DNA of 38,069 nt from Noviherbaspirillum denitrificans (GTDB lineage Bacteria > Pseudomonadota > Gammaproteobacteria > Burkholderiales > Burkholderiaceae_D), in contig NZ_LSTO01000001.1 in assembly GCF_002211445.1 (NCBI RefSeq), positions 4,231,337 through 4,269,405 on the forward strand, read 5' to 3'. A program made the position numbers and the translations under genes. This document shows, in pieces, positions 1 through 38,069 of this stretch. The first letter of the stretch is position 1. Each line of letters opens with the position of its first letter. The notes under the pieces were generated by a model. It made no database searches. It saw only the letters and a program-made list of their open reading frames with translations, and was not told the DNA's origin.

Positions 1-269
1 GTCGTTGTCTTGCCGCTAGCCTGCAGGTCTTCGACTAGCGGCGTACTGATCTTGCCATCAGGGCGGACCGGAACTGACTGCGACACCTCGGGATTGCGCC
101 AAACGTTGATGTTGATGGTATCGCCCGGACCAATCAGATATTCGTGCTTCGGTTCCGGTGCGTTCGCGTCGGCCATGACGCCGGTATCGGTGGCGCATGC
201 ACTGAGTACCAGCACAACACATGTCATTAAGAAACGCCCGGCCTTCCCCCTGTTTTCGATGCACATCAT
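1..269 (-). CDS. Polysaccharide export lipoprotein, Wza-like (5' part only, runs off the left edge)
   Basis: Reading the minus strand from ATG at 269 gives 89 open codons to the window edge. The N-terminus is a lipoprotein signal: basic residues at 7-12, a hydrophobic run 13-22 and a lipobox LSAC with the lipidated cysteine at residue 25. The mature part contains EYLIGPGDTININVW, the start motif of the polysaccharide biosynthesis/export domain (Poly_export, PF02563), followed by RPDGKISTPL, also typical of Wza/KpsD and the XrtA-associated export proteins. The product would be the outer-membrane export channel for the polysaccharide. An AAAGGGG Shine-Dalgarno lies about 7 nt upstream. A second in-frame ATG at 266 is possible; ATG at 227 would leave too short a signal. 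The gene is divergent from the chain-length gene, whereas in many XrtA loci the two are co-directional. The assignment is firm for the part seen. Confidence 0.88.
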   Translation of the reverse strand, partial: MMCIENRGKAGRFLMTCVVLVLSACATDTGVMADANAPEPKHEYLIGPGDTININVWRNPEVSQSVPVRPDGKISTPLVEDLQASGKTT

Positions 270-563
270 CACGTTGCCCCTTTATTGGTGTCGCCGTCGC
301 GCGGACGGATTGATATTTCCTGCTTGACTTGCCTATATCTATGGAAGGTGACGTTCCTCGGCAGGTTGCACAGGCTTTCTTTGCCTCTCCAAGCAATATC
401 TCCAGCCGTTTGCTTGTTGTCAAGCATCAACCATGTTTACCACAGGTAACGGAACCTTGCTAAATTATAATGATTGGAATCAATAATAGGTATAATCACT
501 TGACGGTGGGACACTCGTCATGGGTTCGTCAAGTCCGCAAAAGTACGAGGGAGGCTTTACAGG
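270..563. promoter_or_regulatory. Divergent intergenic region driving the export lipoprotein and the long EPS operon
   Basis: This 294-bp gap separates divergent genes, so it must hold promoters for both sides. The plus-strand half is AT-rich. It contains two perfect TATAAT hexamers, at 466-471 and 491-496, but neither has a convincing TTGACA-like partner at 16-18 bp. A strong purine-rich Shine-Dalgarno (GAGGGAGG, 548-555) precedes the ATG at 564. XrtA loci can be controlled by the PrsK/PrsR system with sigma-54, so I looked for GG-N10-GC sites on both strands and found none. Promoter positions are therefore not resolved. Confidence 0.5.
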
Positions 564-2099
564 ATGGAGCAGCTGGTAACCCAATTAATTTCCACCGCCA
601 AAGGGATCTGGAAATACCGCTGGTACTCCATGGCTGCGTCGTGGATAGTCATCCTGGTCGGTTTCTTTGTCGTCTATACCCTCCCCAATAATTACCAAGC
701 ATCCGCACGCGTGTTTGTCGACACGCAGTCAATCCTGAAACCGTTGCTTTCCGGCATGACGACCATTCCGGATGTCGAGCAGCAGGTTTCCATCATGAGC
801 AAGACTCTGTTGAGCCGTCCCAATGTGGAACGAGTGATGCGCATGGTCGACCTCGACATCAATGCCAAGTCGAACCATGATAAGGAAGCCTACGTCAGCG
901 CGCTGATGTCCCAGATAAAGATCACCGGTACCGCCAGCCACGACATCTATTCCATTACTTATGGCAACGCCGATCCGAAGCTCGCAAAAAGCGTAGTGGA
1001 ATCGCTGCTGACTATTTTTATCGAGGGCAGTTTCGGCGACAAGAAACTAGATTCTGCCAACGCAGTGCGCTTCATTGACGAGCAAATCAAGCAATACGAA
1101 GAGAAACTGGTCAGCGCCGAGAATGCGATCAAGGAGTTCAAGTTGAAGAACAGCCAGATCGTCACGCGTGGCGACGGCGATTTCGGCGGTAAGCTGGCTC
1201 AGGCGGAAGAGCAGCTCAACCAGGCGCGACTGGAATTGACAGAAGCGGAGCAAGCGCGCAATTCCATCAAGAAGGAAATTGCTGGAGAGGAACCCATCCT
1301 TGAAGGCGACCACACGCAGACTGCGACCGGTACCGTCAATCCTGAACTCGATGCGCGCATCGAAGCCCTCAATAAGACACTCGACAGCTACCGTTTGCAG
1401 TTCACCGAACAGCACCCCGACGTCATTGCGACCAAGCGCCTGATTGCCCAGCTTGAAGCTCGCAAGGCACAGGAAGCGAAGATGCGCGCGTCGAGCACGA
1501 CCATCGGCAGAAACTACAGTCCCGTCCTGCAGCAATTGAAAGTCGCGCTCTCCGACGCCGAGGCGCGCGTTGCCTCCATGCGTGCGCGCGTCGAGGAATA
1601 CGGCGGACGCGTCGCCCGCTTGAGGGCCATGAGCAGCGCGGTACCGGAAATGGAAGCGCAATTCGCCCAACTGAACCGCGACTACCAGATCAACAAGGCC
1701 AACTACGAAAAGCTGATTGCCAGCAGGGATGCGGCGAAGCTATCGGGCGATCTTAGCGCGACCACAGAAATGATGACGTTCCGGATCATCGATCCGCCCA
1801 CCGTTCCGCTCAATCCCACCGGCCCCAACCGTCCAAGGCTGTTCTCCATCGTGTTCGCCGGCGCCTTGGTCGCCGGCCTAGCCCTTGGATTCGTGCTCGC
1901 CCAGATTCGCCCGACCTTCGTCAGTCTTGCACATTTGCGCGAAGTGACCGGACTACCGGTGCTGGGCAGCGTGTCGATGAACTGGACCGAGGCTGAAAAG
2001 AGGCGCCGGAAGAAGAGCCTGTATGCGCTGACAGCCTCGTTCGCAGTGATGCTGGTGATGTCAGGTGGCGCGTTCGGCCTGCTGCTTCTGAAATCGTAG
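564..2099 (+). CDS. XrtA-associated polysaccharide chain-length determinant (Wzz/EpsF-like)
   Basis: This 511-residue inner-membrane polysaccharide co-polymerase matches the XrtA-associated chain-length family (TIGR03007 type). A first membrane helix spans about residues 21-40, followed by the Wzz motif region with VFVDTQSILKPLL at 50-62. A long charged periplasmic section with high coiled-coil character covers roughly 165-390. A proline-rich stretch (PPTVPLNPTGP) leads into a second helix at 426-447, and a third helix at 486-508 ends the protein. The proline-rich segment before the C-terminal helix is a classical Wzz feature. It lacks the fused kinase domain of Wzc; the kinase is the next gene, 88 bp downstream. 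The ATG at 564 has the best ribosome binding site nearby. Its role is to set polymer length together with the kinase and the export channel. Confidence 0.93.
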   Translation: MEQLVTQLISTAKGIWKYRWYSMAASWIVILVGFFVVYTLPNNYQASARVFVDTQSILKPLLSGMTTIPDVEQQVSIMSKTLLSRPNVERVMRMVDLDINAKSNHDKEAYVSALMSQIKITGTASHDIYSITYGNADPKLAKSVVESLLTIFIEGSFGDKKLDSANAVRFIDEQIKQYEEKLVSAENAIKEFKLKNSQIVTRGDGDFGGKLAQAEEQLNQARLELTEAEQARNSIKKEIAGEEPILEGDHTQTATGTVNPELDARIEALNKTLDSYRLQFTEQHPDVIATKRLIAQLEARKAQEAKMRASSTTIGRNYSPVLQQLKVALSDAEARVASMRARVEEYGGRVARLRAMSSAVPEMEAQFAQLNRDYQINKANYEKLIASRDAAKLSGDLSATTEMMTFRIIDPPTVPLNPTGPNRPRLFSIVFAGALVAGLALGFVLAQIRPTFVSLAHLREVTGLPVLGSVSMNWTEAEKRRRKKSLYALTASFAVMLVMSGGAFGLLLLKS

Positions 2100-2187
2100 C
2101 CGGCACAAAGCAGGGGCATCGGAACAAGGTCATTTTTTGCAGGGGCTGCGCTGGTAGCGCGGCCGGTCAATTTCTCCGGGAGGCAGT

Positions 2188-3054
2188 GTGGGAATCATCG
2201 AAAAGGCGGCAGGCAAATTGGCACAGGCGGGATCCAGCCGCCCCACACAGCCTAAAGTTGCCCAGGCAGAAGTTTCACCGCCGGCCGTCAGCACGCCTCC
2301 GGCCGCAGCCACCGCTGAAAACAAGGCACACTCCAAGAAAATCGAACTGAATCTCGCCCAGCTGCAGGAGCGCGGCATGATCACGCCGGACGGCCCGCGC
2401 TCCGGCGTTGCCGAAGAATTCCGTGCCATCAAACGCAGCCTGATCACGAATGTGCTCGAGCAAAAGAACGATTCTTCGCGTCCGAGCAACCTGATCATGG
2501 TCACCAGCGCGCTGCCTGGCGAGGGCAAGACCTTCTGCTCGATCAACCTTGCCATCAGCATCGCAATGGAGTTCGACCATACGGTGCTGCTCATCGATGC
2601 CGACGTCGCGCGCCCGTCCGTCCCTCGCCAGCTGGGCATCGAGGTAGATGCTGGCTTGATGGACGTCCTGCTCGAACCCGACCTCGATGTCGCCGATGTG
2701 ATGCTGAAGACGAACATTGATCGACTGACCCTGCTGCCATCGGGCGTCCGACATCGCCACTCGACGGAGCTGCTCGCCAGTAAGGCGATGAACAAGTTCC
2801 TCCACGAAATCGCGCACCGCTACAACGACCGAATCGTGATTTTCGATTCGCCGCCGCTGCTGCTGACCACGGAGTCGCGCGCGCTGGCCACACGCATGGG
2901 CCAGATCGTCATGGTGGTGGAGGGCGAAAAGACGACCCAGTACTCGCTGAAGAATGCGCTTCGCCAGATTGAAACGTGCCCGAACATCAACCTGATTTAC
3001 AACAAGGCCAAAGCGTTTCGGGGCTTGGAAAACTATGGCTATTACTACAACTAA
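2188..3054 (+). CDS. XrtA-associated tyrosine autokinase (BY-kinase)
   Basis: The 288-residue cytoplasmic BY-kinase matches the TIGR03018 family of exosortase loci. Residues 1-50 are a low-complexity Ala/Pro linker. The P-loop ALPGEGKT lies at 108-115, a Walker A' motif (HTVLLIDADVARP) at 131-143, and a Walker B-like IVIFDSPP near 222-229. The C-terminus carries a tyrosine cluster (Y283, Y285, Y286, Y287), the usual autophosphorylation tail. The start is GTG at 2188, with GGGAGG four bases upstream, which is short spacing. The partner is the preceding chain-length protein; together they form a split Wzc. The next gene starts inside this one (20-bp overlap), so the tyrosine-tail codons also encode the start of the beta-barrel protein. 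Confidence 0.93.
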   Translation: MGIIEKAAGKLAQAGSSRPTQPKVAQAEVSPPAVSTPPAAATAENKAHSKKIELNLAQLQERGMITPDGPRSGVAEEFRAIKRSLITNVLEQKNDSSRPSNLIMVTSALPGEGKTFCSINLAISIAMEFDHTVLLIDADVARPSVPRQLGIEVDAGLMDVLLEPDLDVADVMLKTNIDRLTLLPSGVRHRHSTELLASKAMNKFLHEIAHRYNDRIVIFDSPPLLLTTESRALATRMGQIVMVVEGEKTTQYSLKNALRQIETCPNINLIYNKAKAFRGLENYGYYYN

Positions 3055-4594
3055 AAATCGATCGCACAACGTAGTCCGCAAGCCTAACCTCCCTTTTGCG
3101 TCAGCGGTCGCGGTAGCAGTGATCCTGGCGGCGCCCGCGGCGCAGGCCGCCGAGTGGCTGATCGTGCCTACCCTCACGGTACGCGGCACTTATTCGGACA
3201 ACATACGGCTGGCGGGTCGGGGACTAGAGGAAAGCGATTTTGTGACAGAAGTCTCGCCCGGCCTGAACATCTCTGGAACCGGCCCAAACCTGAAGCTGAA
3301 CGCGCGCTACACCTTCCAGCAGTTGAACTACGCCAGAGACAGCAAAGGGGACAGCAGCTTCCACAGGCTGGATGGCGCAGCGCAGGTTCATTTGCTGAAG
3401 GACCTGTTGTCGGTCGACGGCACAGCCTCGATCAACCAGCAGGACGTCGATCTATTCGGCGCAAGCACGCTCACCAGCAGCAACTACAACGTCAACCCTA
3501 ACCGGACGACGGTACGTACTGCCACTGTCAGCCCCTACCTTCACCACACCTTCCGTGGCGTAGCGGTCGGCGAACTGCGTTATACGAAGACGCATGTCAG
3601 CACCAGCTCGCAGGCGCTGTCGAGCAGCGATATCGACGCGGTAACGCTAAGCGTGGGCAGCGATCTTTCGTCCGCGAGAACACTAGCGTGGGGTCTGCGG
3701 CACGACGCTCGTCGCACCGACCGCGCCGGCACCAGTTCCGTCGACACAAAGACCTCCACGGCGGACCTGCGCTATATGCTCACGCCACAGTTTTCGCTGA
3801 CTGCATCGGGTGGCTATGAAGACTTCGATTACGTCGTCGCGCCCGGCGAGGCTGAACCGCGCGGCACCTTCTACTCCGGCGGATTTGCCTGGCGCCCGAC
3901 CGAAAGAACAAGCCTGGCCTGGAATGTGGGCAAGCACTTCTATGGCACGACGTTCGCTCTGAACAGCACTGTTCGCAGTCGCCACACGCTCTGGCAGGTC
4001 GTCTACGATGAAAGCGTAACGAACACGCCGGCGCAGATTGCACTGAATTCGACTTCAAGCACCGCAGAGTTCCTGAACCAGCTGTTCCAGACCAGCATTC
4101 CGGATCCTGCCCTGCGGCAGCTCGCGGTCGACCGGTTCATTGCCGCCAATGGCCTGCCGTCTTCGCTGACCCGGACGATCAATTACCTGACCACGCAGTT
4201 CTTCCTGCAAAAATCCTTGCGCGCGTCCGCGGCCTTTACCGGTGCCAAAAATTCGGTCCTCTTCACGTTGACCAACTCCGTGCGCTCACCGCAGTCCGTC
4301 GATACGGGGGCCGTCAACCTGGGCGACACGCGCCAGCTAGGCGCATCGGCGTTGTGGAACTGGCGTTTCTCAGGCCGCACCAGCGCGAACTTCAGCGCCG
4401 ACCAGATCCGCAAGAAACTGCAGACCACCGGCGCGCAGGAGCGACTGACGACCTACAGGATTGGCCTCGCCCACCAGTTCCAGCCAAAGCTCCACGGTGT
4501 ACTCGAACTGCGACATGCTGTAACCGCATCGGACACCGGCTTCAACGCCTACCAGGAAAACGCGATCACGGCGTTCGTCTCGATGCAATTCTAG
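3035..4594 (+). CDS. XrtA/PEP-CTERM-associated outer-membrane beta-barrel protein
   Basis: The 519-residue protein matches the TIGR03016 family (PEP-CTERM-system outer-membrane beta-barrel, EpsL-like). The signal peptide has a basic n-region, a hydrophobic run at 21-33 and a predicted cleavage at AQA-AE after residue 38. The mature protein is made of alternating amphipathic strands (for example LKLNARYTFQQLNY), many of them ending in aromatic residues. The final residues are AFVSMQF, so a terminal Phe gives a good BAM recognition signal. It probably forms an outer-membrane pore or a secretion-associated barrel for the exopolysaccharide. It begins within the kinase gene (20-bp overlap), which suggests translational coupling. 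The start is supported by the complete signal peptide. Confidence 0.9.
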   Translation: MAITTTKNRSHNVVRKPNLPFASAVAVAVILAAPAAQAAEWLIVPTLTVRGTYSDNIRLAGRGLEESDFVTEVSPGLNISGTGPNLKLNARYTFQQLNYARDSKGDSSFHRLDGAAQVHLLKDLLSVDGTASINQQDVDLFGASTLTSSNYNVNPNRTTVRTATVSPYLHHTFRGVAVGELRYTKTHVSTSSQALSSSDIDAVTLSVGSDLSSARTLAWGLRHDARRTDRAGTSSVDTKTSTADLRYMLTPQFSLTASGGYEDFDYVVAPGEAEPRGTFYSGGFAWRPTERTSLAWNVGKHFYGTTFALNSTVRSRHTLWQVVYDESVTNTPAQIALNSTSSTAEFLNQLFQTSIPDPALRQLAVDRFIAANGLPSSLTRTINYLTTQFFLQKSLRASAAFTGAKNSVLFTLTNSVRSPQSVDTGAVNLGDTRQLGASALWNWRFSGRTSANFSADQIRKKLQTTGAQERLTTYRIGLAHQFQPKLHGVLELRHAVTASDTGFNAYQENAITAFVSMQF

Positions 4595-4610
4595 TGGAGC
4601 CAGTAGTCAG

Positions 4611-5621
4611 ATGTACGAGTCCTATTACGGCCTGTCGGCCAAGCCGTTCCAGCTGAAACCCGATCCGAGGTTCTTCTTCGGCAGCCGGAACCACAAACGC
4701 GCGATGGCCTACCTGCAGTACGGCCTGTCGCAGGGCGAAGGCTTCATTGTCATTACCGGCGAGGTCGGTGCGGGCAAGACGACGCTGGTGCGCAGCATGT
4801 TCCAGGAACTCGATTCCGAGAAGATTGTCGCGGCCCAGATCGTCAACACCCACCTGTCCTCGGAAGACACGCTGAAGATGGTTGCATCCGCTTTCGGCAT
4901 TCCACTGGAAGATGCCAGCAAGGCAGTACTGCTGACGCGCATCGAGAAGTTCCTGCGCGCGATCGACGAGCAGGGCAAGCGCGCGCTGCTGGTGGTCGAT
5001 GAAGCGCAGAACCTGAATTCGCAGACCATCGAGGAACTGCGGATGCTGTCGAATTTCCAGACCAGCGACAACTGCCTGCTGCAGACCTTCCTGCTCGGCC
5101 AGCCGGAATTCCGCAAGACGCTGATGAGTCCCGAGATGCTGCAACTGCGCCAGCGCGTGATCGCGACCTACCACCTCGGCCCGATGGACGCGGACGAAAC
5201 CCGCACCTACATCGAGCACCGCCTGCACACGGCAGGATGGAACAAGGATCCGGTCCTGCACGACGATGCCTTCGCCGGCATCCACGAATACACCGGCGGC
5301 ATCCCGCGCAAGATCAACACGCTGTGCGACCGCCTGTTCCTGATGGGCTACCTTGAGGAACTGCATGAATTCGACCGCTCCCATGTCGATTCCGTCATCA
5401 AGGATATCCAGCAGGAGTTCGACCAGTCAGCACTGGCGGCAGCACCCCAGGCGGCGCCCGCGCCGATGCTGGCGGCATCCTTCGACGCCAATGTCCAGAG
5501 CCTGGAATACATGAACGAGCGCCTCGCCCGGATCGAGCGTGCCATCCAGTCCATGATCGACGCGCTGACCAAGTTGCTGTTTTCTTCAAAGATCAAAGTT
5601 CCGGAAGAGCCCAATCCATGA
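4611..5621 (+). CDS. XrtA-associated AAA ATPase (ExeA-like)
   Basis: This 336-residue protein begins with MYESYYGLSAKPFQLKPDP, the hallmark of ExeA/GspA-like ATPases and of the XrtA-associated ATPase (TIGR03015). The Walker A motif GEVGAGKT is at 50-57 and Walker B ALLVVDEA at 125-132. A TGGIPRKINTLCDRL box near 231-245 corresponds to the sensor-2/C-terminal AAA region. The C-terminal 60 residues are Ala-rich, then possibly coiled-coil. There is no obvious membrane helix, so it is probably cytoplasmic. By family analogy it may power assembly or secretion; its exact role in XrtA systems is not established. Its stop overlaps the wecB start (ATGA at 5618-5621). Confidence 0.92.
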   Translation: MYESYYGLSAKPFQLKPDPRFFFGSRNHKRAMAYLQYGLSQGEGFIVITGEVGAGKTTLVRSMFQELDSEKIVAAQIVNTHLSSEDTLKMVASAFGIPLEDASKAVLLTRIEKFLRAIDEQGKRALLVVDEAQNLNSQTIEELRMLSNFQTSDNCLLQTFLLGQPEFRKTLMSPEMLQLRQRVIATYHLGPMDADETRTYIEHRLHTAGWNKDPVLHDDAFAGIHEYTGGIPRKINTLCDRLFLMGYLEELHEFDRSHVDSVIKDIQQEFDQSALAAAPQAAPAPMLAASFDANVQSLEYMNERLARIERAIQSMIDALTKLLFSSKIKVPEEPNP

Positions 5622-6778
5622 CCACGCCCCATGCCAGCTCCCCCGCGCAACGCAGCATTCTCTGCGTCGTCGGCGCACGCCCCAATTTCATGAAAATGGC
5701 GCCGATCATCACGGCGCTCAACGGATTGCGCTCGAAGCCCTTGGTGCGCCTGCTGCACACCGGCCAGCATTACGACGTGGCAATGAACCACCAGTATTTC
5801 GATGCGCTCGGCATTCCGTCGCCCGACATCAACCTCGAAGTCGGTTCTGCCACGCAGGCCGTGCAGACCGCCGACATCATGCGCAAGTTCGAACCGGTGC
5901 TGGATGAATACAAGCCGGCGGCCGTCCTCGTCGTCGGTGACGTCAACTCGACCATAGCCTGCGCGCTGGTGGCAACCAAGAAGGGCATCCCGGTGATCCA
6001 CGTCGAGGCCGGCCTGCGCAGTTTCGACCGTGCGATGCCGGAAGAGGTCAATCGCGTGCTGACCGACCAGATTTCGGACCTGCTGTTCACGACGGAGGAA
6101 AGCGGCAAGGAAAACCTGCTGCGCGAAGGCATCGCCGCCGAACGCATCCATTTCGTCGGCAACGTGATGATCGATACGCTGCGCAATAATCTCGCGCGCG
6201 CAGTCCCGGTGTCGAAGATCGTGGCCGACGCGGACCGTCCGCATTTCATGGAAGGCCACACGCACCACGCGCTGCTCACGCTGCACCGCCCGTCCAATGT
6301 CGACGATCCGGCCGTGCTCCGTCCGCTGCTGGAAACCGCGGTGCGCGTCAGCGAGCGCCTGCCCCTGATTTTCCCGGTGCACCCGCGCACCCGCGGCGTG
6401 ATCGAAAAATCCGGCCTGGCCGAACTCCTCAATACGCCGCGTGTGCTGCTGCTGCCGCCGATGGGCTACCTCGAAATGCTCGGCCTGATGCAGGGCGCGC
6501 GCGTGGTGCTGACCGACTCTGGCGGTGTGCAGGAAGAAACGACGGCGCTGGGCGTGCCGTGCATCACGCTGCGCCACAACACCGAGCGTCCGATCACGGT
6601 ACACGAGGGCACGAATACGATCGCCGGCACCGATCCGGAAACCATCCTGCAAGTGTTCGAGGACATCATGCGTTCGGGCGGCAAGTCGGGACGCATTCCG
6701 GAGTACTGGGACGGCAAGGCGGCCGTGCGTATCGCCGAGACCATCGAGAAATGGATGGAAAACGGTTTTCAGTGCTGA
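5618..6778 (+). CDS. wecB: UDP-N-acetylglucosamine 2-epimerase (non-hydrolysing)
   Basis: The 386-residue enzyme interconverts UDP-GlcNAc and UDP-ManNAc in the cytoplasm, supplying an amino-sugar precursor. Family motifs appear in order: VVGARPNFMKMAPI near the N-terminus, HTGQHYD, VVGDVNST, HVEAGLRSFDRAMPEE, FPVHPRTR, LTDSGGVQEE, LRHNTERP and EGTN. These cover the UDP-binding and catalytic regions, and the length is normal for the family. The ATG overlaps the upstream stop by four bases. Its presence implies ManNAc, or a ManNAc-derived sugar such as ManNAcA, in the repeat unit. No UDP-ManNAc dehydrogenase (WecC) is seen in the window, so ManNAc itself or a dehydrogenase elsewhere must be assumed. 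Confidence 0.96.
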   Translation: MTTPHASSPAQRSILCVVGARPNFMKMAPIITALNGLRSKPLVRLLHTGQHYDVAMNHQYFDALGIPSPDINLEVGSATQAVQTADIMRKFEPVLDEYKPAAVLVVGDVNSTIACALVATKKGIPVIHVEAGLRSFDRAMPEEVNRVLTDQISDLLFTTEESGKENLLREGIAAERIHFVGNVMIDTLRNNLARAVPVSKIVADADRPHFMEGHTHHALLTLHRPSNVDDPAVLRPLLETAVRVSERLPLIFPVHPRTRGVIEKSGLAELLNTPRVLLLPPMGYLEMLGLMQGARVVLTDSGGVQEETTALGVPCITLRHNTERPITVHEGTNTIAGTDPETILQVFEDIMRSGGKSGRIPEYWDGKAAVRIAETIEKWMENGFQC

Positions 6779-6803
6779 GATCAACGTTTGCCGGCAGACG
6801 AGC

Positions 6804-7652
6804 ATGACTTCGACAACGATCCACAACGCGATGACCATTGACGTGGAAGACTACTTCCAGGTCTCGGCCTTCGCGCCGCACATCCCGCGCGACAGCTGGC
6901 CGTCGCTGCCCTGCCGCGTGGAAGCGAACATCGACCGCATCCTCGGCCTGCTGGACGAACAAGGCATCAAGGCGACCTTCTTCACCCTTGGCTGGATCGC
7001 GGAACGTTACCCGGCCATGGTGCGCGACATCGTCGACCGCGGCCACGAACTGGCGAGCCACGGCTACGGCCACGAGCGCGCATCGGACCTGACCGAAGCG
7101 CAGTTCCGTGACGACATCGGCCGCAGCAAACGCATCCTGGAAGACATCAGCGGGCAAGAGGTGAAGGGCTACCGCGCGCCGAGTTTTTCCATCGGGACCG
7201 GCAACCTGTGGGCGCTGGATGTGCTGTACAGCGAAGGCTACCGCTACAGCTCCAGCATCTATCCGGTACAACACGATCACTACGGGATGCCAGACGCACC
7301 GCGTTTCGCCTTCTATCCCAAGAGTGAAGATGGCCTGCTCGAGCTGCCGATCACCACGGTGCGCCTGATGAACCGCAACCTGCCGGCCGGCGGGGGCGGA
7401 TATTTCCGCTTCTTCCCCTATGCGGTGTCGCGCTGGCTCATGCAGCAGGTCAACGAACGCGACGGGCAGCCTGCGATTTTTTACTTCCATCCTTGGGAAA
7501 TCGATACCGGCCAGCCGCGGCAGCAGAACATCGGACTGAAGACGCGCTTCCGCCACTACGTCAACCTGCACCGCACTGAAGCGCGGCTGCAAGCACTCAC
7601 GCGCGACTTCAAGTGGGGTCGCATGGATCACATCTTCCTGGCGAAACAATGA
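6804..7652 (+). CDS. XrtA-associated polysaccharide deacetylase
   Basis: I place the start at ATG 6804 (282 residues). An open frame continues upstream to 6525, but that stretch lies inside wecB and has no domain character. An ATG at 6831 is the alternative; neither has a strong Shine-Dalgarno. The motif TIDVEDYF (11-18) replaces the usual TFDDG of NodB deacetylases and is typical of the XrtA-associated family (TIGR03006). The zinc ligands SHGYGH are at 85-90 (H86, H90), followed by YRAPSFS and a C-terminal FYFHPWE. The family is expected to remove N- or O-acetyl groups from the polymer or its precursor. No signal peptide is visible, so action on lipid-linked precursor at the cytoplasmic side is possible. 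Its stop overlaps the next ATG. Confidence 0.92.
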   Translation: MTSTTIHNAMTIDVEDYFQVSAFAPHIPRDSWPSLPCRVEANIDRILGLLDEQGIKATFFTLGWIAERYPAMVRDIVDRGHELASHGYGHERASDLTEAQFRDDIGRSKRILEDISGQEVKGYRAPSFSIGTGNLWALDVLYSEGYRYSSSIYPVQHDHYGMPDAPRFAFYPKSEDGLLELPITTVRLMNRNLPAGGGGYFRFFPYAVSRWLMQQVNERDGQPAIFYFHPWEIDTGQPRQQNIGLKTRFRHYVNLHRTEARLQALTRDFKWGRMDHIFLAKQ

Positions 7653-8728
7653 GTTCGATTATCGAAGTCGCCGTCGAGCGGCGGAACGCGCCGGCAGCGG
7701 CAGCGCCCGTAGTCAAATTGATGGACGCGGGCGATGCGGCCCGCTGGGATGCCTTCGTCGAAGCCTGTCCGGAAGCCACCTTCTTCCATCGCGCCGGCTG
7801 GCAATCGGTCATCGAGCGCGCCTTCGGCCACAAGACATGGTTCATGTATGCGGAAGCCGGCGGCAGAATCCAGGGCGTGGTGTGCCTGGCTGAAATCAAG
7901 AGCCGCCTGTTCGGCCATACGCTGAGTTCCCTGCCCTTCTGCGTCTATGGCGGGATCGCCGCCGACAACGACGCCGCGCGCGAGGCGCTCGACAAGGCCG
8001 CGCAAGAGCTTGCCCGGCAACTGGATGTCGGCCAGCTCGAATACCGCAACCTGCAACCACGCCACGCGGACTGGCCTTCGAAGTCGCTGTATGTGACGTT
8101 CCGCAAGGAGATCCTGCCCGACGTCGAACAGAACATGCTCGCCATCCCCAAGAAGCAGCGGGCAATGGTGCGCAAGGGGATCAAGGCCGGCCTGCAGAGC
8201 GAGATCGATACCGATGTCGAACGCTTCTTCCGCGCCTACTCCACCAGCGTGCACCGGCTGGGCACGCCTGTGTTTTCCAAGCGCTACTTCAGCATCCTGC
8301 TGGAGACCTTCGGCAAGGATGCCGAGGTGCAGACCATTACCCTGGACGGCCGCATCATTGCCAGCGTGCTGAGCTTCTACTTCCGCGATGAAGTTCTGCC
8401 CTATTACGGCGGCGGCATGGCAGAGGCGCGCGACGTGGCGGGCAACGACTTCATGTACTGGGAACTGATGCGCCGCGCCTGCGAGAAGGGAGTCAAGGTC
8501 TTCGATTTCGGCCGCAGCAAGGTCGGCACCGGCGCCTTCGACTTCAAGAAGAACTGGGGTTTCGCGCCGCAGCCGCTGCACTACGAATACCAGCTGGTCC
8601 GCTCGACCACGGTTCCGGACAACAATCCACTGAGCCCGAAATTCCAGCTGTTCATCAAGATCTGGCAGCGCATGCCGTTGGGCCTGGCCAATGTGCTGGG
8701 GCCGCATATCGTCAAGAGCCTGGGGTAA
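7649..8728 (+). CDS. FemAB-family protein, XrtA/PEP-CTERM-associated
   Basis: The start at ATG 7649 (ATGA overlap with the deacetylase stop) gives 359 residues; the open frame extends 12 codons further upstream but only within the neighbour. The body looks like the FemAB/GNAT-type TIGR03019 family: an N-terminal subdomain with FFHRAGWQSVIERAFGH, a central KKQRAMVRKGIKAGL basic segment, and a second subdomain with YWELMRRACEKGVKVFDFGRSK and GAFDFKKNWGFAPQPLHY. FemAB proteins transfer aminoacyl groups from aminoacyl-tRNA, while BioF2-like relatives use acyl donors. The donor here is unknown. Aminoacylation of the polymer or of its lipid carrier is a reasonable inference. The protein is cytoplasmic, with no signal or membrane segment. 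Confidence 0.9.
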   Translation: MSSIIEVAVERRNAPAAAAPVVKLMDAGDAARWDAFVEACPEATFFHRAGWQSVIERAFGHKTWFMYAEAGGRIQGVVCLAEIKSRLFGHTLSSLPFCVYGGIAADNDAAREALDKAAQELARQLDVGQLEYRNLQPRHADWPSKSLYVTFRKEILPDVEQNMLAIPKKQRAMVRKGIKAGLQSEIDTDVERFFRAYSTSVHRLGTPVFSKRYFSILLETFGKDAEVQTITLDGRIIASVLSFYFRDEVLPYYGGGMAEARDVAGNDFMYWELMRRACEKGVKVFDFGRSKVGTGAFDFKKNWGFAPQPLHYEYQLVRSTTVPDNNPLSPKFQLFIKIWQRMPLGLANVLGPHIVKSLG

Positions 8729-8732
8729 GCGC

Positions 8733-9947
8733 GTGGAACATCTTCTCTACCTGGTACACCGCATCCCCTATCCGCCCAACAAGGGCGACAAGATCCGCTC
8801 ATACCACTTGCTGCGCCACCTGGCCGAGCGCTACCACGTGCACCTCGGCACCTTTGTCGACGATGCCGATGACTGGCAGCACACCGACACCGTGAAGAAG
8901 CTGTGCGCAAGCACGCACTTTGCAGCGCTCGATCCACTGAAGTCGCGCGTGCGGAGCCTTGGCGCGTTGCTGACGAACGGGGTGTTGAGCGTCGACTACT
9001 ACCGCAATGCGGGCCTGCAGGAATGGGTGAGGCAGGCCATGCGCGAACACGGCATTTCCCGCGTGCTGGTGTTTTCCTCGCCGATGGCGCAATACGTGAT
9101 GGACTATGCGCAAGCACGGCGGGTCATTGATTTTGTCGACATCGACTCCGACAAGTGGCGCCAGTACGCCGAGAAGAAGCCCTGGCCGATGAGCTGGCTG
9201 TACGGGCATGAAGCGCGCCAGTTGCTGGCCTACGAGCGCCATGTCGCGCAACGCTTCGACGCCTCGCTGTTCGTCTCGCAACCGGAAGCCGAGATGTTCA
9301 GGCAACTGGCGCCGGAATCGCACGCGCGCATCGGCTACTTCAGCAACGGCGTCGACACCGATTACTTCGCTCCGTCCGCTGCGCTCGTCAATCCTTATAC
9401 CGACGGCAAGCCTGCCATCGCCTTCACCGGCGCGATGGATTACTGGCCGAATGTCGATGCGGTGCAGTGGTTTGCTGACGAAGTCTTCCCGTCCGTGCTG
9501 AAGGCTCGTCCCGGCGCGCAGTTCTACATTGTCGGTGCGCGCCCGACTGCGCAGGTGCAGGCGCTTGCGTCGCGTCCGGGTATTCATGTGACCGGTACGG
9601 TGCCGGACGTTCGGCCCTATATCGCCTACGCCAGCGTGGCCGTGGCGCCGCTGCGCATCGCGCGCGGCATCCAGAACAAGGTGCTGGAAGCGATGGCCAT
9701 GGCACGTCCCGTGGTGGTGTCGCCGCAGGCACTGGAAGGGATCAAGGCCGAGCCAGGCCGCGATATCGTTCTGGCGCAGGACGCAGGGCAAACCGTGGCC
9801 GCCGTTAACACGCTGCTGTCCACGCCCGATACCACCATTGGCGCGGCGGCCAGGAAGAAGGTCATCGACCTGTACGGATGGACCAGCAACCTGTCGCGCG
9901 TCGACAGCCTGCTTGAAGCCGGCACACCGGCAGCAATGGCATGCTGA
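8733..9947 (+). CDS. Glycosyltransferase, XrtA/PEP-CTERM-associated (TIGR03087-like)
   Basis: This GT-B fold glycosyltransferase has 404 residues if started at GTG 8733, four bases after the previous stop; GGGGTAA precedes it. The upstream in-frame ATG at 8691 lies inside the FemAB gene and adds no conserved sequence. The protein begins EHLLYLVHRIPYPPNKGDKI, the acceptor-side N-terminus typical of this exosortase-associated family. It contains FSNGVDTDYF, AFTGAMDYWPNVDAV, and the nucleotide-sugar-binding region with VAPLRIARGIQNKVLEAMAM (GT1/GT4-like E-x7-E area). It should add a sugar to the undecaprenyl-linked repeat unit. The sugar donor cannot be read from sequence. The last 7 bp overlap the exosortase start. 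Confidence 0.92.
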   Translation: MEHLLYLVHRIPYPPNKGDKIRSYHLLRHLAERYHVHLGTFVDDADDWQHTDTVKKLCASTHFAALDPLKSRVRSLGALLTNGVLSVDYYRNAGLQEWVRQAMREHGISRVLVFSSPMAQYVMDYAQARRVIDFVDIDSDKWRQYAEKKPWPMSWLYGHEARQLLAYERHVAQRFDASLFVSQPEAEMFRQLAPESHARIGYFSNGVDTDYFAPSAALVNPYTDGKPAIAFTGAMDYWPNVDAVQWFADEVFPSVLKARPGAQFYIVGARPTAQVQALASRPGIHVTGTVPDVRPYIAYASVAVAPLRIARGIQNKVLEAMAMARPVVVSPQALEGIKAEPGRDIVLAQDAGQTVAAVNTLLSTPDTTIGAAARKKVIDLYGWTSNLSRVDSLLEAGTPAAMAC

Positions 9948-11509
9948 GCGGACCGAACATGTTCGCGCCGGCCGCCAGTCGCGACGCCACGGGCACCTGG
10001 AAGGCCGCGGCAATCGCCCTCGCGGTCCTGGCACCATTCTTCGTGTATTTCCAGACCGTCGAGTCCATCGTAGAAATCTGGAACAAGTCCGACACTTTCG
10101 CCCACGGCTACATCATTCTGCCGATCTCGCTTTGGCTCATCTGGCGACGGCGGCAGACGCTGCCGCTGCATGCGGCCAGGCCGTGGTGGCCTGGCCTGCT
10201 CTTGCTTGCCGGCTGCGGCTGCGGATGGCTGCTGGCCGAGCTGGCGGCGGTGCAGGTCGTCAAGCAATACGCCTTCGTGTCGATGATTCCGCTTATCTGC
10301 CTGACGGTCCTCGGTCCGCGCATGGCGTGGGCAATGGCATTTCCGCTGCTGTTCCTGCTGCTGGCGGTTCCATTCGGCGAAGTGCTGATCGAGCCGCTGA
10401 TCGGTGTGACTGCCGACTTCACTGTTGCTGCGCTGCAGATGAGCGGCATTCCTGTTCTGCGCAACGGCAGCCACTTCGAGATCCCGACGGGAAGCTGGGC
10501 CGTGGTGGAAGCCTGCAGCGGCGTGCGCTACCTGATTTCCTCGTTCACGCTCGGCTGCCTGTACGCCTACCTGAACTACCATTCGCGCCTGCGCCGGACG
10601 CTGTTCATCCTGCTTTCGATTGGCGCTCCCATCGTGGCCAACGGCCTGCGTGCCTACATGATCGTCATGCTCGGCCACCTGAGCGGCATGACGCTGGCAG
10701 TTGGCGTCGACCACCTAATTTACGGCTGGGTCTTCTTCGGTATCGTGATGTTCGCCATGTTCTGGATCGGCAGCTTCTGGCGTGAAGAGATGCAGGCAAC
10801 GCCGGGCGCCGCGGAGGCGACAACAGGACCGTCCGAAGCCGGCGCCGCCGTGCCCATGTTCGTCGCCGCAACCGGCGCCGCGATCGCCGTTGTCGCCGTA
10901 TGGCCGGTCTATGCTCGCTATATTGAGCAAGCGGCTCCGCGTGTTGCGGCGGTCCTTCCGGAAACAATGGCGGCGACGTGGAAGGAGCGCACACCTTTTA
11001 CGCAGTGGACGCCCAGGTTCAGCAAGCCGAGCGCCGAATTCACGCGCTACTTCGAACGCGACGGCAAGCAGGTCGGCCTGTCGCTGCTGTACTACCGCGA
11101 GGCGAGACGGGATTCGCAGCTCATCAGCTCGATCAACCGCATGGTCGGGGAAAAGGATGCCGGCATGCGCCAGGTCGCCTCGGCCGGCCAGGTGGAAACC
11201 TTTGGCGGCCGGACGTTGAAGATCCGCGAAGCGACGATCGAGATTGCAGGCAATCCCATCATCGTGTGGCACTGGTATTGGATCGACGGTACGCACACCG
11301 CCAGCGATTATGCCGGCAAGCTGCTGCTGGCCCGGGAACGGCTGCTCATGCGGGGTGGCGACGGGGCATCGGTGATCGTGTTTGCGCCGTACAGTCAGAA
11401 CGCGGCGGAAGCGCGCGGCGCGTTGCGCAGCTTCCTGTCGGAGAACATCGGCGCAATCGAGAAAACGCTGGCATCCGCCGGCATCTCGCAACCGGGAGCA
11501 GCACAATGA
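9941..11509 (+). CDS. xrtA: Exosortase A with fused C-terminal EpsI domain
   Basis: The 522-residue polytopic inner-membrane cysteine protease/transpeptidase recognises PEP-CTERM tails. About eight hydrophobic helices fill residues 20-280. The catalytic triad is visible: Cys192 in VVEACSGVRYLISS, Arg237 in VANGLRAYM and His258 in VDHLIYGW. Residues about 290-515 form a soluble, membrane-anchored EpsI-type domain (DUF3485), as expected for the long exosortase A class (TIGR03109). The ATG at 9941 overlaps the previous gene by 7 bp; M7 at 9959 is an alternative start. No PEP-CTERM substrate is encoded in this window, so the substrates must lie elsewhere in the genome. Its position amid the glycosyltransferase genes is the normal arrangement. 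Confidence 0.96.
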   Translation: MLSGPNMFAPAASRDATGTWKAAAIALAVLAPFFVYFQTVESIVEIWNKSDTFAHGYIILPISLWLIWRRRQTLPLHAARPWWPGLLLLAGCGCGWLLAELAAVQVVKQYAFVSMIPLICLTVLGPRMAWAMAFPLLFLLLAVPFGEVLIEPLIGVTADFTVAALQMSGIPVLRNGSHFEIPTGSWAVVEACSGVRYLISSFTLGCLYAYLNYHSRLRRTLFILLSIGAPIVANGLRAYMIVMLGHLSGMTLAVGVDHLIYGWVFFGIVMFAMFWIGSFWREEMQATPGAAEATTGPSEAGAAVPMFVAATGAAIAVVAVWPVYARYIEQAAPRVAAVLPETMAATWKERTPFTQWTPRFSKPSAEFTRYFERDGKQVGLSLLYYREARRDSQLISSINRMVGEKDAGMRQVASAGQVETFGGRTLKIREATIEIAGNPIIVWHWYWIDGTHTASDYAGKLLLARERLLMRGGDGASVIVFAPYSQNAAEARGALRSFLSENIGAIEKTLASAGISQPGAAQ

Positions 11510-12669
11510 GCGCGCCGCCCCTGGTCGTCCACCTGATCTTCCGCCTCGACTTCGGCGGACTGGAAAACATGCTGGTGGAACGCATCAACCGCATGCCGGC
11601 CGACCGCTACCGCCACGCGGTGGTGTCGCTCACCTATCACACCGATTTTGCGAAAAAGATTACCCGACCGGATGTCGAACTGTATTCGCTGCACAAGCCG
11701 GCCGGCATGGCGCTGGAAACCCACGTCAAGTTGTGGAAGTTGCTGCGGCAGTTGAAACCGGCCGTGGTGCACACCTACAACCTGTCGGCAGTAGAGTACG
11801 GCATTACCGCGCTGCTGGCCGGCGTGCCGGTGCGTGTCAGCGGATCGCATGGACGTGACGCCAGCGATCCGGAAGGCAGGAATAAAAAGCACAATTTCCT
11901 GCGCCGCAGGATGATTCCGTTCTACGACTGCTGCTATTCGAATTCGGCCGACCTTGAGCGCTGGAACCGCGAGGTTATCGGCGTCCCCGGGCACAAGAGC
12001 CGCCTGCTTCATAACGGTATTGATACCGGGAAATACAAGCCGGGTCCAGCGCCGGCTTCGGTCCCCTTCCCGCCCGGCAGCTTTGTCATCGGCACAGTCG
12101 GAAGGGTGCAGGACGTGAAGGACCATCCCGGCCTGGTCGATGCCTTCCTGCTGCTGAAAGACATGGCCCCGGACCAATGGCCGGCGTTGTGCCTCGCCAT
12201 CGTGGGCGACGGGCCGATGATGGCAGCGGTGAGGGAAAAGGTCGCGTCGGCGGGCATCGCCGACAAGGTCTGGCTGCCCGGCGCACGCACCGACGTCAAC
12301 GAAATCCTGCGCGGCTTTTCCGTCTTCGTCCTGTCGTCCATCGCCGAGGGAACGCCAGGTTCGGCACTGGAAGCCATGGCGACCGGATTGCCGGTGGTCG
12401 GCACGCGGGTAGGCGGCGTTCCGGAAGTCGTCGCTGATGGCGTGACCGGCCTGGTGGTCCCGGCGCGCGACCCGCAAGCGCTCGCGAAAGCCATCGCATG
12501 CTACATCGAACAACCGGCGCTCGCGACGCAGCACGGCAAGGCCGGTCTCGAGCGCGTGATGCAGAAATACAGCATGGCCGCCATGCTCAATGCGTATCTG
12601 GACATGTACGATTCGTTATGCCATACCAAGATCAAAATCAGGGAGCCTCGTAAATCATGTGTGGAATAG
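11506..12669 (+). CDS. Glycosyltransferase, XrtA/PEP-CTERM-associated (TIGR03088-like)
   Basis: The GT4-type glycosyltransferase has 387 residues from ATG 11506, which overlaps the xrtA stop (ATGA) and is preceded by GGGAG. The open frame runs upstream to 10978, but that is an alternate frame of xrtA. The N-terminus VVHLIFRLDFGGLENMLVE is the glycine-rich acceptor loop of this family. Further motifs are HTYNLSAVEYG, RVSGSHGRD, LLHNGIDTGKY, GTVGRVQDVKDH and the donor-site SSIAEGTPGSALEAMATG with the E-x7-E pattern. It acts in the cytoplasm on the lipid-linked precursor. The final 13 bp overlap the next gene, asnB, in another frame. Confidence 0.92.
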   Translation: MSAPPLVVHLIFRLDFGGLENMLVERINRMPADRYRHAVVSLTYHTDFAKKITRPDVELYSLHKPAGMALETHVKLWKLLRQLKPAVVHTYNLSAVEYGITALLAGVPVRVSGSHGRDASDPEGRNKKHNFLRRRMIPFYDCCYSNSADLERWNREVIGVPGHKSRLLHNGIDTGKYKPGPAPASVPFPPGSFVIGTVGRVQDVKDHPGLVDAFLLLKDMAPDQWPALCLAIVGDGPMMAAVREKVASAGIADKVWLPGARTDVNEILRGFSVFVLSSIAEGTPGSALEAMATGLPVVGTRVGGVPEVVADGVTGLVVPARDPQALAKAIACYIEQPALATQHGKAGLERVMQKYSMAAMLNAYLDMYDSLCHTKIKIREPRKSCVE

Positions 12670-14558
12670 TCGGTATTGTGGATGCGCGCGGCAGGCGGGA
12701 CATCGATCGCCAGCTCCTCGAAAAGATGAATGAGTCGCAGCACCATCGCGGCCCTGACGAAGGCGGCATCCATATCGAGCCCGGCGTGGGTTTTGGCCAT
12801 CGCCGCCTTTCGATCATCGACCTGTCCTCGGGACAGCAGCCGCTGTTCAATGAAGACGGCAGTGTGGTGGTGACCTACAACGGCGAAATCTACAATTTTC
12901 CCGAGCTGATGGATGAACTCGTCAAGCTGGGCCACACCTTCCGCACCCATTGCGATACCGAAGTGATCGTGCATGCGTGGGAACAGTGGGGCGAGCGCTG
13001 CGTGGACCGCTTCCGCGGCATGTTCGCCTTCGGCGTATGGGACCGCAACAAGCAGATCCTGTTCCTAGGCCGCGACCGCTTGGGCGTCAAGCCGCTGTAT
13101 TACGCGATGCTCGACGACGGCATGTTCATCTTTTCGTCCGAACTGAAGGCATTGATGGCCCATCCCGGCCTCGTCCGGCAGATCGACCCGCGCGCCATCG
13201 AGGATTATTTTGCGTACGGCTACGTCCCGGAGCCCAAGACGATCTTCACCAGCGCAATGAAACTGCCGCCAGGCCACACACTGACGCTGCGCAACGGCGG
13301 CCTGCCGGAAGTGAACAAGTACTGGGATGTGCCGTTCAAGCCGCATGGCGATATCAGCGACGAACGGGCGCAGGAAGAACTGATCGCGCGCCTGCGCGAG
13401 GCGGTGGACATCCGGCTGGTGGCCGAAGTGCCGCTGGGGGCATTCCTCTCCGGCGGCGTCGATTCCAGCGGCGTCGTAGCCATGATGGCCGGGCTGACGA
13501 AGGAACCCGTCAATACCTGTTCCATCTCCTTTGGCGACCCGAAATTCAACGAATCCGAATACGCGCAAAAGGTCGCCGAACGCTACGGCACCGCGCACCA
13601 CGTGGAACAGGTCGACAAGGACGACTTCGACCTGATCGACACGCTGGCGGCGCTGTACGACGAGCCTTTTGCCGACAGCTCCGCCATCCCGACCTATCGC
13701 GTGTGCCAGCTCGCGCGCAAGCGCGTGACGGTTGCGCTGTCCGGCGACGGCGGCGACGAGAACCTTGCCGGCTACCGCCGCTACCGCTGGCACATGTATG
13801 AAGAACGGTTGCGCTCGACGATTCCGCTGGCGGCGCGCAAGCCGATCTTCGGCACGCTGGGCCAGCTCTATCCGAAGGCTGACTGGGCGCCGCGCGTATT
13901 CCGCGCCAAATCGACTTTCGAAGCGCTGGCGCGCGATTCGGTGGAAGGCTATTTCCACACCGTGTCGATCATGAACGACAAGATGCGTACGCGCCTCTTC
14001 AGCGATGATTTCAAGCGCATCCTGAACGGCTATCACGCCGACAGTGTGCTGCAGGCGCACGCAGACAATTGCCCGGCCGAGGATGCGCTGTCGCTGGTGC
14101 AATACCTCGACCTGAAGACCTACCTCGTCGGCGACATCCTGACCAAGGTCGATCGTGCGAGCATGGCGCACGCATTGGAAGTGCGCGTGCCGCTGCTCGA
14201 CCACAAGCTGGTCGAATGGATGTCCGGCCTGCCGCCTGAAATGAAGCTGCGCGGCACGGAAGGCAAGTACATCTTCAAGAAGGGCCTCGAAAAGTACCTG
14301 CCCGAGGACATCCTGTACCGTGACAAGATGGGCTTTTCGGTGCCGCTGGCAAGCTGGTTCCGCGGCCCGCTGAAGGAGCGCATCCGCGAGGCATTGCTCG
14401 GCGAGACACTGGCCAGCACCGGCATCTTCGACCGCGCCTTCCTGGAAGAGATGCTCGACCATCACCACTCAGGCCGCCGCGACTACAGCGCGCCGCTGTG
14501 GACGTTGCTGATGTTCGAGTCATTCCTTCGCAACCTCAACGGCAACTGGAGGATGTAG
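12657..14558 (+). CDS. asnB: XrtA/PEP-CTERM-associated amidotransferase, asparagine-synthase-like (complete)
   Basis: The 633-residue two-domain protein has an intact class II glutaminase half: nucleophile Cys2 (MCGIVGIVDA), RGPDEGG at 31-37, R50 in GFGHRRLSII, N75-G76 in TYNGEIYN and D100 in HCDTE. The synthetase half has the ATP pyrophosphatase loop SGGVDSS at 265-271 and a downstream SGDGGDENLAGYRRY. It corresponds to the exosortase A amidotransferase family (TIGR03108). It should transfer glutamine-derived ammonia to an adenylated carboxylate, perhaps a uronic acid or an amino-acid substituent of the polymer, rather than make free asparagine. The start is fixed by Cys2. GGGAG lies about 11 nt upstream, and the gene overlaps the preceding glycosyltransferase. 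Confidence 0.94.
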   Translation: MCGIVGIVDARGRRDIDRQLLEKMNESQHHRGPDEGGIHIEPGVGFGHRRLSIIDLSSGQQPLFNEDGSVVVTYNGEIYNFPELMDELVKLGHTFRTHCDTEVIVHAWEQWGERCVDRFRGMFAFGVWDRNKQILFLGRDRLGVKPLYYAMLDDGMFIFSSELKALMAHPGLVRQIDPRAIEDYFAYGYVPEPKTIFTSAMKLPPGHTLTLRNGGLPEVNKYWDVPFKPHGDISDERAQEELIARLREAVDIRLVAEVPLGAFLSGGVDSSGVVAMMAGLTKEPVNTCSISFGDPKFNESEYAQKVAERYGTAHHVEQVDKDDFDLIDTLAALYDEPFADSSAIPTYRVCQLARKRVTVALSGDGGDENLAGYRRYRWHMYEERLRSTIPLAARKPIFGTLGQLYPKADWAPRVFRAKSTFEALARDSVEGYFHTVSIMNDKMRTRLFSDDFKRILNGYHADSVLQAHADNCPAEDALSLVQYLDLKTYLVGDILTKVDRASMAHALEVRVPLLDHKLVEWMSGLPPEMKLRGTEGKYIFKKGLEKYLPEDILYRDKMGFSVPLASWFRGPLKERIREALLGETLASTGIFDRAFLEEMLDHHHSGRRDYSAPLWTLLMFESFLRNLNGNWRM

Positions 14559-14559
14559 C

Positions 14560-15777
14560 GTGCGCATCCTGCATGTCCTCGACCATTCGATCCCGCTGCA
14601 CAGCGGCTATACCTTCCGCACGCTCTCCATCCTGAAGGAGCAGCGCGCGCTCGGCTGGGAGACCTGCCACATCACCGGTCCCAAGCAGGGCAAATTCGAT
14701 GGCCCCGACGAAGACGTCGACGGCTGGCATTTCTTCCGCACACCGCCCTCGACCTCGCTCATGGGACGCATGCCCGTGCTTAAGCAGCTGGCGGTCATCG
14801 ACCAGCTTGAAAAACGGCTGGCGGAGGCAGCCAGGGAAGTCAGGCCCGACATCCTGCACGCGCATTCGCCGGCGCTGAACGGCATTGCCGCGCTGCGCGT
14901 GGGCCGCAAGCTCAACATCCCTGTCGTTTATGAAGTGCGCGCCTTCTGGGAGGACGCTGCAGTCGACCACGGCACCAGTACCGAGTGGGGCATGCGCTAC
15001 CGGCTGACGCGGGCGATGGAAACGCGCGCCTTGCGCGAAGCGGACGCTGTCACGACGATTTGCGAAGGCCTGCGCGGTGACATCCTCGAACGCGGTATTC
15101 CTGCACAAAAAGTGACGGTGATCCCCAACGCCGTGAACATCGAGGATTTCCAGACCGACGAACAGCCCGACCTCGCGCTCGCGGAAAAGCTCGGACTGAC
15201 CGGCAAGGTGGTGCTTGGCTTCATCGGCTCCTTTTATGCCTACGAAGGCCTCGACATCCTGCTGAGCGCATTGCCCATCATGCTGGCGCGCAATCCGGAC
15301 ATCCGCGTGCTGCTGGTCGGCGGCGGACCGCAGGAAAAGGAATTGAAGGCGCTCGCCACCCAACTCGGCGTGCAAGACCAGGTGATCTTCACCGGCCGCG
15401 TGCCGCACCAGGAGGTACAGCGCTACTACAACCTCATCGACGTGCTGGCGTACCCGCGCCTGCGCATGCGCCTGACCGACCTCGTCACCCCCCTCAAGCC
15501 GCTGGAAGCGATGGCGCAGGGGCGGCTGATGGTGGCGTCGAACGTCGGCGGCCACCACGAGCTGATCCAGGACGGCAAGACCGGGGTGCTGTTCGAAGCC
15601 GGCAATCCGCAGGCGCTGGCCGACAAGACGCTGGACCTGCTCGCCGCCGCCGAACGCTGGCCGGTGCTGCGCAAGGCCGCGCGCGAATTCGTCGAGACGG
15701 AGCGCAACTGGCCGCGCAGTGTCGCACGCTACCAGGACATCTACGGCCGCCTCCTGGAGCGAGGCAACCGACAATGA
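14560..15777 (+). CDS. Glycosyltransferase, exosortase A-associated (TIGR04063-like)
   Basis: The 405-residue GT4-type glycosyltransferase starts at GTG 14560, one base after the asnB stop. The N-terminus RILHVLDHSIPLHSGYTFRT is characteristic of the exosortase-associated family. The acceptor-side domain contains DILHAHSPALNGIAAL and VYEVRAFWEDAAVDHGT. The donor domain has VIPNAVNIEDF, LGFIGSFYAYEGLDILL and PLKPLEAMAQGRLMVASNVGG, with the E-x7-E-type donor contact. It probably adds one residue of the repeat unit. It is followed by a fourth glycosyltransferase with a 4-bp ATGA overlap, so the two are translationally coupled. Confidence 0.91.
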   Translation: MRILHVLDHSIPLHSGYTFRTLSILKEQRALGWETCHITGPKQGKFDGPDEDVDGWHFFRTPPSTSLMGRMPVLKQLAVIDQLEKRLAEAAREVRPDILHAHSPALNGIAALRVGRKLNIPVVYEVRAFWEDAAVDHGTSTEWGMRYRLTRAMETRALREADAVTTICEGLRGDILERGIPAQKVTVIPNAVNIEDFQTDEQPDLALAEKLGLTGKVVLGFIGSFYAYEGLDILLSALPIMLARNPDIRVLLVGGGPQEKELKALATQLGVQDQVIFTGRVPHQEVQRYYNLIDVLAYPRLRMRLTDLVTPLKPLEAMAQGRLMVASNVGGHHELIQDGKTGVLFEAGNPQALADKTLDLLAAAERWPVLRKAAREFVETERNWPRSVARYQDIYGRLLERGNRQ

Positions 15778-16886
15778 ACCCGAAGACCTTGCGCATCGGC
15801 CTCGTCGGCCCGCTGCCGCCGCCTTCCGGCGGCATGGCGAACCAGACCCTGCAGCTGGCGAAGCTGCTGGGCGAGGAAGGCGTCAAGGTCGAAGTCATCC
15901 AGGTCAACCGCCCGTATTCCCCTGCCTGGGTCGAGAACCTGCGCGGCGTGCGTGCGGTGTTCCGGCTCGTGCCCTACCTCACCCGCCTGTTCACGTCGGC
16001 GCGCGATGTCGACCTCTACCATGTGATGGCCAATTCCGGCTGGTCATGGCATCTGTTCGCGGCGCCGGCCATCTGGATCGCGGCGCTCAGGGGCAAGCCG
16101 GTGGTGGTCAATTACCGGGGCGGCGAGGCCGATGCCTTCCTGCAGAAGTCGCTTTCCTGGGTCAAGGCGAGCATGATGCGCGCCGATGTGCTCATCGTCC
16201 CCTCCGGCTTCTTGAAGGCGGTGTTCGGCAAGTACGGCATTCCAGCCGAGGTCGTGCCCAACATCATCAATCTCGACCGGTTTTCGTCAACCGGGACTGC
16301 GCGCCGGCGCGAGGATACGCCATGCCTTCTCGTCGCGCGCAACCTGGAACCGATCTACGACAATGCGACGGCAATCCGTGCAGCCGCGATCGTGCGCGAG
16401 ACTGTTCCCGGACTGCGCCTCGTCGTTGCCGGTTCGGGGCCGGAGCGTCCGATGCTGGAAGCCCTTGCCCGCGAACTCGGCATCGCCGATGCCGTGACCT
16501 TCACCGGCCGGGTTGACAACGCCGACATGGCAGCGCTGTACCGCGGCGCGGACATCATGCTCAACCCCAGCCTTGTCGATAACATGCCGAACTCCGTGCT
16601 GGAAGCGCTTGCCAGCGGCGTTCCGGTCATCAGTACCAACGTTGGCGGTGTTCCCTATATCGTCGAGCACGGCAAGACGGCATTGCTGGTGCCGCCGAAG
16701 AGCCCCGGGGAAATGGCCGCAGCGATCGCATCCCTCCTCGCCGACCCGTCACTGGCAGGCAGGTTGCGCGATGCCGGGATCGAGTCGGTGCAGCAATATA
16801 CCTGGGCCAATGTCCGCGAGCGGTTGCTGCGAACCTACGAACAAGTCCTCGCCAAACGGACCAACGCCGTGCTGGAACAAACGTGA
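15774..16886 (+). CDS. Glycosyltransferase family 4 protein
   Basis: The 370-residue GT-B glycosyltransferase starts at ATG 15774 inside the upstream stop. It begins LRIGLVGPLPPPSGGMANQT, with the Gly-rich GGMAN loop. Later motifs are VVNYRGGEADAFL, PSGFLKAVFGKYGI, VPNIINLDRF, AGSGPERPMLE and NPSLVDNMPNSVLEALASG (donor E-x7-E region). I do not assign it to a specific XrtA subfamily, although such a generic GT4 often occupies this place in XrtA loci. Donor and acceptor sugars are not deducible. The stop overlaps the following GTG start (GTGA at 16883-16886). Confidence 0.9.
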   Translation: MNPKTLRIGLVGPLPPPSGGMANQTLQLAKLLGEEGVKVEVIQVNRPYSPAWVENLRGVRAVFRLVPYLTRLFTSARDVDLYHVMANSGWSWHLFAAPAIWIAALRGKPVVVNYRGGEADAFLQKSLSWVKASMMRADVLIVPSGFLKAVFGKYGIPAEVVPNIINLDRFSSTGTARRREDTPCLLVARNLEPIYDNATAIRAAAIVRETVPGLRLVVAGSGPERPMLEALARELGIADAVTFTGRVDNADMAALYRGADIMLNPSLVDNMPNSVLEALASGVPVISTNVGGVPYIVEHGKTALLVPPKSPGEMAAAIASLLADPSLAGRLRDAGIESVQQYTWANVRERLLRTYEQVLAKRTNAVLEQT

Positions 16887-18253
16887 ACAACCCTACGCCA
16901 AAATCCACCGACTTCTACACCTCGCTGATCTCCGGGGTGATGTTCCCCCTGCACGAGAAGCTCAAGCGGCACGACACGGTCGCGTTGCGCAAGGCCATGG
17001 AAGAATCGCAGTGGTGGAGCCCGGCGCGCCTGAAAGAGTTGCAGCTCGAGCGGCTGCAAAGGCTGCTGGTCCATGCACAGCAGCACGTACCCTACTACCG
17101 CGAGCTGTTCGCACGTATCGGCTTCCGCGCCGAGGATGTCCGTTCGCTGGACGACCTTGCCCGCCTGCCCCTGCTCGACAAGGCGGCGATCCGCGCCAAC
17201 ACTGACGGCCTAAGGGCCGACAATGCGCGCGACCTTGCCCGTTTCAACACCGGCGGCTCCAGCGGACAGCCGCTGATCTTCTACATCGGCAAGGAACGCG
17301 TCAGTCATGACGTCGCCGCGAAATGGCGTGCTACCCGCTGGTGGAATGTCGACATCGGCGACGCGGAAATCGTGGTGTGGGGATCGCCCATCGAACTCGG
17401 CGCACAGGATACGGTGCGTGCGCTGCGTGATCGCATGCTGCGCACCAAGCTGCTGCCGGCCTTCGAAATGTCGGAAGCCAAGCTCGACGGCTTCCTCGCC
17501 GAAATCCGCGCCCGGCGGCCGAAGATGCTGTTCGGTTACCCGTCCGCCCTGTCGCATATCGCACGCCATGCCGACGCCAGGGGCATCCGCATGAACGATC
17601 TCGGCATCCGCGTTGCTTTCGTGACGTCTGAGCGGCTGTACGACGAACAGCGGAACCAGATCAGCAAGACCTTCGGCTGCCCCGTTGCCAATGGCTACGG
17701 CGGCCGCGACGCCGGATTCATTGCCCACCAGTGCCCGGCGGGCGGCATGCACGTCACGGCTGAAGACATCATTGTCGAGATCGTCGGCCAGGACGGCCAA
17801 GTCCTGCCGCACGGTGAATCGGGCGAAATTGTGGTGACGCACCTGGCCACGCGCGACTTCCCATTCATCCGCTATCGCACCGGCGATGTTGCCACGCTCG
17901 ACACCAAATCCTGCTCCTGCGGTCGTGGCCTGCCCCTGATCCGCGAAATCCAGGGCCGCACCACCGACTTTGTGGTGACGCACGATGGCGCGGTAATGCA
18001 CGGTCTCGCGCTAATCTATATCCTGCGCGACCTGCCGGAAGTGAAGGCGTTCAAGATCGTGCAGGAAAGCCGCGAACACATGCGCGTACTCGTAGTGCCG
18101 GAACACGAACTCGGCAAGGATATCGCCGCGAAGATCGAGCGCGGCTTCAAGGCACGCCTCGGCCAGGACGTGACGATCGATATCGAAGTGGTGTCGGAGA
18201 TACCGGCGGAGAAATCAGGGAAATTCCGCTACGTCGTGAGCAAGGTGGCCTAA
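16883..18253 (+). CDS. Phenylacetate-CoA ligase/CapK-like adenylate-forming protein
   Basis: The 456-residue protein belongs to the PaaK/CapK branch of the AMP-forming enzymes. It has LLVHAQQHVPYYRELF near 61-76, the ATP-binding FNTGGSSGQPL at 121-131, GYGGRDAGFIAHQCPAGG around 271-288, FPFIRYRTGDVATL, a CSCGRGLP cysteine pair, and a C-terminal IPAEKSGKFRYV with the probable catalytic lysine. CapK relatives are common in capsule and EPS clusters. They probably activate a carboxylic acid that becomes an acyl or amide decoration; the substrate is unknown. The GTG start overlaps the previous stop. The TAA stop (18251-18253) overlaps the stop of the convergent flippase gene, so this is the end of the long operon. 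Confidence 0.9.
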   Translation: MNNPTPKSTDFYTSLISGVMFPLHEKLKRHDTVALRKAMEESQWWSPARLKELQLERLQRLLVHAQQHVPYYRELFARIGFRAEDVRSLDDLARLPLLDKAAIRANTDGLRADNARDLARFNTGGSSGQPLIFYIGKERVSHDVAAKWRATRWWNVDIGDAEIVVWGSPIELGAQDTVRALRDRMLRTKLLPAFEMSEAKLDGFLAEIRARRPKMLFGYPSALSHIARHADARGIRMNDLGIRVAFVTSERLYDEQRNQISKTFGCPVANGYGGRDAGFIAHQCPAGGMHVTAEDIIVEIVGQDGQVLPHGESGEIVVTHLATRDFPFIRYRTGDVATLDTKSCSCGRGLPLIREIQGRTTDFVVTHDGAVMHGLALIYILRDLPEVKAFKIVQESREHMRVLVVPEHELGKDIAAKIERGFKARLGQDVTIDIEVVSEIPAEKSGKFRYVVSKVA

Positions 18254-19752
18254 CCGCCAAGGATATTGACGTCCAGCCCGAGCTTGCGCAGTAACTGCTC
18301 GATCTTGCCGAAGGTCATCCGTTCTGCCCCCTGCGGGCATCCTGCATAGCGCCACAGGGCGTACAGGGTAACGGCGTAGACCACCGCCCCTGCCAGCACG
18401 CACACGAGCAGCGCAACGAGATACGCCGCGCTTTCCCCCTTCAGGACGAAGACGCTTTTCATGCCGAAGACGACAGCCGCCATGAGCAGCGATGCTGCCA
18501 GTGGCCTGATGAGCCGCAATGAGAATGTCGTCGTCGAGAGCTGCAACTGCCGCGCGATCAGGAACTGGTTGACCGGTGTCATGAGCACGACAGAACCGAG
18601 GAAGGCCCAGGCCGCCCCGGTTGCGCCCCAATAGAGAATGCCAGGCACCAGCAGGCTCAGCAGGAGCACGAACTGGATGGCCCCGACAACGGTGACATAG
18701 GCGAGATGGCCGGTCGCCAGGTAGATGTAGGAAATATTGGTCTGCAGCGCCTGGATGACGCCGAAGATCGCGAGGATCTGGATGAGCGGAATGGCGGACA
18801 TCCACTTCCATCCCAGCACGGCAGGCACCATCAGGTCCGCGACCGATACGATCCCGATGCCGGCGGGCAGCGCGAACAGTGCAATCATCGAGATCACGTT
18901 GAGGAAGCTGTTACGCAAGGCCTCGATCTCCTGTGCCACACGTGCGTAGCCCGGAAATGCGGCGCGGTTGATCGGTGCCACCAGCTCGGTGGTCGGCAGT
19001 GTCGAGATTTCGGAGGCAATCGTGTAGACGCCGAGGACGCCGGCGCCGCCGAGGCGGCCGATCACCAGTTCGGCGGCGCGGCCGTTGAGGAATTGCAGGA
19101 TGTTGTTCATGATCAGCCACTTGGAACTATGGAACAGTTCCACCTTGGCTTTCAGGGAAAAGCGCGGGCGGTAATCGCTGACGTAGTACGACAGCGCCAC
19201 GGACACGAAGGTACCGGTCAACTGTCCGATCACCAGCGCCCAGTAATTGCGCAGCCAGAAGGCAAGCGGGATGGTGACCAGCAGGCTGGCCATGCGTTTG
19301 CCGAGCAAGAACTTGAACTCACGGTCGAAGCGCATTTCGCGCCGAAAGATGACCGGGCCGATGTTGGAAAGGCCCTGCGCGGCAAACCCGAGCGCGAGCA
19401 GGTAAACCGCCAGTTCCAGCCGCGGCTCCGCATAAAATCGTGCGGCGGGACCGGCCAGCAGAGCAAGGACGCCTCCGCACAGCGCGGCAAAGAGCACGCT
19501 TAGCGTCCACGCGGTATCGAACTGCTCGCGTCCGGCATCCGGGTTCTGGATCAGGGGAACGTCGAAGCTGAAAGCAATCAGCAGCTGCAGCGCGCCGATC
19601 AGGATCATCGCCATCGCGACCAGGCCGAAATCTTCCGGCACCAGCAGTCGCGCCAGGATCACCGTACTGACCAGGCCGAGTCCGCGGTCGATCATCTTGA
19701 ACGACACCATCCAGGCTGCGCCTTTGGCGATTTTGTTGTCGATGTCTTTCAA
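18250..19752 (-). CDS. Polysaccharide flippase, Wzx-like (MOP superfamily)
   Basis: The 500-residue integral membrane protein has about 12-14 hydrophobic helices. The N-terminus (KIAKGAAWMVSFKMIDRGLG, then ARLLVPEDFGLVAMAMI) is the signature of the RfbX/WzxC branch of the polysaccharide-biosynthesis family. It should flip undecaprenyl-linked repeat units across the inner membrane. The start is TTG at 19752, with AGGA eight bases upstream. ATG at 19710 would remove the conserved amphipathic N-terminal segment, so I prefer the TTG. It is the only minus-strand gene within the core EPS block. Its TAG stop overlaps the TAA stop of the convergent CapK-like gene by two bases. It is expressed from the divergent gap at 19753-19964. 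Confidence 0.92.
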   Translation of the reverse strand: MKDIDNKIAKGAAWMVSFKMIDRGLGLVSTVILARLLVPEDFGLVAMAMILIGALQLLIAFSFDVPLIQNPDAGREQFDTAWTLSVLFAALCGGVLALLAGPAARFYAEPRLELAVYLLALGFAAQGLSNIGPVIFRREMRFDREFKFLLGKRMASLLVTIPLAFWLRNYWALVIGQLTGTFVSVALSYYVSDYRPRFSLKAKVELFHSSKWLIMNNILQFLNGRAAELVIGRLGGAGVLGVYTIASEISTLPTTELVAPINRAAFPGYARVAQEIEALRNSFLNVISMIALFALPAGIGIVSVADLMVPAVLGWKWMSAIPLIQILAIFGVIQALQTNISYIYLATGHLAYVTVVGAIQFVLLLSLLVPGILYWGATGAAWAFLGSVVLMTPVNQFLIARQLQLSTTTFSLRLIRPLAASLLMAAVVFGMKSVFVLKGESAAYLVALLVCVLAGAVVYAVTLYALWRYAGCPQGAERMTFGKIEQLLRKLGLDVNILGG

Positions 19753-19964
19753 GGGAGCAGTCCTGGAGGCGTATTGCGGGGCGGAGGCGGGACAATGGCC
19801 GAGAGTAGTAGATGCCGTACGGAAGTGTCAAGGCGGCAATGGCGAAGTCCGCAAAGTACAAATTCGCCTGTAATATACTCCAAGCAATTTCTGACGATCA
19901 GGATGCGCCGGAACACGTACAACATTGCCATGAGGCAACTTGAGCAGCTACTCCCCGAGGCACC
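19753..19964. promoter_or_regulatory. Divergent gap between flippase and O-antigen-ligase-like genes
   Basis: This 212-bp region must carry start signals in both directions. It becomes AT-rich towards the plus-strand gene and contains TGTAATATACT around 19871-19881 as a possible -10 region. No matching -35 element is clear. GAGG (19957-19960) serves as the Shine-Dalgarno for the plus gene. I see no stable hairpin and no credible small gene here. Confidence 0.4.
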
Positions 19965-21278
19965 ATGAGAGATATCATCATCACCCTGATCGTCTTCGGA
20001 TCGCTGCCCTTCTTTTTCAAGAAGCCGATCATCGGCCTGCTGATGTGGGTGTGGATCAGCGTGATGAATCCGCACACGCTGAGCTGGGGCTTTGCCTCCT
20101 CGTTCCCGTTCGCCGCGATCATCGCCGCCACGCTGCTCGCCGCGCTACTCGTGACCAAGGAGCCGAAAGGCCTGCCGCTGACCGGTGTCACCATCACCTT
20201 CATCGCCTTCTTCGTCTGGATCAATATCAGCACCCTATTCGCGCTGCAGCCGGACCTTGTGTACGAGCAGTGGATCAAGGTCGTGAAGATCATGGTGATG
20301 ATCCTCGTGACACTGATGGTGCTGAAGACCAGGGAGCATGTGCAGACCTTCATGTGGGTGCTGGTCCTGTCCCTCGCCTTCTATGGTGTCAAGGGTGGCA
20401 TTTTCACTCTGACCAGCGGCGGACAATACCGAGTCTGGGGGCCGGTCGGCACCTTCATCGGCGGCAACAACGAAATTGCCCTCGCGCTCATCATGGCGAT
20501 TCCACTGATGCACTACCTGCAGCTGCTTACGACCAACAAGTGGATACGCCACGGCCTGACCGGCTCCATCCTGCTTTGCGCATTGGCGGCGATCGGCTCC
20601 TATTCCCGTGGTGCGCTGCTCGCCATCGCGGCGATGGCATTCTTCATGTGGCTAAAGAGCAGCAAGAAAGCCATGCTCGGCATCCTCATGATCCTTACGA
20701 TCCCGCTCCTCGTGATCTTCATGCCGGACCAATGGGGCGAGCGCATGGACACCATCGGCACCTACCAGGAAGACGCCTCCGCCATGGGCCGCATCAATGC
20801 ATGGATCATGGCCTATAACCTTGCCATGGACCGCCCGCTTACCGGTGGCGGATTCGAGATCTACGACTTGCAGACTTTTGAGCGCTATGCGCCCATTCCG
20901 ACCGATGTGCATGCCGCCCACAGCATCTATTTCCAGGCGCTTGGCGAGCACGGCTGGGTTGGGCTCGGCCTGTACCTCCTGCTCGGCTTCCTGACCTGGC
21001 GCTCCTGTTCCTGGATCCTGCGCAATACTGCGAGGAGGGACGACCTGAAATGGGCGCATAGCTTTGCCGCGATGTCGCAGGTGAGTATCATCGGCTTCGC
21101 CGTCGGCGGCGCCTTCCTGAGCCTGCTCTACTTCGATGTGCCGTACTACCTGATGGCGGCCATCGTGGTCACGCGCATCATCGTCGCCAATGAGCTGAAA
21201 GCCGCGGGAGCTCCCACCAGCTCGTGGCGCACCACGCCTTCCACATCCTTCATCAACCGGCCCGGCGTGACGCACTGA
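19965..21278 (+). CDS. O-glycosylation ligase/O-antigen polymerase-like protein, exosortase A-associated
   Basis: The 437-residue polytopic membrane protein matches the TIGR03097 family (putative O-glycosylation ligase of exosortase A loci), a branch of the Wzy/WaaL (Wzy_C) superfamily. About ten helices are visible. The N-terminal part contains MWVWISVMNPHTLSWGFA, and the ligase region has GSYSRGALLAIAAMAFF and a large loop ending with VHAAHSIYFQALGEHGWVG, in which the His and Arg residues resemble the WaaL active-site positions. It probably polymerises the repeat unit or links glycan to a protein or lipid acceptor. GAGG sits five bases before the ATG. It is the first gene of a new plus-strand transcription unit that continues with deacetylase 2 and the ATP-grasp pair. 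Confidence 0.9.
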   Translation: MRDIIITLIVFGSLPFFFKKPIIGLLMWVWISVMNPHTLSWGFASSFPFAAIIAATLLAALLVTKEPKGLPLTGVTITFIAFFVWINISTLFALQPDLVYEQWIKVVKIMVMILVTLMVLKTREHVQTFMWVLVLSLAFYGVKGGIFTLTSGGQYRVWGPVGTFIGGNNEIALALIMAIPLMHYLQLLTTNKWIRHGLTGSILLCALAAIGSYSRGALLAIAAMAFFMWLKSSKKAMLGILMILTIPLLVIFMPDQWGERMDTIGTYQEDASAMGRINAWIMAYNLAMDRPLTGGGFEIYDLQTFERYAPIPTDVHAAHSIYFQALGEHGWVGLGLYLLLGFLTWRSCSWILRNTARRDDLKWAHSFAAMSQVSIIGFAVGGAFLSLLYFDVPYYLMAAIVVTRIIVANELKAAGAPTSSWRTTPSTSFINRPGVTH

Positions 21279-21301
21279 ACTGATAAATACGCAAACACCG
21301 C

Positions 21302-22336
21302 ATGCACAATACTGCTGAGACCAACAACACGGCACAGCCCCTGGCCCGCGCGGGCAGCGATTTCGGATGGTCATCGGTCGCCGGCCGCGCCGCCATGCGC
21401 CTGCTCTCGCCCGGCAAGGGGGACGCGCGCCTGTCTATCCTGATCTACCATCGTGTCCTGCCGGCCCGTGACCCGCTGTTTCCGGGAGAAGTGGATGCGC
21501 AAGACTTCGAGCGCCAGATGCGGCTGGTGCAGTCCTCATTCAACATCATCCCCCTGGCGGATGCGGTCCGGGCATTGCGCAACAAGACCCTGCCGCCGCG
21601 CGCGGCCTGCATCACATTCGATGACGGCTATGCCGATAACGCCGAGGTCGCGCTCCCTATCCTGCGCCGCCTCGGCATACCGGCAACCTTCTTCATTGCG
21701 ACGGGCTTCCTGGATGGCGGGCGCATGTGGAACGACACGGTCATCGAGCTCGTCCGTGCCGCACCCGGGCCACTTCTTGACCTGGAGGCTGTCGGCTTCG
21801 GCCGCATTGATGTTGCCAGCATCCTGCAACGGCAGCAGGCGATTTCCAGCCTGATCGGCAAGCTGAAATATTTGCCGTTGCAGGAGCGCCAGGATCGAAT
21901 TGATGCGATGTGCGACCACGCCAGCCTTTCCCTGCCGGATAAGCTGATGATGACTTCAGGACAGGTCCGGGAACTGCATGGCGCGGGCATGGAAATCGGT
22001 GGCCATACGGTGAACCATCCCATCCTCGCGCGCCTGGACGCGAAGGCCGCGCGCCGCGAAATCGCGGAAGGCAAGGAAGCGCTGGAAGGGATCATCGGCG
22101 CCCCGGTCCGGCTGTTCGCCTATCCCAACGGTAAGCCGGCGCGGGACTACCTGGCGGAGCATGTCGGGATCGTCAGGGAGCTGGGGTTCGACGCCGCGGT
22201 GTCGACCGCGTGGGGCGCTACCGCATCCGACCCCGACCTGTACCAGCTGCCGCGGTTCACCCCATGGGACCAGGGCGCGAACAAGTTCCTGCTGCGGATG
22301 GGCCGGAACCTGCTGAAACGGGCGGAGCGTGTCTGA
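21302..22336 (+). CDS. Polysaccharide deacetylase family protein (second deacetylase)
   Basis: This 344-residue carbohydrate esterase 4/NodB-type protein has LIYHRVLPARDPL at 47-59, the metal/catalytic TFDDGY at 105-110, the zinc ligands GGHTVNH at 233-239 (H235, H239) and a C-terminal FAYPNGKPARDY. An insert of roughly 85 residues separates TFDDGY from the histidine motif, unlike the compact NodB domain and unlike the XrtA deacetylase at 6804. There is no signal peptide. The ATG at 21302 has no clear Shine-Dalgarno, so a later start such as residue 32 (21395) remains possible, but both catalytic motifs are unaffected. It should remove acetyl groups from a sugar of the polymer or precursor. 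Confidence 0.87.
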   Translation: MHNTAETNNTAQPLARAGSDFGWSSVAGRAAMRLLSPGKGDARLSILIYHRVLPARDPLFPGEVDAQDFERQMRLVQSSFNIIPLADAVRALRNKTLPPRAACITFDDGYADNAEVALPILRRLGIPATFFIATGFLDGGRMWNDTVIELVRAAPGPLLDLEAVGFGRIDVASILQRQQAISSLIGKLKYLPLQERQDRIDAMCDHASLSLPDKLMMTSGQVRELHGAGMEIGGHTVNHPILARLDAKAARREIAEGKEALEGIIGAPVRLFAYPNGKPARDYLAEHVGIVRELGFDAAVSTAWGATASDPDLYQLPRFTPWDQGANKFLLRMGRNLLKRAERV

Positions 22337-22397
22337 CATCGTTGCTTTTTGCCATGTCCGTATGTAACCTGCAGTCATCTCCGCGAGGTGACTGCAC

Positions 22398-23474
22398 ATG
22401 GCAAAGCTAACGAAGCTTCTCAGGTACGCGTCCCAGGCCAAGGCACAGACGGGCAAGGGTTATCTCGCGCAGTGGATGGAAGTGTTCCGGCTTGCGCGAC
22501 GCGGCCGGCGACTCGGCGTGGAAGAGTACTACGAGCTGGAGATCTTCAATGACCGCCTGTACCCTGCGCCACGCAAGGATGACTGCGTTGGATGGCGTGC
22601 CAGCGCCGAAGTGGACAAACGCCTCAATCACCCGTACTGGCGTGCCATTGCCAACGACAAGCTGCTTAACTATGCGCTGCTGCAGCATTTCGCATTGCCG
22701 AGTCCGGTCACGATTGCCGTCTACTCGACCGAAGGCCGCCGCGTAGGCAATGAGCGATGCCTTCGCTCGGAGCGCGAACTGCGCGAGTATGTATCGCAGT
22801 CGCTTACGTTCCCCGTATTTGTGAAACCGATCTGCGGCGCGTACGGACGCGGCACCTTTCTATTCACCGCTCATGATCCGCAAACGGACAGCCTGGTCGA
22901 CAAAACAGGAAGACGCGTCACCGTCGATGAATTTGTAACAGCATGCCAAACCCCCAGTTTCCACGGCATGCTCTTTCAGGAATGCCTGCTCCCTCACCCC
23001 GAAGTCCGCGCGCTGACCGGCGGAACAACGAGTTGCGTGCGGATGATCCTCCTGGTGAACGACAACCGGCCAAAGGTCCACATGACGTTCTGGAAGATCG
23101 CGCGCGTGAACAACATTACCGACAATTTCTGCATGGGAGAAACCGGCAACCTGCTGGCATGGATCTCGACGGAAAACGGGACAATCGAGAATGTCGTTTC
23201 CGGTTTGTGGCCCGCGGCGCACGCTGTGCAGAAGCATCCCGACACGGGGGCGCCTCTGCTTGGCAAGACGCTGCCTGACTGGGAAAAGGCAAAGCAATTG
23301 TGCCTGTCCGCAGCTGTCCATTTCCCTGGCTTGCGCCTGCAAAACTGGGACGTCGCCTTTTGCGAACAGGGCCCGGTGCTCATGGAATTGAACACGGAAT
23401 CCGACCTTGCCATCCCGCAGTATCTGGCGCGAAGGCCCTTCGTGGATGATGCTGTCCGGCTGGCACTCGCTTAG
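22398..23474 (+). CDS. Sugar-transfer-associated ATP-grasp protein, copy 1
   Basis: The 358-residue protein resembles the ATPgrasp_ST family (PF14397, alpha-L-glutamate-ligase-like proteins near sugar-transfer genes). The N-terminal part is basic (GYLAQWMEVFRLARRGRRLG). The central ATP-binding lysine is K143 in FPVFVKPICGAYGRGTFLF, with a Gly-rich loop. NFCMGETGNLLAWI and GLWPAAHAVQKHPDTG follow, and the C-terminal LQNWDVAFCEQGPVLMELN carries the metal-binding acidic/Asn residues. ATP-grasp enzymes join a carboxylate to an amine via an acyl-phosphate, so amino-acid amidation of a sugar is plausible. A good Shine-Dalgarno (GAGGTGA, 22385-22391) fixes the start. The next gene is a paralogue. 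Confidence 0.85.
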   Translation: MAKLTKLLRYASQAKAQTGKGYLAQWMEVFRLARRGRRLGVEEYYELEIFNDRLYPAPRKDDCVGWRASAEVDKRLNHPYWRAIANDKLLNYALLQHFALPSPVTIAVYSTEGRRVGNERCLRSERELREYVSQSLTFPVFVKPICGAYGRGTFLFTAHDPQTDSLVDKTGRRVTVDEFVTACQTPSFHGMLFQECLLPHPEVRALTGGTTSCVRMILLVNDNRPKVHMTFWKIARVNNITDNFCMGETGNLLAWISTENGTIENVVSGLWPAAHAVQKHPDTGAPLLGKTLPDWEKAKQLCLSAAVHFPGLRLQNWDVAFCEQGPVLMELNTESDLAIPQYLARRPFVDDAVRLALA

Positions 23475-23482
23475 GGGCGAAA

Positions 23483-24661
23483 ATGCAGATCCCAGGTACA
23501 CGTGCGCTTGGTAGCCGGCTGTCGCAGCTTCATGAGTATCGTGAATGGGCGTTGCTCGCGCAGGAGCAGACAGGGAAGGGCATCCTCACGCAGGTTCGCG
23601 AAATCCATGCATTGAAATCCCTCGGCGGGCAATGCGGAATCACGGACTACTACTGGTTCAAGCTGTATGCAGATGAGTACCTGAATGGGGGCGGTGCGCG
23701 CGATTTCCTTGGGTGGCGCCTGCAGGGGCAATTCAATCTTGCGCTCAATCCGAGACACGTCGTGCTCCCCGCCTGGGACAAGTGCGTGTTCATGCAGATG
23801 GCCACATCAGCCGGCTTGCCGGTCGCGCCCGTCCTGGCATGCTTTCATCCTGCCGGCCGCATTGCGGAGAGCCTCGGCGTCCACCTGAAGACAGTGAAGG
23901 ACGCAGCAGCCTTCCTCCGTGACCCGTCGCTGTATCCATTGTTCTGCAAGCCAGCCTATTCCCAGCAGGGATACGGCTCCGCCTATCTTGCTGGCTACGA
24001 CGCCGCGACAGACCGGCTGGATCTCCTGGATGGCAGGTCGATCACTGTCGATGACTTCCTCAAGCGATTGGAGGAGACGGTCGACCGCCGCTATCACAAG
24101 CCGCAATGCGGCTTCCTGTTCCAGCAGTCGCTAACGCTCGCGCCGGAAATCCGCGCACTCACGCAATGGTCCGCGATTTGCGGTGTGCGCATCATCTGCC
24201 TGAACGGGCCGGACGGCGTCAAACCGGTCCGGGCAATCTGGAAAATAGCGGTTCCGCCCAACCACGTGGACAACTTCAGCCTCGGCAAATATGGAAACCT
24301 GCTGGCGAACGTCGACCTGGAAAGCGGAGAGATCACCAGGGTGATCGGCGGACTGTGGCCAAAGACCCAGGTGTACTCGCACCATCCGATAACCGGGCTG
24401 CCCCTGGCAGGGTTCAGGATTCCAGGATGGGACAAGGTGCTCCATGCCTGCCGCATGGGTGGTGTCGTATTCCCGCTGATGAGGATTCATCATTGGGATT
24501 TTGCAATCACCGACAAGGGACCGATGATCCTGGAGCTGAACGATCTCGGCGGAACTGAAATAGCCCAGGTCCACGGACACGGACTATTGACGGAAGAGAT
24601 CCGCGAATTCATCAAGCGTCACGCCAATCCGGGGATGCATCCCTGGATCAGGACGCTGTAA
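23483..24661 (+). CDS. Sugar-transfer-associated ATP-grasp protein, copy 2
   Basis: The 392-residue paralogue of the preceding gene lies 8 bp downstream. It shares the layout EQTGKGILTQVREIHAL, the ATP-site lysine in PLFCKPAYSQQGYGSAYL, NFSLGKYGNLLANV, GLWPKTQVYSHHPITG and the C-terminal IHHWDFAITDKGPMILELN. The equivalent segments line up throughout, but sequence divergence is large, so this is an old duplication or a pair of different substrate specificities rather than a recent copy. TAGGGG precedes the ATG. It is the last gene of the plus unit, and its stop (24659-24661) is only a few bases from the terminator of the convergent kelch-like gene. Confidence 0.85.
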   Translation: MQIPGTRALGSRLSQLHEYREWALLAQEQTGKGILTQVREIHALKSLGGQCGITDYYWFKLYADEYLNGGGARDFLGWRLQGQFNLALNPRHVVLPAWDKCVFMQMATSAGLPVAPVLACFHPAGRIAESLGVHLKTVKDAAAFLRDPSLYPLFCKPAYSQQGYGSAYLAGYDAATDRLDLLDGRSITVDDFLKRLEETVDRRYHKPQCGFLFQQSLTLAPEIRALTQWSAICGVRIICLNGPDGVKPVRAIWKIAVPPNHVDNFSLGKYGNLLANVDLESGEITRVIGGLWPKTQVYSHHPITGLPLAGFRIPGWDKVLHACRMGGVVFPLMRIHHWDFAITDKGPMILELNDLGGTEIAQVHGHGLLTEEIREFIKRHANPGMHPWIRTL

Positions 24662-24667
24662 AGAAAA

Positions 24668-24687
24668 AAGGGGGCCGCAGCCCCCTT
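24668..24687 (-). terminator. Rho-independent terminator of the kelch-like lipoprotein gene
   Basis: A perfect 8-bp stem (AAGGGGGC/GCCCCCTT) encloses a CGCA loop on the plus strand. Read on the minus strand, the hairpin is followed by a run of T (complement of 24664-24669), as expected for a terminator of the gene ending at 24702. Read on the plus strand, it is followed by C-rich DNA, so it is a poor terminator for the ATP-grasp unit. Confidence 0.8.
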
Positions 24688-24701
24688 CCCCACGCGCCCG
24701 G

Positions 24702-26609
24702 TCAGGCGGGCGGCTTGTACAGGAACACATTCTGCCCGACGTCATTGACGAGGACGAACACGCCTTTCGACGGGCTGTAGCGGAAGCGGCCGTAGGTGCC
24801 CCACTGCTGCTGGATGCCCGGGTCGTCGCCGGTTGCGGCAAGCTTGCTCCATGCCGCGGTGGCGGGATTGAACGTATAGACATCACGTCCGCCGCCCCAC
24901 GCGAAGAACTGGTCGCGCGCATCAACATACACGAAGCCAGGCCGGGTGCCGAGGCCGGCAGGCGCGGTGCCCGTCACGGGGATGTCCATGTAGGTCGGGC
25001 TTGCCGTCAGGGTGGCTGGCATGCCGATGTTCCAGCGGCGCATGGCGTAGGTGCCATCCGTCTTCGGGAACATGACATACAGGTGGTTGCGCTTGCGATC
25101 GATATCCGTGCCGCCGCCCGCGTCATAGTTGTTGAGGCCGTAAGATTTCCACGTATTTGTCATCGGATCGTACTCGCCGATCTTCCCTTGTTCGCCTGCC
25201 ACCGTCCACATATGTCCGGCTGCGTCGACCGCGGTTTGCCCGCGGCCGCCGACACCTGCCGGCTTGTCGGCCATGCGCGACCACAGTCCGGTCGTCGGCG
25301 AATAGCAGACCGCGGTCGGCGACGCGCTCTGTCCGCTCGGATAGTAGGCGGCCGTGCCGATGTAGCAGTAACGGTCGTTCTTGTGGTCGACGAAGACGCC
25401 GCCATAAGTGTGTGAGGAGCGCGGCTGTTGCAGGTCGAGTTGCGACACGACCGGTTCGACGAAGCATTTGTCGAACGCGACATACTCGCCGTTCATGACG
25501 GTATCCGGCAGGCTGAGCACACCTTTCGGATAGAAGCCGCAGGTCTCGACCCGTTTGTCGGTCCATCCCGCCCCGGGCGTGGATCCCGTAGCGCCGCCAC
25601 CCATTTCGGTCAGGCGCTTCCACTTCATGTCTGCAAGGTCGAAGGCAAAGATGTTGTTGTACCAGGAATCGCCATGGCCGCCGCCGTACACGATCATGCG
25701 GTCGCGCGATTCGTCGTACGCGCCGCCGCTCCAAGCCATGATCACCGAGGCGCAGGCATAGGAGTTGTATGGCGCGGGGCAGACATCCTTCATCATTGTC
25801 GATGGCAATGCCTTCCAGGAATTGGGCGGCATGGCGGCCACGATATCGTTGATCGAACCGGCAGTCGATGTTGTGACGGGCGCGCTTTCGAAGATGGCCG
25901 TGACGCCCAGGGCCGAAGTCACCGAGACGGCACAGATCGAGCTTGTGCCGCTGCAGGCGCCGCTCCAGCCCTTGAACGTGTAACCGGTTGCCGGCACCGC
26001 GCTCAGCGTGACCGAGGTGCCGCCGGTATAGGGCTCGCTGCAATCCACGCCGCAACTGATACCAGCCGGCGAAGATGTGACGGAGCCCGAACCGGACTTG
26101 GCGACGCTCAGGGTATAGGTCGCAGGCGTCACGGAGACGGCCTCGAAGCTGGCTGTCACGCTCCGCGCTGCCGTCATCGAGACCGAACAGGTCTGGGTGG
26201 TGCCTGTGCATGCGCCTCCCCAGCCCTTGAACAGGTATCCCGACGCAGGGACGGCAGACAAGGTAACGGCGGTGCCGTTGGCGTACGCTTCGCTGCAATC
26301 CGTGCCGCAGACGATACCGGCCGGTAAGGAATTGACCGTGCCTGAACCGGACCGGGTGACGCTGAGCGTATAGGCTGTCGACGGCTTCTTGCGATTTCCC
26401 TCGTCCGTGGCGGCTGCTGCCTGTTCGGGCTGCGCCGATGCGAGTGCCGCCTGCAGGGTTTCACCGCCCGAACTAGCCGTTTGCGCCGCCTCGGCGGATG
26501 AACCCGATACCGCCGGCGCCTGGCCGCCGCCGCATGCGGTCAGCGCCAGTGCCAGGATCATGGTCGTTGCCGCAGCCGGGAGGCGCAGCAGGTATTGCTT
26601 TGCTTTCAT
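24702..26609 (-). CDS. Secreted lipoprotein with two InlB-type repeats and a kelch-like beta-propeller
   Basis: The 635-residue protein has a lipoprotein signal (basic start, hydrophobic 11-24, LTAC lipobox with Cys26) followed by a low-complexity Ser/Ala/Gly linker. Two exact-length 85-residue-offset repeats follow (about 79-158 and 164-243), each with YTLSV, SGSG, PAGI, CG.DCSE.Y, V.LSAVP, F.GW.GAC and four cysteines (101, 105, 134, 141; 186, 190, 219, 226). This is the divergent InlB B-repeat/bacterial-repeat type. Residues about 255-635 look like a kelch/galactose-oxidase-type propeller (MIVYGGGHGDSWYNNIFAFD, SHTYGGVFVDHKNDRYCYIG, GGGRDVYTFNPATAAWSKL). It is probably surface-anchored and binds or processes carbohydrate; the function is unproven. 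It has its own terminator and lies 57 bp downstream of the minus-strand lyase-like gene. Confidence 0.85.
   Translation of the reverse strand: MKAKQYLLRLPAAATTMILALALTACGGGQAPAVSGSSAEAAQTASSGGETLQAALASAQPEQAAAATDEGNRKKPSTAYTLSVTRSGSGTVNSLPAGIVCGTDCSEAYANGTAVTLSAVPASGYLFKGWGGACTGTTQTCSVSMTAARSVTASFEAVSVTPATYTLSVAKSGSGSVTSSPAGISCGVDCSEPYTGGTSVTLSAVPATGYTFKGWSGACSGTSSICAVSVTSALGVTAIFESAPVTTSTAGSINDIVAAMPPNSWKALPSTMMKDVCPAPYNSYACASVIMAWSGGAYDESRDRMIVYGGGHGDSWYNNIFAFDLADMKWKRLTEMGGGATGSTPGAGWTDKRVETCGFYPKGVLSLPDTVMNGEYVAFDKCFVEPVVSQLDLQQPRSSHTYGGVFVDHKNDRYCYIGTAAYYPSGQSASPTAVCYSPTTGLWSRMADKPAGVGGRGQTAVDAAGHMWTVAGEQGKIGEYDPMTNTWKSYGLNNYDAGGGTDIDRKRNHLYVMFPKTDGTYAMRRWNIGMPATLTASPTYMDIPVTGTAPAGLGTRPGFVYVDARDQFFAWGGGRDVYTFNPATAAWSKLAATGDDPGIQQQWGTYGRFRYSPSKGVFVLVNDVGQNVFLYKPPA
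25881..26375 (-). repeat. Two tandem 85-codon repeats inside the kelch-like lipoprotein gene
   Basis: Repeat 1 (26375 down to 26136) and repeat 2 (26120 down to 25881) are spaced exactly 255 bp apart with no indels: the tyrosines at residues 80 and 165 and all four cysteines keep the same offset. The conserved Cys pairs suggest one or two disulfides per repeat, consistent with an exported protein. Confidence 0.85.
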
Positions 26610-26621
26610 CTGGATTTCTCT

Positions 26622-26637
26622 GGCCGCCGCGGCGGCC
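26622..26637. repeat. Perfect 16-bp GC palindrome in the leader of the kelch-like gene
   Basis: GGCCGCCGCGGCGGCC is a perfect self-complementary sequence lying 12 bp upstream of the start codon at 26609, in the 57-bp gap behind the upstream minus-strand gene. In mRNA it could form a stem close to the ribosome binding site. It lacks a T-run, so it is not a classical terminator. Confidence 0.6.
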
Positions 26638-26666
26638 CTTTCTTGCTGGACTTGAAGTTGGACCTG

Positions 26667-28694
26667 TCAGGCGTTCCGCGGACGGACGCTCCATACCGGC
26701 TGCGTGTTCATGCTGCTTACCAGCAACGGCCAGTTCGCAGCGCCGGTCATCCGGCGATAAGCATCGAGTGCGCCGGGAACGCTGTGCTCGACGGCGTAGG
26801 CGATCGCAGGCTGGAGGTTGCCCCAGTAACTGGTCGCGTCCGGGAAATAGCCGCCACGCAGGTCGCCGGCAATGCCGCTGTTGGGACTGCCCGTCGTCGC
26901 AGTGTAGGCCTGTCCCCAATCGGCAAACCACGGCCCCGTGCCGCCGGTGTAATCTGGCGTATCGCTTGGGGCGATTGCGACGGTATAGACCGCAGCGTCG
27001 CGATACAGGTATTCGGTCGGTGCCGTGCCGCCCAGGCGGCCGATGATGCTGCGCGCCTTCCATGCGAAGAACTCCCGCATCCTGGTCTTGCCGGTTGCGG
27101 AAAGCGGAAGGTCCATGTCGAGGGCGTAGCCATACGAAGCTGTGAAGAAATCCTGCATCCACGCCGCTTCGAAATATTTGCCGTCGCCGTTGGTGGTGTA
27201 GTCCGAATAGGGCTGCACGAAACCGAGCGGATTGTTCGCCATCGCAACATAGCGGCCGTGGTAGAAGTTCACGTTCGACTCGAGCGAGGCTAGGAATTCG
27301 CCGCGCAGCGCGGTATCGCTGTCCGGCGTGATACATGCTGCCTGCGCCAGCGTGCGTGTCGCCCAGGCCGCGCCGCGGGTTGTGTTGGCGCCCGCATTGC
27401 TCAGCAGGACGCCGGCCGAGAACTGGCGCTGGGTATCCGTATTTTTGAGATAGTGGACAGTCGCCGCGAACTGCACTTCTTCCATGAAGTAGAAGCGGCC
27501 GGTCAGCAGATAGGCCATGAAGCCCACGGATGGATGGTGCGTGGAATTCCAGGTCGGCGGTGTAGTGCCGGTAGCCGTCGGCGTATAGGTGTTCTTCGAC
27601 GATGCGCCAGTGCCGGCGAGACCGCTGCTGCCGTCAAGGACGAGGTTGGGATAGCTGGAAAAACGCAATGGCCGCTGGGTGCGCTCGTCGCGGAAGTGGA
27701 TGCCGTAGCGTCCGGCGCTGTAGGCATTGACGATCACGCCGGCGTAAGCACGCAGGTCGCTGCTTGCAAGGTAGGCTGCGTCCCATTCGGGCAGGAGGCC
27801 GATTGAACCGTGATAACCGGCAGTCCCCATTCCCGCCGGATAATTGCCCTGCTGGAGCGGCGTATACGTTTGCGCAAGGCTGGACCAGAACGTGGCGGTC
27901 GACGACAGTTGGCCGCGATACGCGGGCACCAGGCGCGCGGCCTGCAGGTAAGCCTTGTCATGGGTAGGCGTCAGCTTCGGATCGCTGCCCAGCCAGTGGG
28001 ACAGCGCGGTGCCCGACACCAGTACCGTACGCGTGTGGTTGAGCAGGTCGAAGGCAGCGCTGAAGCGCTGCGTGCCGCCGAGGGTAAAGGAATAGGTAGC
28101 GTTCTTGTTGGTCGGGGCGGCGACGGTGAGGTAGCCGTTTTCAATCCAGGGCAGGACTTCGACGGCGCCGCCCTTGTACAGCCGGACTTCGAGCCAACCG
28201 ACTAGATGCGCATCGCTGCCGACCGGCTTGCGGTAGATCCAGGAGCTCATGAACGGGCCGCGGATCCATTCCATGAAAGGCGCATCCCAGTCGGTGCCGG
28301 ACCACGCGGCGGAACCGAAATTGCCTGCACCGATGGCGGCCGAAATGCCTGTTGCCTTCAGGTCGGCGAGGGATAGCGCGACCGCAGTCGATGCCTGGCC
28401 GATGCCCAACCCGATGGTCTTGGGGCCGGCCGCCGTGAACGAGGTCAAGCCGGACACGATCGCGAACTTCACGGAACCGTCCGGCCAGGCATTCTTGGGC
28501 ACGACCTGGAGTTCCGGGATATTGCCGATCGCGCTGGAACCTGCCGGAATCTCGCCCTTGCGGAAAGCGTGCCCAATCGTGAACGGCAAGTTGTTGCCGG
28601 CCTGCGCTGCGGTCACCTGGAAGGATGCGGACAAGACAGGCGCCGGCTGCACCTGGACGGTGAACGGCGGGGACGATACTTTATGCTTCGGCAT
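26667..28694 (-). CDS. Large lyase/glycosidase-like protein lacking its own signal (probable 3' part of a split gene)
   Basis: This 675-residue protein starts at ATG 28694 with a GGAGGG Shine-Dalgarno seven bases upstream. Its N-terminus (SSPPFTVQVQPAPVLSASFQ) reads like the end of an Ig-like domain rather than a natural protein start, and no signal peptide is present. Residues about 25-100 (PFTIGHAFRKGEIPAG, then NAWPDGSVKFAIVSG) resemble the beta-barrel N-domain of the PcRGLX/YetA rhamnogalacturonan-lyase-like proteins. The rest is rich in Trp/Tyr/His helices (GFMAYLLTGRFYFMEEVQ, NTTRGAAWATRTLAQAA) as in alpha/alpha toroid polysaccharide lyases. That fold call is an inference. It is in the same reading frame as the upstream Tat-lipoprotein ORF, separated only by TGA GTC. 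A likely role is modifying or trimming the exopolysaccharide. Confidence 0.75.
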   Translation of the reverse strand: MPKHKVSSPPFTVQVQPAPVLSASFQVTAAQAGNNLPFTIGHAFRKGEIPAGSSAIGNIPELQVVPKNAWPDGSVKFAIVSGLTSFTAAGPKTIGLGIGQASTAVALSLADLKATGISAAIGAGNFGSAAWSGTDWDAPFMEWIRGPFMSSWIYRKPVGSDAHLVGWLEVRLYKGGAVEVLPWIENGYLTVAAPTNKNATYSFTLGGTQRFSAAFDLLNHTRTVLVSGTALSHWLGSDPKLTPTHDKAYLQAARLVPAYRGQLSSTATFWSSLAQTYTPLQQGNYPAGMGTAGYHGSIGLLPEWDAAYLASSDLRAYAGVIVNAYSAGRYGIHFRDERTQRPLRFSSYPNLVLDGSSGLAGTGASSKNTYTPTATGTTPPTWNSTHHPSVGFMAYLLTGRFYFMEEVQFAATVHYLKNTDTQRQFSAGVLLSNAGANTTRGAAWATRTLAQAACITPDSDTALRGEFLASLESNVNFYHGRYVAMANNPLGFVQPYSDYTTNGDGKYFEAAWMQDFFTASYGYALDMDLPLSATGKTRMREFFAWKARSIIGRLGGTAPTEYLYRDAAVYTVAIAPSDTPDYTGGTGPWFADWGQAYTATTGSPNSGIAGDLRGGYFPDATSYWGNLQPAIAYAVEHSVPGALDAYRRMTGAANWPLLVSSMNTQPVWSVRPRNA

Positions 28695-28697
28695 GAC

Positions 28698-29153
28698 TCA
28701 GCCCTCCATCGCGGTCAGGATGTGGCCGCTGGTCGCGGCGGCGCTGCCGACACCGTCATAAACAAAGCTCCTGGTCGCCGAATCGAAGGTCACGCCTGGC
28801 GGCAGGGCGAGCTCGTTCTTGAGGATGGTGAGCGCTGCCGTATCGTCATCCGAAACATACGCTGCGACGGAGAATGTCGATGCCACGCCTTCGGTGAAAG
28901 TGATGGTCGGAATCTCGTTCCATACCGGCGCACGGTCAGCCGCCGCGGTCTGCACATCGGGTGCAGACGGATTTTGCTGCGTCGGGGTGGCACGTGCAGC
29001 GGCTGCCCCTTCTGCGAGATCGGCAGTGCCGGAAGCGCCACCGCCACCACATGCGGTGACAGCGACGGCTGCCGCAGTCATGCTCATGTTGCGCAGGAAT
29101 ACGCGTCGGGTGATGCGGTGTGCGAGGCCGGTTTGGATATCGGATTCAGTCAT
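28698..29153 (-). CDS. Tat/lipoprotein leader with Ig-like domain, ending at an in-frame TGA (probable 5' part of a split gene)
   Basis: The 151-residue ORF has a textbook twin-arginine motif TRRVFLR (15-21), a hydrophobic segment 25-34 and a lipobox VTAC with Cys35, then a low-complexity Ala/Thr linker. Residues about 75-148 resemble a cadherin/putative-Ig-like strand set: PVWNEIPTITFTEG, SVAAYVSDDDTAA, LPPGVTFDSATRSFVYDG, SGHILTAMEG. Such domains normally continue with one more strand, which is found just after the stop in the next ORF (PPFTVQVQP). The stop is TGA at 28698-28700. The next start is three bases further and in the same frame. The ATG has AGGAA eight to nine bases upstream. Either this is a nonsense-interrupted gene or two coupled polypeptides are made. 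Confidence 0.75.
   Translation of the reverse strand: MTESDIQTGLAHRITRRVFLRNMSMTAAAVAVTACGGGGASGTADLAEGAAAARATPTQQNPSAPDVQTAAADRAPVWNEIPTITFTEGVASTFSVAAYVSDDDTAALTILKNELALPPGVTFDSATRSFVYDGVGSAAATSGHILTAMEG
28702..28707 (-). promoter_or_regulatory. Internal Shine-Dalgarno before the lyase-like ORF
   Basis: On the minus strand GGAGGG lies seven bases before ATG 28694 and immediately before the TGA of the upstream ORF. Ribosomes terminating at the TGA could reinitiate at once. The codons involved also encode Met-Glu-Gly of the leader ORF, so the motif may be fortuitous. Confidence 0.55.
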
Positions 29154-29401
29154 GGCAGGAATTCCTGAAATATTGAGAGAGGATTAAGCATTGCCACTAC
29201 AGCATCTTGCCGCAGTGCAGCTTGCCGCCACATCATTGAGCTCTGTCCGCCGGTTGTATACCCCGGTTACAAATTCTCATGAAAGGAAACAATTTTCCCA
29301 ATTACAAGCCTGTGACCATTTCCAGCAGGAATTAGTTCCGACAGGCATTTATTCGGGCGATATGCTGCTAGCGTATTCATGACAACAAGGATCAAAAAGC
29401 A
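29154..29401. promoter_or_regulatory. Intergenic region upstream of the split Tat-lipoprotein gene
   Basis: This AT-richer gap should contain the promoter for the minus-strand genes 29153-24702. It holds a 19-bp element with inverted arms TTGTA (29254-29258) and TACAA (29268-29272), which could be an operator. AGGAATTCCT beside the start contains the Shine-Dalgarno. No convincing -35/-10 pair was identified. A 63-codon open frame on the plus strand (29191-29382) has no domain character and I do not call it a gene. Confidence 0.35.
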
Positions 29402-29426
29402 AAAACGCCCCGTTTCGGGGCGTTTT
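29402..29426 (-). terminator. Strong Rho-independent terminator of the AsnB-like/decarboxylase/ligase operon
   Basis: An 11-bp perfect stem (AAAACGCCCCG/CGGGGCGTTTT) encloses a TTT loop. On the minus strand it is followed by TTTTTGCTTTTTG, 12 bp after the stop of the AsnB-like gene. The plus-strand side also carries four T residues, so it may act in both directions. Confidence 0.9.
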
Positions 29427-29437
29427 ATCGGCTGCAG

Positions 29438-31291
29438 TCAAAAGCGCGCAAACTCCTCGCGCCGCCTGAACCACTGCTCCATCATCATCAGCACCCAGAC
29501 CATGGTGCCGTGATACCCGGCATGCTCGTTCAGCCGCTGCTCGAGCCCGTCGATAAAATCCGCGCGCACTATACCCCGCGCTTTCAGGCCGGACAGGCTG
29601 TCGGTGGCCAGTTCGCGCAGTGCCTTGTGCCTCTGCAGCCATACGCCGAAGGGCAGGCCGAAGCCGTGCTTTTGCTTGGTGATGATTTCGTCCGGCAGGA
29701 TGCCACGCAGTGCCTCCTTGAAGAAGTAGCGCAGCTTGGTGCCCTTGAGCTTGAGCTGCGGCGCAAGGCGCGCCGAGAATGCGACCATCTCGTCATTCAG
29801 GAAGGGGAAGGCCACTTCCATACCAGCCAGCTCGCATGCCTTCACCACCTTGGGCAGGTCGTTGTCCGCCAGGGTTACCTTCAGGTCAAGCGCCAGCATG
29901 CGGTTGATGAGCGTCTGCGCCTGCGACTCGTTGTAAGTCTGTTCCAGCAGCGCCAACGGCAAGTCAGGCCGGGCAGCAGCCAGGAACTCGGGCGTGAACA
30001 CTGCCGACGCGCCATAGCGCTCGAGCAGGTTGTAGGTTTCGAGTCGTGCCGGCATCGGGACGGACGCCTGTTGAATATAGCTGCGCGCCTTGCGCACCGG
30101 CATGATGAGGTCTCCGGCAGGCATGCCGAAGATCGCCGGCTCCATCACTCCCTTGCGGATCAGGCGGGGCACGCGTTCATACAGCGCGAACACATGCTGT
30201 TTTGCATAGCGCTCGTTGCCTCCGAACAGCTCATCGCCGCCGTCGCCCCCGAGCATGCGAGTCAGCCCGTCGCGCCGTGCCATGCGCGCGCAGTAGAAGG
30301 CAGGCACGGCGGAGGCGTTACCAAAGGGCTGGTCGAACACGCCGGCGATCTCGGGGATCGCGTTCACCACGTCGTCCGGCGTCACATAGTACTCATGGTG
30401 GTCGGTGCCGAATCGCCTGGAGGCGATGCGGGCATATTCCATTTCATCGTAGCCCTCGGCCTCGAAACCGATCGAGTAGGTCTTGGCTGGCTGTCCGCCG
30501 ACTTCGGTGAGGAAGCCGGCAATGGTGGAGCTGTCAGTGCCGCCGCTCAGGAAGGCGCCGATCTTCTGTCCGCCCATGGCCTCGCGCACGCTCTTGCGCA
30601 GCAATTCGAGGAAGGCTTCCTTGTGGTCTTCCACGCCGCCGGCATCGTCTTCACTGAACTGCATCTGCCAGTATCGGCGCTTGCTCGCTTCGCCCTTGCG
30701 GAAGACGAGGCATTCGCCGGGCAACAGGCGTTGCTGCCCTTTGTACACGGTCCCCGGTCCGGGAATCATGTGGAAGTAAACGTAGTTGTACAGTGCCTGC
30801 GGATCGATTTCAGGAGGCGCCGCCGGATGGCGGATGATCGCATCCGCCGACGAGCCGAACACAAGGCAATTGCCGCTCTGCTGCCAAGTTAGCGAGTGGG
30901 TACCCATGCGGTCAATGGCGAGCATGGCTTCGCCGGCATCCTCATCGATGATGCACAATGCGAACGCGCCGCTCAGCAGAGTGCATACCTGGTCCGGGCG
31001 ATCCCGGTACAGTCCGGCCAGCGTGACCGCGAGGCCCTCGGCCTGCGCCCGCTGCATCAGCCGCGCGTCACTGAACCCCGCCGCCCCCCACAGCGCAACC
31101 AGCAAGCCATCCTGCCGGTATACATGGGTGGAGCCCTCTCCGGCCGCAACTGCCAAAGCACCACGCCGTCCAGTCAGGGCCTGCACCGGACTCGCGTCGA
31201 AGCGCGTGAGCGGCGCAGCCATGCCATCGATCAGTTTCTGCTTGTCGCCATCGGCCGCGCCGAGGTCGAGCCAACCACATACACCACTCAC
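29438..31291 (-). CDS. Asparagine-synthase-like protein with degenerate glutaminase domain
   Basis: The 617-residue protein has an intact synthetase half: PP-loop SGGTDSS at 249-255, GGDGGDELFGGNERY, and the C-terminal KQKHGFGLPFGVWL. The N-terminal class II glutaminase half is unusual. The first cysteine is residue 5 (MSGVCGW), not residue 2. The RGPD motif is missing, the expected YNGEIYN region reads LWGAAGF (67-73), and the Arg and Asp contacts equivalent to R50 and D100 of the other copy are not recognisable. The GTG start at 31291 has AAGGGAG five bases upstream, and codon 4 is GTA, so no start places Cys at position 2. It may use free ammonia or another amine as nucleophile. It is the last gene of the minus operon, 63 bp after the decarboxylase. 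Confidence 0.88.
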   Translation of the reverse strand: MSGVCGWLDLGAADGDKQKLIDGMAAPLTRFDASPVQALTGRRGALAVAAGEGSTHVYRQDGLLVALWGAAGFSDARLMQRAQAEGLAVTLAGLYRDRPDQVCTLLSGAFALCIIDEDAGEAMLAIDRMGTHSLTWQQSGNCLVFGSSADAIIRHPAAPPEIDPQALYNYVYFHMIPGPGTVYKGQQRLLPGECLVFRKGEASKRRYWQMQFSEDDAGGVEDHKEAFLELLRKSVREAMGGQKIGAFLSGGTDSSTIAGFLTEVGGQPAKTYSIGFEAEGYDEMEYARIASRRFGTDHHEYYVTPDDVVNAIPEIAGVFDQPFGNASAVPAFYCARMARRDGLTRMLGGDGGDELFGGNERYAKQHVFALYERVPRLIRKGVMEPAIFGMPAGDLIMPVRKARSYIQQASVPMPARLETYNLLERYGASAVFTPEFLAAARPDLPLALLEQTYNESQAQTLINRMLALDLKVTLADNDLPKVVKACELAGMEVAFPFLNDEMVAFSARLAPQLKLKGTKLRYFFKEALRGILPDEIITKQKHGFGLPFGVWLQRHKALRELATDSLSGLKARGIVRADFIDGLEQRLNEHAGYHGTMVWVLMMMEQWFRRREEFARF

Positions 31292-31354
31292 TGCCGCTCC
31301 CTTCGCAGGCGTGCCATCAGGGGCCGCGCTGCCATCGTTGACTTTATTCGAACA

Positions 31355-32590
31355 TCAGACCAGCACTTCGAGCGCGGCCGGATGGCTGAGGAAGGCGGAC
31401 GGGCTTGCCGTCATGCCGTAGGCCCCGGATTGAAAAACGACAACCAGGTCGCCGACGTCGGCCCTCGCCATTTCCATCTGGTCGGCCAGCAGGTCGAGCG
31501 GCGTGCACAGCGGCCCGACTACGGAAACCACTTCCCGCTCCTGGCCCTGTACCCGGTTGCCGATAACGACAGGGTAATTCTTGCGGATCACCTGCCCGAA
31601 ATTGCCTGAAGCCGAGAGATGATGGTGCAGCCCGCCGTCCGTCACGAGGAAGACTTGCCCGCGCGATACCTTGCGGTCCACCACACGCGCCACATAGACG
31701 CCGGCCTCGGCCACGAAATAGCGGCCGAGCTCGATAACCACATTCGCCTCGGGCAGTTGCCGCTGTACGTCGGGGAGCAAGCGCTTCAGGTTCTCGCCGA
31801 TGGCCGCCACGTCGAGCCGTTCCTCGCCGGGAAAATACGGCACGCCGAAGCCGCCGCCGATGTTGAGCAGGCGCACCGGTCGCGGTGCATCGGCAGCCAG
31901 GCGGATCGCCAGTGCAAAAGTCTTTTCGTGCGCCTCCTGGATGGAAGCAGCCTTGAGGTTCTGCGACCCGGAAAAGATATGGAAGCCGTGGAAATCCAGT
32001 TGCAACTCGCCGATCCGGCGCAGCATGCCCGGCACGCGCTCGGCATCGACACCGAACTGCTTCGGCCCGCCGCCCATCTTCATGCCGGAAGACTTCAGCT
32101 CGAAATCGGGATTGACGCGCACCGCCACCTTCGGCTGGACGCCGAGCCCTGCCCCTATGCGCGCCACGCGTTCCATTTCTGCTTCGGACTCGAGGTTGAT
32201 CACGATGCCGGACGCGATCGCGCAGGACAGTTCCGTGTCACTCTTGCCCGGGCCTGCAAAGCTGATCAGTTCCGGCTTCATGCCGGCATCCAGGGCTACG
32301 CGCAGTTCATTGCCCGATGCGACGTCGATGCCGTCCACCAGGCCCGCCATATGCTGCACCACTGCGGGCATCGGGTTTGCCTTCATCGCATAGTGCAGAT
32401 GCACCTGCTCGGGGAGATGGCGGCGCAGCAGGGCCACGCGTTGCGTCATGGCTTCGCGATCATACGCATAGAACGGCGTCGCGCCGACGCGCTGCGCAAG
32501 GCGAGTCAGGGAAATGCCGCCAATCTGGAGACAATCGTCTTGTACGGGAAACTGGGTCAGGGCCGCGTGCTGCGGTCGGGCGTTGCTCAT
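31355..32590 (-). CDS. PLP-dependent decarboxylase, exosortase A-associated
   Basis: The protein has 411 residues from ATG 32590; the open frame continues upstream into the ligase gene without conserved sequence. It is a fold-type III (alanine-racemase/DAP-decarboxylase-like) enzyme of the TIGR03099 type. The PLP lysine is K70 in HYAMKANP. The phosphate-binding glycine-rich loop is NIGGGFGVPYF, the dimer-interface cysteine lies in VVGPLCTPLD, and the C-terminal SGAYGMTASP completes the active site. It should decarboxylate a diaminopimelate-, ornithine- or lysine-like amino acid, or a derivative of one attached to a carrier; the substrate is unknown. The ATG overlaps the stop of the upstream ligase by four bases (32587-32590), so the two are translationally coupled. 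Confidence 0.93.
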   Translation of the reverse strand: MSNARPQHAALTQFPVQDDCLQIGGISLTRLAQRVGATPFYAYDREAMTQRVALLRRHLPEQVHLHYAMKANPMPAVVQHMAGLVDGIDVASGNELRVALDAGMKPELISFAGPGKSDTELSCAIASGIVINLESEAEMERVARIGAGLGVQPKVAVRVNPDFELKSSGMKMGGGPKQFGVDAERVPGMLRRIGELQLDFHGFHIFSGSQNLKAASIQEAHEKTFALAIRLAADAPRPVRLLNIGGGFGVPYFPGEERLDVAAIGENLKRLLPDVQRQLPEANVVIELGRYFVAEAGVYVARVVDRKVSRGQVFLVTDGGLHHHLSASGNFGQVIRKNYPVVIGNRVQGQEREVVSVVGPLCTPLDLLADQMEMARADVGDLVVVFQSGAYGMTASPSAFLSHPAALEVLV

Positions 32591-34173
32591 TCTTTGGTAT
32601 CCGCGAAGATGTTTGCGTACTGCGTGGCGAGCAGCTTGCGGTCGATCTTGCCGTTGGGATTGCGCGGCAGGCTGCCTTCCCAGACGATGATCCGGTTGGG
32701 AAGCATGTAGTTGGGCAGGTGCGGTTTGCATGCAGCCAGCAACTTCTCGGCATCGAGCGGCGCACCGTCGCGCGGGCTGACCACGACCACAATCGCCTGG
32801 CCGAGCACCGGATGGGAAATGCCGAGGGCGGCAGCTTCGCCGACACCCTCCCGTCCATACATCACTTCCTCGACCTCGGTCGGACTGACACGGTAGCCCG
32901 ACGTCTTGATCATCTCGTCGTTACGGCTGATGAAGTACAGGAAGCCCTCTTCATCCGCCCGCACAGTATCGCCGGACCACACTGCCATTTCGACGAGGGG
33001 CAAACCGTGTTGCGCGGGTCGGATGGGCTTGAAGCGCTCCGCGGTTTTTTGCGTATCGTTCCAGTAGCCCAGCGACACCAGCGCGCCTCGGTGTACCAGT
33101 TCGCCGGGTTCGTTGGGCGCGCACTCGGAACCATCGGGGCGCAGCACCATGATTTCCGCATTGGGAATAGCCTTGCCCATCGAATCGGGATGGCGGTCCA
33201 CCTCGGACGGCGGCAGGTAGGTCGAGCGGAAGGCTTCGGTCAGGCCGTACATGAGGTAGGGCTTGGCCCTGGGCAGCGCGGCACGCAATCTGTCGAGTGT
33301 TGCGCGCGGCATCGCCCCGCCGGAATTGGTGAAATAGCGAATGGTCGCCTGCTCCGGCCATTGCAGGTCGGCGAGCTGGATCCACAAAGGCGGCACGGCA
33401 GCCAATCCTGTGATCCGCTCCGCTTCGACTGCCTTGACGATGTCACGCGCCAGGAGGTGGTTCATCAGCACGGCAGTGGCGCCGGTGTGGAAAGCGGTGG
33501 TGAGCTGGCTCAGGCCATAGTCGAAACTGAGTGGCAGCACGGCAAGGATGCGGTCTTCAGGTGTGTTCTCGAGATAGCTTGCAACGCTGCGTGCGCCGGC
33601 CACCATGTTCCGGTGCGACAGGACGACACCCTTCGGTTTGCCGGTGCTGCCCGAGGTGTACAGGATCGCCGTCATGTCCGTATCGATCACACGATGCCGC
33701 GCCCTGCCGGCGCCGGCCGCCTGCACTGCTTCCCATCCGATGACTGTTGCGCCGCCGATCTGCCTGCGTTCGTCGGTGCCGCCAACGACCAGCACCGTAT
33801 GCAGATCCCTGCAGTGATGCAGCGCTTCTTCGAGCAGGCGCAAGCGGTCGGCCGAGGTGACGAGGATGCGGACATTGCAGTCGTTCATGATGTAGGCCAC
33901 CTGCTCCGGCTTGAGGAGCGGGTTGACCGGAACGAACGCACCGCCTGCGCGCGACGCGCCAAACAGCGAGAGCACTGTCTCGTGGCGCTTCTCGAGATAG
34001 ACCGCGACGCGCTCCCCGCGCGCCAGCCCCAGTTCGAGATAAGCATTGGCGCAGCGCTCGATGCCTGCCGCCAGTGCCGAGTAGCTGAGTCGTTTTCCCT
34101 GGTACACCAGCGCTTCCGCTTCGGGGGTTCGATCTGCAGACGAGAAAGCAAATTCGTGAATGAGGTCAGTCAT
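32587..34173 (-). CDS. Acyl-CoA ligase (AMP-forming), exosortase A-associated
   Basis: The 528-residue adenylate-forming enzyme matches the TIGR03098 type. I start at ATG 34173 (MTDLIHEFAFSSADRTPEAE), the usual N-terminus for this class; an upstream TTG at 34230 would add a basic tail with no conservation. The ATP-binding A3 motif AILYTSGSTGKPKG is at 169-182. YLMYGLTEAFRSTYLPP lies in the middle, the A8 region is EMIKTSGYRVSPTEVEEVMY, and the A10 lysine is in LPRNPNGKIDRKLL near the C-terminus. It activates a carboxylic or amino acid and loads it on CoA or on an acyl carrier protein; the divergent operon encodes such a carrier. No good Shine-Dalgarno is visible before the ATG. Confidence 0.93.
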   Translation of the reverse strand: MTDLIHEFAFSSADRTPEAEALVYQGKRLSYSALAAGIERCANAYLELGLARGERVAVYLEKRHETVLSLFGASRAGGAFVPVNPLLKPEQVAYIMNDCNVRILVTSADRLRLLEEALHHCRDLHTVLVVGGTDERRQIGGATVIGWEAVQAAGAGRARHRVIDTDMTAILYTSGSTGKPKGVVLSHRNMVAGARSVASYLENTPEDRILAVLPLSFDYGLSQLTTAFHTGATAVLMNHLLARDIVKAVEAERITGLAAVPPLWIQLADLQWPEQATIRYFTNSGGAMPRATLDRLRAALPRAKPYLMYGLTEAFRSTYLPPSEVDRHPDSMGKAIPNAEIMVLRPDGSECAPNEPGELVHRGALVSLGYWNDTQKTAERFKPIRPAQHGLPLVEMAVWSGDTVRADEEGFLYFISRNDEMIKTSGYRVSPTEVEEVMYGREGVGEAAALGISHPVLGQAIVVVVSPRDGAPLDAEKLLAACKPHLPNYMLPNRIIVWEGSLPRNPNGKIDRKLLATQYANIFADTKE

Positions 34174-34544
34174 TTGTCGGGGGCGCGGAGTGATTTTCCT
34201 GAGTGCAGTTGGGAGATTGACTCGTCGCAAGTTTAATTGCGAATTGATAATAAAAAGGGGTTACAATTTGAAATAATATATGTTTTCTAAATGAAAACAA
34301 TAGAATGCAACGTGGCTACAAAAATTGCTGTGGCAACGTGTTGTTTCAAGCAAATTTGCAATCGATTCCATGTGGAAACAAAGGTACGATCTGGAAATGA
34401 AACCTATTCTGCTTGGAAACATTTAACGCAGTTCGAGGGACGACGATGAGCGCGTGTTTTCTTTGGTGTCCGGGCAGCTGCATCCTTCGACAGCCATGTC
34501 GCGCCAGCTGCTGATGTGCGCCACGGACAAATCAAGATCTCGCG
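34174..34544. promoter_or_regulatory. AT-rich 371-bp divergent promoter region with repeated motifs
   Basis: No gene is supported here. The region is much more AT-rich than its surroundings. It holds a 7-bp inverted repeat TGTTTTC-TAAAT-GAAAACA (34281-34299), a direct repeat GCAACGTG (34307-34314 and 34333-34340, 26 bp apart), and three TGGAAA elements (34373, 34392, 34414), two of them within TGGAAACA. A TTGTTT-N16-TATTAT candidate reads towards the ligase gene on the minus strand. A sigma-54-like TGGC...TTGCT (34313-34329) has one base too many between GG and GC. The motifs suggest regulator binding, but no regulator can be named. Confidence 0.5.
34281..34299. repeat. 7-bp inverted repeat, possible operator
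   Basis: TGTTTTC and GAAAACA flank a TAAAT spacer within the divergent promoter region. The symmetry and length suit a dimeric regulator site; as an RNA hairpin it would be weak because it is AT-rich. Confidence 0.45.
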
Positions 34545-35744
34545 ATGGTCGCCTATCCCAAGTCCCAGATCCCTACGCAACCCGTGCTGTCCCTCGCCTC
34601 GTTCGCAGGCGCAAGTCGTCCCGCGCGCCTGGGCTCGATCCTTGACGTAGGTACCGCAAAATTCGTCACCAGCGGTCGCGTTGCAATCGCCCTCGCGCTG
34701 GTACAGATGGGCATCGGGAAAGGCGACAAGGTGCTTGTGCCCGCGTATCACTGCGCTTCCATGATCCAGCCCGTTGTCTGGGCAGGCGCCACTCCCGTCT
34801 TCTACAAAGTGCATCCGGACACATCCGTCGACCTTGAAGACGTGCTGGGCAAGCTCGACGGAACCGCAAAGATGCTGATGGCAACCAATTATTTCGGTTT
34901 TCCGCAGGACCTCGCGCAGCTGCGCCGTTTTTGCGACGAACACGGCCTCTACTTCCTGGAAGACTGCGCTCACTCCTTCCTGGGCACGCACCGGGACAAG
35001 CCGCTCGGCTCCTATGGCGATTACGCGATTGCAAGCGCCATGAAATTCTTTCCTGTCTATGAAGGCGGGTGCCTGGTCTCCAGCCGTCACGATATCCGGT
35101 CGCTGCGCCTGCATTCCGCCGGCTTGGGTTTTGAAGCCAAGTCGGCATTCAATGCTTTGGAAAAAGGATTTGCCTATGGCCGTATGTCCGTGCTGAAGGC
35201 TTTGCTTTCGCTTCCAATGAAAGCAAAGAACCTGCTCTGGTCGCACATCAAGAACGCGGCGCCGTCGAAATCTATTTCGCTCGGCCCCGGCGCGTCCGAC
35301 GGCGGCTTCGCATTCGAACCCGGATGGCTGGACAAGAGCGCATCGCTCTTTTCCCGCATGCTGATCAGGACGGTACCGACTTCGCGCATCGCAGACAAGC
35401 GCCGCAACAATTATCTTCGCCTTCATGAAGCGCTCTCCGGCTTGCCGGGATGCCGCCCGCTGTTCGCTAAACTGCCCGAGGGTGTTGTTCCCTACGTCTA
35501 CCCAATGGTTGCCGACAACCTTCCGGAGATATTCCCGAGACTGAAACATGCTGGCGTTCCCATCATCCGGTTCGCGGAATACCTTTGGGATGGCGTCGAC
35601 GGCACTATCTGTCCGAACAGCGTCGAGCTTTCCAGGCACTGCCTCCAATTGCCCTGCCACCAGGAGCTGCGCCCGGAGGAGCTTGACTGGATGATCGAGA
35701 AATTCCGATCCATAACCCTATCTTCCGGAACGAACGCGATATGA
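34545..35744 (+). CDS. DegT/DnrJ/EryC1/StrS-type PLP-dependent enzyme
   Basis: The 399-residue fold-type I PLP protein has VTSGRVAIALAL (41-52, phosphate-binding region), VPAYHCASMIQPVVWAGATP, LEDCAHSFLG with the PLP-pyridine Asp140, and AMKFFPVYEGG with the probable Schiff-base Lys167. These fit the DegT aminotransferase family that makes amino sugars, although the protein lacks the very typical FHPTKN wording and its C-terminal half is divergent. It could aminate a keto-sugar nucleotide or act on another carbonyl substrate. The start at ATG 34545 follows the long AT-rich gap and has only a weak Shine-Dalgarno. The stop overlaps the next ATG (ATGA, 35741-35744). It is the first gene of the right-hand plus operon. 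Confidence 0.85.
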   Translation: MVAYPKSQIPTQPVLSLASFAGASRPARLGSILDVGTAKFVTSGRVAIALALVQMGIGKGDKVLVPAYHCASMIQPVVWAGATPVFYKVHPDTSVDLEDVLGKLDGTAKMLMATNYFGFPQDLAQLRRFCDEHGLYFLEDCAHSFLGTHRDKPLGSYGDYAIASAMKFFPVYEGGCLVSSRHDIRSLRLHSAGLGFEAKSAFNALEKGFAYGRMSVLKALLSLPMKAKNLLWSHIKNAAPSKSISLGPGASDGGFAFEPGWLDKSASLFSRMLIRTVPTSRIADKRRNNYLRLHEALSGLPGCRPLFAKLPEGVVPYVYPMVADNLPEIFPRLKHAGVPIIRFAEYLWDGVDGTICPNSVELSRHCLQLPCHQELRPEELDWMIEKFRSITLSSGTNAI

Positions 35745-36796
35745 GCTGGAGCCTGCATCCGATTAGTGAATTCGCCTCGCTGCGATACACCTGGAACAAC
35801 TTGAACACAGAGGGCCTCAATTCCCCCCTGCTTGACCCCGATTTCGTGGCGCCGCTGCTCGAGGAATTCACAACCGGAAAGGAACTGATCGCCTGCCATA
35901 CCCAGTCCGGTAAAGTCGATGCAATGGCCGTGCTGGCGCCGACACGGCGCGGCGCCTGGCACACGCTGCAACCCTCGCAAGCGCCGGTTGGCCTCTGGCT
36001 GCAGAGGCCGGGGCTGGAACTGGATTCCCTGCTTCCGTCCTTGCTGCGCAAACTCCCGGGGTTTCCCGTCGTGCTCGGCCTGACGCAGCAGGATCCGATG
36101 CTGCTGCCGCGCCCCCAGGACAGCAGCATCCTTCGAACGATGGACTATATCGAGACCGCCAGGATCAATCTTGTCGGCACGTTCGATGAATACTGGAGCC
36201 AGCGCGGCAAGAACCTGCGACACAACCTGAAGAAGCAGCGCAGTAAACTTGAGAACGAGGGGATCTCGCTGACCATGGAGATACTGAGGTCTCCGGCTGA
36301 CGTGGCGAACGCGCTGGCGGAATACGGGCGTCTGGAATCCACAGGCTGGAAGGGCACGGAAGGCACAGCTGTCCATCCAGATAACGCTCAGGGACGGTTC
36401 TACCGGAAAATGCTGGAAGCCTTCTGTGCCCGCGGCTTGGGCAAGATATACCGCTACCGGTATAACGACCGCGTCGCAGCGATGAACCTTTGCATCAAGG
36501 GACGCAACAGTATCGTCGTGTTGAAGACCGCATATGACGAATCGATCAAGGATGGAAGTTCCCCGGCGTTCCTGCTGCGGCAGGACGAACTCAAGCAGAT
36601 GTTCCAGGAACGCCACTTTGACTCCCTCGAGTTCTACGGAAAGGTCATGGATTGGCACCGTAAATGGACCGATGATATGCGCACCATTTACCACGTAAAC
36701 TGCTACCGTTATGCCTTCCTCGCCCAGCTGCATCATGCCGTCAAGGGCAACCGCGCCGCCCCCAAGGAAGTGAGCGAAGCGACGCAGGACGCCTAG
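35741..36796 (+). CDS. GNAT/BioF2-like acyltransferase (FemAB-related)
   Basis: The 351-residue protein resembles the BioF2-like acetyltransferase domain (PF13480). The middle contains FDEYWSQRGKNLRHNLKKQR (a basic helix typical of the family), ILRSPADVANALAEYGRLES and WKGTEGTAVH. The C-terminal GNAT-like half has RYRYNDRVAAMNLCIKG, VLKTAYDESIKDGSSPAFLL and FYGKVMDWHRKWTDDMRTIYH. It has no signal or membrane helices and is probably cytoplasmic. It is a second FemAB-superfamily member in the locus, distinct in sequence from the one at 7649. It lies between an aminating PLP enzyme and an acyl carrier protein, so acyl transfer from the carrier to a newly made amine is an attractive, unproven role. 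Confidence 0.85.
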   Translation: MSWSLHPISEFASLRYTWNNLNTEGLNSPLLDPDFVAPLLEEFTTGKELIACHTQSGKVDAMAVLAPTRRGAWHTLQPSQAPVGLWLQRPGLELDSLLPSLLRKLPGFPVVLGLTQQDPMLLPRPQDSSILRTMDYIETARINLVGTFDEYWSQRGKNLRHNLKKQRSKLENEGISLTMEILRSPADVANALAEYGRLESTGWKGTEGTAVHPDNAQGRFYRKMLEAFCARGLGKIYRYRYNDRVAAMNLCIKGRNSIVVLKTAYDESIKDGSSPAFLLRQDELKQMFQERHFDSLEFYGKVMDWHRKWTDDMRTIYHVNCYRYAFLAQLHHAVKGNRAAPKEVSEATQDA

Positions 36797-36839
36797 CCCG
36801 AAATACCCGTTATCCGCATTAGCAATCATCTGGACCGAC

Positions 36840-37091
36840 ATGCAATATTTTGACGACGTAAAGAACATCCTCTGCGACACGCTAGGCCTTACCGGCACCG
36901 CACGTTCGCTGACCCAGGACTCTGCCATCATGGGCGGCATCCCCGAATTTGATTCGATGGCTGTCGTTACTGTGCTGACTGCGCTGGAAGAGCACTTCGG
37001 CATCACTGTCGATGACGACGAGATCAGCGCATCGACATTTGAAACGCTGGGAACGCTGGTGCAATTCGTCGAGCGCAAGCTCGGCGAGTAA
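36840..37091 (+). CDS. Acyl carrier protein
   Basis: The 83-residue acidic four-helix protein carries the phosphopantetheine serine at Ser39 in PEFDSMAVVTVLTALEEHFG. The canonical DSL is DSM here, which is common in non-fatty-acid carriers. The tail TFETLGTLVQFVERKLGE is the usual helix IV. It lies 43 bp after the acyltransferase gene and 18 bp before hydrolase 2, so it is part of the same operon. It presumably carries the acid activated by the ligase at 32587-34173 (or by the CapK-like protein). No dedicated phosphopantetheinyl transferase is seen in the window. Confidence 0.93.
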   Translation: MQYFDDVKNILCDTLGLTGTARSLTQDSAIMGGIPEFDSMAVVTVLTALEEHFGITVDDDEISASTFETLGTLVQFVERKLGE

Positions 37092-37109
37092 TCCCCCGGG
37101 AACGACAAG

Positions 37110-37937
37110 ATGGCCGCCCCATTTTTCCTGAAGACCGGTACTGGCGAGCGCTTCTGCCTCTACCATCCGCCGGCAGAAGGAAAGGCCGTGCGCAAGGCGT
37201 TCGTCTACATCCACCCCTTCGCAGAAGAAATGAACAAGGCGCGCCGCATGGCAGCGCTCCAATCGCGTGCCTTCGCACAGGCGGACATCGCCGTTCTGCA
37301 GATCGATCTGTACGGCTGCGGCGACAGCAGCGGCGACTTTGGCGATGCACGCTGGGACATCTGGCGGGACGACGTCCTCGCCGCCGCCGCCTGGCTCGAA
37401 AACCGGTGTGGCGTCACTGTCGGCCTGTGGGGATTGCGCATGGGCGCCCTGCTCGCGCTCGACACCGCCGCTTCAGCGGCACGTCCGGTAGATGAGCTGA
37501 TCCTATGGCAGCCCGTGACTAACGGCGAAACTTTCCTGACCCAATTCCTCCGCATGCGCCTGGCCGGTGAAATGCTTGCAAATGGCGCCGAAAAATCGGG
37601 CGGCACACAAGAACTGCGCGAAAGGATGGCGGCAGGCGAAAGCCTGGAGGTCGCCGGCTACGAACTGTCACCGGCCCTTGCAGCAAGCCTCGACAGCCTG
37701 AATGCTGCGAAGCTGGCTCCCGCCGGCATTCCTGTCCACTGGTTCGAACTGGTCGCCGAAGAAGGCCGCCCGATGCCGCCTGCCTCAGCCAGGATTGCTT
37801 CCGCATGGGAAGAGCGAGGAGTACAGCTGCAACGCCACGTCGTTGCAGGTCCGGCCTTCTGGTCAAGCCAGGAAATCGCGGAGTGCCCTGCGCTACTGGC
37901 GGCGACGACCCGTCTTTCCGATGAGGTGCCGGCTTGA
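37110..37937 (+). CDS. Exosortase A-associated hydrolase 2 (alpha/beta hydrolase fold)
   Basis: The 275-residue alpha/beta-hydrolase-fold protein matches the TIGR03101 type. FVYIHPFAEEMNKARRM (31-47) is the oxyanion-region strand, and VLQIDLYGCGDSSGDFGD (62-79) is the usual strand-4 segment. The nucleophile elbow reads GLWGLRMGALLAL: residue 110 is Arg where Ser is expected in G-x-S-x-G. As far as I recall this replacement is common in this family, so a classical serine-esterase mechanism is doubtful. ATG 37110 follows the carrier protein by 18 bp. The TGA stop overlaps the TTG start of hydrolase 1. The pair might act as thioesterase-like or editing factors for carrier-bound intermediates. 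Confidence 0.9.
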   Translation: MAAPFFLKTGTGERFCLYHPPAEGKAVRKAFVYIHPFAEEMNKARRMAALQSRAFAQADIAVLQIDLYGCGDSSGDFGDARWDIWRDDVLAAAAWLENRCGVTVGLWGLRMGALLALDTAASAARPVDELILWQPVTNGETFLTQFLRMRLAGEMLANGAEKSGGTQELRERMAAGESLEVAGYELSPALAASLDSLNAAKLAPAGIPVHWFELVAEEGRPMPPASARIASAWEERGVQLQRHVVAGPAFWSSQEIAECPALLAATTRLSDEVPA

Positions 37938-38069
37938 ACGTCGAACAGCGTGCCGTCTGCTTCCCCTGCCGTGGCGACAGCCTCTATGGCATCCTCAGCC
38001 TGCCGGGCGCGCCCGCCGCACGCGGCGTGCTCGTGATTGTCGGCGGTCCGCAATACCGCGCGGGAAGCC
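37934..38069 (+). CDS. Exosortase A-associated hydrolase 1 (5' part, runs off the right edge)
   Basis: Reading from TTG 37934 (TTGA overlap with the hydrolase 2 stop) gives 45 complete codons and no stop before the window end. The sequence NVEQRAVCFPCRGDSLYGIL followed by GVLVIVGGPQYRAGS is the N-terminus of the TIGR03100-type hydrolase 1, whose GGPQYR motif is distinctive. GAGGTG lies seven bases upstream, supporting the rare TTG start. Only the first strands of the alpha/beta-hydrolase fold are present, so catalytic residues cannot be checked. Confidence 0.88.
   Translation, partial: MNVEQRAVCFPCRGDSLYGILSLPGAPAARGVLVIVGGPQYRAGS

Follow-up and report, generated by a model that had tools for sequence, protein, structure and literature searches.

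Is a stop codon in the middle of an Ig-like domain a defect in one gene or the boundary between two? The question arises in the window, a stretch of 38,069 nucleotides from Noviherbaspirillum denitrificans that carries an exosortase-A exopolysaccharide locus (TIGR03109, TIGR03007, TIGR03018, TIGR03016, TIGR03015, TIGR03099, TIGR03098, and TIGR03101 above cut-off; the amidotransferase TIGR03108 below it). A leader ORF with a TRRVFLR motif and a VTAC lipobox stops here within an Ig-like domain, and a larger ORF restarts just past the stop in the identical frame, with 459 bp between the two starts and seven bases between a GGAGGG and the restart ATG (Table 1). Read through, the two ORFs would give one product of 828 residues. 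We confirmed this layout and its motifs exactly as a first-pass annotation had described them. That annotation took the TGA to split a Tat lipoprotein from its catalytic part and left open a recent CGA-to-TGA mutation, a sequencing error, deliberate readthrough, or split translation with reinitiation.

Table 1 Features of the split locus, in window coordinates.
Feature	Position	Strand	Remarks
Kelch-type protein downstream of the enzyme	24702..26609	(-)	own LTAC lipobox; two InlB-type (InlB B-) repeats
Enzyme gene	26667..28694	(-)	675 aa without a visible signal; weak likeness to PL26 (PcRGLX) in the N-terminal part
N-terminal tag of the enzyme, proposed donor strand	28647..28694	(-)	MPKHKVSSPPFTVQVQ; tag in 15 enzymes and 14 second cargos
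Proposed coupling site	28692..28707	(-)	GGAGGG, stop, restart ATG; from sequence
TGA stop of the leader	28698..28700	(-)	followed by GTC, then the restart ATG
Leader ORF	29153-28698	(-)	151 aa; last residues ...GHILTAMEG, then TGA
Leader gene, proposed acceptor and anchor	28698..29153	(-)	homologous leaders in 15 genomes

The split site and its conservation

To collect relatives, the window enzyme was used as a query against 392 family genomes, 26 of which gave matches at E <= 1e-60; the M. horti enzyme (L018) reached the same level in 4 of 399 order genomes, the window genome G000 included, and, at stricter levels, in 10/74, 4/62, and 3/5 genomes of three genera. Leader-enzyme pairs were found in 15 genomes from four genera of one family (G000, G017, G798, G413, G258, G399, G337, G347, G147, G327, G351, G397, G142, G787, and G780). 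In all 15 the split falls at one and the same point of a cadherin/He_PIG-like Ig domain, and because this holds in every genome found with such a pair, the split is beyond chance; its conservation across relatives is nearly certain.

The details of the junction vary. The leader stop is TGA in 4 genomes, TAA in 8, and TAG in 3, and the gap from stop to restart runs from -4 to +12 nt, with the restart 3-5 nt past the stop in eleven, 11-12 nt past it in three, and overlapping it in one (the G780 junction was read by eye). Relative to the leader, the second ORF is in frame 0 in 8 genomes, +1 in 4, and +2 in 3. The close relatives G413, G787, and G780 have gaps of 12, 12, and 11 nt, so a change of frame has been tolerated with both ORFs kept. 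In G142, leader and enzyme (L042, contig C36) possibly overlap as GTGA, the sole possible overlap among the 15 junctions; an alternative start there is a GTG 5 nt past the stop.

A single gene of about 828 codons, interrupted by a recent nonsense mutation or by a sequencing error, would explain why the frame is kept and why a single stop separates the ORFs in the window, but it does not explain 15 assemblies that split at the same place with three different stops, seven of them out of frame. Moreover, the leader Ig is under purifying selection in relatives (dN/dS 0.04-0.42 in 9 pairs, the window lying outside these pairs), as is the enzyme. On the sequences of the relatives, this explanation is already refuted, and we regard its probability as practically nil. 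Programmed readthrough or frameshifting into one 828-residue product agrees with the eight in-frame genomes and with the predicted Ig-like matches of a read-through model described below. It is at odds with the differing stops, contexts, and frames, with the frame change among the three close relatives, and with the presence of the same tag on a second protein that has no fused leader sequence. Since the 15 junctions share neither a stop nor a frame, neither readthrough nor frameshifting can be the conserved mechanism, and we consider a single product of this kind very improbable. Relatives consistently encode the stop and restart as two ORFs, in 15/15 genomes, the outcome that the first-pass annotation had named as counting against its reading, and of the options first listed, split translation with reinitiation fits best. 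Coupled restart is the simplest reading of the junctions; leader and enzyme form a conserved pair of genes that are probably translationally coupled.

An unfinished leader and a tag shared by two unrelated proteins

The leader runs from a Tat motif (RRVFLR) through the VTAC lipobox and a linker to the cadherin/He_PIG-like Ig domain. By motif match, RRxF[ILM][KRQ] and a lipobox occur in 16/16 leader entries tabulated, which come from 14 genomes. The leaders stop 2-3 residues past a conserved [IV]L[TSI]A strand motif (three residues past GHILTA in the window), and the stop falls just past strand E69-78 of a predicted 111-residue Ig-plus-tag model. As the first-pass annotation had it, the leader stops inside the domain: the He_PIG (PF05345) match in the window covers only profile positions 2-61 of 96, and the matches of the leaders from the window, G147, G327, G017, and G142 end at positions 59-77. 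The whole window leader scores 23.1 bits, under the Pfam cut-off of 24, while its Ig part alone scores 25.8 and the scan of the G000 genome gives 24.3, both above it; the whole leaders of G798, G413, and G258 gave no He_PIG match.

The distribution of the leader follows that of the split enzyme. Across the 392 family genomes, a leader profile has a near full-length match in 12, and these are the 12 with a split enzyme (up to 3 candidates per genome scored for the enzyme and up to 9 for the leader); a 13th genome has a weak match over positions 11-77 of 150. With up to 9 candidates per genome scored, the open frames that hold the 13 strong matches reach 197 aa at most, and no match falls in a long frame. 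When every candidate is scored, the leaders of the 15 split genomes are short open frames of at most 220 aa, and the strong match is single in 14 of them, G142 having two. Every strong leader match in the 15 genomes adjoins a tagged cargo. Hydropathy of the N-termini did not separate leader from cargo.

The enzyme ORF of the window begins with MPKHKVSSPPFTVQVQP, where by eye we see neither a twin-arginine motif nor a lipobox, in agreement with the earlier description of an ORF with no signal of its own. The residues PPFTVQV that follow the restart do resemble a last strand. They belong to an N-terminal tag with the approximate consensus SSNPF[TS]IxV, strand-like in its alternating F-x-I-x-I pattern, which is found on the enzyme in 15/15 genomes and on a second signal-less protein in 14/15. 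This second cargo adjoins the split enzyme in 13 of the 15 genomes and follows the second leader in the 14th, G142. It has about 420 aa with no visible signal (no twin-arginine motif or lipobox by eye). In G327 the tags of enzyme and second cargo read MAQTSSAPFSIRI and MAQVSSAPFGIRI, and in G017 MIQIFSNLFSIQI and VAQSSSNLFKVEI. At the second leader of G142 (L100, contig C179), the tagged second-cargo gene lies about 200 nt past the leader stop with no enzyme between, and the gene contains a run of N.

The tag sets the second cargo apart from other frames. A profile made from enzyme tags only was run over the first 45 residues of 610 open frames (at least 150 aa, six frames) in 12 stretches. 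The 14 second-cargo tags score 15.3-31.0 with this profile, and the eight second cargos in the scanned stretches rank above the other 593 of the 610 frames, the best of which scores 9.8; the nine enzymes in the scan rank high by construction. With the tags left out, enzymes and second cargos show no similarity (3 enzymes x 13 second cargos, best blastp E 0.5). A shared tag on two unrelated proteins is new here, and we consider a docking role for it likely. With nine of the 14 genomes as representatives, the two tags are more alike within a genome than after permutation, at 59/81 identities against a permuted mean of 47.6 (P 0.0002), a comparison that kinship confounds; a shared socket, gene conversion, or kinship by itself could account for the likeness.

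What the two cargos do can be said less firmly. The enzyme is weakly PL26-lyase-like: matches to PF19501 are weak and below the Pfam cut-off in every protein scanned, a phmmer search against PDB chains gave no match at E <= 1, and Foldseek pairs the read-through model with the PL26 exo-rhamnogalacturonan lyase PcRGLX (5xqg) at probability 0.99-1.00 and a TM-score of 0.13-0.15, the model being of low confidence. In four split enzymes the PcRGLX_1st match, also below cut-off, starts 34-36 residues in, at profile position 17-19. Given that distance, the tag is unlikely to open the enzyme's own barrel as its first strand, and leaderless relatives have the barrel part with no tag. The enzyme may be a lyase acting on exopolysaccharide. 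Within the flanks compared, the split relatives L016, L018, L019, L023, L027, L029, and L042 have no match to the other 26 window proteins, nor do L017, L022, and L034; L020 and L021 have six each and L049 one. With so few locus proteins matched, the substrate is a guess. The second cargo is 50-67% identical to the C-terminal part of a fused paralogue, L011, in the six cases compared. Because no Pfam family was found for the four second cargos scanned, any reading of this protein as a propeller draws solely on this homology and on its place in fused proteins.

In the window, the kelch-type protein occupies the place of the relatives' tagged second cargo. Taking it for the second cargo is not supported (E 0.13 with the second-cargo profile), and no second cargo was found in the window genome, which is 97.9% complete, at E <= 1e-5. 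The C-terminal parts of the fused relatives L020/L040 and L032 match the kelch protein at E 3.6e-7 and 3.3e-6.

Fused relatives and the register of the proposed strand

L011 is a second copy in the M. psychrophila genome, in which one frame of 1147 aa encodes the enzyme and the second cargo together with a Tat lipobox signal. It has neither the Ig domain nor either tag, the tag being absent from its first 160 residues. In a tree of 31 rows (15 split and 16 other), L011 is nested inside the split clade as sister to two split members (support 96/93), and the clade of split members plus L011 has support 91/96. The simplest history that these sequences suggest is a re-fusion in which socket and both tags were lost together; more than one split is possible.

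Most leaderless relatives are, like L011, single chains that combine a Tat-type lipobox signal of their own with a long C-terminal part. We see such a signal in L011, L020, L021, L032-L041, and L043 (L040 repeats L020, the same protein), and also in the more distant L049-L051. The signals of L044 and L045 (about a third identical) are Sec-like, and L022 and L003 show none; Tat export of the family is therefore not universal. He_PIG found no match in four fused proteins scanned, and over the first 160 residues of 11 fused proteins the tag profile scores at best 5.0. Over whole fused proteins it picks out a C-terminal SSNLFFIRT of L032 at 17.1, equal to the weaker second-cargo tags; this stretch lies near residue 1068, and L020 and L034 end in a similar SN[LI]FFIRT. 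In L022 (Azohydromonas aeria), the enzyme homologue comes as two tblastn pieces in one frame about 190 nt apart, with no leader match upstream.

These relatives bear on the possibility that the locus makes two separate products, a leader alone outside the cell and a cytoplasmic enzyme whose tag does something unrelated. The lack of a visible signal in the enzyme ORF fits this, but the enzyme's leaderless relatives mostly carry their own Tat-type lipobox signal (L003, L022, L044, and L045 excepted), and each strong leader match in the 15 genomes sits next to a tagged cargo. We judge separate products improbable.

If the tag instead acts together with the leader, does it serve as the missing last strand of the Ig domain? 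Two AlphaFold models disagree on this point. The read-through model (14 rows; mean pLDDT 51, pTM 0.36) has block means of 72-88 over residues 81-150 and places the tag as a strand at 164-169 (block mean pLDDT 83). In the 111-residue Ig-plus-tag model (15 rows; mean pLDDT 70), the tag is predicted to be disordered (residues 80-98, pLDDT under 50), and the last strand comes from VLSASFQVT, the start of the enzyme's own barrel. Foldseek matches of the read-through model include the SraP cadherin-like domain (98 columns, rmsd 2.6) among many Ig/cadherin chains, and those of the shorter model are again Ig/cadherin-like; a PDB sequence search with the Ig-plus-tag profile gave four matches, three of them antibody chains, with a best E of 0.2.

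The Pfam profile was also applied to read-through sequences. Of five in-frame genomes, two have a He_PIG match that reading through lengthens to 93-94 of 96 (G147, 18.4 to 22.2 bits; G327, 16.1 to 17.0 bits); in the window the match is not extended (23.1 to 22.3 bits), and the two other in-frame genomes have no match. We then compared the Ig part alone with the same part joined to the enzyme tag, the second-cargo tag, and one shuffled tag. In G147 these score 22.2, 26.3, 27.3, and 21.8 bits, so that both tags raise the score (+4.1 and +5.1) and the shuffled tag lowers it (-0.4). In G142 the scores are 24.5, 24.5, 25.4, and 22.9 bits (0.0 and +0.9; shuffled -1.6), and the match reaches 93-95 of 96 with the real tags but not with the shuffled one. 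The corresponding values are 19.7, 19.1, 18.6, and 18.5 bits in G327 (-0.6 and -1.1; shuffled -1.2) and 26.4, 25.5, 25.1, and 25.8 bits in G017 (-0.9 and -1.3; shuffled -0.6). In the window, which has no second-cargo tag, the Ig part scores 25.8 bits and falls to 25.2 with either the enzyme tag or the shuffled one (-0.6 each). Two genomes therefore favor the strand reading and three do not discriminate. The Ig part of G798 with its enzyme tag matches to 95 of 96 at 18.0 bits, a result that stands with no control.

These mixed register tests leave some room for a tag that binds the leader or a common partner in another geometry, as a docking peptide or as a joint between enzyme and second cargo. 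Against these alternatives, the leaders end 2-3 residues past [IV]L[TSI]A, the tag has the F-x-I-x-I pattern of a strand, the Ig domain and both tags are jointly absent from L011, and the window genome keeps its tag though no second cargo was found there. We consider another geometry unlikely, though it deserves some weight.

A proposed export complex and its relation to known systems

We think it probable, from the sequences, that leader and enzyme make up a two-chain exported lipoprotein. The first gene would encode a Tat lipoprotein with an Ig domain short of its last strand, and the second a signal-less enzyme whose first ~16 residues would supply that strand. Strand complementation would bring the two together in the cytoplasm, the folded complex would cross by the Tat route on the leader's signal, and lipidation of the leader cysteine would hold the enzyme at the envelope. 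An acceptor of the same kind would serve the second signal-less tagged protein, which 14 of the 15 genomes have; here the stoichiometry of a single acceptor for two cargos counts against the proposal. The first-pass annotation had taken the leader for a Tat lipoprotein, which the motifs support, and had concluded that the large domain would stay in the cytoplasm if there were no readthrough; this conclusion is not forced if the leader carries the enzyme along as a hitchhiker. More tentatively, and with a little less than even confidence, we see a modular system, in which a Tat lipoprotein with an unfinished Ig domain would be a common socket by which any folded protein with an N-terminal strand tag could be exported and fixed to the envelope. 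Two unrelated cargos would use this socket, and re-fusion would make socket and tags dispensable together.

Chaperone-usher pilins complete an Ig-like domain with a strand supplied in trans, by donor-strand complementation, and SpyTag is an engineered split Ig tag that acts covalently; pilin assembly is periplasmic and polymeric. The proposed pair would share with both an Ig-like domain that lacks a strand and receives it in trans. In contrast to them, the pairing proposed here would be cytoplasmic and non-covalent and would serve export.

On the export side, the excerpts available from PMC4273604 describe Tat hitchhiker co-export by the HybOC hydrogenase and by PaoABC, in which a subunit with a Tat signal carries signal-less partners, two of them in PaoABC. 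The likeness would lie in one Tat-signal partner with apparently signal-less riders, the Tat motif being a motif match here and export a prediction from it. HybOC and PaoABC are cofactor enzymes, whereas here the carrier would be a small lipoprotein whose Ig domain is incomplete, and the same short tag stands at the N-terminus of two cargos that are otherwise unrelated. A further case is the glucose dehydrogenase of B. cepacia, where excerpts of PMC6719666 describe a small gamma subunit with a Tat signal, called a "hitchhiker protein", that is needed to secrete the signal-less catalytic alpha subunit. That gamma subunit has five alpha-helices, and the main text of that paper contains no word that starts with "lipo"; the carrier proposed here is an Ig lipoprotein. 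By analogy, the pair would work like both Tat hitchhikers and strand complementation. In the literature excerpts searched, we found no description of a twin-arginine/donor-strand system or of a split-Ig Tat-lipoprotein system.

The practical warning is to check relatives before calling an in-domain stop a mutation. Such genes, read singly, may pass for broken or cytoplasmic. If the proposal is true, the pair might be put to use as a small display tag that binds non-covalently, and these bacteria would have a natural strand-tag and socket pair that exports folded enzymes by the Tat route, beyond the redox-enzyme hitchhikers in the excerpts cited above.
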